Positions 1 to 64,000 of a stretch of 64,000 bases of DNA are shown piece by piece. The DNA is taken from NCBI RefSeq assembly GCF_000756385.1, contig NZ_JNFC01000001.1, positions 62,001-126,000 on the forward strand, read 5' to 3'. The position numbers and the translations under genes were made by a program. Position 1 is the first letter of the stretch. Each line of letters begins with the position of its first letter. This DNA comes from Sphingopyxis sp. LC363 (GTDB taxonomy: Bacteria > Pseudomonadota > Alphaproteobacteria > Sphingomonadales > Sphingomonadaceae). The notes under the pieces are model-generated. The model saw nothing but the letters and a program-made list of their open reading frames with translations. It did not search any database and was not told where the DNA came from.

Positions 1-1
1 T

Positions 2-1237
2 GACGGCGCGTGGCGCCCGCTTGCGGAGCAGCGCATCTGGCTGAAGGTCAAGTTCGGCCCGTTCGTGCTGCCGGTGCCGCGTACCATCTGGCAGTCGGTC
101 CACGGGCCGGTGGTGAAGAATGAAAAGGGCGCCTTTGCGATCCGCTACGCCGGGATCGATCAGGCGAATATGGTCACCCAATATTATCGGCTCAACAAGG
201 CGAAGAGTTTCGCCGAATGGCGCGCGGCGATGGCGGGGCAGGGCGTGCCCGCGACCAATTTCATCTATGCCGATGCAAAGGGCAATATCGGGCTTTTCTA
301 CAATGCCATGTTCCCCGACCGCCCGGCGGGGTTCAACTGGCGCGGGGTACTGCCCGGCGACACGTCGGCGGATCTGTGGACGAAGACGCTGCCGTTCGAC
401 CGCGTGCCCGCGCTCGTCAATCCGCGCTCGGGCTATGTGATGAACGCGAACAACACGCCGTGGGTCGCGGCGGGGCCGGGCGACGAACTCGACGCCGCGG
501 CCTTTTCGCCGCTGCTCGGGATCGAGGACGATATGACCAATCGCGCGGTGCGGCTGATCGAGCTGTTCGAAGCGTCGGGGCAGATCGACGAGGCGCGGCT
601 CAAGGCGATCAAATATGACACCGCCTATTCGCGGAGGGGCTATGCGAAAGCGTGGATGGACCGGCTGCTCGCACTCGACACCAAGGATGATCCGGCGCTC
701 GCGCGGGCGCAGGAACTGCTGCGCGCATGGGACTGGACTCTCGACGGCCGGGGCAAGGGCGACGCGCTCGCGCTGATGGTGCTGCGTCCGGCGAACGGCC
801 GCCATTACCAGCGCCGTGCGGCACCCGACCCGCGCACCGTGCTGAAGGAGACGGTCGCGCATCTGCAGGAACATTTCAACGGGCTCGATCCGAAGCTCGG
901 CACCGTGCTGCGCCTCCGCCACGGCGAAGGCGCGAACCGCGTCGACCTGCCGCTCGACGGGGGCAACGACACGGTGCGCGCTTCGACCCTGTGGGACGAG
1001 GAGCCCGACGGGCGGCTGAAGGTGCGCCACGGCGACAGCTTCATCATGTTCGTGACGTGGGACCGGAACGGGCGCGTGCGCTCCGAATCGATCCAGCCGT
1101 TCGGCGCCGCGACGACGCGCCCCGACAGCCCGCATTACAATGATCAGGCGCCGCTGTTCGTGGCGCATAAATTGAAGCCCGTGCTGTTCGATCCGGCCGC
1201 GCTGAAGGCCAGCGGCGCGCGTTTCTATCGGCCTTGA
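2..1237 (+). CDS. Penicillin acylase family protein, 5' truncated by window edge
   Basis: C-terminal part of an Ntn-type penicillin acylase/aculeacin-acylase family amidohydrolase, which cleaves acyl-amide bonds in the periplasm. The frame is open from base 2, so the gene begins upstream of the window; the first ATG at 65 is internal. Visible family features are the HGPVV segment near residue 33 and the NANNTPW segment, matching the conserved Asn-rich loop (usually N-C-N-x-x-P-W) of the beta subunit. The signal peptide and the autocatalytic Ser at the beta-subunit N terminus lie outside. Substrate (beta-lactam, acyl-homoserine lactone or other) cannot be told from this part. Confidence 0.88.
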   Translation, partial: DGAWRPLAEQRIWLKVKFGPFVLPVPRTIWQSVHGPVVKNEKGAFAIRYAGIDQANMVTQYYRLNKAKSFAEWRAAMAGQGVPATNFIYADAKGNIGLFYNAMFPDRPAGFNWRGVLPGDTSADLWTKTLPFDRVPALVNPRSGYVMNANNTPWVAAGPGDELDAAAFSPLLGIEDDMTNRAVRLIELFEASGQIDEARLKAIKYDTAYSRRGYAKAWMDRLLALDTKDDPALARAQELLRAWDWTLDGRGKGDALALMVLRPANGRHYQRRAAPDPRTVLKETVAHLQEHFNGLDPKLGTVLRLRHGEGANRVDLPLDGGNDTVRASTLWDEEPDGRLKVRHGDSFIMFVTWDRNGRVRSESIQPFGAATTRPDSPHYNDQAPLFVAHKLKPVLFDPAALKASGARFYRP

Positions 1238-1334
1238 AAGCCCGGAACCGCTGTCCTAAACCGTTGATACAGTGCCGTCCGGCACCCGATTTCGAGCAGG
1301 CGTTCGCCTGCGTGCCTTGATCTAGGGGATTTTC

Positions 1335-4214
1335 ATGGCTCGTTTCCATCGTTTCGTCGTCGCCCTTGCCTTGTCGACCTCGCTCGTCGCCGCCGCTCCT
1401 GCGCTCGCCAAAGCCGCGGCGCCCGCGCCGACCGCCGACCTCGTCAAAGCGGTCGATATTCCCTACGAAGCCTTCACGCTCGACAATGGCCTGCGCGTCA
1501 TCGTGCACGAGGATCGTAAGGCGCCGGTCGTCGCGGTGTCGGTGTGGTACCGCGTCGGGTCGAAGCACGAGCCCGCGGGCAAGACGGGCTTCGCCCATCT
1601 GTTCGAGCATCTGATGTTCAACGGCTCCGAAAACGCTCCCGACGATTTCTTCGAGCCGCTGCGCCAGGTCGGCGCGACCGATTTCAACGGCACCACCTTC
1701 CTCGACCGCACCAATTATTTCGAAACGGTGCCGACCGGCGCGCTCGATCTCGCGCTGTTCCTCGAAAGCGACCGCATGGGGCATCTGCTCGGCGCGGTGA
1801 CGCAGGAAAAGCTCGATAACCAGCGCGGCGTCGTCCAGAATGAAAAAAGGCAGGGCGACAACAATCCCTATGGGCTGCTTCGCTACGAGATTTTCGAGAA
1901 TCTCTTTCCCAAGGGGCACCCCTATCATCACAGCACGATCGGCTCGATGGCCGACCTCGACGCGGCGAGCCTCGACGACGTGAAGACATGGTTCACCGAC
2001 AATTACGGCCCGAACAATGCGGTGCTCGTCCTTGCGGGCGACATCGACGTGCCGACCGCGAAGGCCAAGGTCGGCGAATGGTTCGGCGACATTCCGCGCG
2101 GTCCCGAGATCAATGCGCCCGCAACCTCGCTGCCGACGCTGCCCGCGCCGCTCGCGAAGGAGGTCAAGGACCTGATCCCGACGACGCGCATCTATCGTAT
2201 GTGGACGATGCCGGGACTCAACGATGCCGAATCGGTGCCGCTGCAGATGGCGATGTCGGTGCTCGGCGGGCTGTCCTCGTCGCGGCTCGACAATGCGCTG
2301 GTGCGCAAGGACCCGATCGCGGTCAGCGTTTCGGCCGGCGCGTCGCCGTTCGAGGATGCGGGGATCGTGCTGGTCCAGGCCGACGTCAAGGCGGGCGTCG
2401 ATCCCGCGCATGTCGCAAAAAGGCTCGACGAGGAAATCGCGGCCTTTCTCGCAAGCGGGCCGACCGCCGACGAATTGCAGCGTGCGACCGCCAGCTATCT
2501 CGGCGGGGCGATCTCGCAGCTCGAATCGGTCGGCGGTTTCGGCGGCAAGGCGGTGACGCTCGCCGAGGGTGCGCTCTATTCGAACGATCCCGCTTACTAT
2601 AAAGTCGAGCTCGAGCGGCTTGCCAAGGCGACGCCCGAGCAGGTGCGCGACGCGGCGCGCAAATGGCTGTCGCGCCCCGCCTTTTCGCTGACCTATACGC
2701 CCGGCGAGCGCACCGAAGGCGGCGAGCATCGCGGCGGCGCGGTGGTCGCGGCGAAGGGTGCGCCGGCGGTCCAGCCCGACCGCTACTGGAACCCGGCGCT
2801 CGGCGACGTCGGCCCCGACAGCGGGATGGGCGCGGCGACCGCGATCGCCGACCGCTCGCAGTTTCCTGACGTGACGGGCCTCAAGGCGCTCGAATTTCCC
2901 GAGATCGAGCGCGCCAAGCTCAAGAACGGCATCGAGCTGGTGTTCGCGCGCCGCACGACGGTGCCGACGGTCAACGTCCAGGTGAGCTTCGATGCCGGCT
3001 ATGCCGCCGACCCGCGCAGCGCGCTCGGCACCCAGTCGCTGATGCTCAGCCTGATGGACGAGGGCACGACCAGCCTCGATTCGATCGCCTTTGCCGAAGC
3101 GAAGGAGCGGCTCGGCGCGCAGACCTATGGCTATGCGGACGCCGACGAAACCGCGCTCGGGCTGTTCGCGCTCAAGCCGAATTTGCGCGCGTCGCTCGCG
3201 CTGCTCGCCGATTATGTGCGCAATCCGGCCTTCGATGCGAAGGAACTGGAGCGGGTGCGCGCGCAGCAGCTCAACCGGCTCAAGGCCGAACTCAACGAGC
3301 CGCGCGCGATCGCGCAGCGGGTGCTGATGCCCGCGCTCTACGGCGCCGAGCATCCCTATGGCATTCCGCCCTCGGGCCTCGGCAATGCCAAGGCGGTGAC
3401 CGAAGCGACGCGCGATCAGCTCGCGGCTTTCCATTCGGCGTGGATCCGCCCCGACAATGCGCGCATCTTCGTCGTCGGCGACACGACGCTCGCCGAGGTG
3501 AAGAAGGAGCTCGACACGGCGTTCGGCGACTGGAAAGCGCCGGCAACGCCGAAGCCGACGAAGCATTTCGAGGTCGCGGTTCCGAAGCCGCAGCCGCGCA
3601 TCCTGCTCGTCGACCGGCCCAAGGCGCCGCAGTCGGTGATCCTCGCGGGCAAGGTGCTCGACGCCAAGGGCGGCGACGGGCTGGAAGTGCTGCGCGCGGC
3701 GAACGACATCTTCGGCGGCAATTTCCTGTCGCGCTTCAACATGAATTTGCGCGAGACGAAGGGCTGGTCCTATGGCGTGCGCACAAGCGTGTCGGGCGAA
3801 AAGAACCGGGTCAGCTGGATCGCTTCGGCGCCGGTGCAGGCCGACCGTACCGGCGATTCGATCAAGGAGTTGCAAAGCGACCTCAAGGCCTTCCTCGGCG
3901 ACAAGGGCGTGACCAAGGAGGAATTGCAGCGCACCGTGAACGGCAGCGTCCGCGAACTGCCGGGCAGTTTCGAAACCTCGAGCGACGTGCTCGGCGGGCT
4001 GCGCGCGATCGAGAAGTTCGATCGTCCCGACGATTATTATGAGAAGCTGCCCGCGACCTATGAGGCGATGACGCCCGAAGCATTGGATGCCGCGGCGCGC
4101 GGGGCGCTCAGCACCGACGATCTCGTCTATGTCGTCGTCGGCGATGCCGCCGTGGTGAAACCGCAGCTTGACGGATTGGGTCTGCCCGTGGAAACGGTGT
4201 CTCCCGCTAACTAA
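1335..4214 (+). CDS. M16 family (pitrilysin/insulinase) zinc peptidase, two-domain
   Basis: Secreted or periplasmic zinc metallopeptidase of 959 residues. A signal peptide is visible at residues 1-25 (Arg, hydrophobic core, then ALAKA). The inverted zinc motif HxxEH is H88-L-F-E91-H92, and the third ligand E170 lies 77 residues further on, the usual M16 spacing. The second half (from about residue 520) repeats the fold without the zinc motif, as is normal for two-domain members. The ATG at 1335 follows an AGGGGATT Shine-Dalgarno. A small conserved gene follows 26 bases downstream and is probably co-transcribed. The substrate is unknown; family members digest peptides. Confidence 0.93.
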   Translation: MARFHRFVVALALSTSLVAAAPALAKAAAPAPTADLVKAVDIPYEAFTLDNGLRVIVHEDRKAPVVAVSVWYRVGSKHEPAGKTGFAHLFEHLMFNGSENAPDDFFEPLRQVGATDFNGTTFLDRTNYFETVPTGALDLALFLESDRMGHLLGAVTQEKLDNQRGVVQNEKRQGDNNPYGLLRYEIFENLFPKGHPYHHSTIGSMADLDAASLDDVKTWFTDNYGPNNAVLVLAGDIDVPTAKAKVGEWFGDIPRGPEINAPATSLPTLPAPLAKEVKDLIPTTRIYRMWTMPGLNDAESVPLQMAMSVLGGLSSSRLDNALVRKDPIAVSVSAGASPFEDAGIVLVQADVKAGVDPAHVAKRLDEEIAAFLASGPTADELQRATASYLGGAISQLESVGGFGGKAVTLAEGALYSNDPAYYKVELERLAKATPEQVRDAARKWLSRPAFSLTYTPGERTEGGEHRGGAVVAAKGAPAVQPDRYWNPALGDVGPDSGMGAATAIADRSQFPDVTGLKALEFPEIERAKLKNGIELVFARRTTVPTVNVQVSFDAGYAADPRSALGTQSLMLSLMDEGTTSLDSIAFAEAKERLGAQTYGYADADETALGLFALKPNLRASLALLADYVRNPAFDAKELERVRAQQLNRLKAELNEPRAIAQRVLMPALYGAEHPYGIPPSGLGNAKAVTEATRDQLAAFHSAWIRPDNARIFVVGDTTLAEVKKELDTAFGDWKAPATPKPTKHFEVAVPKPQPRILLVDRPKAPQSVILAGKVLDAKGGDGLEVLRAANDIFGGNFLSRFNMNLRETKGWSYGVRTSVSGEKNRVSWIASAPVQADRTGDSIKELQSDLKAFLGDKGVTKEELQRTVNGSVRELPGSFETSSDVLGGLRAIEKFDRPDDYYEKLPATYEAMTPEALDAAARGALSTDDLVYVVVGDAAVVKPQLDGLGLPVETVSPAN

Positions 4215-4240
4215 CATCAGTTTCAGTAAGGAGAGCGCAG

Positions 4241-4543
4241 ATGTCCCAAGTCGATGGCAGCTATGATTGCGTCACCAAGTCGCCGATGGGCGACCAGAAG
4301 TCGGTTTTCACCGTCGCCAGCAACGGCGACAGCTTCACCGGCCAGAACGCCGGCGCGATGGGGTCGCTCGATGTCGAAAATGGCAAGGTCGACGGCAACA
4401 AGCTGAGCTGGACCATGAACATGAAGGTGCCGATGCCGATGACGCTCGAATGCGAAGCGACGATCGACGGCGACGCGCTGACCGGCACGATCAAGGCCGG
4501 CGCGTTCGGTTCGATGGCGATGACGGGCACGCGTCAGGGCTGA
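4241..4543 (+). CDS. Small conserved hypothetical protein (100 aa)
   Basis: Cytosolic-looking 100-residue protein without a signal peptide or membrane segment. The sequence is rich in Gly, Asp, Thr and short alternating beta-type segments (DGNKLSW, DGDALTGTIKAG), suggesting a small beta barrel or sandwich. It resembles small proteins I associate with sphingomonad genomes, but I cannot assign a function. AAGGAG precedes the ATG by 7 bases. It sits 26 bases after the M16 protease gene and is closed by a strong terminator, so the two probably form a short operon. Confidence 0.8.
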   Translation: MSQVDGSYDCVTKSPMGDQKSVFTVASNGDSFTGQNAGAMGSLDVENGKVDGNKLSWTMNMKVPMPMTLECEATIDGDALTGTIKAGAFGSMAMTGTRQG

Positions 4544-4567
4544 CCCGTCAGCATCCGGGAAATGTGA

Positions 4568-4600
4568 AGGGCCGTCCTATCGGGCGGCCCTTTTTGCTTT
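4568..4600 (+). terminator. Intrinsic terminator after the M16/small-protein pair
   Basis: Stem AGGGCCG (4568-4574) pairs with CGGCCCT (4585-4591), followed by a T-rich run. It closes the unit that ends with the small protein gene. Confidence 0.85.
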
Positions 4601-4665
4601 GCATAGCAATGCCCTTTCACCTTGGGGGTATCCAAAGCGGCGGCTTGGGCGCATAGGCTGCTGCC

Positions 4666-5910
4666 ATGCACAAGCCGGCCCAATCCCCCCAACGGAGCCT
4701 GCCGGGCGACCGGGAAATGGTGGTCATGATGGCGATGGTCATGGCGCTCAACGCGCTCGCCATCGATTCGATGCTGCCCGCGCTGCCGTCGATCGGCGAG
4801 GCGCTGGGCGTCACCGTCGCCAACGACCGTCAGCATGTCATCTCGATCTATCTGCTCGGCATCGGTTTCGGGTCGTTGCTTTACGGGCCGCTTTCGGATC
4901 GCTTCGGGCGCAAGGGTGTGCTGGTTCCGGCGCTGTTCGCCTATCTGGCGCTATCGATCGGCTGCGGGCTCGCGACGAGTTTCGAAATGCTGCTCGCGCT
5001 GCGCTTCATCCACGGGCTGGTGAGCGCCGCGCTCGGCGTGATCGTCGTCGCGGTGATCCGCGACCTGTTCGCGGGCGACGCGATGGCGAAGCGGCTGTCG
5101 CTGATCTTCCTCGTCTTCATGATCGTGCCGATCATTGCGCCGACGATCGGCGCTGGCATCGCCGCGGTGGCGGGCTGGCGTGCGATCTTCATCGTGCTTG
5201 CGGCGATGTCGATCGTGATGCTGCTCTGGCTCCGCCGGCTGCCCGAAACGCTCGATCCCGCCGACGTGCGCCCGCTCGATTTCAAGACGATGGTCGCGGG
5301 TTGGGCAACGGTGACGCGGCACCGCCGCGCCGCGGGCTATATGATCGCGTCGGGGATGATGCAGGGCGCGCTCTACGGCTATCTCAACAGCAGCGAGCAG
5401 ATCATCGCCGAGGTGTTCGGGGCGCGGGCGATGTTCCCGTTGATCTTCGCCATCGTCGCGGTCGGTATCGCGATCGCCAATTTCTCGAACGCCGCGATCG
5501 TCGAACGCTTTGGCGCGCGGCGCGTGTCGCAGTCGGCGGTGTTCGCCTTCATGGCGACGTCGATATTGCAGATCGTCGCGGCGCTCAGCGGCGCCGAGAC
5601 CCTGTGGATGTTCACCGCGCTGATGATGGTCAATGTCGGTCTCGTCGGCTTTATCGGCAGCAATTTCGGCTCGATCGCGATGGAGGATTTCGGGCATATG
5701 GCGGGCGTCGCCTCGTCGTATCAGAGCTTTGCCAAGACGCTGGTCGCGGCGACCGTCGGCGCGACGATCGGCCAGCAATATGATGGTACGACGCTGCCGC
5801 TCGCTTATGCCTTCCTGATCTCGGCCGTCGTCGGCCTCGCGCTCGTTTTCTGGGCCGAACGCGGCAAGCTGTTCACCCGGCCGGGAACCGCGCCGAAAAG
5901 TCCGTATTGA
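4666..5910 (+). CDS. Bcr/CflA-type MFS multidrug transporter
   Basis: Inner-membrane drug:proton antiporter of the major facilitator superfamily, 414 residues with about 12 predicted hydrophobic segments. The loop 2-3 signature LYGPLSDRFGRKGV (residues about 65-78) is the motif A of MFS drug exporters, and SMLPALP after helix 1 fits the DHA1 Bcr/CflA subfamily. It stands alone, 75 bases after the preceding terminator. Substrate not predictable from sequence. Confidence 0.9.
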   Translation: MHKPAQSPQRSLPGDREMVVMMAMVMALNALAIDSMLPALPSIGEALGVTVANDRQHVISIYLLGIGFGSLLYGPLSDRFGRKGVLVPALFAYLALSIGCGLATSFEMLLALRFIHGLVSAALGVIVVAVIRDLFAGDAMAKRLSLIFLVFMIVPIIAPTIGAGIAAVAGWRAIFIVLAAMSIVMLLWLRRLPETLDPADVRPLDFKTMVAGWATVTRHRRAAGYMIASGMMQGALYGYLNSSEQIIAEVFGARAMFPLIFAIVAVGIAIANFSNAAIVERFGARRVSQSAVFAFMATSILQIVAALSGAETLWMFTALMMVNVGLVGFIGSNFGSIAMEDFGHMAGVASSYQSFAKTLVAATVGATIGQQYDGTTLPLAYAFLISAVVGLALVFWAERGKLFTRPGTAPKSPY

Positions 5911-5966
5911 CGACCATCTAGGCTCGCGGTCATAGGATCCGCTTGGGGGTGGAGAGTTACCGTTTC

Positions 5967-6239
5967 CTAAAGCCCAAAATATCGCGTTCGGACAAATCTA
6001 CCGAGGTAGAAGCCTGCGATAGCTCCTGCCGATGGCCAAAGAGGTCCGAACAGGAAGTCTAGCCCGCTCGTAGAACGGAGACTTTCTGGGTGCTGGCTCT
6101 GCCATCTGCTTATGTAGGCAATCATGGTGATTGGAATCGGCAATAAGGCCAAGCAGCCTATCTTGTGGCTCGGAATTGCCAAGCCAACAAAGAAACCCGC
6201 AACGAGGCCGATGATTAGAAGAGCTTCAATCCCAATCAC
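5967..6239 (-). CDS. Small membrane protein, low GC, unknown function
   Basis: A 90-residue hydrophobic protein with GTG start at 6239, two N-terminal membrane segments (about residues 4-24 and 28-46) and a third hydrophobic stretch before the C-terminal RFVRTRYFGL. No family recognised. Its base composition is clearly more AT-rich than the neighbouring genes, which suggests recent acquisition. The Shine-Dalgarno is weak (AAAAAGAG). It lies just downstream of the permease terminator, so it needs its own promoter or read-through. Confidence 0.6.
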   Translation of the reverse strand: MIGIEALLIIGLVAGFFVGLAIPSHKIGCLALLPIPITMIAYISRWQSQHPESLRSTSGLDFLFGPLWPSAGAIAGFYLGRFVRTRYFGL

Positions 6240-6308
6240 ACGCTCTTTTTAGGTGCCATAATCAACGTTCGCAATCGGTCGATTGCTGTCATCGTCTTAT
6301 CGGATAAC

Positions 6309-6333
6309 AAAAAAAGGGGGCCGAAGCCCCCTT
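6309..6333 (-). terminator. Intrinsic terminator of the amino-acid permease
   Basis: Read on the minus strand: GGGGGC, UUCG tetraloop, GCCCCC, then seven T. Stem at 6316-6321 and 6326-6331. A textbook rho-independent terminator 21 bases after the permease stop codon. Confidence 0.93.
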
Positions 6334-6353
6334 TCCCTCTATTGGTCGAACCG

Positions 6354-7892
6354 TCAGTTGAACGACGGTGCCGGCGGGACCGGCGGCGGCGGTGCGTCGG
6401 GGTCGTCCTCGTGCACTTCGACATGCCCCAGACCCACATGGCTGCGCTTGCGGCTGTAGACGAAGTAGACCACCAGGCCGACGGCGGCCCAGATCAGGAA
6501 GAGGTTGATGCTCTTCTGGTCGAGATTGAAGAAGAGGTAGAGGCAGCCGAGAATCGCGATCGGCGCCGTGATGTAGATCAGCGGCGTCTTGAACGGACGG
6601 TGGCGGCCCGGATCGGTGCGGCGGATCACCATCACCGCGATCGACACCGCAGCGAAAGCGAAGAGCGTGCCCGAGTTCGAGATGTTCGCCAGCTGCCCCA
6701 CGGGGAAGAAGGCAGCGAACAGCGCGACAGCGACGCCGGTGATGATCGTGATCACGTGCGGCGTGTTGAATTTCGGGTGGATCTTCGAAAAGGCCTGCGG
6801 CAGCAAGCCGTCGCGGCTCATCACGAAGAAGATGCGGGTCTGGCCGAACATCATCATCAGAATGACCGACGGCAGCGCAAGGCCGGCGGCGAGGCCGATG
6901 AGATTACCGATCTGCGGCCAACCGATTTCGCGCATCGTCCACGCCAGCGCTTCCTTCGAGCAGACCACCGCCTGATCGCTGATGGCGCCGCACGCCGCCG
7001 CGAGTTCGCGGCTGCCGGGTTCGAGCGCATGGCCGGTCGCGGCATCGATGCCGACCGGCTGCGCGCCGACGGTGCCGATGACGCCCGCTGCAACGAGCAG
7101 GTAGAAGATGGTGCAGATCGCGAGGCTGCCGATCAGGCCGATCGGCATGTTGCGCTGCGGATTCTTGGTCTCTTCGGCTGCGGTGGAAACCGCATCGAAG
7201 CCGACATAAGCAAAGAAGATCGACGCCGCAGCGGCGCCGATGCCGCCGATACCCAGCGGAGCGAAGGGTTCGAACTTCTCCATGTTCATCACCGGCAGGG
7301 CGAGGACGATGAAGAGCGTCAGCGCGGCGACCTTGACCACGACGAGGAAGGCGTTGACCGTCGCGGATTCGCGTGTTCCGATGACGAGCAGCATCGTGAC
7401 GAGGCCCGCGATGAACATTGCGGGCAGGTTGATCATACCGCCATCGAACGGCCCGAGCACGTATTTTGCGGGTATATCTATCCCGAAACTATGCTCGATC
7501 AACCCGACGACATAGCCCGACCAGCCGACCGAAACGGCGCCCGCGGCCACCGCATATTCGAGGATCAGCGCCCAGCCGACCATCCAAGCGATCAGCTCGC
7601 CCATCACGGCATAGCTATAGGTGTAAGCCGATCCCGACACCGGGACCATCGACGCCATTTCGGCGTAACAGAGCGCGGCGAAGGCACAGACGAAGCCGGC
7701 GATGATGAAGCTGATCATCATGCCGGGGCCCGCCTTTTGCGCGGCTTCGGCGGTCAAAACGAAAATCCCCGTCCCGATCACGGCGCCGATCCCCAGCATG
7801 GTTAACTGAAAGGCGCCGAGCGTGCGCGTAAGCGATTTCTTTTCCGCTGTCGCCAAAATGGCATCGAGCGGCTTTACGCGGTCAAATAGCAT
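6354..7892 (-). CDS. APC family amino acid permease (CAT-like)
   Basis: Inner-membrane amino acid transporter of the APC superfamily, 512 residues with about 12 to 14 hydrophobic segments. The first helix carries the unwound substrate-binding motif GIGAVIGTGIFVLT (residues 34-47), typical of the cationic amino acid transporter (YfnA/CAT) branch. The C terminus is proline- and acid-rich (DDPDAPPPPVPPAP). ATG at 7892 is preceded by AAGGGGAAG. Monocistronic, with a strong terminator after it. The transported amino acid cannot be fixed from sequence. Confidence 0.93.
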   Translation of the reverse strand: MLFDRVKPLDAILATAEKKSLTRTLGAFQLTMLGIGAVIGTGIFVLTAEAAQKAGPGMMISFIIAGFVCAFAALCYAEMASMVPVSGSAYTYSYAVMGELIAWMVGWALILEYAVAAGAVSVGWSGYVVGLIEHSFGIDIPAKYVLGPFDGGMINLPAMFIAGLVTMLLVIGTRESATVNAFLVVVKVAALTLFIVLALPVMNMEKFEPFAPLGIGGIGAAAASIFFAYVGFDAVSTAAEETKNPQRNMPIGLIGSLAICTIFYLLVAAGVIGTVGAQPVGIDAATGHALEPGSRELAAACGAISDQAVVCSKEALAWTMREIGWPQIGNLIGLAAGLALPSVILMMMFGQTRIFFVMSRDGLLPQAFSKIHPKFNTPHVITIITGVAVALFAAFFPVGQLANISNSGTLFAFAAVSIAVMVIRRTDPGRHRPFKTPLIYITAPIAILGCLYLFFNLDQKSINLFLIWAAVGLVVYFVYSRKRSHVGLGHVEVHEDDPDAPPPPVPPAPSFN

Positions 7893-7992
7893 ATTCTTCC
7901 CCTTTGGAGCGGCTGAGCTGCCGCCCGTCTCATGGCGGGGCAGACTAGCCGCTCCGCGCGTCAGCGCAACTTAATTTCAGAGGGCCACCGCC

Positions 7993-10131
7993 TTACCGTA
8001 CCGTAAAGCGCACACGGTCAATCATTCGGCCGCCTGGATCAACCAGCGCGAGCATATGCGCGCCCGGGCGGGGCAATATTTGCTGCCCGGCGTCGGCATC
8101 GCCGAGCGGTTTTTTGTCTAGGATCAGCCGGTATCCGGCGACCGATCCGCTGACCGTGACCGCGAGCCGCTGGCGATCGATCGGAATGTCGGGGTCGAGC
8201 GCGTAGACGCTGCCGCTGACCGGGCTGGTGATGCGCGGGCGGCGCGCGGCCTGCGGCGCGGAGGCCATTTCGGTCTGCGCGGTGCCGGCGAGGAAATATT
8301 CGCGGCGCGGCGGCTCGCGCGTGCCGGGGAGGCTGACCTGCCGCACCTCGACGCCGTTCGGCATTTTCGGCGGCTTGCCGGGGCTGCCGGCATGGAGCGC
8401 CATCATCACGTCGCGCCAGACCGGCGCGGCGCCCGAGGTGCCCGACACCGCGCGCATCGAATCGCCCTCGAGATTGCCGACCCACACCGCGACGGTGAAG
8501 CGGTCGGTAAAGCCGATGCACCAATTGTCGCGCATGCCTTTCGAGGTGCCGGTCTTGGCCGCGGCCCAGAAGGGGAGGCGGAGCGCGCTGTCGGCGCCGA
8601 ACGCGTCGGCGCGGGCGGAGGCGTCGGCGAGGATGTCGCCGACGATGAAGGCGGCGGCGGGGTTGACGATCGCGCGCGCTTCTTCACCATCTTTGCGCAT
8701 ATCGCTGAAGTGGACGGGCGACCACTTCCCCATATTCGCCAATGTTCTGAAGGCGTTGGCCTGTTCGACGAGCGACACTTCAGCCGAACCGAGCGCGAGG
8801 GAGAAGCCGTAATATTCACCGTCCTCGACAAGGCCGTGATAGCCCAATGCCCACAGGCGGTCGCGGAACTGCTGGACGTCGTCGATGATGAGCGTGCGCA
8901 CCGCGGGGACGTTGAGCGACGAGGCGAGCGCGTGGCGGACGCTGACCGGTCCCTTGAAGCTGCGGTCGTAATTTTTGGGGACATAGAGCCCCGACGCGGT
9001 GTCGAGCTGGACCGGGCTGTCGTCGAGGATCGAAGCGGCGGTGAGCCAGCCATGCTCGATCACCTGCGCATAGAGATGCGGTTTCAGGGTCGAGCCCGCC
9101 TGCCGCCGCGCGTTGGCACCGTCGACCTGCGCGGCGGTTGATCCGAGGCCGACACCCCCGACATAGGCGAGCACCTCGCCGGTCGCGTTGTCGAGCACGA
9201 CGACCGCGCCGTCGCGGACGCGGTTCGCGCCGAGCCCCTCAAGCTGGCGGCGCAGCGCGACGATCGCGGCGGTCTGGATGCGGCGGTCGATCGTCGTCGC
9301 GACGCGCTTGCCGGGCTTGTCGAGCAAGCGGACGGCAAGGTGCGGCGCGAGGCCGGGGTCGAAGCGCGCGGCATGCTCGCCCGAGACGAGCGTTGCGGCG
9401 GCGGCGCGGATCGCCGAACAATCCTTCGCTTTCGCAATGCGGCACGCGCGGCGGCCGAGCGCCTCGGCGCCCGCGGCGGGATTGGGGAGCAGGCCCGCGA
9501 AGAGCGCGGCGTCGGTACGATTCATTTGGGCGGGCTTCTTGCCGAACAGGCTTTGCGCGCCCGCGCCGATGCCCTGCGCCTCGCCGCGCAAGGGCAGGAG
9601 GTTGAAATAGGCCTCGAGCATCTGTTCGTGCGACCAGTTCGACGCAAGCGCCTGACCCGCGCGCATCTGACGGATCTTCGTGCGCCAGTCGCGCTGGCCC
9701 GGCTGCGCGAGGCCGGGATCGAGAAAGGCGGCGAGCTGCATCGCGAGCGTCGAGGCGCCGCGCGAGCGGTCGCCTGTCGCCCCTCTTGTAAAGCGCGCGC
9801 GGACCGCGCTCGCGACCGCGAGCCAGTCGACCCCGCCGTGCGACCAGAAACGCCGGTCCTCGGCGTTCACCACCGCGTCGCGGACGGCGGGGCTGATGTC
9901 GCCGAGCGGCACCCACGCGAGGCGGCGGCGTTCGAAATCGACGCGCTCGCTGTCGAGAAGCTGGCCGTCGCGATCGTAGAGCCAGGCTTCGCTGGGGCGC
10001 CAGTCGGCGCGGACGGTGGCGAAGTCGGGCATCGGGGGCGATTTCGTCGCGAGGTGGGCGATGGTGGTGAGGACGAGCGCAGCGAGCGCGAGCCAGGCGA
10101 GGGCGTCGCGGAGGCGGAATCGAACGGTCAT
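7993..10131 (-). CDS. pbpC: Penicillin-binding protein 1C (class A PBP)
   Basis: Bifunctional peptidoglycan glycosyltransferase/transpeptidase-type protein, 712 residues, anchored by an N-terminal membrane segment (about residues 10-27). The glycosyltransferase domain shows NAEDRRFWSHGG with catalytic E91. The penicillin-binding domain shows S347-T-L-K350, SLN in SSLNVPA, and K526-T-G528. A C-terminal extension of about 120 residues matches the BiPBP_C domain of PBP1C. It lies downstream of and on the same strand as the alpha-2-macroglobulin gene, the usual yfhM-pbpC pairing; PBP1C is thought to repair the wall after breaches trapped by the macroglobulin. A 176-base gap with a repeat separates the two. 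Confidence 0.95.
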   Translation of the reverse strand: MTVRFRLRDALAWLALAALVLTTIAHLATKSPPMPDFATVRADWRPSEAWLYDRDGQLLDSERVDFERRRLAWVPLGDISPAVRDAVVNAEDRRFWSHGGVDWLAVASAVRARFTRGATGDRSRGASTLAMQLAAFLDPGLAQPGQRDWRTKIRQMRAGQALASNWSHEQMLEAYFNLLPLRGEAQGIGAGAQSLFGKKPAQMNRTDAALFAGLLPNPAAGAEALGRRACRIAKAKDCSAIRAAAATLVSGEHAARFDPGLAPHLAVRLLDKPGKRVATTIDRRIQTAAIVALRRQLEGLGANRVRDGAVVVLDNATGEVLAYVGGVGLGSTAAQVDGANARRQAGSTLKPHLYAQVIEHGWLTAASILDDSPVQLDTASGLYVPKNYDRSFKGPVSVRHALASSLNVPAVRTLIIDDVQQFRDRLWALGYHGLVEDGEYYGFSLALGSAEVSLVEQANAFRTLANMGKWSPVHFSDMRKDGEEARAIVNPAAAFIVGDILADASARADAFGADSALRLPFWAAAKTGTSKGMRDNWCIGFTDRFTVAVWVGNLEGDSMRAVSGTSGAAPVWRDVMMALHAGSPGKPPKMPNGVEVRQVSLPGTREPPRREYFLAGTAQTEMASAPQAARRPRITSPVSGSVYALDPDIPIDRQRLAVTVSGSVAGYRLILDKKPLGDADAGQQILPRPGAHMLALVDPGGRMIDRVRFTVR

Positions 10132-10148
10132 TGGTCGCGAGGCCTAAA

Positions 10149-10286
10149 CAATCCTCCCCGTGCCGAAGGCATGGGGAGGGGGACCGTCGCCGCAGGCGAT
10201 GGTGGAGGGGCGGCTACCTCGCGCCATAGCCCCTCCGTCAGCGCTTCGCGCTGCCACCTCCCCATCGCTGCGCGACAGGGAGGATT
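10149..10286. repeat. Modular dispersed repeat, copy 1 (between PBP1C and A2M genes)
   Basis: GC-rich element bounded by ATCCTCCCC on the left and an imperfect GGGAGGAT on the right. Inside, bases 10229-10265 (CCCCTCCGTCAGC, variable part, GCTGCCACCTCCCC) are the reverse complement of the module at 20306-20342 in the second copy. The block around GGTGGAGGGG is also shared, inverted, with CCCCTCCACC of the other copy. It fills the gap between two functionally linked genes. Confidence 0.8.
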
Positions 10287-10307
10287 TTGCGGGCTCGCGC
10301 TTGCCCA

Positions 10308-13300
10308 TCAAGACCCCACGCTCGCCACCGTCAGCGGCGCGTTCGGCCACTGGCCGCGGATCGCGGGCGAATACATCGCCTCGACGCGTGTCGGGGGCAG
10401 CGTGAAGCGGCCCGAGCCGTTCAAACGCACGACATATTCGACCGCGTGGGTGCCCGCGGGCATCCAGCCGAAATAGCCGCGCCAGCTGTCCTTGCCGCGC
10501 TCGACATAGCTCGGCTGCGCGCCCGATCCGCCCGCCTGTTCGGCGAGCATTTCGGACTGGCCGCCGAGATTGCCGACGATCGTTGCGCCCGGGGCGACCG
10601 GATCGCTCACCACGACCCACGTCCGGCCCGCGGCCGCGACGACCTCGATCCGCACCTTGATCACATCGCCGCGCGTCAGCCGGTCCTTGTTCGCCGCCTT
10701 GACGATGCTGACCGAGCGCTTGATCCGGTAGCCGGCGTTGAGCGGTTCCTTCAGCGGCACCGCCGCCTTGACGCTGACGGTGGCCCATGGCGCGCCGCCG
10801 CCCTGATGGCTGAGGCTCATCGTCCCCGCGTTGAGCGCGACGCGGAGCGGCGAGACCGGCTCCGCCGGCAGCGGCCAGCTTTGCGTCGCGGTGTCGCCCG
10901 CGAGGCCGATGTTGGTGACGCCGGTGATCGCGCTCGCCGGATAAAGCGCGGCGAAGCGGCGGACGGTGACCGCGCCCCATGCGTTGGCGGGGGTCGTGTC
11001 CCAATGGCCCTTGCGCTGGCGCTGCGCGACGCCGACCATCAGCTTGCCCGCGTCATCCTCCCAGCCCTTGCGGCCGAGCACGGCTTCGAGCGCCTTGATC
11101 GCCATCTCGTCGCCGCTGGTCATCATCCACCACGGCGCTTTCGCATCGTCGACGAGGTCGAGGCGCGTGCCTTCATAGACGAGGCGCTTTCTGAGTTCGG
11201 CTTCGGCCGCGGTGCGCAGACCGGCGGCATTTCGCACCCCCGGCGTCTTTTCGAGCGCGACGAGCCAGTCGGCGAGCGTGCCCGTCGTCATGTCGGCGGG
11301 CGCGATGTCGATCGCGGCGACGAGGCTGGCGCTCGACGCCTTGTTGCGTGCGAGCGCCGCCAAGGCCGCGATCCGCACGGGGCGGATGTCCCACGGGCCG
11401 TATCCCTTGCGCGTGAGGCGTCCTTCGACGACCGCCTGCAGCGCCTTGACCATCTTTTCTCGCGATGCCTCGGGGATCGCGAAGCCGTTCGCGGCGGTCA
11501 CGTTCATCACATAGGCGGTGAGTTCGATCGATCCTTCCATCCGTTCGTTCGGCCAGTAGCGGAGCAGCCCGTCGTCATCGAGATAGGTCGGCATTGCCCC
11601 CGCGAGCGCCTGCCAGCGGCCGATGTCGCCCAATGCCACGGCGCGCGACGTCTGCTGTTCGAAGCAGGTGTAGGGATAGGCGCTCATATAGTCGCGCACG
11701 CCGGTGAGCGGCGGCGCGAGCGTGCCTGCGAGCGCGATATCGACATAGCCGCCGGGGAGCGCGCCCGCGGGGATCGCGATCGGCAGCGTCGTCGCCGGGC
11801 CGACGCGGAACAGGCTCGCGGCCCAGGTCTCGATCGGCACCGCGGGTTCGATCGTCTGTTCGAAGACGAGCCGGTCGCGCGCCTTGCCGCCCTTGGCCAC
11901 GGCATCGACGGTCCATTCGATCGGGCCGGTCCGGTCGGGCGCGGTGATCGACCAGCTGATCGGCACCGTGCCGCCCGCGGGGATGGTGACAGTGAGCGGC
12001 GGCGCGGTCGCGACGGCGGGCGACAGCGTCGGGGTCGCGGTGACCTCCATCGGCTGATCGGTGCCGTTCCTGAGCGTGAAGCGCGCGTCATAGGTGTCGC
12101 CGGTACGCACCAGTTCGGGCATGCCGGCGAAGACGCCGAGATCCTGCACGGTGCGCACGCTCGTCTCGCCGGTGCCGAAATATTGCGAGCCGTCGGTCGC
12201 GATCGCGACGAGGCGGAAGCCCGAGAGATTGTCGCTGAGCGGCACGTCGACCGTTGCGCGGCCCTTGGCATCGAGCGGGACATGGCCCTTCCAGAGCAGC
12301 ACGGGGCGGAAATCCTCGCGCGTCAGGCCCGAAAGGTCGCCGCCGCCGCCGCCGCCCGGTTCGAGCGCCTTGCGGCCATAGTGGCGCTTGCCGACGACCT
12401 GCATCTGCGCGGTCGAGGTGAGCACGTCGAGCGTGCGTTCGCCCATCATCGCGTTGAGCACTTCCCAGCTTTCGTTGGGCGCGAGCTGAAGCAGCGCTTC
12501 GTCGACCGCGGCGAAGGCGACGTCGGCATTTTTCGGCGCCTTGCCACCCGGGGTCTCGACCTCGATCGCGACCTTCGCGGTTTCGCGGACCGCATATTTC
12601 TCCTTGTCGGCCTTGACCTTGACGCCGAGCTGATGGCCTTCCCAGCCGACCTTGATGCGCGCGATGCCCATGCGGTAGGCGGGCTTGGCGAGGTCAACGA
12701 GGGCGGTCGGCGGCGCGCCCTCGCTATTCTCGATCTTGAAGCCGGCCGTGCGCTTGAGCTTGCGGAACCAGCTTTCGCCGCCGGTGACGCGGCCGCGCAC
12801 CGCCATCACCGAGACATAGACGTCGGGGGCGTAGGTCGCGGGCAGCTTGACCTTGACGACGGGATTGGTGCCCTTCAGCGGCACGACGAAGCTCGACAGC
12901 ACGCCCTCGCGCTCGACGGTGACGAGCGCGGTCGCTTCGCGGAAGGGCATGCGGACCTGGAATTTCGCGGTGTCGCCCGCGTCGTAGCGCGGCTGTTCGG
13001 CGATCACGTCCATGCGGTCGCCATTGTCGCCGCCGAACCACCAGTCGTCGTCGCCCGCGAGCCAGACCGAGCGCACGGCGCGCGCCTCGTTACCGTCGGC
13101 ATCCTGGGTGGTCGCGACGACGGTGATTTCGCCCGAGACGCCGGGCGCCATCGCGCAGCTCGCGCGGCCGAGCTTGTCGGTCGTCGCGCTGCATGTCGCG
13201 CCGAGGCGCGTCGTGCGCATCTGATTGTCATAGGCGTAGAAGCCGCCGATCAGGCGGCGCCGCGCGGTGATAATCTCGCGGTTGTAGAGCGCGACGGCGA

Positions 13301-16151
13301 CGCGCTGGCCGCGGATCGGCTTGCCGTCCAAGTCGAGCGCGATGAAATTGAGGCGCAGGTCGTTGTCGCGCATCAGCCAGCCGTCGGTCTTGAGCCCGAG
13401 CCGGACGGCCGAGGGATAGAGAGTGATGCGGCGGCTCGACGTCAGCGTCTCGCCGTTCGCATCCTCATAATCCATTTCGGCGGCCATCAGCGTCGGTTCG
13501 ATGATCGGCTGGTCGACGGTGACGCTCGTCGTCGCGCTGCCATTGGCGTCGAGGGTGAGCGGGACCGAGCGCGCGAGCGGCAGGTCGGCCGACGGCGTAT
13601 CGCCGCTGTCGTCGAGCTGGACCACGCCCTCTTTCACCGGCTGGCCGTCGAAATCCCAATCCTTGTAGTCTTCGGGTGGCGACCAGCTCGAGCGGAAATT
13701 GGTGCGGAGCTCGACGGGTATATTGGGGGCGGGGCCGCCCGAGAGATAGCCGACGAAGAGATTGAGCGGCACCGCGGCGGGGCGGACGAGCGCGGTCTTC
13801 GGCCCGGTGATCGTCGCCTTCATCGTCGGCAGGCGATATTCGTCGACCCGGACCGTCTGGCCCGGCCAGATCGTCTTGTCTTCGCCGTCCTTATCCTTGG
13901 TGACGAAGACGAGTTCATAATCGCCCATCGGCGCCGAGGCGGGGACGTTCCATACCGTCTCGCCGCTGCCCGCCGCGGTGATGGCGAACGGCATCTCGAA
14001 TTCGGTGTCCGAGCCGCGGTGGACGAGGCGAAGCTTGCCCGCGAGCGGTTCGGGGGTGCGGAAGCCGAGGCCGATCGGGCGGCGCAGGATATGCTTCATA
14101 TGCACCGTCTCGCCCGCCTTGACGAGCGCGCGGTCGAAGACGGTGTGGAGGATGTCGCTGCGCTCCGACCAGCCATAGGGGAGGTCGAAATCATAGGGAC
14201 GGATGCCGTTTCCCCAGTCGGTGAGCGTGAAGCTGAAATCGTCGCCCGAGCGCGCGCTGACCATCAGGGCATGGCCTTCGCTTTTCGCCATGTCGGGATT
14301 TTCCTCGCAGCTCGACCAGGTTTCGGGCTCGGGCAGCGCCGATGGGAAGGCGAGGCGGCCCGCCTTGTCGGCGCTGCCCCGCGCGAGCAGGCGGCCGGTG
14401 CAGGCGTCGGTGACGCGGATTTCGGCGCCGCCGACGGGAAGGCCGGTGTCGAGCGCGGTCACCCACGCGAGCGAGCCTTCGCGGCCCCATTTGAAATGCA
14501 CCGCCATATTGGTGACGAGCGCGGCGGTCGCGACATAGCGCGTGCCGCGGCGGCCGAGCAGCGCGGCGCCCAATTCCGGACTCGCGATCTCGACGACGTG
14601 GAAGCCCTTTTCGGCGAGCGGGATGCCGACGACCTCGAATTCCTTGCCGCCGCCCGGCGGGGTCAGTTGCAGGTTGCGGCGTTCGCCGCCCGCCGGGGCG
14701 CCGACGAACACCGATTTGGTGCCGGTGTAGTTGACGGTGACGTCCTTGCCCGCGGCGTTCTTTTCCTCGCGATAGTCGGTGTCGTCGGCGTCGTCGACGC
14801 GGCGGAGCCAGCGCGCGATCGCGGAATCGTCGTCGCGGACCCGAAGCGCGGCCACGGGCATTTTGAGGTTCGACTGGACGAGGCTCGCTTCGACCCCGCG
14901 CACGGTGACCGGCAGCACCCCGCCCTCGCCCGCTTCGAGGATGCCAAATTCGGCGGCGAATTTGACCAGCGGCGGGGCGCGGTCGATGTGGAATTTCAGC
15001 GGGAAATTCGACTGGTTCTGCAGCTTGCGGCCGCTCTGGTCGGTGACGTTCGCGGGCAGCACGAGCGTCGCGTCGACATTCTGCGGCAGCGGGCCGGCGA
15101 AGCGCACGGTGGTGAGCCAGGCGTCATTCTTGTCGTCGTCGTCGATTTTGGGCGTAAGGCGCTTGCCGTCGGACGTGCTCAGCGTCGCGGCGAGCGCGCT
15201 CTCGCGCCGCACGGGCGAGGCGAAGCTCAACACGACATCCTTGATCGGATTGCAGCCCGCCTGCGGGTTGACGCGGCTGCACGACATTTTGGCGGTGAAG
15301 GCGGGGCGCACGTCATAGTCGAAGCGCTGGTCGCGGCCCGCGATGCGGCCGGGCACCCCGGCTTGCGCGATGCGCGCGTCCCAGACGAGCGCCATCTCGC
15401 GTCCCGGCGGCAGCGGGCGGCGGCATTTGAGCGCGACGATGCGGTCGAGCGCGGCTTCGCGGTCGACGCCCGCCGCGGGGAAGCGCTGCGGCAGGCCGGC
15501 GTCGTAGGTGAAGGACTGGCGCGACCAATTATTGTCGCCGAGCCCGGTCAAAATCTCGGTCGCGGTTTCGCGCGGCAGGACGTCGAGCGGGATCTTCTCG
15601 CCGATGCCGTCGACCGCGCAATAACCGTAGCGGCCGACCGAGGCGCGGTCGGCGGCGACATTGGTCGCGACGAGGAAGATCTGCTCTTCCTCGATCCCGC
15701 CGCCCATGCCGCCGACGAGCACCGCGCGCGCCGAGGGGCCGCCGGTGTCGAGCGCGAAGCGGCTGTTGCCCGCGACCGCGACGCCGCGCGCGGTGGTCAG
15801 CCCGTCGCGCAGCTCGACATGACAGGCGAGCCCGCCGGGGAGCGGTTTGTCGAACTCAAGCACCCAGGTGCGCGTGTCGACCCAGCGGCCGGTCGACGGA
15901 AGCTTGCAGTCGTTGGTGGCGGGGGCCGGTGCGCGCGGGTCGCCGAGCGGGACCATGTCTTCGGAGAAACGCAAGGTGAAGCGCGTGATCGTGCCGTCGC
16001 CGGTGCCCGAGCTGCCGGGGGTCGCGAGTGTGACCTGCGGTACGGTGTCGGCGGTCGCGGTCGCGGCCATCGCGAGGGTGAGCGGCAGGATCAGCGCCAT
16101 TTTCGCCTTGCCGGCCAGCCATGTGCCCAGCGCGCGCCATGCCTTGCCCAT
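10308..16151 (-). CDS. Bacterial alpha-2-macroglobulin family protein, thioester type
   Basis: Large periplasmic protease trap of 1947 residues (YfhM/ECAM type). Start at 16151 is chosen because AGGGGAG lies 8 bases upstream and it gives a clean signal peptide (MGKAWRALGTW, hydrophobic core, ATATADT); the frame is open 75 bases further up. The thioester motif C1496-F-E1498-Q1499 is intact. MG domains occupy the N-terminal two thirds, with the thioester and C-terminal domains after. Unlike E. coli ECAM no lipobox Cys follows the signal peptide, so the protein may be soluble rather than lipid-anchored. It pairs with the downstream pbpC. A CRP-like palindrome lies about 110 bases upstream. Confidence 0.93.
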   Translation of the reverse strand: MGKAWRALGTWLAGKAKMALILPLTLAMAATATADTVPQVTLATPGSSGTGDGTITRFTLRFSEDMVPLGDPRAPAPATNDCKLPSTGRWVDTRTWVLEFDKPLPGGLACHVELRDGLTTARGVAVAGNSRFALDTGGPSARAVLVGGMGGGIEEEQIFLVATNVAADRASVGRYGYCAVDGIGEKIPLDVLPRETATEILTGLGDNNWSRQSFTYDAGLPQRFPAAGVDREAALDRIVALKCRRPLPPGREMALVWDARIAQAGVPGRIAGRDQRFDYDVRPAFTAKMSCSRVNPQAGCNPIKDVVLSFASPVRRESALAATLSTSDGKRLTPKIDDDDKNDAWLTTVRFAGPLPQNVDATLVLPANVTDQSGRKLQNQSNFPLKFHIDRAPPLVKFAAEFGILEAGEGGVLPVTVRGVEASLVQSNLKMPVAALRVRDDDSAIARWLRRVDDADDTDYREEKNAAGKDVTVNYTGTKSVFVGAPAGGERRNLQLTPPGGGKEFEVVGIPLAEKGFHVVEIASPELGAALLGRRGTRYVATAALVTNMAVHFKWGREGSLAWVTALDTGLPVGGAEIRVTDACTGRLLARGSADKAGRLAFPSALPEPETWSSCEENPDMAKSEGHALMVSARSGDDFSFTLTDWGNGIRPYDFDLPYGWSERSDILHTVFDRALVKAGETVHMKHILRRPIGLGFRTPEPLAGKLRLVHRGSDTEFEMPFAITAAGSGETVWNVPASAPMGDYELVFVTKDKDGEDKTIWPGQTVRVDEYRLPTMKATITGPKTALVRPAAVPLNLFVGYLSGGPAPNIPVELRTNFRSSWSPPEDYKDWDFDGQPVKEGVVQLDDSGDTPSADLPLARSVPLTLDANGSATTSVTVDQPIIEPTLMAAEMDYEDANGETLTSSRRITLYPSAVRLGLKTDGWLMRDNDLRLNFIALDLDGKPIRGQRVAVALYNREIITARRRLIGGFYAYDNQMRTTRLGATCSATTDKLGRASCAMAPGVSGEITVVATTQDADGNEARAVRSVWLAGDDDWWFGGDNGDRMDVIAEQPRYDAGDTAKFQVRMPFREATALVTVEREGVLSSFVVPLKGTNPVVKVKLPATYAPDVYVSVMAVRGRVTGGESWFRKLKRTAGFKIENSEGAPPTALVDLAKPAYRMGIARIKVGWEGHQLGVKVKADKEKYAVRETAKVAIEVETPGGKAPKNADVAFAAVDEALLQLAPNESWEVLNAMMGERTLDVLTSTAQMQVVGKRHYGRKALEPGGGGGGDLSGLTREDFRPVLLWKGHVPLDAKGRATVDVPLSDNLSGFRLVAIATDGSQYFGTGETSVRTVQDLGVFAGMPELVRTGDTYDARFTLRNGTDQPMEVTATPTLSPAVATAPPLTVTIPAGGTVPISWSITAPDRTGPIEWTVDAVAKGGKARDRLVFEQTIEPAVPIETWAASLFRVGPATTLPIAIPAGALPGGYVDIALAGTLAPPLTGVRDYMSAYPYTCFEQQTSRAVALGDIGRWQALAGAMPTYLDDDGLLRYWPNERMEGSIELTAYVMNVTAANGFAIPEASREKMVKALQAVVEGRLTRKGYGPWDIRPVRIAALAALARNKASSASLVAAIDIAPADMTTGTLADWLVALEKTPGVRNAAGLRTAAEAELRKRLVYEGTRLDLVDDAKAPWWMMTSGDEMAIKALEAVLGRKGWEDDAGKLMVGVAQRQRKGHWDTTPANAWGAVTVRRFAALYPASAITGVTNIGLAGDTATQSWPLPAEPVSPLRVALNAGTMSLSHQGGGAPWATVSVKAAVPLKEPLNAGYRIKRSVSIVKAANKDRLTRGDVIKVRIEVVAAAGRTWVVVSDPVAPGATIVGNLGGQSEMLAEQAGGSGAQPSYVERGKDSWRGYFGWMPAGTHAVEYVVRLNGSGRFTLPPTRVEAMYSPAIRGQWPNAPLTVASVGS

Positions 16152-16257
16152 CGCTTCGTCTCCCCTTCTGGCCCGGATATCTATCCTGCTGGAAACAGGG
16201 GCAAGAGTCCACCCGTCGCCGTGCATCGCGCACGCTTAGTCGCAGAGGGGGAAAATG

Positions 16258-16275
16258 CTGTGACCGGGGTCACAG
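16258..16275. promoter_or_regulatory. CRP-type palindrome upstream of the alpha-2-macroglobulin gene
   Basis: CTGTGACC-GG-GGTCACAG, which contains the full TGTGA-N6-TCACA consensus of CRP/FNR-family sites. It sits 107 bases upstream of the A2M start codon, between that gene and the HIT gene. Binding is inferred, not shown. Confidence 0.6.
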
Positions 16276-16288
16276 ACGGAGCGCGATA

Positions 16289-16666
16289 TCAGCGCGCGAG
16301 CATCGGGCCGAGCGGCTGGCCGGCGAAGATGTGGACGTGGAGGTGCGGGATTTCCTGATGGCTGTCGAGGCCGGTGTTGGCGAGCAGGCGGTAGCCCGGC
16401 GCGACGAGGCCCTGATCGCGTGCGACCTTGCCCACCGCGCGGACGAAACCCGCGATCTCGGCCTCGCTGCCGCGCTCCGAAAAATCGTCCCAGCTCACGT
16501 AAGCGCCCTTGGGGATGACGAGGATGTGGAGCGGCGCCTGCGGGTTGATGTCGTGGAAGGCGAGGGCATATTCGTCCTCGTAGACCGTCTTCGACGGCAG
16601 CTCGCCGCGCAGGATGCGCGCAAAGATGTTGCTGTCGTCATAGGGGCGGGTCGCGTCGATCGGCAT
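16289..16666 (-). CDS. HIT family (histidine triad) protein
   Basis: Cytosolic nucleotide hydrolase/transferase of the HINT branch, 125 residues. The histidine triad is H108-L-H-V-H112 near the C terminus, and the N-terminal FARILRGELPSKTVYED matches HINT proteins. Start at 16666 (MPIDATRP) is supported by AGGAG upstream; the frame is open further up but that part overlaps hisE. It follows hisE by 10 bases, a common arrangement at the end of alphaproteobacterial histidine gene clusters. Likely hydrolyses AMP-linked adducts. Confidence 0.94.
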   Translation of the reverse strand: MPIDATRPYDDSNIFARILRGELPSKTVYEDEYALAFHDINPQAPLHILVIPKGAYVSWDDFSERGSEAEIAGFVRAVGKVARDQGLVAPGYRLLANTGLDSHQEIPHLHVHIFAGQPLGPMLAR

Positions 16667-16676
16667 GAGGAAGCTC

Positions 16677-17012
16677 CTAGTGGGGGCGGCCGGCCTTTTC
16701 GGTGTGGCCCGAGGTGCCGTGGCGGCGCGCCAGTTCGGCGGCGATGTCGTCCCACGACAGGCCGCGTGTCGCAAGCAGGATGGTGAGGTGGAAGACGAGG
16801 TCGGCCGCCTCGCCGGTCAGCGCGGCGTCGTCCTCGGTGAGCGCCGCGATCACCGTCTCGACCGCTTCCTCGCCCAGCTTTTGCGCGATCTTGCCGCGGC
16901 CTTTCGCGGCGAGGCTCGCCACATAGGAAGCCTCGGCGTCGCCTGCCGCGAGACGGTCGCGGATGATCGATTCCAGCCGGTCCAATGCTTCGCCCATCGC
17001 GCTCACCATCAT
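16677..17012 (-). CDS. hisE: Phosphoribosyl-ATP diphosphatase
   Basis: Second step of histidine biosynthesis: hydrolysis of phosphoribosyl-ATP to phosphoribosyl-AMP and diphosphate. About 111 residues. The MazG-like alpha-helical core is clear: KIAQKLGEEAVETVIAAL followed by EAADLVFHLTILLA. Start at 17012 is chosen from AAAGGA six bases upstream; ATGs at 17009 and 16997 are alternatives. The rest of the his cluster is not in the window. Divergent from the TonB receptor gene at 17156. Confidence 0.94.
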   Translation of the reverse strand: MMVSAMGEALDRLESIIRDRLAAGDAEASYVASLAAKGRGKIAQKLGEEAVETVIAALTEDDAALTGEAADLVFHLTILLATRGLSWDDIAAELARRHGTSGHTEKAGRPH

Positions 17013-17155
17013 CCGATCCTTTCGGACGCGTGCGTAGCGGTGCGCGCCGGTCGCGGCAAGCGGGTGCGAGGCCCAAAAAATTACCGCTGCGTAAACCATA
17101 TCGAAACGTCCGGCGGATAATTTCGGGTGCGCCGGGGGGCGAGATCAACTTCTGA

Positions 17156-20100
17156 ATGGACAAGGATATGGAAATGGGCACCGGCCCCCGGGTGTTTCTG
17201 GCTGCAACGGCCTCGGCGATTGCGCTCGCGGCGAGCCCCGCAATGGCGCAGGACGATGGCGACGAAATCATCGTCACCGGCTCGCGCATTGCGAAGAGCG
17301 AATTCACCAGCGCCGACCCGATTCAGGTCATCGACCCCGAGACGGCGAAGCGGCAGGGGCAGGTGCAACTCGCCGACGTGCTGCAGTCGACTCCAGCAGC
17401 GCAGGGATCCATCCAGATCAATTCGGCGATTTCGAACCGCTTCGTCGCCAATGGCGGCAATGACGTTCAGACGGTGTCGCTGCGCGGGCTCGGCGCCGAG
17501 AGGACATTGGTGCTGATCAACGGCCGCCGCGCGGGGCCGGCGGGGATTCGCGGTTCGGTTGCGCCCTTCGACCTCAACGTGCTGCCGCTGTCGGTGGTGC
17601 GCCAGGTCGAGATACTCAAGACCGGCGCCTCGTCGATCTATGGCTCGGATGCCGTGGCAGGCGTGGTCAATATATTGATCCGCGACGACCTCGACGGGTT
17701 CGAAGCGGGCGGTTTTTCGTCGATCACCGAACATGGCGGCGGCGAAAGTTACGGCGCCGACGCGAGCTTCGGCAAAAAATTCGACCGCGGCCATGTTTTC
17801 GCGACGGTCGATATCTTCCGCCAGCAGAATCTGACGCGGCGCGACCGCGGCTTCCTCTTCTGCTCCGAAGAATATCTGAAGCGCGAGGCCGATGGTAGCC
17901 GCGCCGACATTGTCGATTTCCGTACGGGACGCCCGGCGTGCAGCAGCACGCAGGCGAACATGATCGTGTTCAGCGATTTTTCGGGGGTCGACGAAAATGG
18001 TTTCCCCACATTCGGCCCCGGGCTGATTGCGCCGAACGGGCAGGCCGTTTTCGCGGGCCAATATGGCGCCGAGTTCGCGGGCGTCGGCATCCCGATCAAT
18101 GCCTATAATCCGATTGGCGTGTTCGGGCCGGACAATTTCTTCGGGGTCAATTTCGACGGGCCGTCGACCGGCGCGCTCAACCAGTTCGAGCCCGCCGAGC
18201 AGGGTTCGGACGTCTTCTCGAGCGTGCGCCGGGTCAGCGCTTTCGTCGAGGGGGCTTACGACGTCACCGACGGGATTACCGCTTATGGCGAATTCCTGTT
18301 CAGCAACCGCAAGTCGCATAACAATGGCGTCCAGCGGATCGAGCTGCAGCAGTTCACCGGCGCGTCGATGCTGCCCTTCTTCCTGTGTGATCCGACGCAG
18401 TATAATTGCGATCCGGGTGACATGGGCGATCCGCTCAACGGGGAGTTCGGCGGCAATCTGATCCTGCGCCCGCGCGTGCTGGTGAAGTCCCAAGCCCAAG
18501 CCGACGTCGATTATTATCGCGGCGTGCTGGGCCTGCGCGGCGAGATCGGGGCGGCATGGAAATGGGATGTCCACGGCCAGCACAGCCGGTCGGACGCGCG
18601 CTATACGCAGGACGTCATCTATCAGGATGCGATCGCCTCTCAGACCTTGCGCACGCGTTCGTGCGCGGGGACGGTGACCGCGATTCGCGGCGTCGAGTGC
18701 ATCGACATCGACTTTACCGATCCGCGCGTGCTGCGCGGCGATTTCACGGCGCAAGAACGCGCCTTCCTGACCGGACGCGAGACGGGGCGGACCTTGTTCA
18801 AGCAGAGCTCGGCCGAGGCGCTGCTGACGGGCAAGCTTCTGACGCTTCCGGCCGGGCCCGTCGGCGTCGCCTTTGGCGCGAACATCCGCCGCGACGAGAT
18901 CGACGACACGCCGGGCGAGGCGACGCTCGCGGGCAATGTCGCCAATTTCACGACCTCGGGCATCACCGCGGGGCGCACCGTGTCGAAGGAGCTTTTCGGC
19001 GAGGTCGAATTGCCGCTGCTCGCAGGCGTGCCGATGATCGAGCGGCTGACGCTGTCGGCCGCGGCGCGCTACACGCATGTCGAGGCGACGGCGCGCGGCG
19101 GTGCGCAGGACAGTTTCAGCGATACGACGTGGAAGGTCGGCGCCGACTGGGCGGTGACCGACTGGCTGCGTTTCCGCGGCACTTGGGGCACCTCGTTCCG
19201 CGCGCCGGCGCTGTTCGAACTCTTCCTTCAGGACCAGACGGGCTTCCTCGGCCAGCAAGACATCGATCCGTGCATCCAGACCGCGGCGCGGCTTGCGGCG
19301 GGGGCGATCAGCCAGCGCATCTTCGACAATTGCGCCGCCGACGGCATCGCCCCCGACTATGCCGGCGGGATCGGCCCGGCGACGATCGTGTCGGGCGGCG
19401 GGCTCGGCCGGCTCGAACCCGAAACCTCGACCGCGAAGACGGTGTCGGTCATCCTGACCCCCGATCTGTCGGGGGCGCTGTGGGGCGGGCTCAAGACGCG
19501 CCTCGCGGTCGATTATTTCGACATCAAGGTGCGCGACGAGATCGCGCTGCTCGGCGCGGCCAACATCCTCACCGGCTGCTATGATTCGGAAAATTTCGCC
19601 AGTGAAGCCTTTTGCGGCCTGTTCACGCGCACCGCCTCCGGCCCCGACGCGCAGAGCGTCGCGAGCGTCACCGACCGCTATGTCAACATCAGCCGCCAGC
19701 AGGGTCGCGGCGTCGACGTGTCGCTCGCGGTCGATCAGGACCTCGGCAATCTGGGGTCGCTGACCTTCCGCGCGCAGATGACATGGCAGGTCGAGGACAA
19801 GGTCGAGCTCTTCCCCGGCACCGAGATCGACGACAATGGCAAGATCGGCAATCCGAAATGGGTCGGCGATTTCAACCTCGGCTGGACGAAGGACAAGTGG
19901 ACGCTTTTCTACGGGCTCGATGTCACCGGCGCGGCGTCGAACGAAGAGGATCTGCTGCGCGCGCAGGGCGGCGATCCGTGCCGTACATCGAGCTTCCGTC
20001 CCGGCGGGCGCTTTTGCCCCGACGTCAGCGTGCCCGCGACCTTCTATCATTCGCTGTCGCTGAGCCGCGACGTCGCCGACCGTTTCCGGATCACGCTGGG

Positions 20101-20248
20101 CGTCGCCAATCTGTTCGACACGCCGCCGCCGCGCGTGTCGACCGTCGTCACCGCGACGCCGCCGGTCATCGGGCAGGCGCCGGCGTTCGGGACGCAATAT
20201 GATTATCTGGGGCGGCGTTTCTTCCTGGGAGTGCGCGGGAAGATTTGA
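17156..20248 (+). CDS. TonB-dependent receptor, large
   Basis: Outer-membrane TonB-dependent receptor of up to 1030 residues. Signal peptide ends SPAMAQ, followed by the sphingomonad-type mature start DEIIVTGSRI that serves as TonB box region. The plug domain (about residues 45-175) includes VSLRGLGAERTLVLINGRR and GSDAVAGVVNILIRD; the 22-strand barrel ends with FLGVRGKI, an aromatic-containing C terminus. The longest frame begins at 17156, but AAGGA seven bases before the ATG at 17174 makes that start at least as likely and gives a cleaner signal peptide. Ligand unknown; the plug resembles the carbohydrate/peptide-type receptors abundant in sphingomonads. Confidence 0.93.
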   Translation: MDKDMEMGTGPRVFLAATASAIALAASPAMAQDDGDEIIVTGSRIAKSEFTSADPIQVIDPETAKRQGQVQLADVLQSTPAAQGSIQINSAISNRFVANGGNDVQTVSLRGLGAERTLVLINGRRAGPAGIRGSVAPFDLNVLPLSVVRQVEILKTGASSIYGSDAVAGVVNILIRDDLDGFEAGGFSSITEHGGGESYGADASFGKKFDRGHVFATVDIFRQQNLTRRDRGFLFCSEEYLKREADGSRADIVDFRTGRPACSSTQANMIVFSDFSGVDENGFPTFGPGLIAPNGQAVFAGQYGAEFAGVGIPINAYNPIGVFGPDNFFGVNFDGPSTGALNQFEPAEQGSDVFSSVRRVSAFVEGAYDVTDGITAYGEFLFSNRKSHNNGVQRIELQQFTGASMLPFFLCDPTQYNCDPGDMGDPLNGEFGGNLILRPRVLVKSQAQADVDYYRGVLGLRGEIGAAWKWDVHGQHSRSDARYTQDVIYQDAIASQTLRTRSCAGTVTAIRGVECIDIDFTDPRVLRGDFTAQERAFLTGRETGRTLFKQSSAEALLTGKLLTLPAGPVGVAFGANIRRDEIDDTPGEATLAGNVANFTTSGITAGRTVSKELFGEVELPLLAGVPMIERLTLSAAARYTHVEATARGGAQDSFSDTTWKVGADWAVTDWLRFRGTWGTSFRAPALFELFLQDQTGFLGQQDIDPCIQTAARLAAGAISQRIFDNCAADGIAPDYAGGIGPATIVSGGGLGRLEPETSTAKTVSVILTPDLSGALWGGLKTRLAVDYFDIKVRDEIALLGAANILTGCYDSENFASEAFCGLFTRTASGPDAQSVASVTDRYVNISRQQGRGVDVSLAVDQDLGNLGSLTFRAQMTWQVEDKVELFPGTEIDDNGKIGNPKWVGDFNLGWTKDKWTLFYGLDVTGAASNEEDLLRAQGGDPCRTSSFRPGGRFCPDVSVPATFYHSLSLSRDVADRFRITLGVANLFDTPPPRVSTVVTATPPVIGQAPAFGTQYDYLGRRFFLGVRGKI

Positions 20249-20283
20249 GCCGGGTTCCGTTTTGGGGTGGTGAGCTGTCGTCC

Positions 20284-20493
20284 AGATCCTCCCCTTTGCG
20301 CAGCAATGGGGAGGTGGCAGCCCGCAGGGCTGACGGAGGGGTCGACGCCGTCAGGCGTCGGTGCAAGGCCAGACCCCTCCACCACCGCTTCGCGGAGTGT
20401 AGGGTTGGATTGCCCCCGGCAATCCAAGTCCAGTCCGGGGGACTGGACGACCCAACACTCCCCCTCCCCAGCGCTTCGCGATGGGGAGGATCT
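20284..20493. repeat. Modular dispersed repeat, copy 2
   Basis: About 210 bases bounded by inverted ends AGATCCTCCCC (20284-20294) and GGGGAGGATCT (20483-20493). It contains the module GGGGAGGTGGCAGC, variable part, GCTGACGGAGGGG (20306-20342), which is inverted in the copy at 10229-10265, plus internal inverted repeats such as GTCCAGTCC/GGACTGGAC-like arms. With the terminator it accounts for the 343-base gap between the TonB receptor and cold-shock genes; I see no gene there. Confidence 0.8.
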
Positions 20494-20543
20494 GTACGTC
20501 CGCTTCCGGTCGCCACCGGTCGTTCGCAAACCGGCGTTCCAAA

Positions 20544-20573
20544 CAAAAAGGGCGGCTCGCGGGCCGCCCTTTC
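20544..20573 (-). terminator. Intrinsic terminator of the cold-shock gene
   Basis: On the minus strand AGGGCGGC (20570-20563), six-base loop, GCCGCCCT (20556-20549), then TTTTGTTT. It lies about 20 bases after the cold-shock gene stop codon. Confidence 0.9.
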
Positions 20574-20591
20574 GTTTGCCTGTCCGGCCGA

Positions 20592-21368
20592 TCAGTCCTG
20601 ATGCGGCTGGATGTTCACCGCCGCGAACTTGCCGCGGTCGTCGACTTCGATGTCGAAAGCCACGCGGTCGCCCTCGTCGAGGCCGGTCATGCCGGCGCGC
20701 TGCACCGCGCTGATGTGGACGAAGGCGTCGGCCTGTCCGTCGTCGCGCGCGATAAAGCCGAAGCCCTTCGTCGTATTGAAGAATTTGACCGTGCCCGAGG
20801 TGCGTTCACCGGTCAGCTGACGCCGGCCGCGGGCGCCGCCCGGACGGTCGCCGTCGCGCTGGCGCGGGGCGAATTCCTCGATCGGCAGGGGCTCGCCCTC
20901 GATCTTGAGGTCGATCGCCGACACCTTGCCGTTGCGTTCGACGAGCGTGAAGCCGAGCGGCTGGCCCGACGCGAGGCCCTGGAGGCCCGCCTGTTCGACC
21001 GCGCTGATGTGAACGAACACATCTTCGCCGCCATCGTCGCGGGCGACGAAGCCGAAGCCCTTCGATGCGTTGAAGAACTTCACCGTGCCCTGGCCCTCGC
21101 CGACGACCTGCGCCGGCATACCGCCGCCGCGTCCGCCGCCGAAACCGCCGCCGCCGCGATCGCCGCCACCGAAGCCGCCGCGGTCGCCACCGCCGAAGCC
21201 ACCGCGATCGCCGCCGCCAAAGCCGCCGCGATCACGATCGCCGAAGCCGCCACGACCGCCGCCGTAGCTGTCGCCGCCGTAGGGAGCCGGTTCGAAGCTG
21301 TCGAAATTGCCGAAATCATCGCGCTTGCCGCGTCCCCGATGGCCACGGCGATCCTTGTTGAAACTCAT
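20592..21368 (-). CDS. Double cold-shock-domain protein with Gly/Asp/Arg repeat tail
   Basis: 258-residue nucleic-acid-binding protein. Residues 1-85 are a low-complexity basic and Gly-rich region containing GGFGGGDR repeated about three times, similar to RGG boxes. Two cold-shock domains follow: residues 93-156 (RNP1 KGFGFV, RNP2 DVFVHIS) and 191-254 (RNP1 KGFGFI, RNP2 DAFVHIS), joined by an Arg-rich linker. Double-CSD proteins are common in alphaproteobacteria; the long RGG-like tail is not usual. Likely an RNA chaperone. No strong Shine-Dalgarno is visible before the ATG; a long 5' leader is possible in the 263-base gap upstream. Confidence 0.92.
   Translation of the reverse strand: MSFNKDRRGHRGRGKRDDFGNFDSFEPAPYGGDSYGGGRGGFGDRDRGGFGGGDRGGFGGGDRGGFGGGDRGGGGFGGGRGGGMPAQVVGEGQGTVKFFNASKGFGFVARDDGGEDVFVHISAVEQAGLQGLASGQPLGFTLVERNGKVSAIDLKIEGEPLPIEEFAPRQRDGDRPGGARGRRQLTGERTSGTVKFFNTTKGFGFIARDDGQADAFVHISAVQRAGMTGLDEGDRVAFDIEVDDRGKFAAVNIQPHQD
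21132..21227 (-). repeat. In-frame 24-base tandem repeat in the cold-shock gene
   Basis: Encodes consecutive GGFGGGDR-type octapeptides (residues about 48-79). The codons differ slightly among the copies, so the repeat is not brand new, but its copy number could vary by slippage. Confidence 0.8.
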
Positions 21369-21491
21369 TGCTTAGTAGTCGCTTTCGGTCGTCCACACCC
21401 CATTCAACCGGCTCCTTGCGCCGGACGGGGACGCAGTTCACCACGGGCACGGACTCGCCCCATGCCACCAAGAGCGCAAGATATAGCCTAA

Positions 21492-21500
21492 TTATCCACA
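21492..21500 (+). other. Single perfect DnaA-box match
   Basis: TTATCCACA matches the strict DnaA box, set in an AT-rich patch between the divergent cold-shock and RNase D genes. Only one box is visible, so an origin is not supported; it may be a regulatory or chance match. Confidence 0.3.
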
Positions 21501-21631
21501 GGCTGCGAACAGAAAATTTCAGAAAGGCGGCGGGGAATATCGCCCGCTTTGCCGCGGGCTTCGGCGGTCCGGGGCCGGGCCCCGAAACCAGCCATTGAGC
21601 GGCAGGGCCGCTTGGCCTAAGGCGGGCGTCT

Positions 21632-22249
21632 ATGACAGTCTATTTCCACGAAGAAGATCTGCCCGAGGGCGTGCTGCGTCCGGGGCCGGTCGCGATCGAC
21701 ACCGAGACCATGGGTCTGAACCCGCTGCGCGACAGGCTCTGCCTCGTCCAGATCAGCGACGGGACGGGCGACGAGCATCTGGTGCGCTTCGGTCCCGGTA
21801 GCGCCTATGATGCGCCGGTTCTGAAAGCGATTCTGACCGATCCTTCGCGGCTGAAACTCTTTCATTTCGCGCGCTTCGACATCGCCGCACTGCAGCAGGC
21901 GCTCGGCGTGGTGACCGCGCCCGTCTATTGCACCAAGATCGCCTCGAAGCTGGTGCGCACCTATACCGACCGGCACGGGCTCAAGGAACTGGTGCGCGAG
22001 CTGCTCGGCCAGGAGGTGTCGAAGCAGCAGCAGTCGAGCGACTGGGGCGCGGCCGAGCTCAGCGACGCGCAGCGCGACTATGCGGCGAGCGATGTGCGTT
22101 TCCTGCATGCGATGAAGGACATTCTCGACGCGCGGCTGGCGCGCGAGGGGCGCATGGCGCTTGCGCAGGCCTGTTTCAATTTCCTGCCGACGCGCGCCGC
22201 GCTCGACCTTGCGGGCTGGCCCGAGGTCGATATTTTCGCGCATAGCTGA
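21632..22249 (+). CDS. RNase D-like 3'-5' exonuclease (short form)
   Basis: DEDDy-family exoribonuclease of 205 residues containing only the catalytic domain, without the C-terminal HRDC domains of E. coli RNase D. ExoI motif A-I-D23-T-E25-T, ExoII with HFARFD, and ExoIII Y150-AAS-D154 are all intact. Short RNase D proteins directly upstream of lptC are a recurrent alphaproteobacterial arrangement. The gap to lptC is 20 bases, so the genes are probably co-transcribed. Likely role in stable RNA 3' processing. Confidence 0.92.
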   Translation: MTVYFHEEDLPEGVLRPGPVAIDTETMGLNPLRDRLCLVQISDGTGDEHLVRFGPGSAYDAPVLKAILTDPSRLKLFHFARFDIAALQQALGVVTAPVYCTKIASKLVRTYTDRHGLKELVRELLGQEVSKQQQSSDWGAAELSDAQRDYAASDVRFLHAMKDILDARLAREGRMALAQACFNFLPTRAALDLAGWPEVDIFAHS

Positions 22250-22269
22250 AGGTCCGGGAGGTTTCGCCC

Positions 22270-22908
22270 ATGTCCGAACGCGCCGATCTCGATCGCACGA
22301 TGCGCCAGATGTGGGCGGCGAGCGGGTCGAGCCACGACCGGGTGGTGCGCATCCTGCGCTTCGGGCTGCCGCTCGTCATCGGCGTCGTCGCGGCGGTGCT
22401 CGTCTTCTCGCCCTTCACCCAGCGCGCCGAGATCAGCTTTCTGCTCGCCAAGGACAAGGTCGATATGGCGAGCGAGCGGATGAAGGTGACGCGCGCCGAA
22501 TATCGCGGGCAGGATGCTAAGGGACAGCCCTTCGCGCTGCTCGCGGGCAGCGCGGTGCAGAAAAGCTCGGCCGAACCGATCGTGCGGATGACCGACCTGT
22601 CGGGGGCGATCAAGCTCGCCGACGGCCCCGCGACGATCGTCGCGAAGAACGGCGCCTATAATATGGAGACCGAAAAGGTCGCGGTCCCGGGAACGGTGCA
22701 GGTCAAGAGCGCGAACGGCTATAGCATCGACGCGAGCAATGTCGCGGTCGACCTCAACACGCGCACGCTCTCGGGCGAGGGCGGCGTCGACGGCACATTG
22801 AACATCGGCCGCTTTTCGGCCAATCGGCTGTCGGCCGACCTCGACAAGCGGATTGTGCGGCTCGAGGGCAATGCGCGGCTCAGGATCAATCAGGGAGTGC
22901 TCAAATGA
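22270..22908 (+). CDS. lptC: LPS export periplasmic protein LptC
   Basis: Bitopic inner-membrane protein, 212 residues, with one transmembrane segment (about residues 33-52, LRFGLPLVIGVVAAVLVF) and a periplasmic beta-jellyroll that hands lipopolysaccharide from LptB2FG to LptA. The long N-terminal cytosolic part (about 32 residues) is typical of sphingomonad LptC. The stop overlaps the lptA start (ATGA at 22905-22908), showing translational coupling. Confidence 0.9.
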   Translation: MSERADLDRTMRQMWAASGSSHDRVVRILRFGLPLVIGVVAAVLVFSPFTQRAEISFLLAKDKVDMASERMKVTRAEYRGQDAKGQPFALLAGSAVQKSSAEPIVRMTDLSGAIKLADGPATIVAKNGAYNMETEKVAVPGTVQVKSANGYSIDASNVAVDLNTRTLSGEGGVDGTLNIGRFSANRLSADLDKRIVRLEGNARLRINQGVLK

Positions 22909-23483
22909 ACCGGCTTTGGACCCTGAAGAGCATGGCGATTGCGGGCGCGAGCTTCGCCCTGACCAGCTTGGCAATGCTGTCCAGCGGCGGCGGCGGCGAC
23001 GCGGCGCGGGCGCAGGCACTCGCCAATCACAACAGCAACGCGCCGGTCGATTTCGCGGCGGGCAGCATCGAGGTGCAGGACCGCGCCGACCGCGTCGTGC
23101 TCGCGGGCAATGTCCGCGTGATGCAGGCGGGGCTGACGGTCACCGCGCCGCGGATGACCGTCGCCTATACGCGCGCGGGCGGCACCGACGTCAACCGGCT
23201 CGACGCGACGGGCGGGGTGACGGTGGTGAAGGGCGACGAAATGGCGAAGGGCAATGTCGCCATCTACGACCTCGACCGGCGCCTGATCACGATGGTCGGC
23301 AATGTCGAACTGCGCCAGCGCGGCAACAATCTGCGCGGCGGACGGCTCGTCATCGACTTGAGCAGCGGGCGCGCGACGGTCGACGGGCGCGGCGCGGCGC
23401 GCGGACCCGACGGCAATCCGGTAGAGGGCGGCACCGGCGGGCGCGTCACCGGCACCTTCACGGTACCGGAAAGAAAGCAGTAA
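22905..23483 (+). CDS. lptA: LPS transport periplasmic protein LptA
   Basis: Periplasmic bridge protein of the Lpt machine, 192 residues. A signal-peptide-like N terminus is followed by the OstA-type jellyroll, recognisable by VDFAAGSIEVQDRADRVVLAG and VTAPRMTVAY. Starts inside the lptC stop codon. The expected lptB does not follow; the next large gene is an ABC half-exporter of another family, so lptB must lie elsewhere. Confidence 0.92.
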   Translation: MNRLWTLKSMAIAGASFALTSLAMLSSGGGGDAARAQALANHNSNAPVDFAAGSIEVQDRADRVVLAGNVRVMQAGLTVTAPRMTVAYTRAGGTDVNRLDATGGVTVVKGDEMAKGNVAIYDLDRRLITMVGNVELRQRGNNLRGGRLVIDLSSGRATVDGRGAARGPDGNPVEGGTGGRVTGTFTVPERKQ

Positions 23484-23589
23484 CCACGCCGCTTTACCGG
23501 GCCGCAACCATGCGGTTTCACCATGGCTGCAGGGACCAGGTCATAGCGGTGCCGGGGGGCAACGCCGCGCATAGTTGAAAGCAGCCCCC

Positions 23590-23739
23590 ATGCGCTTTGC
23601 TCCCATCGTCCCGCCCCGGCGTCCGCTGTTCGGTCGCCGCCACGAACCGCCCACCGCGATCGTCCCGACCCCCTCCTCCGAGGAACGGCGGCTGATCGAC
23701 CGGATCATCCGCCACGCGGGACGGCGCGAGTCGCGCTAG
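23590..23739 (+). CDS. Possible small basic protein (49 aa)
   Basis: A 49-residue frame with ATG at 23590 and a weak GAAAG upstream. Codons are almost all G or C in third position, like real genes here. The product is Pro/Arg-rich, ending EERRLIDRIIRHAGRRESR, an amphipathic basic helix. No family recognised. It fills the 280-base gap between lptA and the ABC exporter. Conservation in relatives would decide whether it is real. Confidence 0.42.
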   Translation: MRFAPIVPPRRPLFGRRHEPPTAIVPTPSSEERRLIDRIIRHAGRRESR

Positions 23740-23785
23740 ACGAGGGAGTTGGCGCGGCGGCGTTGTGCCCCTACATGGGGCGTCC

Positions 23786-25606
23786 ATGCCCCCCGATACC
23801 GCAACATCCGCCGACGCCAGCCGCGAACCGCCCGTCCTTGCGACGCTGCGGCGCTTTCTCCCCTATCTGTGGCCCGCGGGGCAGGCCGAGGCGAAGCTGC
23901 GCATCGTCCTTGCGGGACTCATCGTGCTTGCGTCGAAAGGCGTGCAGCTGTCGATGGGTTTCCTCTACGGCGCCGCGATCGACCGCATGGCGCCGGGAAT
24001 GGAGGAGGGCGTGGCGCTCGCGATCGGACTGGTGCTCGCCTATGCCGGCGCGCGTTTTGCCGGGGTGCTGTTCGACAATCTGCGCAACGTCGTGTTCGAG
24101 CGCGTCGGGCAGGATGCGACGCGCGAACTCGCGATCGCGACGTTCAGCCATCTCCACGCGCTGAGCCTGCGCTTCCACCTCGCACGGCGTACGGGCGAGG
24201 TCACCAAGGTGATCGAGCGCGGCACCAAGAGCATCGACACGATGCTCTATTTCCTACTCTTCAACATCGCGCCGACGGTGATCGAACTCGCCGCGGTGCT
24301 GATCATCTTCTGGACCAAATTCAGCTTTGGCCTCGCGAGCGCGACCGCGCTGATGGTCGTCGTCTATATCATTTTCACGCGCAAGGTGACCGACTGGCGC
24401 AACGCGCTCAGGACGCGGATGAACGACCTCGACACGCTGACGATCGGGCGGAGCGTCGACAGCCTGCTCAATTACGAAACGGTCAAATATTTCGGCGCCG
24501 AAGAACGCGAGGAAGCGCGCTACCGCGACGTCGCCGACCAATATGCGCGCGCCGCGGTCAAGAGCGAGAACAGCCTCGCCTGGCTTAACATCGGGCAGAG
24601 CCTGATCACCAACGCCGCGCTCGCGGGGGCGATGGCCTATACCGTCTGGGGCTGGTCGACCGGCGAGTATAAGGTCGGCGACGTGGTGCTGGTGAACACG
24701 CTGCTTGCGCAGCTCTTCCGACCGCTCGACATGCTCGGCATGGTCTATCGCGTGATCCGGCAGGGGCTGATCGACATGGAGGCGATGTTCCGCCTGATCG
24801 ACACCCCGCCCGAGATCGCCGATGCGCCGGACGCGTGGCCGCTCGTCGTGAACGGCGGCGCGGTGGCGTTCGAGAATGTCGTCTTCGGGTACGAGCCCGA
24901 CCGCACGATCCTGAACGGCGTCAGCTTCGCGGTCGGCGCGGGCGAGACGCTGGCGATCGTCGGGCCGTCGGGCGCGGGCAAGTCGACGATCGCGCGGCTG
25001 CTCTTCCGTTTCTATGATCCGCAGGGCGGGCGGATCATGATCGACGATCAGGATATATCGCAGGTGACGCAAAAGAGCCTGCGCGCCGAGATCGGCATCG
25101 TCCCGCAGGACACGGTGCTGTTCAACGATTCGATCGGTTACAACATCGCCTATGGCCGCGAAGGCGCGAACGCCGACGAAATCGCAGCGGCGGCCGAGGG
25201 CGCGGCGATCGACAGCTTCATCGCGTTGCTGCCGCAGGGTTACGACACCGAGGTCGGCGAGCGCGGGCTCAAGCTGTCGGGCGGCGAGAAGCAGCGCGTC
25301 GCGATCGCGCGAACTTTGCTCAAGAATCCGCCGCTGCTGATCCTCGACGAAGCGACGAGCGCGCTCGACAGCCGCACCGAGGCGGCGATCCAGTCGACGC
25401 TCGACCGCATCGCGGCGCGGCGCACGACGCTGGTGATCGCGCACCGCCTGTCGACGGTGACGAACGCCGACCGCATCATCGTGCTCGAGAAAGGCCGCGT
25501 CGCCGAGACGGGGACGCACGACCAGCTGCTGGGCATGCGCGGCCTCTACGCCGACATGTGGGCGCGGCAGCAGGCCGAACGCGACGAGGGCACGGTCGAC
25601 GCCTGA
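23786..25606 (+). CDS. Atm1-like ABC exporter (fused membrane and ATPase domains)
   Basis: Half-transporter of 606 residues that works as a homodimer. The membrane domain (six segments, about residues 30-330) contains the Atm1/HMT1-type [18 protein letters not shown] and NYETVKYF segments. The ATPase domain has Walker A G393PSGAGKST401, signature L497SGGEKQ503, and Walker [13 protein letters not shown]. This branch exports glutathione-linked or Fe-S-related compounds and metals. Start taken as ATG 23786; a GTG at 23765 in frame is an alternative. Confidence 0.92.
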
Positions 25607-25733
25607 TCGCGGCGTTCGCTAAATTTTAACGCCGGTTTACATTTCTGTAAGTGATTCCCACCCATTGAGCTTCTTTGGCTCTGTCCGCCTGACGGACGTT
25701 CGAGGGGAAGGTGGGCGCTTGATCAGGCTGGCG

Positions 25734-27761
25734 ATGTGTATCGCGATCGACCACGATCCGTGGCTCGTCGCGCTGGCGGTCGCGATTTGCGGCGTCGGCG
25801 CCTTTGCGATCGTCCAGATGTTCGAGCGCGCGCGCGATGGGTCGCGGTCGCAGGGGATCGCCTGGGCCTTCCTTGTCGCCGTCGCCGCGAGCGCGACGAT
25901 CTGGTGCACGCATTTCGTCGCGATGCTGGCGTTCGAGGCGAAAGCGCCGGTGACGCTCGATCCGGTGCTGACGATCGCCTCGCTGATGGTCGCGATGGTC
26001 GGCAGCTTCATCGGCTTCGCGGTCGCGGCGTGGGGCAAGGACGAGGTTTTCGGCGCGATCGGCGGAGCACTGTTCGGCGCCGCGATCGCCGCTATGCACT
26101 TCACGGGCATGACCGCGTACCGGGTCGACGGGATCGTGACTTGGGACGGCCAGTATATCGCGGCAGCGGTGATCTGCGGCATGGGTTTCGCCGCCGCGGC
26201 GCTGACCGTGTTGCGCACGAGCCGCGCGGTGCGATACCGCGTGCCGCTCGCGACTTTGCTCATCGTGCTGGCGATCGCGTCGCTTCATTTTCTCGCGATG
26301 ACCGCGATGCGGATCACCCCGATGGCGCTCGACGAGACGCCGCTGCGTCCGGCCGAGTTCAGCGCGCTGGCGCTCGCGACGGTGCTCGTCGGCGGGATGG
26401 TGATCGCGGCGGGCGTCTTCGCCGCGATGCTCGACCGCCAGACGCGGTCGGAGGCGCTGCGCGAGATGACGCGCATGGCGATGAACGACGCGCTGACGGG
26501 CCTGCCCAATCGCGTCGCCTTTCGCGGCGAACTGGCGCGGCAGATCGGCGCGGCGATGGTGAGCGGCGAGCGGGTCGGGCTCTGCGCGATCGATCTCGAC
26601 CGTTTCAAGGAAATCAACGACGTCCACGGCCACAAGGCGGGCGACGAGGTGCTTGCGCGGATTGCGCAGCGGATGCGCGATACGCTGGGGCATAATGAGT
26701 TCGTCGCGCGGCTGGGCGGCGACGAGTTCGTCGCGCTGACACGCTTTACCGAGCGCGCGCAGCTGACGGCCTTCGCCGCGCGGCTCGATGCCGAACTCAA
26801 GGCGCCGCTGGTCTTTCCCGATTTCGAGGCGCGGCTCGGCGCGAGCATCGGCGTGGCGGTCTTTCCCGACGATGCGGCGACCGCCGAGATGCTGGCGAAC
26901 AATGCCGACCTCGCGATGTACCGCGCCAAGGCCGACGCCGCGACCACCCCGTGCCATTATGACTGGCAGCTCGACGAGGCGATCCGCGACCAGCGCGAGC
27001 TGGCCGCCGACCTGCGCAGCGCGATCGATCGCGGCGAACTCGACGTCCATTATCAGGTCCAGACCTCGGTCACGACGGGCGAAATTACCGGATATGAAGC
27101 CTTGCTGCGCTGGACGCATCCGGTGCGCGGCGCGATCCCGCCGGCGGTCTTCATCCCGCTCGCCGAGGCGAACGGTTTCATCCTCGCGCTCGGCGAATGG
27201 GTGATGCGGCGCGCCTGCACCGACGCGGCCGCCTGGCCGCACGCGTCGAAGGTCGCGGTCAATGTCTCGCCGCTGCAGCTCGCGCACGTCGACCTGCCGC
27301 GCCTGTTCCACCAGATATTGCTCGACACCGGCCTGCCGCCGCGGCGGCTGGAGATCGAGCTCACCGAAACCGCGATCATCGCCGACCGCGAACGCGCGCT
27401 GCACGTGCTGCGTCAGATCAAGGCGCTCGGCGTCGGGGTCGCGCTCGACGATTTCGGAACCGGCTATTCGTCGCTCGAAACGCTGCGCGCTTTTCCCTTC
27501 GACAAGATCAAACTCGACCGCTTCTTCCTCGCCGAGCTTGCCGGCAACGTCCAGTCGACCGCGATCCTGCGCGCGGTGCTCGCGCTCGGCAAGAGCCTGT
27601 CGATCCCGATCCTTGCCGAGGGCATCGAGACCTCCGAACAGCTCGACGTGCTGCGCCGCGAGGGCTGCGACGAGGCGCAGGGTTTCCTGATCGGCCGGCC
27701 GGGGCGCGGCGTTGCGCAGGGCGACGATCGCGGCGGCGACGACCGGGTGTTCGCCGCCTGA
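25734..27761 (+). CDS. MHYT-GGDEF-EAL sensor, cyclic-di-GMP metabolism
   Basis: Membrane-bound bifunctional signalling protein of about 676 residues. The N-terminal MHYT domain shows three repeats (THFVAML, MHFTGMTAY, LHFLAMTAM) in a multi-helix region thought to bind copper or sense O2, CO or NO. GGDEF is intact at residues 328-332, so diguanylate cyclase activity is plausible. EAL is intact at 455-457 and the later metal-binding residues ELTET, LDDFGTGYSS and AEGIE are present, so phosphodiesterase activity is plausible. ATG 25734 has only a weak AGG upstream; TTG starts at 25719 (behind GGGGAAGG) or 25665 are possible. Confidence 0.92.
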   Translation: MCIAIDHDPWLVALAVAICGVGAFAIVQMFERARDGSRSQGIAWAFLVAVAASATIWCTHFVAMLAFEAKAPVTLDPVLTIASLMVAMVGSFIGFAVAAWGKDEVFGAIGGALFGAAIAAMHFTGMTAYRVDGIVTWDGQYIAAAVICGMGFAAAALTVLRTSRAVRYRVPLATLLIVLAIASLHFLAMTAMRITPMALDETPLRPAEFSALALATVLVGGMVIAAGVFAAMLDRQTRSEALREMTRMAMNDALTGLPNRVAFRGELARQIGAAMVSGERVGLCAIDLDRFKEINDVHGHKAGDEVLARIAQRMRDTLGHNEFVARLGGDEFVALTRFTERAQLTAFAARLDAELKAPLVFPDFEARLGASIGVAVFPDDAATAEMLANNADLAMYRAKADAATTPCHYDWQLDEAIRDQRELAADLRSAIDRGELDVHYQVQTSVTTGEITGYEALLRWTHPVRGAIPPAVFIPLAEANGFILALGEWVMRRACTDAAAWPHASKVAVNVSPLQLAHVDLPRLFHQILLDTGLPPRRLEIELTETAIIADRERALHVLRQIKALGVGVALDDFGTGYSSLETLRAFPFDKIKLDRFFLAELAGNVQSTAILRAVLALGKSLSIPILAEGIETSEQLDVLRREGCDEAQGFLIGRPGRGVAQGDDRGGDDRVFAA

Positions 27762-27831
27762 CGGCTCGATCGCAACGAAAATAGCCGGCTTGGGTTGACC
27801 CTGCGCGCGCCGCGCCTTTACGCAGGGTCTC

Positions 27832-29475
27832 ATGCCGCATGATACCACGCTGATCGGAACCATCGTCGCGGGTCTCGGCGTCGCCTTTCTGATGGGCGCG
27901 CTCGCGCACCGGCTCAAAATATCGCCGATCGCGGGCTATCTGCTCGCGGGCATCCTCGTCGGCCCCTTTACACCGGGCTTCGTCGCCGACACCGGGCTTG
28001 CGATGCAGCTCGCCGAGATCGGCGTCATCCTCCTCATGTTCGGGGTGGGCCTCCACTTTTCGTTCAAGGACCTGCTTTCGGTCCGCAAGATCGCGGTGCC
28101 GGGGGCGACCCTGCAGATCGCGGTCGCGACCGCGCTCGGCACGATGCTCGGCCTCTGGCTGGGCTGGTCGATCGCGGGGAGCGCGGTGTTCGGGCTGGCG
28201 CTGTCGGTCGCATCGACCGTCGTGCTGCTCCGCGCATTGCAGGCACGCGACATGGTCGAGACCGAGAAGGGGCGCATCGCGGTCGGCTGGCTGATCGTTG
28301 AGGACCTCGTCATGGTGCTCGCGCTCGTGCTGCTGCCCGCGATGTTCGGCGACCGCGGCGACGAAGGAGTGAGTGCGGGGCTGCTCCAGTCGGCGGGTAT
28401 CGTGCTGGTCAAGGTCGTCGGTTTTGCCGCATTCATGTTCCTGATCGCGCGGCGGGTGCTGCCGTGGGTGCTCCACTGGGTCGCGCATTCGGGGTCGCGC
28501 GAGCTGTTCCGGCTCGCGGTGCTGGCGATCGCGCTGGGGGTCGCATTCGGCGCGGCGGTGATGTTCGACGTATCCTTTGCGCTCGGCGCCTTCTTCGCGG
28601 GCATGATCCTCGGCGAGACGCAATTGTCGCGGCGCGCCGCCGAAGAGACGCTGCCGCTGCGCGATGCGTTCGCGGTGCTGTTCTTCGTGTCGGTGGGCAT
28701 GCTCTTCGACCCCAAGGTAATCGTCGAGCAGCCGCTGCCGGTGATCGCTACAGTCGCGATCATCGTCATCGGCAAGTCGGTCGCGGCCTATGCGCTCGTC
28801 CGTGCCTTCGGCCATAAATCGCAGACCGCGCTGACGATTTCGGTGAGCCTCGCGCAGATCGGCGAATTCTCGTTCATTCTTGCGGGGCTCGGCGTCGGGC
28901 TCGGGGTATTGCCTGAGACGGGGCGCGACCTGATCCTTGCGGGTTCGATGCTGTCGATTCTGTTCAATCCCATCCTTTTCACGCTGGCGGTGAAGCGCAT
29001 CCGCGCCGACGAACCGATCGAGGAACCGTCGGGAGACATTGTCGAGGAAGCGCCCGAACCGTGCAACGCCGGGGTCGTACTGATCGGTTATGGCCGCGTC
29101 GGCAGCCATATCGGCAGCATGATCTGCGGCCGCGGCGAAGGGCTGACGGTGATCGAGGACCAGAAGGACATGGCGGCCGCGGCGCGTGAGGCGGGCGCAA
29201 CGGTGATCGTCGGCGACGCCACCAAGGAGAGCATTTTGCGCCAGGCCGGGCTCGACGAGGCGTCGACGCTGCTGATCGCGATTCCCGAGGGGGTCGAGGC
29301 GGGGGCGATCGTGCGCCGCGCGCGTGCGATCAACCCGAAGCTGGTGATCGTCGCGCGCGCGCATTCGGACGAGGAAGTGAGCGACCTGGTCCGTCGCGGC
29401 GCGGACCATGTCGTGATGGCCGAACGCGAGACGGCGTCGCGGATGGCCGAACGGGCGATGCTGACACGGGCTTAG
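27832..29475 (+). CDS. YbaL/KefB-type monovalent cation:proton antiporter
   Basis: CPA2-family antiporter of 547 residues. About 12 membrane segments fill residues 5-385, including the LMFGVGLHFS motif typical of Kef proteins. A C-terminal RCK/TrkA-N domain begins near residue 413 with the nucleotide-binding loop IGYGRVGSHIG. No KefF/KefG-like partner is next to it, consistent with the YbaL branch. Likely K+/H+ exchange at the inner membrane. Single gene between the cyclic-di-GMP protein and RecQ. Confidence 0.92.
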   Translation: MPHDTTLIGTIVAGLGVAFLMGALAHRLKISPIAGYLLAGILVGPFTPGFVADTGLAMQLAEIGVILLMFGVGLHFSFKDLLSVRKIAVPGATLQIAVATALGTMLGLWLGWSIAGSAVFGLALSVASTVVLLRALQARDMVETEKGRIAVGWLIVEDLVMVLALVLLPAMFGDRGDEGVSAGLLQSAGIVLVKVVGFAAFMFLIARRVLPWVLHWVAHSGSRELFRLAVLAIALGVAFGAAVMFDVSFALGAFFAGMILGETQLSRRAAEETLPLRDAFAVLFFVSVGMLFDPKVIVEQPLPVIATVAIIVIGKSVAAYALVRAFGHKSQTALTISVSLAQIGEFSFILAGLGVGLGVLPETGRDLILAGSMLSILFNPILFTLAVKRIRADEPIEEPSGDIVEEAPEPCNAGVVLIGYGRVGSHIGSMICGRGEGLTVIEDQKDMAAAAREAGATVIVGDATKESILRQAGLDEASTLLIAIPEGVEAGAIVRRARAINPKLVIVARAHSDEEVSDLVRRGADHVVMAERETASRMAERAMLTRA

Positions 29476-29554
29476 TCCCGACGTTGATTTGTTGTCCGTC
29501 TGGATGAGTCCGGGGCTTCCCTCTCCTCCTCATCCGCCCTATCGCCCTCGCACA

Positions 29555-31330
29555 ATGTCCGCCGACGCTCTTCTCCCGCTGCTCAAAACGACCTTCGGTT
29601 TCGACCATTTTCGCGGCCGTCAGGGCGATGTGGTCGCGCGGGTGATGGCGGGCGAGCGCACGCTTGCGGTGATGCCGACCGGCGCGGGCAAGTCGCTGAC
29701 TTATCAGCTGCCGGCGGTCGCGCTCGATGGCTGCGTCGTCGTCGTGTCGCCGCTGATCGCGCTGATGCACGACCAGCTGCGCGGTGCGCGCGCGGCGGGA
29801 ATTCGCGCCGCGAGCCTGACGAGCGTCGATGCCGATTTCGCCGACACGCGGCAGGCGTATCGCGACGGCGAACTCGACCTCCTCTATATCGCGCCCGAGC
29901 GCGCCACCGGCGAAGGCTTCCGCTCGTTGATGGAAGCGCGCACGCCCGCGCTGTTCGCGATCGACGAGGCGCATTGCGTTTCGGAATGGGGGCATGATTT
30001 CCGCCCCGATTACCGGTTGCTCCGCCCGTTGCTCGACGCTTTCCCGTCGGTGCCGCGGCTTGCGCTGACGGCGACGGCCGACAAGCACACGCGCGAAGAT
30101 ATCCTCCTCCAGCTCGGCATCCCGGCCGAAGGGCTGGTGCTCGCGGGCTTCGATCGCCCGAACATTCGCTATCGGGTGACGCCGCGCGTGACTCCCGCAA
30201 AGCAGCTCACCGATTTCATCGCCGCCAATCCCGGGCCAGGGATCGTCTATTGTCCGACGCGCGACGGGACCGAACGCATGGCGCAAAAGCTCGCCGCCGC
30301 GACCGGACGCAGCGTCGCCGCTTATCACGCCGGGCTCGACGCCGAGCGCCGCGCGCGGGTGCAGCACGACTTCGTTGCGTCGGAGGATGGCATCGTCACC
30401 GCGACGGTCGCCTTCGGCATGGGGATCGACAAGCCCGACGTGCGCTTCGTCGCGCATGCCGGGCTGCCGAAGTCGATCGAGAGCTATTATCAGGAAACGG
30501 GACGCGCGGGGCGCGACGGCGACCCCGCCGAGGCGCTGATGCTATGGGGCGCCGAGGATTTCGCGCGCGCGCGGATGCGGCTCGGCGAATTGCCCGAGGC
30601 GCGCATCGCAAGCGAACGGGCGCGGCTCAACGCGCTCGCGGCGCTGGTCGAGACCGTCGAGTGCCGCCGCGCGCTGTTGCTGCGCCATTTCGGCGAGTCG
30701 CCGCCCGAACGCTGCGGCAATTGCGACCCCTGCCTCGAACCGCCGCGCCAGCTCGACGCGACGGTGCTGGCGCAGAAACTGCTTTCGGCGGTCTATCGCA
30801 CCGGGCAGAGCTTTGGCGCCGGGCATGTCGAGGCGGTGCTGACGGGGCGGAACGACGAGCGCATTGCCCAGCGGGGGCACGACAAGCTCTCGGTCTTCGG
30901 TATCGTCGCGGGCGAGGAGGCGCGGCTGATCAAGCCGCTCGTGCGCACGCTCGTCGCGCGCGAGGCGCTCGAGACGACCGAGCATGGCGGGCTGATGTTC
31001 GGTCCCGCCGGGCGCGCGATGATGAAGGGCGAAACGCCGGTGTTGATCGCCGAGCCGCCGGTGAAACGGACGCAAAGGGCTTCGCGGGCGGATCGGGCCG
31101 CCGCGAACCCGGTCGGCGATCCCTTGTTCGACGCGCTTCGCGCGATGCGGCGCGAACTGGCGGCCGAAGCCGGGGTGCCGCCCTATGTGATCTTCCACGA
31201 CGCGGTGCTGCGCGCGATGGCGAGCGAACGGCCCGCGACGCGGAGCGCGCTCGCCGACATTCCCGGCGTCGGCGGCAAGAAGCTCGACGCGTGGGGCGAC
31301 GCGTTTCTGAACGTCATCCGCCAATATTGA
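29555..31330 (+). CDS. recQ: ATP-dependent DNA helicase RecQ
   Basis: 3'-5' DNA helicase, 591 residues, acting in RecF-type recombination and replication repair. Walker A M40PTGAGKS47, D137EAH140 box, the aromatic-rich CVSEWGHDFRPDY loop, and ETGRAGRDG of motif VI are intact. The RQC zinc site is visible as CRRALLLRHF-x-CGNCDPC, and an HRDC domain ends the protein (LADIPGVGGKKLDAWG). Start at ATG 29555 (MSADALL) chosen from the family's usual N terminus; the frame is open 66 bases further up. Confidence 0.95.
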   Translation: MSADALLPLLKTTFGFDHFRGRQGDVVARVMAGERTLAVMPTGAGKSLTYQLPAVALDGCVVVVSPLIALMHDQLRGARAAGIRAASLTSVDADFADTRQAYRDGELDLLYIAPERATGEGFRSLMEARTPALFAIDEAHCVSEWGHDFRPDYRLLRPLLDAFPSVPRLALTATADKHTREDILLQLGIPAEGLVLAGFDRPNIRYRVTPRVTPAKQLTDFIAANPGPGIVYCPTRDGTERMAQKLAAATGRSVAAYHAGLDAERRARVQHDFVASEDGIVTATVAFGMGIDKPDVRFVAHAGLPKSIESYYQETGRAGRDGDPAEALMLWGAEDFARARMRLGELPEARIASERARLNALAALVETVECRRALLLRHFGESPPERCGNCDPCLEPPRQLDATVLAQKLLSAVYRTGQSFGAGHVEAVLTGRNDERIAQRGHDKLSVFGIVAGEEARLIKPLVRTLVAREALETTEHGGLMFGPAGRAMMKGETPVLIAEPPVKRTQRASRADRAAANPVGDPLFDALRAMRRELAAEAGVPPYVIFHDAVLRAMASERPATRSALADIPGVGGKKLDAWGDAFLNVIRQY

Positions 31331-31395
31331 TTGCAGCTTCACGCCCACCACCTTCATGCTTGTCAGCAAGTGGGCGGCGGGAGTAGATCGGCGGC

Positions 31396-31830
31396 ATGAG
31401 CGATTTTCGTCCCCTGTCCGCCCAGTTCAGCGTCGCGCCGCAGATCGGCATCGAGGATGTCGCCGAGGCCAAGGCGCAAGGCTTTGCGCTGGTGATCAAC
31501 AACCGTCCCGACGGCGAGGAGCCGGCGGCGCCGCAGGGCGAGCATATCTCTACCGCCTGCGCCGCCGAGGGGCTGGCCTATGCCGCGATCCCGATCGGCC
31601 ATGCGGGGTTCAGCCATGCGCAGATCGACGCGCTCGACAAATTGCTGGCGAGCGCGACCGGACCCATCCTCGCCTATTGCCGGTCGGGAACGCGCTCGAC
31701 GCATCTCTGGGCGCTGACGCGCGCGCGCGCCGGCGACGATGTCGGCGGCATCGTCGATGCGGCGGCAAAGGCGGGCTACGATCTTTCGGGGCTGCGGCCG
31801 ATGCTGGACGCGCTGTCGGGGGAAAAATGA
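31396..31830 (+). CDS. TIGR01244 family sulfurtransferase/phosphatase-like protein
   Basis: 144-residue cytosolic protein of the beta-lactamase-hydrolase-like (Blh N-terminal) family. The active loop is C95-R-S-G-T-R100, a rhodanese-sized six-residue loop rather than the CX5R of true tyrosine phosphatases. The N-terminal FSVAPQIGIEDV and VINNRPDGEEP match the family. In other bacteria members accompany sulfide-detoxifying persulfide dioxygenases; here no such gene is adjacent. Its stop overlaps the start of the next gene by ATGA. Confidence 0.9.
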   Translation: MSDFRPLSAQFSVAPQIGIEDVAEAKAQGFALVINNRPDGEEPAAPQGEHISTACAAEGLAYAAIPIGHAGFSHAQIDALDKLLASATGPILAYCRSGTRSTHLWALTRARAGDDVGGIVDAAAKAGYDLSGLRPMLDALSGEK

Positions 31831-32231
31831 CCGCGGTGCTTGTCCAGACGGGCGCGTCGCTCGTCGCGGTGCTGTTCATCGCCTGGCTGGTCGGCAGGAT
31901 GGGGCTCGGCGCCGATCCGCGGATTGCGGACGAAGCCCACGCGATCCGGCTCGCCGAAGAGGCCGAAGCGGGGTTTCGCGGGATCGAAGTCGCGCGCGAC
32001 CGCGCGGGCTTTGCCGCGATCGTCCGCAATGCCGAGGGGCGGATGATGCTGATACGCGCGCATGGCAATCATTTCGCGGCGCGGCCGGTCGATGCGAGCG
32101 TTATCGGACGGCTCGACAAGGATTTCCTGACTTTGACGATGCCGGAGCGAACATTCGGCGCGGTGACGCTGCAACTGGGGAAGGACGCGGGGATGTGGGC
32201 ATCGCGTATGCGGGAGTTCGGCCGTGCCTGA
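31827..32231 (+). CDS. Hypothetical membrane-anchored protein (134 aa)
   Basis: One N-terminal membrane segment (about residues 5-25, LVQTGASLVAVLFIAWLVG) followed by a soluble domain of about 100 residues facing either cytosol or periplasm. No recognised domain. Starts in the ATGA overlap with the TIGR01244 gene, and its stop lies 8 bases into the GTG-started desaturase gene, so it is the middle gene of a tightly coupled trio. A partner of the downstream membrane enzyme is a reasonable inference only. Confidence 0.8.
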   Translation: MTAVLVQTGASLVAVLFIAWLVGRMGLGADPRIADEAHAIRLAEEAEAGFRGIEVARDRAGFAAIVRNAEGRMMLIRAHGNHFAARPVDASVIGRLDKDFLTLTMPERTFGAVTLQLGKDAGMWASRMREFGRA

Positions 32232-33138
32232 GCTGCCCGATCCCGTCGTCTACGCGGTGCCGGGTTTCATCCTGCTGCTGATCGTCGAAATGATCGTGTC
32301 GCTGCGTCGCGACAAGAGCCGTTACGAGGCGCGTGACACGCTGACCTCGCTGATGCTCGGCACGGTGAGCCAGGTCGCCGGAGCGCTCGTCGGCGCGGCG
32401 GTGATCGGCATGGCGGTGTGGGTCTATCAATTCCGTCTGTTCGACATCGGGATCGAGTTCAGCACTTGGTGGTGGGCGTGGATCCTCTGCTTCTTTCTCG
32501 ACGATCTCGCCTATTATGCCTTTCACCGCAGCGCGCACCGCGTGCGCTGGTTCTGGGCGAGCCATGTCATCCATCATTCGAGCCAGCATTATAATCTGTC
32601 GACCGCGCTCCGGCAGACGTGGACCGGCTTCTTCAGCCTTGGTTTCATCTTCCGCCTGCCGCTGTTCCTGATCGGCTTTCCACCCGCGATGGTCTTTTTC
32701 TGCGCGGGGCTGAACCTGATCTACCAGTTCTGGATTCATACCGAGGCGATCGGGCGGATGCCGCGCTGGTTCGAAGCGGTGATGAACACCCCGTCGCACC
32801 ACCGCGTCCATCACGGCGTCAATCCGCGCTATCTCGACGCCAATTATGCGGGCGTCTTCATCATCTGGGACAAGATGTTCGGCAGCTTCGTCGCCGAACG
32901 CGACGACGAGCCGGTGCGTTACGGCATCGTCAAGCAGCTCGGCAGCTTCAACATATTGTGGGCCGCGGTGCATGAATGGGTCGGGATCGCGAAGGACGTG
33001 TGGGCCGCGCCGTGGAAGCACAAGCTGTCCTATATGTGGCGCGAGCCCGGCTGGAGCCACGACGGCAGCCGCGCGACGAGCGCGATGATCAAGCAGCGCT
33101 GGGCAGCGGGGCGGTCGGTCGAGGAGCCGGCGGAGTAG
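32224..33138 (+). CDS. Sterol desaturase / fatty acid hydroxylase superfamily protein
   Basis: Integral-membrane di-iron enzyme of 304 residues, GTG start at 32224 inside the preceding gene. The histidine clusters of the superfamily are intact: HRSAH, HHSSQH and HHRVHH, with a fourth His (HTEAIG) between. About four to five hydrophobic segments. Family members hydroxylate or desaturate lipids such as carotenoids, ceramides or sterol-like lipids; the substrate is not predictable. The coupling to the two upstream genes suggests a shared lipid-related pathway. Confidence 0.92.
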
Positions 33139-33181
33139 GCGCCGAAAAGGGGCACGCGGAGACGCGGAGGGATTACCAACT

Positions 33182-33270
33182 CCGTTCGTGCTGAGCTTGT
33201 CGAAGCACAGTTTTTCGCCTTGGCGTCGTAAGAAGGAAGAACGGCCCTTCGACAAGCTCAGGGCGAACGA
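33182..33270. repeat. Inverted repeat of the CTTCGACAAGCTCAG family, copy 1
   Basis: Left arm CCGTTCGTGCTGAGCTTGTC followed by GAAGCAC and, after about 30 bases, right arm GCCCTTCGACAAGCTCAGGG followed by CGAACG. A second copy lies at 49221-49371. This is a REP/BIME-like palindromic repeat. Confidence 0.85.
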
Positions 33271-33361
33271 AGAAGGAAACCCCTTCTTCCTTGCTTCGCC
33301 ACCTAATGACATTCATGTAAGTCGCAGTGGACCACCGACCGGGTGGCGAGGGGAGCGGCTT

Positions 33362-34948
33362 ATGGATCAGTTCGACATCATCGTCATCGGCGGGGGCAGC
33401 GCGGGGAGCGCGGCGGCGGGGCGGCTCGCCGAGGATGGCAAGCGCGCCGTCTGTCTGGTCGAGGCGGGCGGGCGCAACGACAATATGCTGATCAAGACGC
33501 CGGGCTTCATGCCCTTCATCCGGAACAGCTCGAATTATAAATATGAAACGGTGCCGCAAAAGGGGCTGAACGGGCGCACCGGATACCAGCCGCGCGGGCG
33601 CGGGCTCGGCGGCTCGAGCGCGATCAACGCGATGGTCTATATCCGCGGCCACGCCTTCGATTACGACCAGTGGGAATCGCTGGGAGCGACCGGCTGGAGC
33701 TATGCCGACGTGCTGCCCTGGTTCAAACGCGCCGAGCATAATGAGCGCGGAGCCGACGATTTCCACGGCAGCGGCGGGCCGCTCAATGTCATGGACCAGC
33801 GCTGGCCCAATGTGACGAGCCGGCGCTTCGTCGAGAGCGCGGCGGCGCTGCAACTGCCGCGCACGGCCGATTTCAACGGTGCGAGCCAGGAGGGGTTTGG
33901 CCTCTATCAGGTGACGCAGAAAGCGGGCGAACGCTGGTCGGCGGCGCGCGCCTATGTCGAACCCTTGCGCGAACATGGCAATTTCGCGGTGCGCACCGGC
34001 GCGCTCGTCGAGCGGATATTGATCGAGAACGGGCGTGCGACGGGCGTCGAAATCCGGCGCGGATCGAAACGCGAGACGCTCCGCGCGCGCGGCGGGGTCG
34101 TTCTGTCGGCGGGCGCCTTCAACAGCCCACAGATATTGATGCTGTCGGGGATCGGGCCGGGCGCGCATCTTAAGGACAAGGGGATCGCGGTCGCGCTCGA
34201 CCGCGCCGGAGTCGGCGCGAACCTGCAGGACCATATCGACTATGTGTCGAGCTGGGAAACGCGCTCGGCCGACCCGTTCGGCGACAGCGCGAGCGGCACT
34301 TGGCGGATGCTGAAAGCGATCTTCGAGCATCGCCGCCAGCGCACGGGCATCATGACGACATGCTTTGCCGAGGCGGGCGGCTTCTGGAAATCGCGGCCCG
34401 ATCTGCCCGCGCCCGACATCCAATATCATTTCGTCCCCGCGATGCTGGAGGATCATGGCCGCACCAAGGTGAAGGGCCACGGTTTTTCGTGCCACGCCTG
34501 CGTGCTCCGGCCCGAGAGCCGCGGGTCGGTGACGCTGGCGTCGGGCGATGCCGCCGCGGCGCCGGTGATCGATCCGGGCTTCCTGACCGATGCGCGCGAC
34601 ATGGCGACGCTGCGCGCCGGGGTGCGGATGATGCACCGGATCGCCGCCGCGCCGCCGCTGTCGGATTATGCGGGGGTCGACCGTCACCCGGTCGATCTCG
34701 ACGACGATGCGGCGCTCGACGCGCTGATCCGCGCGCGCGCCGATACCGTCTATCACCCGGTCGGAACGTGCCGGATGGGCAATGACGTCGACGCGGTGGT
34801 CGATCCGGCGCTGAAGCTCAAAGGCGTCGAGGGCCTGTGGGTCGCCGACGCGAGCGTGATGCCGCGGCTGGTCAGCGGCAACACCAACGCGCCGAGCATC
34901 ATGATCGGCGAACGCGCGGCCGACTTCGTGAAGGCGGCGCTGGCCTGA
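33362..34948 (+). CDS. GMC family oxidoreductase (choline dehydrogenase-like)
   Basis: FAD-dependent alcohol dehydrogenase/oxidase of 528 residues. ADP-binding motif [17 protein letters not shown] at the N terminus, GMC signature 1 as [19 protein letters not shown], and the C-terminal active-site region [10 protein letters not shown] followed by [17 protein letters not shown]. The catalytic His is the one in YHPVGTC. Resembles BetA and alkanol or polyethylene-glycol dehydrogenases, which are frequent in sphingomonads. ATG 33362 follows AGGGGAGCGG. No betaine pathway genes are adjacent. Confidence 0.92.
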
Positions 34949-34951
34949 GCG

Positions 34952-35506
34952 CTAAGAGCAAGCGGCCGCCAACAATCGGCCGCTGCCCGTCAAGTCATAC
35001 CGACTCGCGGGCGGGCGCATATCGATCACCTCGCGCGTCACCAGCCCATGGCGCCCAAGCGCGGCCAGCCCCTGCGACAGCGCCCGCGGTGTCGCGGGGG
35101 CGAGCAGGCGCGACAGCGCGTTGAAGCGGTCGTGCCCCACGCCGATGCCGACGACGAGCGGCAGCCCCCAGCGCGTCGCGGCGCCAGGGGGCAGGCCGAG
35201 CGCGCCATGGGCTTCGGCGATCGTCGCGGCGCGCGCGGCGGCCGCCTGACCGCTGTCGGTCAATATATATTCGGGGCGAAGCGGGTGGCCGTGACCGGGG
35301 TTGCGCCGCACCCAGCCGATCGCCTGCGCCGCCTCCAGCGTCCGCGTCAGGCTGTCGCGCGACAGTCCGAGCCGGTGGACGAGCTCGACGAAGCGCGCGC
35401 CTTTGCGGGCCGCGAGATCGGCGAGCAAGGGCACCAGCCAGCGGTGGCTGCCGAGCTGGACCAGCAACGGATCGGGCGGCGGCGGATCGGACTTGCTTGA
35501 CGGCAT
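34952..35506 (-). CDS. Winged-helix transcriptional regulator (HxlR/MarR-like)
   Basis: 184-residue DNA-binding protein with start at 35506 (MPSSKSDPPPPD), the first ATG giving a soluble N terminus. It appears to have two wHTH-like halves: residues about 15-75 (FVELVHRLGLSRDSLTRTLEAAQAIGWV) and about 120-180 (PRALSQGLAALGRHGLVTREV), each with an HxlR-type pattern. Divergent from the VOC gene, 61 bases apart, so it probably controls that pair and itself. No clear Shine-Dalgarno before the ATG. Confidence 0.75.
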   Translation of the reverse strand: MPSSKSDPPPPDPLLVQLGSHRWLVPLLADLAARKGARFVELVHRLGLSRDSLTRTLEAAQAIGWVRRNPGHGHPLRPEYILTDSGQAAAARAATIAEAHGALGLPPGAATRWGLPLVVGIGVGHDRFNALSRLLAPATPRALSQGLAALGRHGLVTREVIDMRPPASRYDLTGSGRLLAAACS

Positions 35507-35567
35507 TTGCAAGTAACTATACAAACCAGACCATCGATGCAAGGATGTTGGCAGAGGGAGCAAAGGC

Positions 35568-35942
35568 ATGGCACTCGAATATGGATCCGAGCTTACCTGC
35601 TCGATGGGGGTGAAGGACATGACCGCGTCGATTGGATGGTACGGGCGGGTGATGCGCTGCGAACTGCTCTACCGCGCCGACGAGATCGGCTGGTGCGAAA
35701 TGAGAACCCCCATGGCGGGGGTCAATATCGGGCTGAGCGAGGTCGAGAGCGTCGTGCAGGGCGGCGGCGCGACCAATGTGTTCGAGGTCGCCGACATCGT
35801 CGAAGCCAAGGCCCATCTCGATGCCGAGGGCGTGCGGCAGGACGGCGATATCCAGCATATTCCGGGGCTGGTGAAATTGCTCACCTTTTACGATCCCGAC
35901 GGCAACGCCTTCATGTTCTCGCAGTCCGATATGGTGTCATGA
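35568..35942 (+). CDS. VOC (glyoxalase/bleomycin resistance) family protein
   Basis: 124-residue metalloenzyme-fold protein with paired beta-alpha-beta-beta-beta modules: SMGVKDMTASIGWYGRVMRCELL at the N terminus and LLTFYDPDGNAFMFSQS at the C terminus, the latter with the Glu/Gln-type metal-position region. AAAGGCATG context at the start. Divergently transcribed from the winged-helix regulator and overlapping the next gene by ATGA. Confidence 0.88.
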   Translation: MALEYGSELTCSMGVKDMTASIGWYGRVMRCELLYRADEIGWCEMRTPMAGVNIGLSEVESVVQGGGATNVFEVADIVEAKAHLDAEGVRQDGDIQHIPGLVKLLTFYDPDGNAFMFSQSDMVS

Positions 35943-36418
35943 CGGCACTCGGCTGGGCCGCCGCGGCGCTTCTCGCGTCCGCGCCGCCCGCCGCCGAGCC
36001 ACCGTCGCTGACCGCCTGGCACGGAAGCTTGGTCGGTGAGGGCGAGGCGTTCGGCAAGCCCGCGACCGCGACGCTCGAGATCGCGCCGGGCGAGGGCGGC
36101 GCGACGATGCTTTCCTATCGGCTGAGCATCGAGCGAACCCCGCCCGTCGCCTACTCGGCAGAGGCGACCTATGCCGTCGATGCGAAGGGGCGCGTCGGCG
36201 GGAAATGGACCGACAGCACGGGGCGCACGCGCGCGGTTGCGGGCGGGGTGAATGCGGCGAAATGGTGGACGCATTGGGGCAGCGCCGATGTCGAGATCGG
36301 CCGATCGACCTATGTCCTCGACGAGAGTGGGCGGCTCCTCGTCAGCGATTCGGTCCTGCAGGAAGATGGCGGCTGGCGCGTCTTCGCTGTGCTGCGCTAT
36401 ACGCGCAAAAACCCCTGA
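35939..36418 (+). CDS. Hypothetical exported protein (159 aa)
   Basis: Short signal-peptide-like start (MTALGWAAAALLASAPPAAE) then a beta-rich domain (WHGSLVGEGEAFGKPATATLEI, YRLSIERTPPVAYSAEATY) that looks like a lipocalin-like or DUF1579-like sandwich; no confident family. Coupled to the VOC gene by an ATGA overlap, so both are probably under the divergent regulator. Confidence 0.75.
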   Translation: MTALGWAAAALLASAPPAAEPPSLTAWHGSLVGEGEAFGKPATATLEIAPGEGGATMLSYRLSIERTPPVAYSAEATYAVDAKGRVGGKWTDSTGRTRAVAGGVNAAKWWTHWGSADVEIGRSTYVLDESGRLLVSDSVLQEDGGWRVFAVLRYTRKNP

Positions 36419-36451
36419 AAGCCGCCACTTTTCAGGCGGGCGCATGTTGTG

Positions 36452-36492
36452 CACAAAAAAAGAGGGCCGGGACTTGCGTCCCGGCCCAGCCT
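36452..36492. terminator. Hairpin of the GGCCGGGAC family
   Basis: GGGCCGGGAC (36464-36473), loop TTGC, GTCCCGGCCC (36478-36487), flanked on the left by A7. Read on the minus strand it is a strong intrinsic terminator; on the plus strand it closes the VOC pair with only a weak T-tract. The same stem occurs in the array at 39182-39311. Confidence 0.8.
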
Positions 36493-36570
36493 TTCAGGCT
36501 CTCCCCTCCTGAAACTGTTGACCCAATGAATGCCACATTAATGTCATGTTGGAAAGGCTAAAATTGCGGC

Positions 36571-36597
36571 AATGCTGCACAAAATTTGTGCAGCATT
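36571..36597. promoter_or_regulatory. Perfect 27-base palindrome
   Basis: AATGCTGCACAAA, central A, TTTGTGCAGCATT. A 13-bp perfect inverted repeat between the two convergent transcription units. It lacks a T-tract and could be an operator or the hairpin of a small RNA. Confidence 0.6.
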
Positions 36598-36606
36598 TCA
36601 GTTGAG

Positions 36607-36642
36607 AAAGGGGCCGGCACGCGCCGGCGATCCGGCCCCTTT
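36607..36642 (-). terminator. Terminator of the second TonB receptor gene
   Basis: AAAGGGGCCGG (36607-36617) pairs with CCGGCCCCTTT (36632-36642) over 11 bp, ten bases past the receptor stop codon. The T-run is inside the stem, so it can act in both directions. Confidence 0.8.
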
Positions 36643-36651
36643 CGCGGCCGC

Positions 36652-39042
36652 TTAAAAGCCCTTTCGCACCGTGACGCCGAAGGTGCGCGGCTGGTTCGTC
36701 GCAAAGCCCAGCCGCGCGCGTCCGCCGCGCTCGCGGTCGAAGGCGAGCAGGGCGTTTTCGTCGAACAGATTGTTCACATAGACCGAGATTTCGAGTTCGT
36801 CGGGAAACTCGATTCCCGCGCCGATATTGACCAGCTGATAATCGGGCAGCTTGAGGTCGAGCGTCGTCGCCGATCCGATCGCTGCGCCGCCGAAGGTGAA
36901 GCCGTGGACGAAGGTCCGCGGGTTGTTCTCCTGATCTCCCGGCTGCGTATAGCGGCTGCCGACATGCTGGAAGGAGGCGGTGACGAAGGCGTTGCTGTTC
37001 CCCGATGCGTCGATCGGGAAGCTGTAGGTCGCGTTCGCCGCCATCTGGAACTTCGGCACCGAGGGCAGGCGGTTGCCGTCGCGGATCCCCTCGATCACCG
37101 TTCCGTCGGGGCGCGTCAGCGTCGAATCGAATTCGGCCTCGACATAGCTGCCCGACAGTCCGAGATCGAAGCCGGTGAAGGGGCTCGCCGACAGCTCGAA
37201 TTCAAGCCCCATCGTATGCGCGTCGGCGTTGAAGACGATGCGCGACGAGCAGCTGCCGGCATCGGCGGTGACCTGCAGATTGTTGATCTTGGTATAGAAG
37301 CCCGCGGCGTTGAAGGTGATGCCGCCGAACTGCGCCTTCACCCCGCCTTCATAGTTCCACAGCGTTTCGTCGTCGTAGCGCGGCCGGCCGCCGAAGGTCT
37401 CGGCATCGGGGCCGCCCGGATTGCCGCCGTCGCAGAGCGGCAGATTGAGCGGATCGTTGACGCCGCCGAGGCGGAAGCCCTTCGACGCCTGCGCGTTGAG
37501 CGTGACGCCGTCGGCGACGTCGTAGCTCAAGAGCAGGCGCGGCGAAAAACCGGTCGACGAGGTCTTGTCGCGGTCATTGTCGCCGTTCGTGAACAGCCCG
37601 CCCGATACGAAGCGCCGCGTTTCGTCGAAGGCGTAATAGCGGCCGCCGACCGTCGCGGTCAGCCGTTCGGTGAAGTCATAGCTGACCTCGCCGAAGATCG
37701 CGATTTGCGACAGGTCATAGGGGATGTCGGCATTGTAGGGCGAATCGGGGCCGAAGCCATTCGCCACCGCCGCCGAAGTTCCAGCGCCGAGGGTCGCGTC
37801 GGTGAAGGCGTCATAACCGGGCGTCGGCAGGCGCTGGGCATAGTCGCGTTTGACGTTCGCATAATAGCCGCCGACGAGCCATTGGAAGGGGCCCTCGCCT
37901 GCCGAGTTCACGCGAAGTTCCTGCGTGAACTGCTTGACCCCCGTCGTGTCGACGAGGTTCGACGGGAGCAGGATGCCCGCGTCGGGGAAGCCGAGATCGG
38001 CCGACACGCTGCCGGTGAGCGCGCTCGCGTCGCGGCTGACGAGGATGTCGCGATCGGTATAGCTCGTGACCGAGGTCAGGCCGATCGTGTCGCCGCCATA
38101 GTTCATCGTGAGGTCGAAGAGCTTGACCTCGTCCTCGAAGGCTTCGTCGAGCAGCAGATATTGCTGGCGTTCCTCGAAGGTCACCTGCGGGCGCGTCGTC
38201 GTGAACTGGTTGGCATAGAGATTATAGACCTCCTGCCGGTTGAAACCGTCGGTGGTCACCTTTTGATAGAGGAAACGCGGGGTGATCGAGAGATTCTCGG
38301 CCGGTTCCCAGCGGAGCGACACGCGGCCGCCATAGCGTTCGCCGCTGTTGACGTCCTCGCTCTCGCCGCCGCCTTCGCGCAGCGCATCGATGAAGCCGCC
38401 GTAGCGCGTGTAATAGCCGACCGCGCGCATCGCGAGATTCTCGCTTAGCGGCAGGTTGATCGCGCCTTTCAAATGCCCGCCGAAATCGTCGCCATCGACG
38501 AGATTCACATTGCCTTCGACCTTGCCCTCGACGCGGTCGGTGGTCGGCTGGTTGGTGATGTAGCGGAGCGTGCCGCCGACCGAACCCGAGCCGAAAAGCG
38601 TGCCCTGCGGCCCGCGCAGCGTTTCGACGCGGTTCAAATCGAACAGGTCGAGGTCGGGGGTGAAGAGCGACAGCGAGACGACCGATTCGTCGAGATAGAC
38701 GCCGACCTGTTCCTTGACGCCCGGCTGGTCGCGCGCGATCTGGCCCGCCGAAACGCCGCGCACCGATACCTGGCTCTGCCCGGGCCCGAGATTCTGGACG
38801 GTCAGCCCCGCGACGTTGCGCGACAGATCCTCGATCGTGCTCGCATTGGCGCGCTCGATCGCCTGTTCGGTCTGGGCGTTGATCGAAAAGGGAACGTCCT
38901 GAAGGCTGGCGTCGCGCTTGGTGGCCGTGACGATGATCTCGTTGCCGTCATAGCTGTCCGACGGCGCGTCCTGCGCCGCTGCCGGGGCGCTTGCGAGCGC
39001 AAGGCACGACAAGCCTGCGAGCAAAGATGCTCGTGCATTCAT
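36652..39042 (-). CDS. TonB-dependent receptor
   Basis: Outer-membrane receptor of 796 residues. The start at 39042 (MNARASLL) is fixed by AGGAGGAGGATT directly upstream and by a proper signal peptide ending APAAAQD; the frame is open about 180 bases more, but into the terminator array. Mature start NEIIVTATKRDASLQDVPFSI is the TonB-box/plug beginning typical of sphingomonad receptors; the plug has LRGPQGTLFGSGSVGGTLRY. The barrel ends FGVTVRKGF with terminal Phe. The plug type resembles receptors linked to aromatic or steroid compounds, but the ligand is unknown. Confidence 0.94.
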   Translation of the reverse strand: MNARASLLAGLSCLALASAPAAAQDAPSDSYDGNEIIVTATKRDASLQDVPFSINAQTEQAIERANASTIEDLSRNVAGLTVQNLGPGQSQVSVRGVSAGQIARDQPGVKEQVGVYLDESVVSLSLFTPDLDLFDLNRVETLRGPQGTLFGSGSVGGTLRYITNQPTTDRVEGKVEGNVNLVDGDDFGGHLKGAINLPLSENLAMRAVGYYTRYGGFIDALREGGGESEDVNSGERYGGRVSLRWEPAENLSITPRFLYQKVTTDGFNRQEVYNLYANQFTTTRPQVTFEERQQYLLLDEAFEDEVKLFDLTMNYGGDTIGLTSVTSYTDRDILVSRDASALTGSVSADLGFPDAGILLPSNLVDTTGVKQFTQELRVNSAGEGPFQWLVGGYYANVKRDYAQRLPTPGYDAFTDATLGAGTSAAVANGFGPDSPYNADIPYDLSQIAIFGEVSYDFTERLTATVGGRYYAFDETRRFVSGGLFTNGDNDRDKTSSTGFSPRLLLSYDVADGVTLNAQASKGFRLGGVNDPLNLPLCDGGNPGGPDAETFGGRPRYDDETLWNYEGGVKAQFGGITFNAAGFYTKINNLQVTADAGSCSSRIVFNADAHTMGLEFELSASPFTGFDLGLSGSYVEAEFDSTLTRPDGTVIEGIRDGNRLPSVPKFQMAANATYSFPIDASGNSNAFVTASFQHVGSRYTQPGDQENNPRTFVHGFTFGGAAIGSATTLDLKLPDYQLVNIGAGIEFPDELEISVYVNNLFDENALLAFDRERGGRARLGFATNQPRTFGVTVRKGF

Positions 39043-39173
39043 GATAATCCTCCTCCTGGTGGCCAATCTGACGCTGGTCCGGGCGGGAGGGTGCGCTTCT
39101 TGCGGGTGAGAGGCAATGGGGGACGATTCGCGCGCAATAAAATTACCCGGACCTGTTGCGTCGCGGCCACAGT

Positions 39174-39311
39174 ATAAAAATGGCCGGGGACGTCGGTCGC
39201 GGGCCCGTGGCCCTTTCGGCCACAATCAAAAAAAGAGGCCGGGACGGCGGTCCCGGGCCCGTGGCCCTTTCGGCCACAATCAAAAAAAAGGCCGGGACGT
39301 CGGTCCCGGCC
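39174..39311 (-). terminator. Tandem array of terminator hairpins after amtB
   Basis: Two full units plus partial ones with a 53-55 base period. Each unit has a GGCCGGGAC-type stem and a GTGGCC-CTTTC-GGCCAC stem followed by AATC and A7-8. On the minus strand the amtB-proximal stem GGCCGGGAC/GTCCCGGCC (39290-39298/39303-39311) is followed by eight T, the next (39239-39245/39250-39256) by CTC then T7; the third is decayed. This accounts for most of the 354-base gap upstream of the TonB receptor; no gene is visible in it. Confidence 0.85.
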
Positions 39312-39396
39312 AGTGGTTCGCAGGAGGAACCTGGTGAGGATCCCGCCGCCGCCGATTGAAAGGAGAGAGACGTGCGGCGACGGGTATCCTGTCTCG

Positions 39397-40770
<1,374 letters not shown>

Positions 40771-40787
40771 TGCTTCCCCCTTTATCA

Positions 40788-41198
<411 letters not shown>

Positions 41199-41270
41199 TT
41201 AACATTTTGTGACGGTTTTGGAGTCACCGACGCACCGGATCGTGCGTTCGGTGGGCAGGCGAGGCAGGCT

Positions 41271-41321
41271 GCTGCCTAAATTTTAGGCAGCGTTGTTCCC
41301 CTCCCGCAAGCTGGAGGGGGT
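41271..41321. repeat. Palindrome plus GC-rich hairpin downstream of the EEP gene
   Basis: GCTGCCTAAA, central T, TTTAGGCAGC (41271-41291) followed by CCCCTCC/GGAGGGG with an eight-base loop. Lies between the glnK promoter region and the end of the EEP hydrolase gene. The second hairpin could terminate the EEP unit weakly. Confidence 0.6.
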
Positions 41322-42026
41322 TTAAGTGTCGGCGGCGGCCTTGAACCGCGCCCAGATGGGCAAATGATCCGACGCCCTCGCCGCGAGCGCGCTGCGATGG
41401 ACGCCCGCCTCGACCGCTTCGAGGTCGGGGGTAGCGAAAATCCGGTCGAGCTTGGCGACGGGGCGGCGGCTGTGGAAGCTGTGGCCGGTGTCGACGAGGC
41501 GGTGTTGCGCGCCGAAATCGGCAAGGCAGCCGCCGGTCGCGCGCCATTCGTTGCAATCGCCCATCAGGATCGTCGGCAAGGGCTCGCCCTCGGCGACATG
41601 GTTCAGGATCGCGCGCGCCTGCTGGCGGCGGCGCAGCCCCGAAATATCGAGGTGCATGCCGACGACGCGGAGCCGCGTATCGCCGATGCGCACCGTCGCG
41701 GCGACGGCGCCGCGCGGTTCGAGCGTCGGCAGGTGGAGCGCGTGACTTTCCTCGACCTCGGCACCCTTGCGCACGAGCAGCGCATTGCCGTGCCAGCCGA
41801 TCGCATAGGGACGCCCGCTCAAGAGATCGACGGGGACATAATCGCTATGATCCGCGAACATGTGCGGCGGGATCGCGCTCGCGCGGGTGCCGAAACGCCG
41901 GTCGGCCTCCTGCAGCGCAACGATGTCGGCATCGAGTTCGCCGAGCACCGACAGCACGCGGCCTGGATCGCGGCGGCGATCGAGCCCGATGCCCTTGCGC
42001 ATATTGTAGCTGGCGACCTTGATCAT
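41322..42026 (-). CDS. Endonuclease/exonuclease/phosphatase (EEP) family hydrolase
   Basis: 234-residue metal-dependent phosphoesterase. Active-site segments in order: SYNMRKGIG, IVALQEAD (metal Glu), GMHLDISG, MGDCNEW (Asp/Asn) and the C-terminal SDHLPIWA (catalytic His). No signal peptide, so cytosolic. Substrate within this broad family (DNA, phospholipid, inositol phosphate) is unknown. Follows the DUF2007 gene by 15 bases and is probably translated from the same message. Confidence 0.9.
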   Translation of the reverse strand: MIKVASYNMRKGIGLDRRRDPGRVLSVLGELDADIVALQEADRRFGTRASAIPPHMFADHSDYVPVDLLSGRPYAIGWHGNALLVRKGAEVEESHALHLPTLEPRGAVAATVRIGDTRLRVVGMHLDISGLRRRQQARAILNHVAEGEPLPTILMGDCNEWRATGGCLADFGAQHRLVDTGHSFHSRRPVAKLDRIFATPDLEAVEAGVHRSALAARASDHLPIWARFKAAADT

Positions 42027-42041
42027 CTGCTTTTCAAGCGC

Positions 42042-42272
42042 TCAGGCCGCGGTTCCGTTCCCGCCGCCCTCGAACTCGGTCATCAACGCGCGCGCCTCGT
42101 CCAGATCCTCGTCGAGCACCATCACCCGCACCGGAATGAGCAGCCCGACGCTCTCGGCGATATTCATGCCCGCGTCGAAACAGACCGCGTGGACACCCGC
42201 GCTTTCGAGCCGGCCGCGCAGCAATTCGGCCTCGGCGCCGTTGGGAAGCCGCACCAGCTCGACGAGCGGCAT
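42042..42272 (-). CDS. DUF2007 domain protein
   Basis: 76-residue putative signal-transducing protein: MPLVELVRLPNGAEAELLRGRLESAGV is the DUF2007 opening. Start at 42272 is the natural one, but the base before it is only one position from the inverted repeat of the 281-base element upstream, so there is no recognisable Shine-Dalgarno; the repeat itself forms the leader. Followed closely by the EEP hydrolase. Confidence 0.85.
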   Translation of the reverse strand: MPLVELVRLPNGAEAELLRGRLESAGVHAVCFDAGMNIAESVGLLIPVRVMVLDEDLDEARALMTEFEGGGNGTAA

Positions 42273-42273
42273 T

Positions 42274-42554
42274 AGGACGTAAATCCGTAGATTGCGCGGT
42301 CGAGGCGCCGAAATGGCGAAGATATCGGCTTCGCGCGGCTGCCGCAGAGGGTGGTTCCATCTGCAAGGCCGCGCGGGGGCGAGATCGAAGCCATTTCGAC
42401 GTCCCCCACAACAAGCGGAAGGGGGGATTTGACCGATTTTGTCCATGGCCGCGTCAGCAAGCCTGGGAATATACTCATATGCCTGCGCCTCGCTTCCTTG
42501 CCCTGAACAAAATCGCTTCAAACCTCGAACGCGCAATCTACGGATTTACGTCCT
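42274..42554. mobile_element. MITE-like element with 32-base terminal inverted repeats
   Basis: Left arm 42274-42305 and right arm 42523-42554 are inverted copies with one mismatch; the outer 25 bases (beginning AGGACGTAAATCCGTAG) match perfectly. Total length 281 bases, no coding capacity for a transposase inside. No obvious target-site duplication. The right arm encodes the last codons and the stop of the upstream pyridoxamine-oxidase-like gene, and the left arm abuts the DUF2007 start codon. Confidence 0.75.
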
Positions 42555-43116
42555 GGGGCTCGCCCGAAATGAAACGGTCGGTTGGGCGCGTCGGCAGGCC
42601 GTCGATGCTCCGGTCGCGTTCCTTGAATTTTTCGACCCACAGCGCGCGGTCGGCTTGGCGGTGATATTTTTGCAGCGTGTCGCGCTCGTGTTGCAGTTCC
42701 ATCATCGGCACGCCCCAGCCGCAGCTCGTCTGCACGCTTTCGATGTCGATCACGAAAATCTGGCGCGTGCCGGGAAGCAGCTTGAAATGGGCCGCGAGCG
42801 CGTCCCATTCCCCGTCCTGCGGCAGCACGGGACGCCCGCGGCCATAGATGCGCAGGATCAGTGCGCTGCGGTCGAAGGCACAGAACATGATCGTGATCCG
42901 GCCATCGGCGGCGAGGTGCGCGTGGGTTTCGTTTCCCGATCCGCCGAGGTCGAGATAGGCGACCTGATTTTCGGAAAGGACGCGGAAACTGTCGGCATAG
43001 CCCTTTGGCGACAGGTTGATCCGGCCGTCGGCGGCGGCGGTCGCGGTGAAAAAGACCGGCTGCTTCGCGATGAAGGCGATATGCTTTTCGGTCAGCGTAT
43101 CGGTGAATTCGGCCAT
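42538..43116 (-). CDS. Pyridoxamine 5'-phosphate oxidase-like FMN-binding protein
   Basis: 192-residue split-barrel flavoprotein. FFTATAAADGRINLSPKGYADSFRVL and VAYLDLGGSGNETHAHLAADGRITIMFCAF are typical of the PNPOx-like general stress/heme-utilisation subgroup, not of true PdxH. GGAGAAC precedes ATG 43116. The C-terminal residues QDVNP and the stop codon come from the terminal inverted repeat of the adjacent MITE-like element, so the original C terminus may have been replaced. Confidence 0.88.
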   Translation of the reverse strand: MAEFTDTLTEKHIAFIAKQPVFFTATAAADGRINLSPKGYADSFRVLSENQVAYLDLGGSGNETHAHLAADGRITIMFCAFDRSALILRIYGRGRPVLPQDGEWDALAAHFKLLPGTRQIFVIDIESVQTSCGWGVPMMELQHERDTLQKYHRQADRALWVEKFKERDRSIDGLPTRPTDRFISGEPQDVNP

Positions 43117-43144
43117 GGCTGTTCTCCGGTTCGGATCCGCCCTA

Positions 43145-43720
43145 TCACCAATTCTTGCCCTCTTCTATCGCCGCTTCCTCATCGGGCCGGGTCGCGCGGC
43201 CGAGCGCGTCGTTGCGGTGGGGGAAGCGGCCGAAGCGGTCGACGATGTCGAAATGCTTCTTGGCATAATCCTGAAACATCGGGTCGTCGAACTGGCCGAA
43301 GAGGCGCAGCGATTCGCGCTGGTCGCCGAGATCCTCGCTATGCTGAAAGGGCAGGCAGGCGAACTGGCGGCGCTCGTCGGGCCAGCTTTCGTGCCAGCCG
43401 CGCGCGACGATGCCGCGCGCGATCGCGCGGGCGAGGCTGTCGGTCGCGAAGGCGTCGGCGTGGCCGCGATAGATGTTGCGCGGCACCTGATCGAACAGGA
43501 TCGTCGCCGCGAGCGCGGTGTCGGGGTCGGTCAGAAAGGCCTCGGCGGGCTGCGAACGGAGGGCCTCGTGCCAGCCTTCGGCAAGATCGCGGACCTCGGC
43601 ATCGAAATCGGGGCCGCCGCCGTACCAGTCGTCCATGCCATGGTCGTCGAACCAGAAGGCGAGCAGCTGCCGGGCCCAGTCGGCGGGGGGCGGTGCGGGT
43701 GCTTGGGAATCGTTCGTCAT
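43145..43720 (-). CDS. DUF924 family protein
   Basis: 191-residue soluble helical protein; LLAFWFDDHGMDDWYGGGPDFDAEV, ILFDQVPRNIYRG and CLPFQHSED are DUF924 signatures (a TPR-like fold of unknown function). The ATG at 43720 lies inside a dispersed repeat (CGTCATTGCGAGCGC) and has no Shine-Dalgarno, so translation may begin unusually or the leader may be borrowed from the repeat. Confidence 0.88.
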   Translation of the reverse strand: MTNDSQAPAPPPADWARQLLAFWFDDHGMDDWYGGGPDFDAEVRDLAEGWHEALRSQPAEAFLTDPDTALAATILFDQVPRNIYRGHADAFATDSLARAIARGIVARGWHESWPDERRQFACLPFQHSEDLGDQRESLRLFGQFDDPMFQDYAKKHFDIVDRFGRFPHRNDALGRATRPDEEAAIEEGKNW

Positions 43721-43788
43721 TGCGAGCGCAGCGAAGCAATCCAGAGCGGTTTGCGCAACCCTGGATCGCTTAGCTGTGCGCTCGCGAA
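43714..43788. repeat. Dispersed repeat of the CATTGCGAGCG...AGCAATCCAG family
   Basis: CGTCATTGCGAGCGCAGCGA then AGCAATCCAG, a short spacer, and the degenerate inverse CTGGATCGCTTAGC followed by TGCGCTCGCGAA. It forms an imperfect hairpin spanning the start codon of the DUF924 gene. Confidence 0.75.
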
Positions 43789-43789
43789 G

Positions 43790-44191
43790 CTATTCGCCCT
43801 TCGCTTTTCGATAGGGGACGAATTCGCCGAGCGAAACGAAGCCGCTGTACATCCGGCTCGTCCGATCGTGCAGTTCGAGCGTGTCGATGCTGCACAGCTG
43901 GCTCCCCGTCGTCCTGAGGACGAGAATATCGTCGTCGTCGAGCGATTCGGCGCCGCCCTTCGGCCGGTTGACCCAATAGGTGCTGCCGACCTTGTAGACG
44001 ATCGCGGTCTTGTCGATGATCTGCGAGCTGCGCGCGGTCGACAGCGGGATGCAATTCTGCGGTTCGCCGGCAACGCGGCCTTCGAGCAGCTTGGCGAGCT
44101 CGGCCTCGGGATCAAGCTTCTCGCGCGCGGTCGCGGCGGGAGCGGCCGCTACGGCCGCGGCGGCAATGAGCGCCGGGATGAGGTGACGCAT
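43790..44191 (-). CDS. Hypothetical exported protein (133 aa)
   Basis: Clear signal peptide (MRHLIPALIAAAAVAAAPAATA), mature protein of about 110 residues with two Cys (PQNCIPLS and QLCSIDT) that could form a disulfide. It resembles the small exported proteins with a conserved C-I-P-L motif common in sphingomonads; no function known. Stands between the DUF924 gene and the 411-residue exported protein gene. Confidence 0.8.
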   Translation of the reverse strand: MRHLIPALIAAAAVAAAPAATAREKLDPEAELAKLLEGRVAGEPQNCIPLSTARSSQIIDKTAIVYKVGSTYWVNRPKGGAESLDDDDILVLRTTGSQLCSIDTLELHDRTSRMYSGFVSLGEFVPYRKAKGE

Positions 44192-44273
44192 GGTTCGACT
44201 CCTGTCTTCATCATAGCCTACCCGGCGCTCTTTTACGCGATTGTGCGTGAACAGGGGCTGACTCGCCGCCGTT

Positions 44274-45509
44274 TCAGCACGCTCCGTCGGGGAGCGGAAT
44301 GCCGAACGGGCCTTTGCACTTCTTCTTTTTCGCGGGCTCGGCCAGAGCGCTGCCGCCCGTCGACGACCCGCCCATGCCGCCGAAATCGGCGCCGATCATC
44401 AGCATCGTGTGCGACCGGAAGCGCACTTTCGCGGTCCAGTCGATATTCCACACCGCATTGCCCGCGGGCTTCGGCGGATAGGAGAAATTCGCCTCGGGTC
44501 CGAAGGCGTTCAAATTGCCGATCATCATCTCGCCCGACGCCTTCTTGACCTCGGCGGGAATCTGGCAGCTCGTCTGCGAGGGCGGCATCACGATCCTTTT
44601 GGTGATCAGGTTCGCCACGACCGGCGGCGGCAGCCAGTCCCACAGGCCGCCGCCGAATTCGCGCGCGTTGCTGCTCGTCCACCACACCATGTCGCCGTTC
44701 CCGCCGCCGCGGTCCATGCCGCCGAACGCCCAGGCGACATAGCCGGTCGCCGGCTGGAGCGCGTTCCAGCGGATCATCACCGACCCGTCGCCCTGCTGCG
44801 CGGTCGAGGCACCCAGTGCGGGCATATAATCCTGCGCGAGCGTGAAATTGATCTCCGGCCCCACATTGCCCGCGACGCGGTGCGCGCCGAGCAGCGAGCT
44901 GTCCTTCGGCACCGCCTTTGACGATTTGCGGTTCGGCCAGTCGGCATAGGAGGCGCTGTTCGACGCCATCACCTCGCGGATGCGCGGGACGGTCGAGGTG
45001 AAAAGGTTCGGCGGCACTTGCCCCGCCGCGACCTTGGCAAAGTCGATCACGACGGGCTGCCCCGGCCCGGCCTTGGCGCCGCAGCCCCAAAAGAGCAGCA
45101 GGCGGCCCTTGGGACGTTCGAAATTGTCGGGCATTTCATTGCCGTCCTCGCGCGGACGCGGTTGTCCGGGCTCGGGCCCCCATAGCGGCAATGACGCGCC
45201 AAGCTTCGCCTGCGGCTGGAAAAAATGGTCGGCGCGCACGGGCGGCTTGGTCGGCGGCTGATTCGCCCCGAGCCGAAGTTCGATCGTGCGCGCGACCTGA
45301 TTTTCGGGGCCGCCGCCGAACATCATCCCCATCATTCCGCCGACGCCGGGCTTGCGCCCGCCCGCGGTCATCGCGGCGAAACCCGACGCGGTCGCGACGT
45401 CCATTTCATAGCGTTCTTTGGGTCCGGTGGTCTTTTGCGCCGAGCCCGGAACGGCGGCGAGCATCGCGGCGATGGCGGCGACGGAAACGAAACGCAGAGT
45501 CGAACGCAT
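44274..45509 (-). CDS. Hypothetical exported protein (411 aa)
   Basis: Signal peptide MRSTLRFVSVAAIAAMLAAVPGSAQ, then about 385 residues rich in Gly, Pro and Met, with GVGGMMGMMFGGGPEN near the N terminus and a Lys-Cys tail (PAKKKKCKGPFGIPLPDGAC). Strong GGGAGG Shine-Dalgarno. No family recognised; size, Gly/Pro richness and export suggest a periplasmic or surface protein. A CRP-like palindrome lies about 100 bases upstream. Confidence 0.82.
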   Translation of the reverse strand: MRSTLRFVSVAAIAAMLAAVPGSAQKTTGPKERYEMDVATASGFAAMTAGGRKPGVGGMMGMMFGGGPENQVARTIELRLGANQPPTKPPVRADHFFQPQAKLGASLPLWGPEPGQPRPREDGNEMPDNFERPKGRLLLFWGCGAKAGPGQPVVIDFAKVAAGQVPPNLFTSTVPRIREVMASNSASYADWPNRKSSKAVPKDSSLLGAHRVAGNVGPEINFTLAQDYMPALGASTAQQGDGSVMIRWNALQPATGYVAWAFGGMDRGGGNGDMVWWTSSNAREFGGGLWDWLPPPVVANLITKRIVMPPSQTSCQIPAEVKKASGEMMIGNLNAFGPEANFSYPPKPAGNAVWNIDWTAKVRFRSHTMLMIGADFGGMGGSSTGGSALAEPAKKKKCKGPFGIPLPDGAC

Positions 45510-45606
45510 GCTATCCTCCCTGTTGCAGGGGATCCCCCCACGGATGATGCGACCGAATCCTGTTTCTGTTTGGTTATCCTATATGCGCGGCGAGGCCGGA
45601 CGCCAA

Positions 45607-45621
45607 GTGAGCGCGATCACA
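45607..45621. promoter_or_regulatory. CRP-type palindrome upstream of the 411-residue exported protein
   Basis: GTGA-GCGCGA-TCACA, the CRP/FNR-type spacing, 98 bases upstream of the start codon at 45509. Inferred from sequence only. Confidence 0.5.
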
Positions 45622-45637
45622 GGGCTAAAGCCGCATT

Positions 45638-45735
45638 CGTCACCCTCGAACGAGACACGTGGCTCGTTCGACTTGATCCGGGTCCATGCGGGCCGGTGAA
45701 GTCATGGATGCCGGATCAAGTCCGGCATGACGAAG
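45638..45735. repeat. Inverted repeat with GACTTGATCCGG / CCGGATCAAGTC arms
   Basis: Arms at 45670-45681 and 45711-45722, embedded in ATTCGTCACCCTCGAACGAG on the left and CCGGCATGACGAAG on the right, so an outer CGTCA/TGACG pairing adds to the hairpin. Third distinct repeat family in this window, just downstream of tldD. Confidence 0.75.
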
Positions 45736-45747
45736 AGGGAGGACTGG

Positions 45748-47190
45748 TTACGCCGTCCCGCCCACCGTCAGCCCACTCACCAGCAGCGTCGGCTGGCCGA
45801 CGCCCGCAGGGACGCTCTGCCCCGCCTTGCCGCAGATGCCGATGCCCTCGTCGATCGCCATGTCGTTGCCGATACCCGTGACCTTGGTCAGCACGCTCGG
45901 CCCGTCGCCGATCAGCGTCGCGCCCTTGATCGAGTCGCCCAATTTGCCGTTCTCGATTTTGTACGCCTCGGTGCAGGAAAAAACGAACTTGCCCGACACG
46001 ATGTCGACCTGTCCGCCGCCAAAGCTCTTGGCGAAGATACCGTTCTTGACGCGGCTCAGAAGCTCGGCGGGATCGTCATTCCCGCCGCGCATGAAGGTGT
46101 TGGTCATCCGCGGCATCGGCGCGTGCGCGAAGCTCTCGCGGCGCCCGTTGCCGGTCGGTTCGACGCCCATCAGCCGCGCGTTGAGGCGGTCCTGCATATA
46201 GCCTTTCAGGATTCCGTCCTCGATCAGCACCGTCTCGCCGGTCGGGGTGCCCTCGTCGTCGATGCTGAGCGAACCGCGGCGGCCGCCGCCGACCGGGCTT
46301 TCCATCGCGCCGTCGTCGACCACCGTCACGCCGGGCGCCGCGACGCGTTCGCCGATACGGCCGGAAAAGGCGCTGGTGCCCTTGCGGTTGAAATCGCCCT
46401 CGAGCCCGTGGCCGACGGCTTCGTGCAGCAGCACGCCGGGCCAGCCGGGGCCGAGCAGCACGGTGAACTCGCCCGCGGGGGCGTCGACCGCGCGCAGATT
46501 GACGAGCGCCTGGTTCAGCGCCTCGTCGATCGCGCGGTTCCACTGTGCGGGTTCGAACAGATGGTCGTACATATAGCGGCCGCCGAGGCCGAAATAGCCG
46601 CTCTCGCGGCGCCCGTTCTCCTCGACCACGATCGAGACGTTGAGGCGGACGAGCGGGCGGATATCGGTCGCGAGGAAGCCGTCGGCGCGGACGATCTCGA
46701 CCACCGACCAGCTTCCGGCGAGCGCGACCGAGACCTGCACGACGCGCGGATCGCGCGCGCGCGCGGCGGCGTCGACCTTCTGGCAAAGCTCGACCTTCTT
46801 CGCGAAGGGGATGAGGTCGAGCGGATTCGCCTCGTCGTAAAGGTGGCGGTTGGTGCGCGGCGGCGGGCCGGCGGGGGCTTGGCTGGCGGGATCGAGCAAC
46901 GCGAGCGTTTCGGCAGCGCGGCGGATCGCCCCTGCGCTGACGTCGCTCGCATGCGCGAAGCCCGTCATCTCGCCCGATACGGCGCGGAGGCCAAAGCCGG
47001 CGTCGGTCGAATAATCGGCGGTCTTGAGGCGCCCGTCGTCGAAACCGAAGCTCTCGGTCGCGCGATATTGCAGGTAAAGCTCGCCGTCGTCGGCCTTGGC
47101 GAGCGCCTCGCGCGCAAGCTTTTGCGCGAGATCGGGGTCGAGCGCATCGGCGCGATAGAGGAAGCGGCGGGGGTCGGGCGGGCTTGTCAT
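45748..47190 (-). CDS. tldD: Metalloprotease TldD
   Basis: 480-residue subunit of the TldD/TldE metalloprotease, which cleaves unfolded peptides and matures microcin- or CcdA-like substrates. The zinc motif H256-E-A-V-G-H261 is intact in [15 protein letters not shown], and the C-terminal [13 protein letters not shown] region with metal Cys is present. Start MTSPPDPRR at 47190 chosen by family N terminus. The TldE (PmbA) partner is not in the window, which is usual. Divergent from ung. Confidence 0.95.
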
Positions 47191-47289
47191 TGGGGGGATA
47201 TAGGGAAGCGAGCCGATGACGCAAAGGCCCGTTCGCCGCGCCGTGGTGAACAGGAGGCTGGACAAGCCCGCCGCGCTCTGGTGAAGCCC

Positions 47290-48000
47290 ATGGGCATGGC
47301 CGAGGTCAAACTGCATCCCGACTGGCTCGCCCGCCTCGGCGGCGAGTTCGAGCAGCCCTATATGGCGGCGCTCAAGCAATTTCTGGCGGGCGAGCGCGAT
47401 AAGGGGAAGGCGATCTTTCCGCGCCCGCGCGACTGGTTCGCCGCGCTCGACGCGACGCCGCCGCAGGATGTGCGCGTCGTGATCTTGGGGCAGGACCCCT
47501 ATCACGGGCCGGGGCAGGCGCACGGGCTCTGCTTTTCGGTGCAGCCCGGCGTGCGTACCCCGCCGAGCCTCGTCAACATCTACAAGGAAATGAAGAGCGA
47601 CCTCGGCATCCCGCCCGCATCGCACGGCTATTTGAAACATTGGGCCGAGCAGGGTGTGCTGCTGCTCAACAATTGCCTGACGGTCGAGGCGGGGATGGCC
47701 GCGTCGCATCAGGGCAAGGGATGGGAGAAGTTCACCGACGCCGCGGTCGCGGCGGTCGCCGCCGATCCGGCGCCCAAGGTCTTCATCCTGTGGGGCAGCC
47801 ATGCGCAGAAGAAGGCGGCGAACGTGCCGGGGCTGGGCCCCGGCGGCCCGCACCTGATCCTGCGCGCGCCGCATCCCTCGCCGCTGTCGGCGCATAACGG
47901 CTTTTTCGGGTCGCGGCCGTTCAGCCAGGCGAATGCCTTTCTCGAGGCGAAGGGGCGTGGCGCGATCGACTGGCGCTTGCCCGAAAACCCCGACGCATGA
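47290..48000 (+). CDS. ung: Uracil-DNA glycosylase
   Basis: Family-1 UDG of 236 residues that removes uracil from DNA in base excision repair. Catalytic water-activating motif G67QDPY71 with D69, the GLCFSV uracil pocket, [12 protein letters not shown], and the H195PSPLSAH leucine-loop motif are all present. ATGs at 47290 and 47296 are both possible starts. Upstream of the TSUP permease gene, 10 bases away. Confidence 0.97.
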
Positions 48001-48010
48001 TCCCCGCCGC

Positions 48011-48769
48011 ATGAGCATCCTGGCCGATCCGGCGACGCTGGCGATTCTGGTCGTCGCGGTCGTGTTGCTCGGCATGGCGAAGGGCGGGCTCGCCGGGGTC
48101 GGTGCGCTCGCGACGCCTCTGGCGGCACTGGTGCTGCCGCCGGCGACCGCGGCGGCGCTGCTGCTGCCGGTGCTGATTGTGCAGGACGTGATCAGCGTCT
48201 GGTCGTTCCGCAAGACGTGGGACGGCTGGATCATCGGCTGGATGCTGCCCGGCGCCGCGCTCGGCATCCTCGCGGGCTGGTACTATGCCGAACGGGTGAA
48301 CGAGGCGCAGCTGATGGCGGCGCTGGGCGCGATCACGCTCGCCTTCGGGCTTTACCGTCTGTGGGTCGAGCGCGGCGGGCGGATCGTCGCGGCGTCGCAG
48401 TCGCCGGGCTGGGGCGGCAGCCTGTTCGGCTTCGCGACCGGGCTGACGAGCCAGATCGCGCATGCCGGCGGCCCGCCGTTCCAGATGTGGGTGACGCCGC
48501 GCCGCCTGCCGCACCTCGTCTTCATCGGAACGAGTTCGGTGCTCTTCGCGCTGATCAACTGGATGAAGGTGCCTGCCTATCTCGCGCTCGGCGCCTTTCC
48601 GCACGAGGTCGTCGTCGCGGCGCTGCTGCTGATGCCGCTCGCGATCGTCTCGACGCTGCTGACCGTGCGCTGGATGAAGCGGATGAACCCCGAACGCTTC
48701 TATGTGCTCATCTATGCGCTGATGGTGTTGCTCGGCGCCAAGCTGCTCTGGGACGGGCTTTCGGGATGA
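48011..48769 (+). CDS. TSUP family permease (TauE/SafE-like)
   Basis: Inner-membrane exporter of 252 residues with about eight hydrophobic segments in two repeats; LGMAKGGLAGVGALATPLAAL and GLTSQIAHAGGPPFQMW are the duplicated TSUP motifs. Family members move sulfite, sulfoacetate or related organic anions. The stop overlaps the start of the next gene (ATGA). Confidence 0.9.
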   Translation: MSILADPATLAILVVAVVLLGMAKGGLAGVGALATPLAALVLPPATAAALLLPVLIVQDVISVWSFRKTWDGWIIGWMLPGAALGILAGWYYAERVNEAQLMAALGAITLAFGLYRLWVERGGRIVAASQSPGWGGSLFGFATGLTSQIAHAGGPPFQMWVTPRRLPHLVFIGTSSVLFALINWMKVPAYLALGAFPHEVVVAALLLMPLAIVSTLLTVRWMKRMNPERFYVLIYALMVLLGAKLLWDGLSG

Positions 48770-49224
48770 GCGCGCCAGTGATCCTCGTCGATGCCGACGC
48801 CTGCCCGGTGAAGGACGAAATCTATCGCGTCGCGTGGCGGCACGAGGTGGCGGTCAAGGTCGTGAGCAACAGCCGGCTGCGCGTGCCCGAGCACCCGCTG
48901 ATCGAACGGATTACCGTCTCGGACGGCTTCGACGCCGCCGACGACTGGATCGCCGAAGCGGCGGATGCGAAGAGCATCGTGGTCACCGCCGACATATTGC
49001 TCGCCGACCGCGCGCTGAAGGCGGGGGCGACGGTGCTCGGCCCGAACGGCAAGCCCTTTACCGCGGCATCGATCGGCCCCGCGATCGCGACCCGCGCGAT
49101 CATGGCCGACCTGCGCGCGGGAATGGACGGCCGGGTCGGCGGGCCGCCGCCCTTTTCGAAGGCCGATCGCTCGCAATTCCTGCAGGCGCTTGATGCGGCT
49201 TTGGTACGCCTCAAGCGCGGTTAG
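48766..49224 (+). CDS. YaiI/YqxD (DUF188) family protein
   Basis: 152-residue PIN-like protein; VDADACPVKDEIYRVA, SDGFDAADDWI and VTADILLADRAL are the DUF188 signatures with the conserved acidic residues D9, D11 and the DAADDW pair. Function unknown. Translationally coupled to the TSUP permease. Its stop codon lies within the outer arm of the following repeat. Confidence 0.92.
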   Translation: MSAPVILVDADACPVKDEIYRVAWRHEVAVKVVSNSRLRVPEHPLIERITVSDGFDAADDWIAEAADAKSIVVTADILLADRALKAGATVLGPNGKPFTAASIGPAIATRAIMADLRAGMDGRVGGPPPFSKADRSQFLQALDAALVRLKRG

Positions 49225-49371
49225 AGCATCAAGCTGATAATCGGAATCAAACCCGACCCCGTTTGTGCTGAGCTTGTCGAAGCACCGTCCTTCTTCTGCG
49301 GTGCCAAAAGAAAGAACGGCCCTTCGACAAGCTCAGGGCGAACGGGTTTTAATTAGCGCACGATGCTCTAA
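49221..49371. repeat. Nested inverted repeat, CTTCGACAAGCTCAG family copy 2
   Basis: Outer arms TTAGAGCATC (49221-49230) and GATGCTCTAA (49362-49371) enclose the inner arms GTTTGTGCTGAGCTTGTCGA and GCCCTTCGACAAGCTCAGGG. The stop codon of the YaiI-like gene is inside the outer left arm. It accounts for half of the 297-base gap before the small exported protein. Confidence 0.85.
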
Positions 49372-49420
49372 AAAGTTTCTTTCTTTTCTTTTCAAGTCTT
49401 TGTGAGTTTTTCTCCGGCGA

Positions 49421-49434
49421 GTGACGGCGATCAC
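49421..49434. promoter_or_regulatory. CRP-type palindrome upstream of the 61-residue exported protein
   Basis: GTGA-CGGCGA-TCAC inside a larger CCGGCG/CGCCGG inverted repeat, 88 bases before the ATG at 49522. Inferred operator. Confidence 0.5.
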
Positions 49435-49521
49435 CGCCGGGTGCGATGCCGTGCGGCATAAGCAGCGCATCGGGAAAGACCCGAACCCAATTCGATGACT
49501 TTGAACCGATTCTGAAAGGAA

Positions 49522-49707
49522 ATGAAGATGACCAAGAAGATGATCGCCCCTGTCCTCGCGCTCGCCATCCTCGCTTCGGCGACCCCCGCGATGGCGCAGT
49601 CGGCGCAGCCCGCGCAGGGCAGCATCACGGTGACCTCGAACCCGATCCAGATCCTGATCGGCCTGCTGCTCCCCGCCGTGCAGAAGGTGCGCGAAGCCGC
49701 GCGCTAG
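49522..49707 (+). CDS. Tiny exported protein with DUF1559-like C-terminal tail
   Basis: 61 residues. A classic signal peptide (MKMTKKMIAPVLALAILAS, then ATPAMAQ) leaves a mature peptide of about 35 residues: SAQPAQGSITVTSNPIQ followed by ILIGLLLPAVQKVREAAR at the very end. That tail matches, nearly residue for residue, the segment that follows the prepilin helix in planctomycete DUF1559 proteins, which otherwise continue for hundreds of residues. GAAAGGA lies before the ATG. Followed by a strong terminator. The tail is amphipathic and could bind a membrane. Function unknown. Confidence 0.82.
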   Translation: MKMTKKMIAPVLALAILASATPAMAQSAQPAQGSITVTSNPIQILIGLLLPAVQKVREAAR

Positions 49708-49756
49708 GCGCGACCGGTTTCCTATCCGGGCCGCCCCACCACGGCGGTCCGGAACC

Positions 49757-49795
49757 ACAGCCCTCCCGCCCCTGCGACCCGGGCGGGAGGGCTGT
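49757..49795 (+). terminator. Strong stem-loop after the tiny exported protein gene
   Basis: ACAGCCCTCCCGCCC (49757-49771), nine-base loop, GGGCGGGAGGGCTGT (49781-49795): 15 perfect pairs, followed by CTCGTTTCC. Acts on the plus strand; the minus-strand gene converges from the other side. Confidence 0.85.
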
Positions 49796-49829
49796 CTCGT
49801 TTCCGAGTTCCGCGCCTAGGGTCCTGACC

Positions 49830-50468
49830 CTAGCCCGCGGCGCCCGCCGCCTGCATCTCGGCGATCAGCCCGTTGTCGATTTCCTTCGCGCGCTGGTAGG
49901 CCGGGCGTTCGCGAAGTCCGGCGGCATAGGCCTCGAACGCCGGGCGCGGCGCGATGGTGCCGAACTGCAATCCCCAGTCGATCTGGCTGCCGACATAGAC
50001 GTCGGCGGCGCTGAAGCGGTCGCCCGCGACGAACGCCTTGCCCGCGACCGCGCCTTCGAGCGCGTCGAGAGCCGCGGCGAGCGAGCCGAAGCCCGCCATG
50101 CGCTGCTGGTCGGCATCGGGTTCGATCCCGAAATGCTTGGCGGTGATCGCCTGCTCGACGGGGCCTGCGGTGAAAAAGAGCCAGCGATAATAATCGGCGC
50201 GGTCGGCCGGGTCGGGGGCGAGGCCCTTTTCGGGAAAGGCGTCGGCGAGATAGGCGCAGATCGCGGCGCATTCGGTGACCGCCTTGCCCTTGTGGACGAT
50301 CGCCGGAACCTTGCCCATCGGGTTCACCTTGAGATAGGCGGCGTCCTTCATCGTCGTCCCATAATCGAGGATGCGCGGTTCGTAAGGCACGCCGACCTCT
50401 TCGAGCATCCAGCGCGCGATCTGTCCGCGCGACATCGGGTTGGTATAGAAAATCAGTTCGTCGGCCAT
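49830..50468 (-). CDS. Glutathione S-transferase family protein
   Basis: 212 residues. Thioredoxin-like N-terminal domain with ELIFYTNPMSRGQIARWMLEE (catalytic Ser region) and NPMGKVPAIVHKGKAVTECAAICAYLAD (glutathione-binding cis-Pro and Glu/Cys region), followed by an all-helical C-terminal domain. Start at 50468 is set by GGGAGAAG upstream. Probable detoxification role; no linked substrate pathway. Confidence 0.92.
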   Translation of the reverse strand: MADELIFYTNPMSRGQIARWMLEEVGVPYEPRILDYGTTMKDAAYLKVNPMGKVPAIVHKGKAVTECAAICAYLADAFPEKGLAPDPADRADYYRWLFFTAGPVEQAITAKHFGIEPDADQQRMAGFGSLAAALDALEGAVAGKAFVAGDRFSAADVYVGSQIDWGLQFGTIAPRPAFEAYAAGLRERPAYQRAKEIDNGLIAEMQAAGAAG

Positions 50469-50569
50469 CGCGCTTCTCCCATTGGATTGATTCGGGCAGG
50501 AACATATCAAGAACAAGGTTCGACTGCCAGCGGACTTGTTTTGTCATGCCAGCGGGCTAAGGCAAAGCG

Positions 50570-51331
50570 ATGAGCGACGAACGCATCTGGACCGCCGCCG
50601 TGCTGGTGATCGGCGACGAGATTCTCTCGGGCCGCACGCAGGACAAGAATGTATCGCAGATCGCGACCTGGCTCGACGTGCAGGGAATTCGCTTGCGCGA
50701 GGTGCGCATCGTGCCCGACGTCGAGGACGAGATCGTCGATGCGCTGAACGCGATCCGCGCGCGCTACGACTATGTTTTCACCACCGGCGGCATCGGCCCG
50801 ACGCACGACGACATCACCGTCGATGCGGTGGCCAAGGCACTGGGCGTCGGCGTCATCGTCCATCCAGAGGCGCGCGCGATCCTCGAGGGCTATTACAGCA
50901 AGCGCGGCGGCGAGCTGACCGAGGCGCGGCTGCGCATGGCGCGCACCCCCGACGGCGCCGAGCTGATCCCCAACCGCATGTCGGGCGCGCCGGGCATCCG
51001 CATCGGCAATCTGTTCGTGATGGCCGGTGTGCCGCACATCACCGCGGGCATGCTCGACGCGCTGACCGGCGAGCTCGAAGGTGGCAAGCCGCTCGTCGCG
51101 CATACGATCGGCGCATGGGCGCCCGAGAGCGAGATCGCCGACCTGCTCCGCCTCGGCGAAAAGGAGCATCCGGGGGTTGCGATCGGCAGCTATCCCTTCT
51201 TTCGCGATGGCAAGGTCGGGGCGAATTTCGTCATTCGCTCGACCGATGGCGCCGAGGTCGCGGCCTGCATCCAGATGCTGACCGCGGGCTTCGATGCGCT
51301 CGGCTATGCGGTGACCGACGGCGGCATCTGA
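50570..51331 (+). CDS. CinA-like molybdopterin-binding domain protein
   Basis: 253-residue protein of the CinA N-terminal (MoCF/MogA-like) family without the C-terminal nicotinamide-nucleotide amidase domain. VLVIGDEILSGRTQDKN and FTTGGIGPTHDDITVDAVA are the family signatures. Stand-alone versions are common in alphaproteobacteria; a nucleotide pyrophosphatase role is suspected for the family. Its 3' end overlaps the convergent MFS gene by 28 bases. Confidence 0.93.
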   Translation: MSDERIWTAAVLVIGDEILSGRTQDKNVSQIATWLDVQGIRLREVRIVPDVEDEIVDALNAIRARYDYVFTTGGIGPTHDDITVDAVAKALGVGVIVHPEARAILEGYYSKRGGELTEARLRMARTPDGAELIPNRMSGAPGIRIGNLFVMAGVPHITAGMLDALTGELEGGKPLVAHTIGAWAPESEIADLLRLGEKEHPGVAIGSYPFFRDGKVGANFVIRSTDGAEVAACIQMLTAGFDALGYAVTDGGI

Positions 51332-52539
51332 TCGGCCGGCTGCGCGCGCGGCAGGCGGCGGAGCATGGCAATCGCTAGCAGGCCAAAGACGGCGGCGACA
51401 ATGAAGGCGGCGCCCGGAAAATGCACCGGCGCCTTGTCGGCGGTGAAATAAGCCATCGTTCCCGTGAGCAGCAGCGGGGCGACGAGCTGCCCCAGCCCCA
51501 TCGCCATCGCCGAAATCCCCTGAACCTCGCCCTGCGTCTCCGCCGTCGCGCGGCGCGACATCATCGCCATCAGCGACGGCTGCACCGGCGCCTGCAGCGC
51601 GATGGGAATCAGCAGCAGGAAGGCGCCGATCGTCGAGGTGGTGAAGGCATAGCCGATATAGACCGCGACCGCGACGAGGATGCCGAGCGTCGCCGCGTCG
51701 CGCTCGCCGAAGCGCGCGACCGCGGGCCCGACGACGAACGCCTGCCCCAATGCGATCATCACCCCGACCGCGGCAAGGCTCGCCCCGATCATCCCCGGCG
51801 TCCAGCCGAGCTGCGCGATGCAATAGAAGCTCCACGTCATCGGATAGACGAGGCTTGCGATTTGCCACAGCACGAGCACCCCCGCGACGCCGTCCATGCC
51901 GGGCAGCGCTCGCATCGTCTGCCACGCGCCCAGCGGATTGGCGCGGCGCCAGTCGAAGGCGCGGCGGCGTTCGGGCGGCAGCGTTTCGGGAAAGATGAAC
52001 AGGCCGTAGAGCATGTTCGCGGCGGCGAGGATCGCGGCGGCGACGAAGGGCGCGCGCGGGCTCATCTCGCCGAGAAAGCCGCCGATTGCCGGCCCCGCGA
52101 CGAAACCGATCCCGAACGCCGCGCCGACGAAGCCGAAGTTGCGCGCGCGCTCCTCGGGCGCGGTGATGTCGGCGATCGCCGCCTGCGCCGCGGCATAGCT
52201 GCCGCCGAAAATGCCCGACAGCGCGCGCGCGACGAACAGCCAGGGCAAGGTCTCGACCACGGTGAGCAACGCATAATCGACCGCGAGCCCGCCCAATGCG
52301 AGCAGCAGCACGCGCCGACGCCCGAAGCGGTCGGAGAGGTTGCCGAGCACCGGCGAGGCGAGGAAGGTCGCGACCGCCATGACGAGGCCGATCCACGCGC
52401 CGACCTCGATCGCGTGGGGCAGGTCGATTTCGCCGACCTCCATCACGAGCTGCGGCAGCACCGGCATGATGATGCCGAAGCCGATCGCGTCCATGAAGAT
52501 CGTCGCGACGATGAACGGGATGGTCCGCGCCGGCGTCAC
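51304..52539 (-). CDS. Tet-type MFS drug exporter
   Basis: 411-residue inner-membrane antiporter of the TCR/Tet (DHA1) branch, GTG start at 52539 behind AAGGGAAAAG. Twelve hydrophobic segments; motif A as GNLSDRFGRRRVL between segments 2 and 3, and MDAIGFGIIMPVLPQ in segment 1 typical of TetA-like pumps. Whether it gives tetracycline resistance cannot be told; most chromosomal members do not. Converges on and overlaps the CinA-like gene. Confidence 0.92.
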   Translation of the reverse strand: MTPARTIPFIVATIFMDAIGFGIIMPVLPQLVMEVGEIDLPHAIEVGAWIGLVMAVATFLASPVLGNLSDRFGRRRVLLLALGGLAVDYALLTVVETLPWLFVARALSGIFGGSYAAAQAAIADITAPEERARNFGFVGAAFGIGFVAGPAIGGFLGEMSPRAPFVAAAILAAANMLYGLFIFPETLPPERRRAFDWRRANPLGAWQTMRALPGMDGVAGVLVLWQIASLVYPMTWSFYCIAQLGWTPGMIGASLAAVGVMIALGQAFVVGPAVARFGERDAATLGILVAVAVYIGYAFTTSTIGAFLLLIPIALQAPVQPSLMAMMSRRATAETQGEVQGISAMAMGLGQLVAPLLLTGTMAYFTADKAPVHFPGAAFIVAAVFGLLAIAMLRRLPRAQPADQMPPSVTA

Positions 52540-52611
52540 TTGTTCTTTTCCCTTGTCCCGGCCTTTGTCCTATTAAGCGCCACCGAACCCTCCTTGATGC
52601 GTTGCCGATAG

Positions 52612-53397
52612 ATGAAACTCGAAATCTCCGCCTCCCTAAATTACCGCCTGTCCGAACCGGTCGACCTGATGCTCCAGATCGAGGCGGCGAACGGCGGCGG
52701 CCAGCATGTCGAGGACGCATCGCTCGACCTCGGCGAGCCCGAATCCATTTCGCGCGTACCCGCGGCCGACGGCATCTGCGACCCGATCTGGCTGCGTGCC
52801 GAGGGCACGCTCCGCGCCGAATATCGCGCGCGCGTCGCGGTGGACCGCCCCGACATCGATCTCGCTTCGCTGGCCGAAGTGCCGCTGCACCGCCTGCCGG
52901 CCGGCGCGGTGCCCTATCTCAACGAATCGCGCTATTGCCCCTCGAACAAGTTTCACGCCTTCGTCGACCGCCGTTTCGGCGAGCTCGAAGGCGGGGCGAA
53001 GATCGTCCGCATGCGCGACTGGATCGAGAACCGCTTCACCTATGTCGCGGGCACCAGCGACGTCGATACCGGCGCGCTCGACAGCTTCGTCGAACGGCGC
53101 GGCGTGTGCCGCGACTATACGCATGTGATGATCGCGCTCGCCCGCGCCGCGCATATCCCGGCGCGCATGGCGAGCGTCTATGCGCTCGGCGCCCGGCCCA
53201 TGGACTTCCACGCCGTCGCCGAAGTCTATCTGGATGGCGACTGGCATATGGTCGACGCGACCGGGATGACGAGGCCGTCGGGATGCGCGCGCATCTGCAT
53301 CGGCCGCGACGCCGCCGACATCGCTTTCCTCACCGCCTATCGCGAGATCCAGCTGGTCGAGCAGTCGGTGAGGGTGAAGCCCTGCGAAGAGAAGTAG
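52612..53397 (+). CDS. Transglutaminase-like cysteine peptidase family protein
   Basis: 261 residues. The catalytic triad is visible: C166 in RRGVCRDYTH, H200 in MDFHAVAEVYL and D215 in MVDATG. An N-terminal beta domain of about 120 residues (LNYRLSEPVDLMLQIEA) precedes it. No signal peptide. This branch probably acts as a peptidase or amidase rather than a crosslinker. Last gene before the accessory region, divergent from the Tet-type pump with 72 bases between. Confidence 0.92.
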   Translation: MKLEISASLNYRLSEPVDLMLQIEAANGGGQHVEDASLDLGEPESISRVPAADGICDPIWLRAEGTLRAEYRARVAVDRPDIDLASLAEVPLHRLPAGAVPYLNESRYCPSNKFHAFVDRRFGELEGGAKIVRMRDWIENRFTYVAGTSDVDTGALDSFVERRGVCRDYTHVMIALARAAHIPARMASVYALGARPMDFHAVAEVYLDGDWHMVDATGMTRPSGCARICIGRDAADIAFLTAYREIQLVEQSVRVKPCEEK

Positions 53398-53852
53398 GCC
53401 CGGCGTGGCAAAGCCACGCCGTCAGTCCCCGCGTCGCGGGGCTGGCCGAGCTTTCGCTGATCGCGATTTGCGAAAACTGGAGCGGTGAAGGGAGTCGAAT
53501 AGAGCCAAGAATTGGCTAAAAACCGGCCTATTCTCTGATGCATCGTCTATCGGGCCCCCAAATAAGCCCCCGAAGGCGAGGCTTTACCTCGGGATCGGGC
53601 ACCCGTCTGGGAAACATGACCGCGAAGAATCGAGGCTAGCGGTCCAATCTACGACGGGGGAATTTTTATTTAGGGGCTACTCAGAGGTCAACATCTATAG
53701 CGCTGGCTGCGCGCCTTGAAAGGCAACGCAGACCGAAATTCGGATCATTTTGACGGCAGCATAGCCTCCTGTTGAACTCTGCCTTTCAATATTTCCCGAT
53801 TATTATAGGGCGCTCAGCCCACCTCTAAACCCAGAAAGAAGAACTAAATTTC
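53398..53852. other. 455-base junction region, chromosome to accessory DNA
   Basis: No gene seen. In order it holds two hairpins, GGCGTGGC/GCCACGCC (53402-53420) and CCCCGC/GCGGGG (53427-53441), the tRNA-3'-end-like fragment (53478-53500), a small AGCCAA/TTGGCT palindrome (53503-53517), and then AT-richer sequence leading to the recombinase gene. The change in base composition near 53.5 kb fits an insertion boundary. Confidence 0.6.
53478..53500 (-). other. tRNA 3'-end-like fragment, candidate attachment site
   Basis: On the minus strand the sequence reads ATTCGACTCCCTTCACCGCT then CCA. It looks like the T-loop, T-stem and acceptor end with CCA of a tRNA-Gly gene (usual form TTCGATTCCC...CCCGCTCCA). 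No complete tRNA cloverleaf is present around it. Integrases commonly leave such fragments at element ends. Confidence 0.5.
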
Positions 53853-55853
53853 ATGACGTTGAAGAGCACTAGCTTTTCGACGGCCGCTGCTGTTGCGCCG
53901 TCGGAAAACCAATCGATGCAACCTCGCAAGCGCGGCCGCAAACCAAAGCCCGTCGTTGAGTTTCCTCAAGCGGTCATCTCTGAATGGACGGACGTCCCAT
54001 GCTTCCACGAAGCTTTTGCCTTGCACCTCGAACGACACGCCGATTCCATTGGACACCTGCACAAGGCACTCAGCTATTTCGGCGCGAAGATCGAACGCTC
54101 GACGTTCGTCCAATGGGCAGCCGGCAAGAAAGCTCCGACTTCCGTAAAGAGCATCGCGATCCTAGCGATGATCGAGCGACGATATCGTCTCCCGGCCGGT
54201 TACTTCAAAGCCAAATTGACCAATAATTCACGCGCCGCGAGCGGGCACACTCGGCTAAGCGGCGTCACTCGCTCCGAGCGGCGAAGGCTCGCATGGCATC
54301 TGCCCGACGATTTCGATGACCGGCCTGCGCGCGAACGGCAGGAAATATTGCAGTGGGTGCGATCGGTCATCATATCCGGCACGACGGACTATCGGCGCTA
54401 TCAGGCAGAGGCAGCAAAGCACCGGTTTGCCATACGCTTTCCTTCGCTAACGCACCGTCGGCGCCTGCGTAATTTCGATCCCGCGAACGAGGGCGAGATT
54501 CAATCAGCCGATGAAGCAGACTTGGAACTGGCCGTGGCCCGCACAGATGCGCCGCCGCCGTTGGAAGCGGAGATGGCGGACCTCGTGAGGTTCAAGACAG
54601 CGACGTTGACGGACATTGGGTTCCACAGGAACGGTGTCTGGAATGAAGCCACGGCCTTTCAGAAAATCGAGCACTTGGGGCTTCTCTTCGGCGCTCTCGC
54701 GGCGTCGCCGCGTAGCGTGGTCAAGGGATACGGTGTTCCGACCGAAAGGCTGGCGATGGGACTGCTGGTCTTTCCTGCCATCCTAGATTGGTACGTCCAG
54801 TGGCGCGAACGCCGCCGCGGCTTCTATACGGTCTGGGAAGCGAACATGTTCCAGCTCGCGCTCGCTTTTTGCCGTGTCGAAACCGGCTGGCTACGCCAGT
54901 CCCCTCACTTGGCCTCGCGTCTTCAACCAATCGCCGGGTTGGTGTCGAGCGCGGACATCGAAGAGGTACGGTCGGATTGGGACGGGGCGTGCGACAGGCT
55001 TTATAAGCACGGCCTGTCTCGCGTGAAGGAGATCGAGCGCGTTGCTCGCGTGCACCGTGACCCGTTCGAGCCTATCATGCCCGTCCTTGAGGCCGACAGC
55101 CCGGTGGGCGAGTATCGCAAGATCACCGACGAGATCCTCAAGCTGATGCCGAACGCCCTTCGCCATCCTCGCGCCGCGGCGGAAGCCTCCCGATCCTTCC
55201 TAATGCTTCGCCTCGGTCTGCACTTGGGCGTTCGACAGAAGAATCTTCGCCAATTGCTAATCTGCCCCAAAGGGCGACTGCCGACGGCCGAACGCCATCT
55301 CGAAATGCGGAAACGCGGCGAACTCAGATGGAACGTCAAGGAGCATGGCTGGGAAGTCTTGATCCCAGCGTCGGCCTTCAAGAACGCTAGCTCATCCTTT
55401 TTCGGGAACAAGCCCTTTCGCTTGGTGCTGCCAAACCTCGGCGGTCTTTATGAGCATATCGAGGCTTATATCGACCGGTATCGCCGCGTCCTTCTCGGTC
55501 GTGCCAAAGACCCCGGAACATTCTTTGTGAAGACGGTCAAGACGAAGACCCGCGATGCCTCGTATAATCAGACGACCTTCTACGAGGCTTGGCGACAGAT
55601 CATCCAAAGATATGGCATCCGGAACCCCTATACCGGACGCGGCGCGATAGAAGGCCTCTTGCCTCATGGACCGCATAATGTCCGGGACGTGCTGGCTACT
55701 CATATTCTCAAGCAGACCGGGTCATATGAACAGGCCAGCTACGCGATCCAAGACACGCCCGACACGGTCGCCGCGCATTACGGACGCTTTCTGCCACAGG
55801 ATAAGGCCGCTCTCGCGGCTCAAATTCTGAACAGAGTCTGGGACGCGGCTTAG
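53853..55853 (+). CDS. Large tyrosine-type site-specific recombinase
   Basis: 666 residues, longer than the usual 350-450 of integrases. The C-terminal catalytic region shows R461 in HLGVRQKNLRQL, H608-N-V-R611 and the nucleophile Y643 in AAHYGRF; the position normally occupied by the LGH/W residue reads IQD, so one member of the active-site set is altered. The N-terminal half (residues about 1-400) is of unknown fold, with a basic patch KRGRKPK near residue 29 and a helix-turn-helix-like stretch. Weak Shine-Dalgarno (AGAAAGAAG). Lower GC than the chromosome. Next to the tRNA-like fragment, which it may recognise. Confidence 0.8.
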   Translation: MTLKSTSFSTAAAVAPSENQSMQPRKRGRKPKPVVEFPQAVISEWTDVPCFHEAFALHLERHADSIGHLHKALSYFGAKIERSTFVQWAAGKKAPTSVKSIAILAMIERRYRLPAGYFKAKLTNNSRAASGHTRLSGVTRSERRRLAWHLPDDFDDRPARERQEILQWVRSVIISGTTDYRRYQAEAAKHRFAIRFPSLTHRRRLRNFDPANEGEIQSADEADLELAVARTDAPPPLEAEMADLVRFKTATLTDIGFHRNGVWNEATAFQKIEHLGLLFGALAASPRSVVKGYGVPTERLAMGLLVFPAILDWYVQWRERRRGFYTVWEANMFQLALAFCRVETGWLRQSPHLASRLQPIAGLVSSADIEEVRSDWDGACDRLYKHGLSRVKEIERVARVHRDPFEPIMPVLEADSPVGEYRKITDEILKLMPNALRHPRAAAEASRSFLMLRLGLHLGVRQKNLRQLLICPKGRLPTAERHLEMRKRGELRWNVKEHGWEVLIPASAFKNASSSFFGNKPFRLVLPNLGGLYEHIEAYIDRYRRVLLGRAKDPGTFFVKTVKTKTRDASYNQTTFYEAWRQIIQRYGIRNPYTGRGAIEGLLPHGPHNVRDVLATHILKQTGSYEQASYAIQDTPDTVAAHYGRFLPQDKAALAAQILNRVWDAA

Positions 55854-55984
55854 GCGATGGGCGATCCCATTTCGTTCTCTGACTTACTGCCCAATTGTCC
55901 GGCCATGACTATTTGATCGGCCGTGCAATTTGCCGCGAGCCCGGAACGGGCGAGCGGCGCGCGATTTTTCGGCTCCAAGGGTAA

Positions 55985-56010
55985 GGGCGGCGACATGGGC
56001 ATCGCCGCCC
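55985..56010. terminator. Stem-loop between recombinase and ParB-like genes
   Basis: GGGCGGCGA (55985-55993), eight-base loop, TCGCCGCCC (56002-56010), seven bases past the ParB-like stop codon on the minus strand. It lies between convergent genes and may serve both; the T-tract is poor. Confidence 0.6.
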
Positions 56011-56016
56011 TCAGCT

Positions 56017-57750
56017 TTACGCGGCTTTACGCTGCGGTTCCTCCTCGGCTCCCTGAGGGGCCGCTTCGCTAGGTGCGACCACGGCAACGATCCCGCCGCG
56101 CTCGGTGTAGGCGGCGGGCGGGAAGGCCATCCACCTCGGCACCCACCCCTCGACCTTGGTGCGACCATTGTTGCCGTCCAGATGATCGCGGACGATCGCC
56201 TTCAAGGTCACGCCCTTCTCTTTGGCATTGGCGGCGGCAACCTCGCCCCCACCGACCTCCGCAACCAGCGCGGTCAGTACCTCCTTATCGCGAAGACCGG
56301 CGAAGAACGCATCGTCGGCGCTCCACCACGCAGCCATGTCGATACCGATGTGGAGGCCCGCCGCTTCGACGACTGCGCTCCCGGCGAACAGAGTTTCGCC
56401 CATGACGATAGCGATGACGTCCATTACCGCCCGGTCGGGCAGATCGAGCAGTCGCTGGAACAGGTCCGCGAGCGGCATCGGATTGCCGCCGGTCACGGTC
56501 GGTTCCTCGGTATCGAAGCCGAGCAGCGCCAGCACCGCGCGCCGTTTCTCGTCGAACACCGCCTCGGCACTGCTGACCTCGACGCTTTCGCGCACATCAT
56601 CATTCTTGGCCGACTGCGGCTCGACCCGCACATTCCAGAGCGGTGAGCCAGCGATGGCGTGGGCGACCATCATGCGCAGCGCGACCGGCGGATGGCCGGT
56701 CAGTTCAGCGCGGACAGCGGCATGGCGATGAAGATCGACATAGGTCTGCGTCCGCGCAGTCAGTTCGGGACGCGACGCCTTGGGCGCGGCTTCGATCTTT
56801 TCGCCCGTTTCAAGCCGTGCCGCTTCCTTGGCCGTGACATAGCCCTCGTGGATATCGACTTCGCCGCTATCGCGAACCTCGATATAGACACGCCCGCCCT
56901 TGCGCTTCGCCGCGTGACGATGTTCCCATTCGCGAAAATAGTCGCCCTTGGGCATGACGACCACTTCGCTCCACCCCGCGTCCAGAAAGCGCGCCCGGCG
57001 CTCCTCGACGGCGGCAAGCTGCGCCGTCCAGAAAGCATCGCTGTCCGCAAAATAGCGTTCGTCCCCGAACAGGTCGGCAATGATCGCGAGGCCGCTCGCC
57101 TCGACGTCGAACAGCGCATGGGCTGCACTGATCGCACCGCCGCCGAACAGCCAGTTCTTGAGCTGCTGCCCCTGCGGGCAATAGGCATCCGCGTCGTCGA
57201 ACAGCGACAGCCATGCGCGCTGCTGCGACTTGGACGCCATCGTTAGGTGCCGCACCGTGCCCGCGCTGATCTTCTCCTTTGCGTAGAGCGAACGGATGCG
57301 CGGCAACAGATTGCCGAGCGCGAGGATGCGCTTCACCATTGCCTCGGGCATTCCGAACGTGTCGGAAATATCGGCAACGCTCCGGCCCTCGCGAACCAGC
57401 CGCGTATAGGTGACCCATTGCGTCACCTCGTCGGCATCGCGCCGCGCGACATTCTCGATCAACGAGGCTTCGAGCGCCGCGGCATCGTCGCCTTCTTCGA
57501 GGATCGCGCAAGGGAGCGGCTCGGCTTCGCCTCTTTCGCCCGCGACGATGGTCGCCGCCGTGAAGCGCCGCGCCCCCGCCACGATCTCGAACGCGCCCTC
57601 GGCGCAGTTTGGCCGGACGATCAGCGGAACGAGAACGCCGCGCGCACGAACGGTAGGCAGGATATCCCCCACATCGGGCGCCTTCTTGGCGTAGCGCATA
57701 TTGGTCTTGCTGATCGACAGCTTGCCAAGGTCGATAAAGTCGAGTTTCAT
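56017..57750 (-). CDS. ParB/RepB-like partition protein
   Basis: 577 residues. N-terminal ParB domain: LGKLSISKTNMRY, RGVLVPLIVRP, FEIVAGARRFTA and ALEASLIENVARRDADEVTQW, followed by a KorB-type helix-turn-helix (VADISDTFGMPEAMVKRILAL). The long C-terminal half (about 350 residues) matches the extended ParB-like proteins of alphaproteobacterial plasmids and integrative elements. ATG 57750 is chosen because AAAGG lies eight bases upstream; a GTG nine bases earlier is in frame. No ParA is adjacent, so it may act as a regulator or nuclease rather than in partition. Confidence 0.9.
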   Translation of the reverse strand: MKLDFIDLGKLSISKTNMRYAKKAPDVGDILPTVRARGVLVPLIVRPNCAEGAFEIVAGARRFTAATIVAGERGEAEPLPCAILEEGDDAAALEASLIENVARRDADEVTQWVTYTRLVREGRSVADISDTFGMPEAMVKRILALGNLLPRIRSLYAKEKISAGTVRHLTMASKSQQRAWLSLFDDADAYCPQGQQLKNWLFGGGAISAAHALFDVEASGLAIIADLFGDERYFADSDAFWTAQLAAVEERRARFLDAGWSEVVVMPKGDYFREWEHRHAAKRKGGRVYIEVRDSGEVDIHEGYVTAKEAARLETGEKIEAAPKASRPELTARTQTYVDLHRHAAVRAELTGHPPVALRMMVAHAIAGSPLWNVRVEPQSAKNDDVRESVEVSSAEAVFDEKRRAVLALLGFDTEEPTVTGGNPMPLADLFQRLLDLPDRAVMDVIAIVMGETLFAGSAVVEAAGLHIGIDMAAWWSADDAFFAGLRDKEVLTALVAEVGGGEVAAANAKEKGVTLKAIVRDHLDGNNGRTKVEGWVPRWMAFPPAAYTERGGIVAVVAPSEAAPQGAEEEPQRKAA

Positions 57751-57850
57751 TGTCTTCACCTTTCTTTGTGGAAGGTGCCGGTCCGTCGAGTTTCGCGATT
57801 GGGCGGACCGGCTTTAGGTTCGGCGGCGAGACGCGCCGCCCGCGTCTGCC

Positions 57851-58294
57851 TCAGCCCTCGGACTTCGGAAGTTCGTCGCCGCGCGCGGCACGGCGGAAAT
57901 TCTGTTCGGCGGTGATGATCGATCCCGCGCGACGCGCCGCAGCGGCCCAGCCCGACAGCGGAACCTCGGACGCAAAGCTAAGATCGCGCTCGATGCCGAG
58001 GCCGAAGGGCAGGCGTACCGACGCCAGTTCGGACAGGCTGAACGAACCGAGTTCGGGGCAGCCGAAACCCAGATCGGCAAGCCCGAACAGCGTATCGCCA
58101 TCCTCGCCCAATTCGGTCGCGAGCCACGTCGCCGCACCGACCGGCGAGAAGAATTTGGCAACCGGCACGAAGTCCGGTTCCACCGCACCCGCCATCACGG
58201 CGGTACGCCGCGCCTCGTCATTCGCGCGCAAGGCGTCATGAAGTTCAGCGGACAGAAGCTTGCCCCCATCGCGGCGCTCTTTGGTCTTTCCCAT
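57851..58294 (-). CDS. DUF2958 domain protein
   Basis: 147-residue protein; PVAKFFSPVGAATWLATELGEDGDTLFGLADLGFG and GSFSLSELASVRLPFGLGIERDL are DUF2958 hallmarks. The start is 58294, since GGAGG five bases upstream is a perfect Shine-Dalgarno; the ATG 12 bases earlier overlaps that site. DUF2958 genes travel with ParB-like and conjugation genes on mobile elements; function unknown. Same strand as the ParB-like gene, about 100 bases upstream. Confidence 0.9.
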   Translation of the reverse strand: MGKTKERRDGGKLLSAELHDALRANDEARRTAVMAGAVEPDFVPVAKFFSPVGAATWLATELGEDGDTLFGLADLGFGCPELGSFSLSELASVRLPFGLGIERDLSFASEVPLSGWAAAARRAGSIITAEQNFRRAARGDELPKSEG

Positions 58295-58968
58295 GTCATC
58301 CTCCATTCCCGCCCCCCAACCATCAGGCCCCCGGCGGAGCGGGGGTGGGCGGCGAGAACGACCTGCCGGGCGCGGCCAGGGAGGCGGCCCGCACCCGAAG
58401 GGCTGGAACGAAGAGGAAGAGCCGCAGAGCGGCTTGCGGGACGCCGGGACTCGCCCAGAGGGGAGAGCCGGCCAACCCAGCGACAGACGGGAGGCCGATC
58501 GATATCGCCGCCGCGTTCAACGCGGCGCCAACATGATCGTCAGCGACGAAGACTAATTCGCCGTTCCGGCGGATCTAGAGAAGGATCGCACTCTCGGAAC
58601 GGCCGCAGGCGGTGCGGCGTGCGTGCGCAGATGTGCTTAGCCGCCGCACCGCCAAGATTGCCGGGCCGAGTGCGCAGCGCGGTCAAGACAGACGTGCGAT
58701 CCCTGTCGGCGCCTGCCGTCGGCAGCGAGCGCCCATTTTCAACCGCGCACCGTATCGGGGGCGTCGCGGGGGCGGCCAGCCTCTGCGGAAGGGGTACGGA
58801 CGGACTACAGGCCGGCCGTCAGGGGAAGGCTTTCCCCTTTCAAAAATCCAAACCGCCGATCCCACGGTGCCAAAATTTCGTGGCAACCACCATGGAACGT
58901 CGGAGTCCCAACGGCGCGGGCAGACAAAACTGGTAGCCAGTCCGCGATCAGCCGATTAGCAACGCGGC
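58295..58968. other. 674-base non-coding region with consecutive stem-loops
   Basis: No convincing gene. It holds CCCCCG/CGGGGG (58328-58333/58340-58345), a 19-base palindrome CGCCGCGTTCAACGCGGCG (58509-58527), SL1 GCCGTTCCG/CGGAACGGC (58560-58568/58595-58603), SL2 GGCGGTGCGGCG/CGCCGCACCGCC (58608-58619/58642-58653) and a weak AGGGGAA/TTCCCCT hairpin at 58821-58838. Structured DNA or RNA is likely; an oriT, single-strand origin or small RNA are candidates. Confidence 0.6.
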
Positions 58969-61911
58969 ATGACACCGCACGAATTTATCGCGAAATGGCG
59001 CAATAACGAACTGAAAGAACGGTCGGCGTCACAAAGCCATTTCAACGATTTATGCGCGTTGTTGGGCGTCGTTGATCCGATTACGGCCGATCCTGCGGGC
59101 GAATGGTTCACCTTCGAAAAGGGCGCGTCGAAGACGAGCGGGGGCGAAGGATGGGCCGACGTCTGGCGCAAGGCCTGCTTCGCCTGGGAGTACAAGGGTC
59201 CTAAAAAGGATCTGAAAAAAGCGTTCGACCAGTTGCTGCAATATAGCGTCGCGCTGGAAAACCCGCCGCTGCTGATCGTCAGTGATATGAACCGCATCCG
59301 CATACACACAAACTGGACCAACACGGTCCAGGAGGTCCACGATTTCGAGCTGGACGATCTGATCGACGGCGACGTGCGTGAGCGGTTGAAGCGCGCCTTT
59401 ACCGACCCTGAGCATTTCAAACCCAGCAAGACGCGGCAAGCGCTGACTGAGGAAACGGCCAAGGAATTTGCAGGGCTGGCGCAGCGGCTGCGCGACCGAG
59501 GACATGACGCCGGGCAGGTGGCGCATTTCGTCAACCAGCTGGTATTCTGCATGTTCGCGGAGGATGTCGGCCTGCTGCCCGACAACCTGTTCACGAAGAT
59601 GCTGGATCTGTGTCGCAGCGATCCGGCGAGCTTCGCAGAACATGCCGGAATGCTGTTCGGCGCGATGGCGAAGCAAGGCGGAAAGGTTGGCTTCACGCGG
59701 ATCGACTGGTTCAACGGCGGATTGTTCGCTGACGACTACGCGCTGCCGGTGACGCGCGACGACGTCGAGGATTTGTACAAGGCGGCGCAGCGCGACTGGT
59801 CGCAGATCGACCCGTCGATCTTGGGCACCTTGTTCGAGCGTGGACTGGACCCGGCCAAACGCAGTCAGTTGGGCGCACATTATACCGACCGGGACAAGAT
59901 CATGATGATCGTTCACCCGGTAATCATCGAGCCGCTGGAGGCCGAGTGGGCCGCATCGCTGGCGAAGATGGCGGCTCTGATCGACGGGGCGCCCAAGCGG
60001 ACGAAGGAACGGTTGTTAACCCCGGCAGAAAAGCGCCGGGCCGATAAACTGATGAGTGAAGCCGCAGCACTTCATCAGGCATTTATCGAGCGGCTGGTGA
60101 ATTTCCGCGTTCTCGACCCGGCGTGCGGATCGGGCAATTTCTTATATGTCGCGCTGCGCGCACTGAAAGATATCGAGCATCGCGCCAATCTGGATGCCGA
60201 AGCGCTGGGGCTTTCGCGCGGGTTCCCGCGGGTCGGGCCCGAATGCGTACTAGGGATCGAGTTAAACCCCTATGCCGCTGAACTCGCACGGGTGTCAGTC
60301 TGGATCGGCGAAATCCAGTGGATGCGGCGTAACGGCTTCGATGCGGCGAAGAATCCAATTCTGCGCAACCTCGATACGATCGAATGCCGCGACGCTGTGT
60401 TGAATGACGATGGCACGCGGGCAGAGTGGCCGGTGGCAGATGCCATCATTGGTAACCCGCCATTCCTCGGATCAAAATATCTGAGGAAGGGACGACCAGC
60501 CACCAAGAGCAAGCCTGCCCTAGAGGGCCTCGGAGATGCCTATGTTGATGCGCTGTTCGCAGCATATAAGGGAGAGGTTCCCGCCTCAGCTGACTTGGTT
60601 AGCTATTGGTTCTCTAAGACGTGCGCAGCGATAAAAGGAGTCCGCCTCCATTCGTTCGGTATGATTGCCACCAAGTCGGTCGGGAAGGGCGCTAGCAATC
60701 GCCCTTTGGCGGCCATCCAGGAGAAGACGGATTTCCATATCTTTCACGCGTGGCGGAATGAACCCTGGGTGGTCGATGGAGCGGATGTACGGGTAGCAAT
60801 AGTATGTGCTGGTTTAGACCCTACGTCCTTTCTGTTGGACGGGGTCAACGTCTCAAAGATCAACGCTGACCTAACGACGGGGATAGATCTTAGCAAAGCC
60901 CTGCCGCTTCATTCAAATCGCGGGAAAGCGTTTCAGGGCGTCAAGCTCAATGGTCCATTCGAAATAGCGCATCCGGAGGCGCGAAGTATGCTTCGCGCGC
61001 CCTTAAACCCCAACAACTTGCCAAATGACCGCGTAGTGAAGCGTTTTTGCGGCAACGATGATGTGACGATGCGTGATGCTGATTGCTGGGTAATCGACTT
61101 TACCGATTACCCCCACTTAGATGATGCCTCACTTTTCGAGCGACCTTTCGCTATCGTGCGCGAGCGCGTAACAGCGCATCGGTCTCAATTGGCGGTCGGA
61201 AAAGCTACTGAGGCGGATCGCCTCAGTAGCTACTGGCTAATGCAACGGCCGCGAACAAAATTGCGCGCGGCGGTTGGCGACCTCCGTCGGGTGATCGCGG
61301 TTCCGGAAACGAGTGAGCATTTGTTATTTAGATTTCTGCCGGCAAATTCCGTTTTCAGCGGAAGTCTCTTCGTTATTGCGATCGACGATATGACAACCTT
61401 CGGCATCCTTAGCAGTACATTCCACTCCGTATGGGCTAAGTCTCAGGGAAATCAGCTAGGCGTGGGAAATCAGGGTCGATATAATGCGACGCGAACATTC
61501 CAAACCTTCCCATTTCCTGAAGGACTGACCCCCGACATCGCCACCGCCAATTGTGCCACCGATCCGCACGCGATCGCGATTGCCGCCGCAGCGGCGCGGC
61601 TGAACGAATTGCGCGAGAACTGGCTGAATCCAGCAGACCTGGTGGTGCGGGAGTCCGAGGTGGTGGCGGGATGTCCCGACCGCATATTGCCGAAGGACGA
61701 GGTGGCGGCGAGGGAGCTGGCGAAGCGAACGCTGACCAATTTGTACAATGCGCGCCCGGCGTGGCTAGACAATGCTCATCGCACTTTAGACGCCGCGGTC
61801 GCCGATGCCTATGGCTGGAGCGACGACTGGCGCGCGGGAATGCTGTCCGATGAAGAAATCCTGTCACGGCTATTCGTTTTGAATCAAGCGCGAGCATCGG
61901 GACAGGGCTGA
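58969..61911 (+). CDS. MmeI-like type IIL restriction-modification enzyme
   Basis: 980-residue single-chain enzyme combining nuclease, N6-adenine methyltransferase and target recognition. The N-terminal PD-(D/E)XK motif is intact as D64-X9-E74-Y-K76 (GWADVW...AWEYKG), the same spacing known for MmeI. Methyltransferase motif I is D383PACGSGNF391 and motif IV N496PPF499. A helical spacer lies between, and the variable target-recognition domain covers roughly residues 620-860, encoded by visibly AT-richer DNA. A C-terminal helical part ends it. Such enzymes need no partner genes. Weak Shine-Dalgarno. Phage defence is the family role. Confidence 0.92.
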   Translation: MTPHEFIAKWRNNELKERSASQSHFNDLCALLGVVDPITADPAGEWFTFEKGASKTSGGEGWADVWRKACFAWEYKGPKKDLKKAFDQLLQYSVALENPPLLIVSDMNRIRIHTNWTNTVQEVHDFELDDLIDGDVRERLKRAFTDPEHFKPSKTRQALTEETAKEFAGLAQRLRDRGHDAGQVAHFVNQLVFCMFAEDVGLLPDNLFTKMLDLCRSDPASFAEHAGMLFGAMAKQGGKVGFTRIDWFNGGLFADDYALPVTRDDVEDLYKAAQRDWSQIDPSILGTLFERGLDPAKRSQLGAHYTDRDKIMMIVHPVIIEPLEAEWAASLAKMAALIDGAPKRTKERLLTPAEKRRADKLMSEAAALHQAFIERLVNFRVLDPACGSGNFLYVALRALKDIEHRANLDAEALGLSRGFPRVGPECVLGIELNPYAAELARVSVWIGEIQWMRRNGFDAAKNPILRNLDTIECRDAVLNDDGTRAEWPVADAIIGNPPFLGSKYLRKGRPATKSKPALEGLGDAYVDALFAAYKGEVPASADLVSYWFSKTCAAIKGVRLHSFGMIATKSVGKGASNRPLAAIQEKTDFHIFHAWRNEPWVVDGADVRVAIVCAGLDPTSFLLDGVNVSKINADLTTGIDLSKALPLHSNRGKAFQGVKLNGPFEIAHPEARSMLRAPLNPNNLPNDRVVKRFCGNDDVTMRDADCWVIDFTDYPHLDDASLFERPFAIVRERVTAHRSQLAVGKATEADRLSSYWLMQRPRTKLRAAVGDLRRVIAVPETSEHLLFRFLPANSVFSGSLFVIAIDDMTTFGILSSTFHSVWAKSQGNQLGVGNQGRYNATRTFQTFPFPEGLTPDIATANCATDPHAIAIAAAAARLNELRENWLNPADLVVRESEVVAGCPDRILPKDEVAARELAKRTLTNLYNARPAWLDNAHRTLDAAVADAYGWSDDWRAGMLSDEEILSRLFVLNQARASGQG

Positions 61912-62007
61912 AGGACAGAAGAAGCATCCTGTTCGCGAGCATGCGTGCTGGCCCAATTCTCAGGTCTTGAGCTAGGTCTGAGCGCACAAGCGGGAGCTGG
62001 CGCTCGC

Positions 62008-62904
62008 TTAGTCGACGCTCCATGGCAAGGACCGGTAAAATCCATCGACGGAAGCAAAGCATTCATCAAAATCGGGCAATTCGCCGATTTCGATCGCGAG
62101 CGTATCCCATTCCTTGCGCGCGCGTTCCTTGATTTCGGCCCTCGAAAGTGCCTCCGAATCGGGTTCGATCGCCCGCGCCTTGCTCTTCTCGCAGAGCGTG
62201 TCCAGCAAGGTCTGCTTCTCCTCATCGTCGAGCGTGAAACAGGCCAGCAGCGAAGCGATGTCATATATGTCCTGCCGGCGATTACGATTGCGGATCTCTT
62301 GCTGAAGGAGCGCGCGCAGCTTTTCTGCTATGAGATCGATGAGCGAATAGGCGCGAAAGGTTTCGCCACTCTCGCCAAGCCTTATGAGCTGGATCGCGTT
62401 TACCGGTTCGCGAAAACTGATATCGACGTCGAGGATCGTCGGCGAGCGCCCGGCGCGGAACTTCGCCTCCTGCGGAGCGCCGCGCCGCGCGTAACCGATC
62501 CGCAGGCTAAGCGCAGGTCCCCGCGCTTTCTCGAACATCTGTTCCGACGGCATGAAGCGCGAGCTTTGCACCGCGCACAGGATGTCAGGATAGCCGAGGC
62601 GCGCCGCGGCGCGAGGGAGAGCTTCGCTCAGCGCGGCCTTGAGCGCGTCCACGGTTTCGCTCGTCGGATCGCTGATCGCGGTGAGATCGACATCGCCCGT
62701 CTGGCGGGGGCTCTCATAGACGACCCCCATCAGGATGCCGCCCTTGAGGAATATCTCATGCGCGAAGGGCGTCGTCATTCCGAGCGCAGCGAGGAATATC
62801 TCGGTGACCTGCCGCTCGAGATAGGCTTCGGGATCAGCTTTCGCCTTTTCGATCCATTGGTCGATGTCGACGGTACAGCTTTCGATTTCGACCGGATCAG
62901 ACAT
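62008..62904 (-). CDS. abiEii: AbiEii nucleotidyltransferase toxin
   Basis: 298-residue toxin of the type IV AbiE system. The DNA polymerase beta-like nucleotidyltransferase motif is K54-G-G56 with GDVDL (D71, D73), and the later EKLRALLQQEIRNRNRRQDIYDIASLL matches AbiEii motifs III-IV. AbiEii-type toxins modify tRNA or other targets with nucleotides and stop growth on infection. Start at 62904 overlaps the antitoxin stop by eight bases, so the two are coupled. Confidence 0.92.
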   Translation of the reverse strand: MSDPVEIESCTVDIDQWIEKAKADPEAYLERQVTEIFLAALGMTTPFAHEIFLKGGILMGVVYESPRQTGDVDLTAISDPTSETVDALKAALSEALPRAAARLGYPDILCAVQSSRFMPSEQMFEKARGPALSLRIGYARRGAPQEAKFRAGRSPTILDVDISFREPVNAIQLIRLGESGETFRAYSLIDLIAEKLRALLQQEIRNRNRRQDIYDIASLLACFTLDDEEKQTLLDTLCEKSKARAIEPDSEALSRAEIKERARKEWDTLAIEIGELPDFDECFASVDGFYRSLPWSVD

Positions 62905-63817
62905 TGAGTGACAGCATCCACTTCTCTGAAAACTCGCTGGCGAAGGGTTCGCCGGCGACGAGCACGCGGCTCGACCCGCGCTGCGCAAGCGCCAACCACG
63001 CCGCGATGCGGGAATCGGTTACGCCCAAACGTTCGTCGAGGATATAACCGGCGCGGACCTTGAGGATCGGCTTAGTTGCTCCGTCGATCGTTGTCAGGAC
63101 ATCGTCCAGATAGGTGCGGACATGCTCCGACCAGATCTCCAATATATGCGCCATACCTCCGCAGCGCGCAGGCTCATCCAACATATCGAGGAAGGTCTGG
63201 CCGATCGTCGCGATGCGCGCGAGGCTGCCCTTGATCGCAACATGCTCGCCCACATGCTTGGTCGAGAGAATTTCGAGGCGGCGGCCGCGAACGCTCGCCG
63301 GATGGCGCACCGCCGTAGGCCGCTCGGCCGGACCGCTGAGCCCGTCGAGGTCATTGTCGAGCCGGATATTGCCGCTTGGAGTCTCGGCCTTGACGAGCTG
63401 CCGCTTCAGCGCAGCCGTGGGCTCGGTCAGGAACAGCGCTTCGGGACGGCGATTGGTGAGGCCGTAGCGCTGCATCGCCGACATATGCGAAATATAGCAA
63501 TAGGGATCGACAGAGCAGGCGATATCCTCGGCGGCGGCATCGGACTTGCTCATCACGCGGTAGAGCGGATGATAGTCATTGTCGCTGCGGATGATCCCCT
63601 CGGCCACAAGCAACGCGCGCGTACGGCGGAAAATATCGTGGTTCGGCTTGTCGCCGCGAAGATAACGTGCGTCGCCATCCTTATAAATGCGTGTCAGGAT
63701 AGCGAAAATCTCGTAGTTTGAGAGGACCGGCTTGTCCTGAGCGTCCAAACGACGCGCCAGCGATTCGGCAAGATTGGTCATCCGCTTGCGCAGCTGAAAG
63801 GGCCGGGCCGCTTCCAT
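62897..63817 (-). CDS. abiEi: AbiEi-like antitoxin and autorepressor
   Basis: 306 residues with an N-terminal winged helix (about 25-80, LSNYEIFAILTRIYKDG, HDIFRRTRALLVAEGII) and the AbiEi-type C-terminal domain. ATG 63817 is chosen since AGGAGGT ends four bases before it; that Shine-Dalgarno overlaps the edge of the 47-base palindrome upstream. Longer frames run through the palindrome and are unlikely. AbiEi proteins of known systems repress their own promoter by binding inverted repeats, which fits the palindromes here. Confidence 0.88.
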   Translation of the reverse strand: MEAARPFQLRKRMTNLAESLARRLDAQDKPVLSNYEIFAILTRIYKDGDARYLRGDKPNHDIFRRTRALLVAEGIIRSDNDYHPLYRVMSKSDAAAEDIACSVDPYCYISHMSAMQRYGLTNRRPEALFLTEPTAALKRQLVKAETPSGNIRLDNDLDGLSGPAERPTAVRHPASVRGRRLEILSTKHVGEHVAIKGSLARIATIGQTFLDMLDEPARCGGMAHILEIWSEHVRTYLDDVLTTIDGATKPILKVRAGYILDERLGVTDSRIAAWLALAQRGSSRVLVAGEPFASEFSEKWMLSLNV

Positions 63818-63823
63818 TTTACC

Positions 63824-63870
63824 TCCTACCATATACCCTATGTCCTTAGGACATAGGGTATATGGTAGGA
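63824..63870. promoter_or_regulatory. Perfect 47-base palindrome 1 (abiE operator)
   Basis: 23-base arms around a single central T at 63847. The core is CCTATGTCCT-T-AGGACATAGG; the outer parts (TCCTACCATATA...) differ from palindrome 2. It covers the probable -10 of the abiE promoter and touches the abiEi Shine-Dalgarno. Confidence 0.85.
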
Positions 63871-63883
63871 CATAAAAAGTCAA
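63855..63883 (-). promoter_or_regulatory. abiE promoter
   Basis: On the minus strand TTGACT (63883-63878), 17-base spacer, TACCCT (63860-63855), or TATACC with 15. The -10 lies inside palindrome 1, so repressor binding there would block it. Confidence 0.6.
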
Positions 63884-63898
63884 GCCTCTCCGCCGGGA

Positions 63899-63926
63899 TT
63901 GACTTTCATACAGTGCCGTTTATCCT
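63899..63926 (+). promoter_or_regulatory. Divergent promoter facing the right edge
   Basis: On the plus strand TTGACT (63899-63904), 16-base spacer, TATCCT (63921-63926), with the -10 inside palindrome 2. It mirrors the abiE promoter and should serve a gene starting near or beyond 63978. Confidence 0.55.
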
Positions 63927-63957
63927 ATGTCCTTAGGACATAGGATAAACGGCACTG
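63911..63957. promoter_or_regulatory. Perfect 47-base palindrome 2
   Basis: 23-base arms around a central T at 63934, with the same core as palindrome 1 and different outer arms (CAGTGCCGTTTAT...). Centre-to-centre distance 87 bases. Confidence 0.85.
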
Positions 63958-63977
63958 CTCCAAACTTTACCCATAGT

Positions 63978-64000
63978 GACGCGGAAGATCGGCGAAATGC
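63978..64000 (+). CDS. Possible start of a divergent gene, cut by window edge
   Basis: A GTG at 63978 opens a frame reading MTRKIGEM to the edge. It lies in the right position for the divergent promoter, but there is no Shine-Dalgarno and only eight codons are visible, so this is a guess from context. Confidence 0.25.

Follow-up and report, generated by a model that had tools for sequence, protein, structure and literature searches.

In type IV pilins, the N-terminal helix around the Pro22 kink, together with the charged turn that follows it, packs subunit against subunit. A prepilin-like N-terminal helix also opens the DUF1559 proteins (PF07596, SBP_bac_10). Two published accounts deal with this family: it is described as large and paralogous, of unknown function and apparently restricted to Planctomycetes, with 68 copies in Planctopirus limnophila (PMC10632474), and 74 DUF1559 genes are counted in Rhodopirellula baltica, where the domain is called a family of solute-binding proteins (PMC2754498), a label that differs from the prepilin reading used here. 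The window analysed here, a stretch of 64,000 nucleotides from Sphingopyxis sp. LC363, holds a small gene whose product ends in a segment matching the DUF1559 helix. The gene and its surroundings are laid out as follows (residues numbered from the first ATG):

49421..49434, forward strand: CRP-type palindrome GTGACGGCGATCAC (GTGA-N6-TCAC), conserved in relatives
49470..49484, forward strand: small leader hairpin TCGGG-N5-CCCGA, from aligned leaders
49528..49707, forward strand: coding sequence of an exported-looking microprotein, 59 residues plus stop, from the translation with the start taken from orthologues
49528..49596, forward strand: likely Sec signal peptide, cut after AMA, assigned by eye
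49597..49641, forward strand: linker QSAQPAQGSITVTSN, 15 residues, from the structure model at low pLDDT
49642..49704, forward strand: tail P41-R61, with a helix at 41-60 in the model and N40-P41 before it
49651-49704, forward strand: word ILIGLLLPAVQKVREAAR within the tail, matching the DUF1559 helix
49757..49795, forward strand: terminator-like stem of 15 bp (arms 49757-49771 and 49781-49795) with a weak T run, from the sequence

A preliminary description of this DNA had given the protein 61 residues, as translated from the first ATG at window positions 49522-49707 (MKMTKKMIAPVLALAILASATPAMAQSAQPAQGSITVTSNPIQILIGLLLPAVQKVREAAR and stop). The length is probably 59, with the start at 49528, because in the aligned leaders the orthologues L005, L009 and L016 lack the first ATG. 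The carrier looks Sec-type by eye, as had been proposed: MTKK is followed by a hydrophobic core and by ATPAMA/Q, and this arrangement is kept in the alignment of the microprotein family (A1), where AMAQSAQP persists throughout, with VMAQ in one row. The microprotein is probably Sec-exported, and a cut between AMA and Q would likely leave a mature protein of about 36 residues. In the structure model, helices occupy residues 8-19 and 41-60, residues 20-40 have no regular structure, and the linker QSAQPAQGSITVTSN, at low pLDDT (block means 51 and 55), is probably disordered; the tail is modelled better (block means 86 for 41-50 and 83 for 51-60) than the model as a whole (66). The C-terminal half of the tail is amphipathic, with a moment of 0.45 over LLPAVQKVREA, and the hydrophobic stretch, with some 10 residues, is on the short side for crossing a membrane. 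Comparison with solved structures gave two matches, the best at E 0.12, which is not meaningful, and no family of Pfam or NCBIfam came above its cut-off. The TrbC/VirB2 pilin family (PF04956) was considered and rejected: its match (17.7 bits, E 0.0041) lies below the cut-off of 27.9 and covers residues 2-43, mostly signal peptide and linker.

Both the CRP-like site and the 15-bp terminator stem of the preliminary description are present and conserved in relatives. Of 36 distinct loci, 35 carry GTGA-N6-TCAC at -80 to -117; the sole locus without it, L139, comes second in a tandem pair, behind L015, where the site is present. From this pattern we infer that CRP binds there and controls the gene. 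The arms of the leader hairpin are invariant in 12 of 12 aligned leaders, hence without covariation; the hairpin forms in the predicted leader fold, and the whole-leader z of -1.19 is unremarkable. Downstream, the terminator stem is kept in the alignment of relatives. An Rfam scan (E up to 1) returned ten sub-threshold matches, most of them on the upstream inverted repeat. A REP-like element, CTTCGACAAGCTCAG, occurs in the window as two inverted pairs (33191-33261 and 49268-49336; 4 matches against 0 expected by shuffling), one pair lying just upstream of the microprotein gene.

Homologues in related genomes, on which the earlier proposal had been made to depend, are frequent in the genus. The microprotein matches at E < 1e-16 in 21 of 36 genus genomes (its own included). 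When 80 genus genomes were scanned with a DNA pattern for GLLLPAVQ, 43 had it, and one had the backward control. Thirty of these genus loci were opened, 13 pattern-positive genomes being left unopened at that step, and 29 hold the microprotein family, the other (L127, the gene of L108) encoding another protein; one named relative is L021, from a Sphingopyxis MAG. Beyond the genus, none of 24 genomes of other genera gave a match below 1e-3. A search of 396 genomes of the order gave matches of E 1.4e-29 or better in six, all of them from the genus, and otherwise weak and mostly partial ones, of which one from another genus (L112) covers positions 1-57 at E 3.3e-5; among 240 genomes of the class, the own genome alone matches at 1e-4. 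A protein of another genus of the family, L160, has the same layout as the microprotein.

Across 35 distinct DNA copies, 13 of the 15 tail codons examined vary synonymously, and the protein changes solely by I-to-V (2), V-to-I (1) and E-to-D (3) replacements. As judged from these sequences, the microprotein is under selection as a protein and the gene is real, since it is conserved in the genus, varies synonymously in the tail and keeps its upstream site and terminator. A chance ORF or an annotation artefact would suit a short frame with no family above cut-off, but the conservation in the genus with synonymous variation and the conserved control elements make it practically negligible. A mere remnant of transfer, offered earlier as one reading, likewise falls short of explaining why about half of the genus retains the tail while its codons vary synonymously. 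The gene can nonetheless be lost, as 37 of the 80 genus genomes lack the pattern and genome G003 holds a decayed copy (L359), around which the CRP-type site and the terminator are kept. That decayed copy lies downstream of the end of a DUF188-like gene, with transposase-like ORFs nearby by eye. Two genomes carry tandem pairs of the gene (L015, L019), and the second copy at L019 has a diverged tail, AYLIGILLPAPQVPRDSGNR. Plasmid carriage was sought with the microprotein, which matched one plasmid record only (34% of the query, E 0.7), and with the tail, which matched five at E 0.3-5, namely three planctomycete DUF1559 genes and two Rhizobium secretion-system genes.

The preliminary description had likened the last 18 residues, which are as given there, to the segment following the prepilin helix in DUF1559 proteins. 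For comparison, DUF1559 genes were taken via PF07596 from 25 Planctomycetota genomes, 13 of which match, and the starts of 20 high-scoring genes were fetched from each of two genomes, G686 (Gemmataceae, as judged by L032) and G778. A prepilin pattern extracted a helix from 57 of 70 loci, the other 13 being dropped, and the profile was made of 46 distinct helices chosen without regard to the tail. Searched against 24,816 six-frame ORFs of the window and other loci (2.15 million residues, with some redundancy), this profile matched the window tail at 30.2 bits, E 4.1e-7, over mature pilin positions 13-32, and the best of 27 matches to reversed decoys reached 9.1 bits, E 0.76. The profile comparison, proposed earlier as a check against the chance likeness of amphipathic helices, thus came out in favour of the tail. 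The best ungapped match of a single DUF1559 helix agrees at 17 of 18 residues in a comparison set that was fetched by motif and is biased accordingly; in a set of 86 helices, most were fetched by GLLLPAVQK, which makes agreement at positions 18-26 uninformative.

The tails of the genus speak a particular dialect of this helix. GLLLPAVQKVR is found in 19 of 20 sampled DUF1559 helices of G686 and LLLPAVQQAREAARR in 20 of 20 of G778, and the genus tails share the former, Gemmataceae, dialect and not the latter. In some relatives the tail runs on as AAARMK, AAARIK or AASRCRC, in register with pilin positions 33-36; Y15, A15, D29 and P32, found in some genus tails, are absent from the DUF1559 set. 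We consider convergence on a common amphipathic helix very unlikely. Such an origin would be in keeping with a tail that is helical, amphipathic and short, and also with its start: ahead of the word stands a Pro preceded by N, G, D, S or E in 21 of 22 A1 rows (two of the 22 being the same protein) and in 14 of 16 rows of an alignment of Algoriphagus proteins (A3), a beginning not seen in the DUF1559 helices, which implies that the helix start was made anew. Against it are the distance between the match and its reversed controls, all at E 0.76 or worse, the matching of one dialect, and run-on residues that keep in step with the pilin. Descent of the tail from a planctomycete DUF1559 prepilin-like N-terminal helix of Gemmataceae dialect is most likely, because of the profile E value, the single dialect and the run-on in register; the Pro-led start would then replace the first half of the pilin helix.

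The microprotein, as its sequence reads, is nevertheless not a member of DUF1559, since three tests of membership gave nothing. PF07596 does not match it at E up to 10. The prepilin motif FTLIELLVV ahead of the helix is absent from the protein and from the family alignment, in agreement with the earlier statement that it has no prepilin cleavage motif and that nothing follows the tail. The protein stops at the helix, and no sign of a DUF1559 C-terminal domain was seen by eye downstream in three frames at six loci. Neither PF07596 nor Hcp finds a match in the own genome, which therefore offers no DUF1559-type pilin with which the tail could pack. In another genome of the same order, G091 (400 contigs), there are eight matches to the tail profile, of which L110 was opened and proved to be a DUF1559-type prepilin; these are possibly binned-in planctomycete DNA. 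A viral origin of the word was considered and rejected: 72 loci of a viral collection that carry it read, in the excerpts, as DUF1559-type prepilins, L257 being cut before the motif.

The same word is found in proteins of other kinds. Algoriphagus lipoproteins carry the tail core in 14 of 69 genomes searched, with L[LV]PA[VI]Q at one place in 16 of 16 aligned copies; a model of one such protein (pLDDT 63) is too weak to interpret. The core also appears in an Anaerolineales protein, a Chloroflexi protein and a 36-residue Thermoanaerobaculia frame, and in several degraded copies in a Phycisphaerales repeat protein. In the microprotein's own bacterial family, the GLLLPAVQ pattern is present in 15 of 397 genomes while about 9 match the backward control; three of the 15 are the microprotein family, eight are exported-looking (L153, L155-L160, L162) and four look unrelated (L150, L151, L152, L154). 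As sequence counts these are weak by themselves in the family outside the genus, and it is the company of the word that stands out. L155 and L156, two of the other sphingomonad proteins, have VGLLLPAVQSAREAARR, as do DUF1559 genes of viral-collection contigs. Relatives of L155 were found in 14 of 199 genomes, with words seen in three of six loci inspected, and L153 matches in two of 249 family genomes, one its own and the other a putative match at E 2.7e-4. The mosaics L156 and L153 gave no plasmid match at E 0.1.

To examine this company we fetched 15 regions of 12 kb and used the 11 around GLLLPAVQ proteins. FG-GAP-type words (e.g., GDVNGDG, GGPHVxVF) occur in seven of the 11 sphingomonad word proteins and Hcp-type words (e.g., KGES, HKDWI, TLKRG) in four, against none of 1,667 other ORFs of the same regions with words of either type; these controls are six-frame ORFs of at least 45 residues, not genes, and the word expressions were written after the proteins had been viewed, so that p values are not to be taken literally. 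By Pfam, Hcp is matched by L106 (6e-10) and, below cut-off, by L153 (5.5e-4), and FG-GAP only below cut-off, in the word proteins; the Hcp words of Algoriphagus are weak by Pfam (one of 16 members, E 0.024), and G686 has no Hcp match. A further word, DLL(I/V)VNNGDGSDF, is shared by L155, L157, L188, L194 and L276, and a scan of 249 family genomes lists its pattern in three and the backward pattern in none. L155 and L156 have the same kinds of neighbours by eye in two genomes of one genus, and one has DLLIVNNGDGSDF where the other has GGGPHVRVFDG; L157 and L158 (the latter the gene of L112) likewise lie near like genes, with neighbours compared by eye, and bear different words. Words therefore seem to differ between loci that look orthologous. 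Elsewhere among these genomes, L192 (G529) is a sphingomonad FG-GAP repeat protein with an apparent PEP-CTERM end, and G683, which holds the word-bearing repeat protein L025, has six T6SS_HCP matches side by side (L163, L166, L168-L171) on one contig, apparently in one frame of 1,053 residues.

Two small sphingomonad proteins, L188 and L108, have by eye a GG-type leader, and in both a DUF1559 word opens the mature part. In L188 the word directly after the leader is ADGSVKFIRDSIN, identical at 12 of 13 residues to a word of a DUF1559-type gene, and 30 of 158 prepilin ORFs hold a word like it; the idea that the helix word alone travels from DUF1559 is refuted by this case. L108 starts with IGLLLPAVQKVREAAA after its GG. 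These two double-glycine-like leaders, with the DUF1559 word right behind them, and the amphipathic C-terminal half of the tail would be understandable if the mature, roughly 36-residue protein or a helix released from it acted on other cells like a microcin or a signal. We think this improbable, as inspection by eye of the ORF lists surrounding the gene and its relatives revealed no immunity or exporter gene, and as words of the FG-GAP and Hcp types are not membrane-active in kind. Alternatively, a Sphingopyxis ancestor may once have captured a DUF1559 fragment, fused it to a signal peptide and tamed it into what is now a generic membrane-active or structural peptide, all other word proteins being separate accidents. 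The Gemmataceae dialect with its variable run-on to position 36 agrees with such a single event, and so does the near confinement to one genus, L160 being the lone look-alike seen outside it. It would, however, need many like accidents to account for the same word in Algoriphagus, Chloroflexi, Anaerolineales and Phycisphaerales, and for the sphingomonad company with Hcp- and FG-GAP-type words, and we regard it as unlikely.

The explanation we prefer, although we are evenly divided on whether it is right, is that of a portable pilin-helix segment on a probably Sec-exported, CRP-regulated carrier, kept for its packing or binding surface. The ORF would encode a functional microprotein, exported by Sec under CRP control, whose mature part would be a short flexible linker and one helix of about 20 residues from a DUF1559 prepilin-like protein. 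As a portable word, the helix would retain the stretch of the pilin with the Pro22 kink and the charged turn that comes next, and it would most likely act outside the inner membrane by similar packing, be it against a copy of itself, some other pilin-like helix, the surface of a membrane or perhaps polymers of other bacteria. Of the three readings offered in the preliminary description, a reusable motif comes closest, given the word in several unrelated proteins, and convergence is disfavoured; within the reading that came closest, the reusable word stands while the role given to DUF1559 as its reuser appears less likely than that of DUF1559 as its source, from which the word would have moved outward.

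The microprotein would then be one member of a wider exported-looking set with words of DUF1559, Hcp and FG-GAP. A more far-reaching proposal, which we consider doubtful, is that bacteria of several phyla draw on a common vocabulary of short words to make exported proteins, every word being the conserved core of some other family; it would comprise Hcp words, FG-GAP words, two words of DUF1559 and DLLIVNNGDGSDF. As guest segments, swapped between orthologous loci, these words would attach to, or disrupt, the surface proteins and polymers of those families, and the Sphingopyxis microprotein would be the minimal case of one carrier and one word. The literature searched contained no text with LLLPAVQ, LPAVQKVREAA, PAVQAAREAARR or GGGPHVRVFDG, no paper combining DUF1559 and Hcp and no description of word-built exported proteins. 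Very small protein words may travel between bacteria. The usual unit of protein evolution is the domain; here it would be a segment some 15-20 residues long, found in unrelated proteins of several phyla and still bearing its lineage dialect. If this is general, bacterial secretomes would hold a layer of very short portable modules invisible to domain libraries, and a peptide of about 36 residues could serve to probe the role of DUF1559.

Set beside the known systems, the microprotein has in common with DUF1559 the helix at positions 13-32, which some relatives extend to 36, including Gly18, Pro22, Gln25 and Arg28, but it lacks the prepilin motif, the first half of the helix and the C-terminal domain, has a signal peptide and a linker instead, and measures 59 residues where the DUF1559 frames seen mostly have 300-400. 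With type IV pilins and type II pseudopilins it shares the N-terminal helix segment and the Pro22 kink, whereas it has no visible prepilin processing site or globular domain. Like class II bacteriocins and microcins, it is a small, probably exported peptide with an amphipathic helix; unlike them, its leader is Sec-like and not of the GG type, no family match is above cut-off, and no immunity gene was recognised by eye near its gene. Its nearest company is that of the sphingomonad word proteins L155, L156, L157, L158, L160, L108 and L188, which are short, exported-looking and bear the same or a companion word, but differ in their loci, their linkers and mostly in their other words, L160 alone being built to the same layout.
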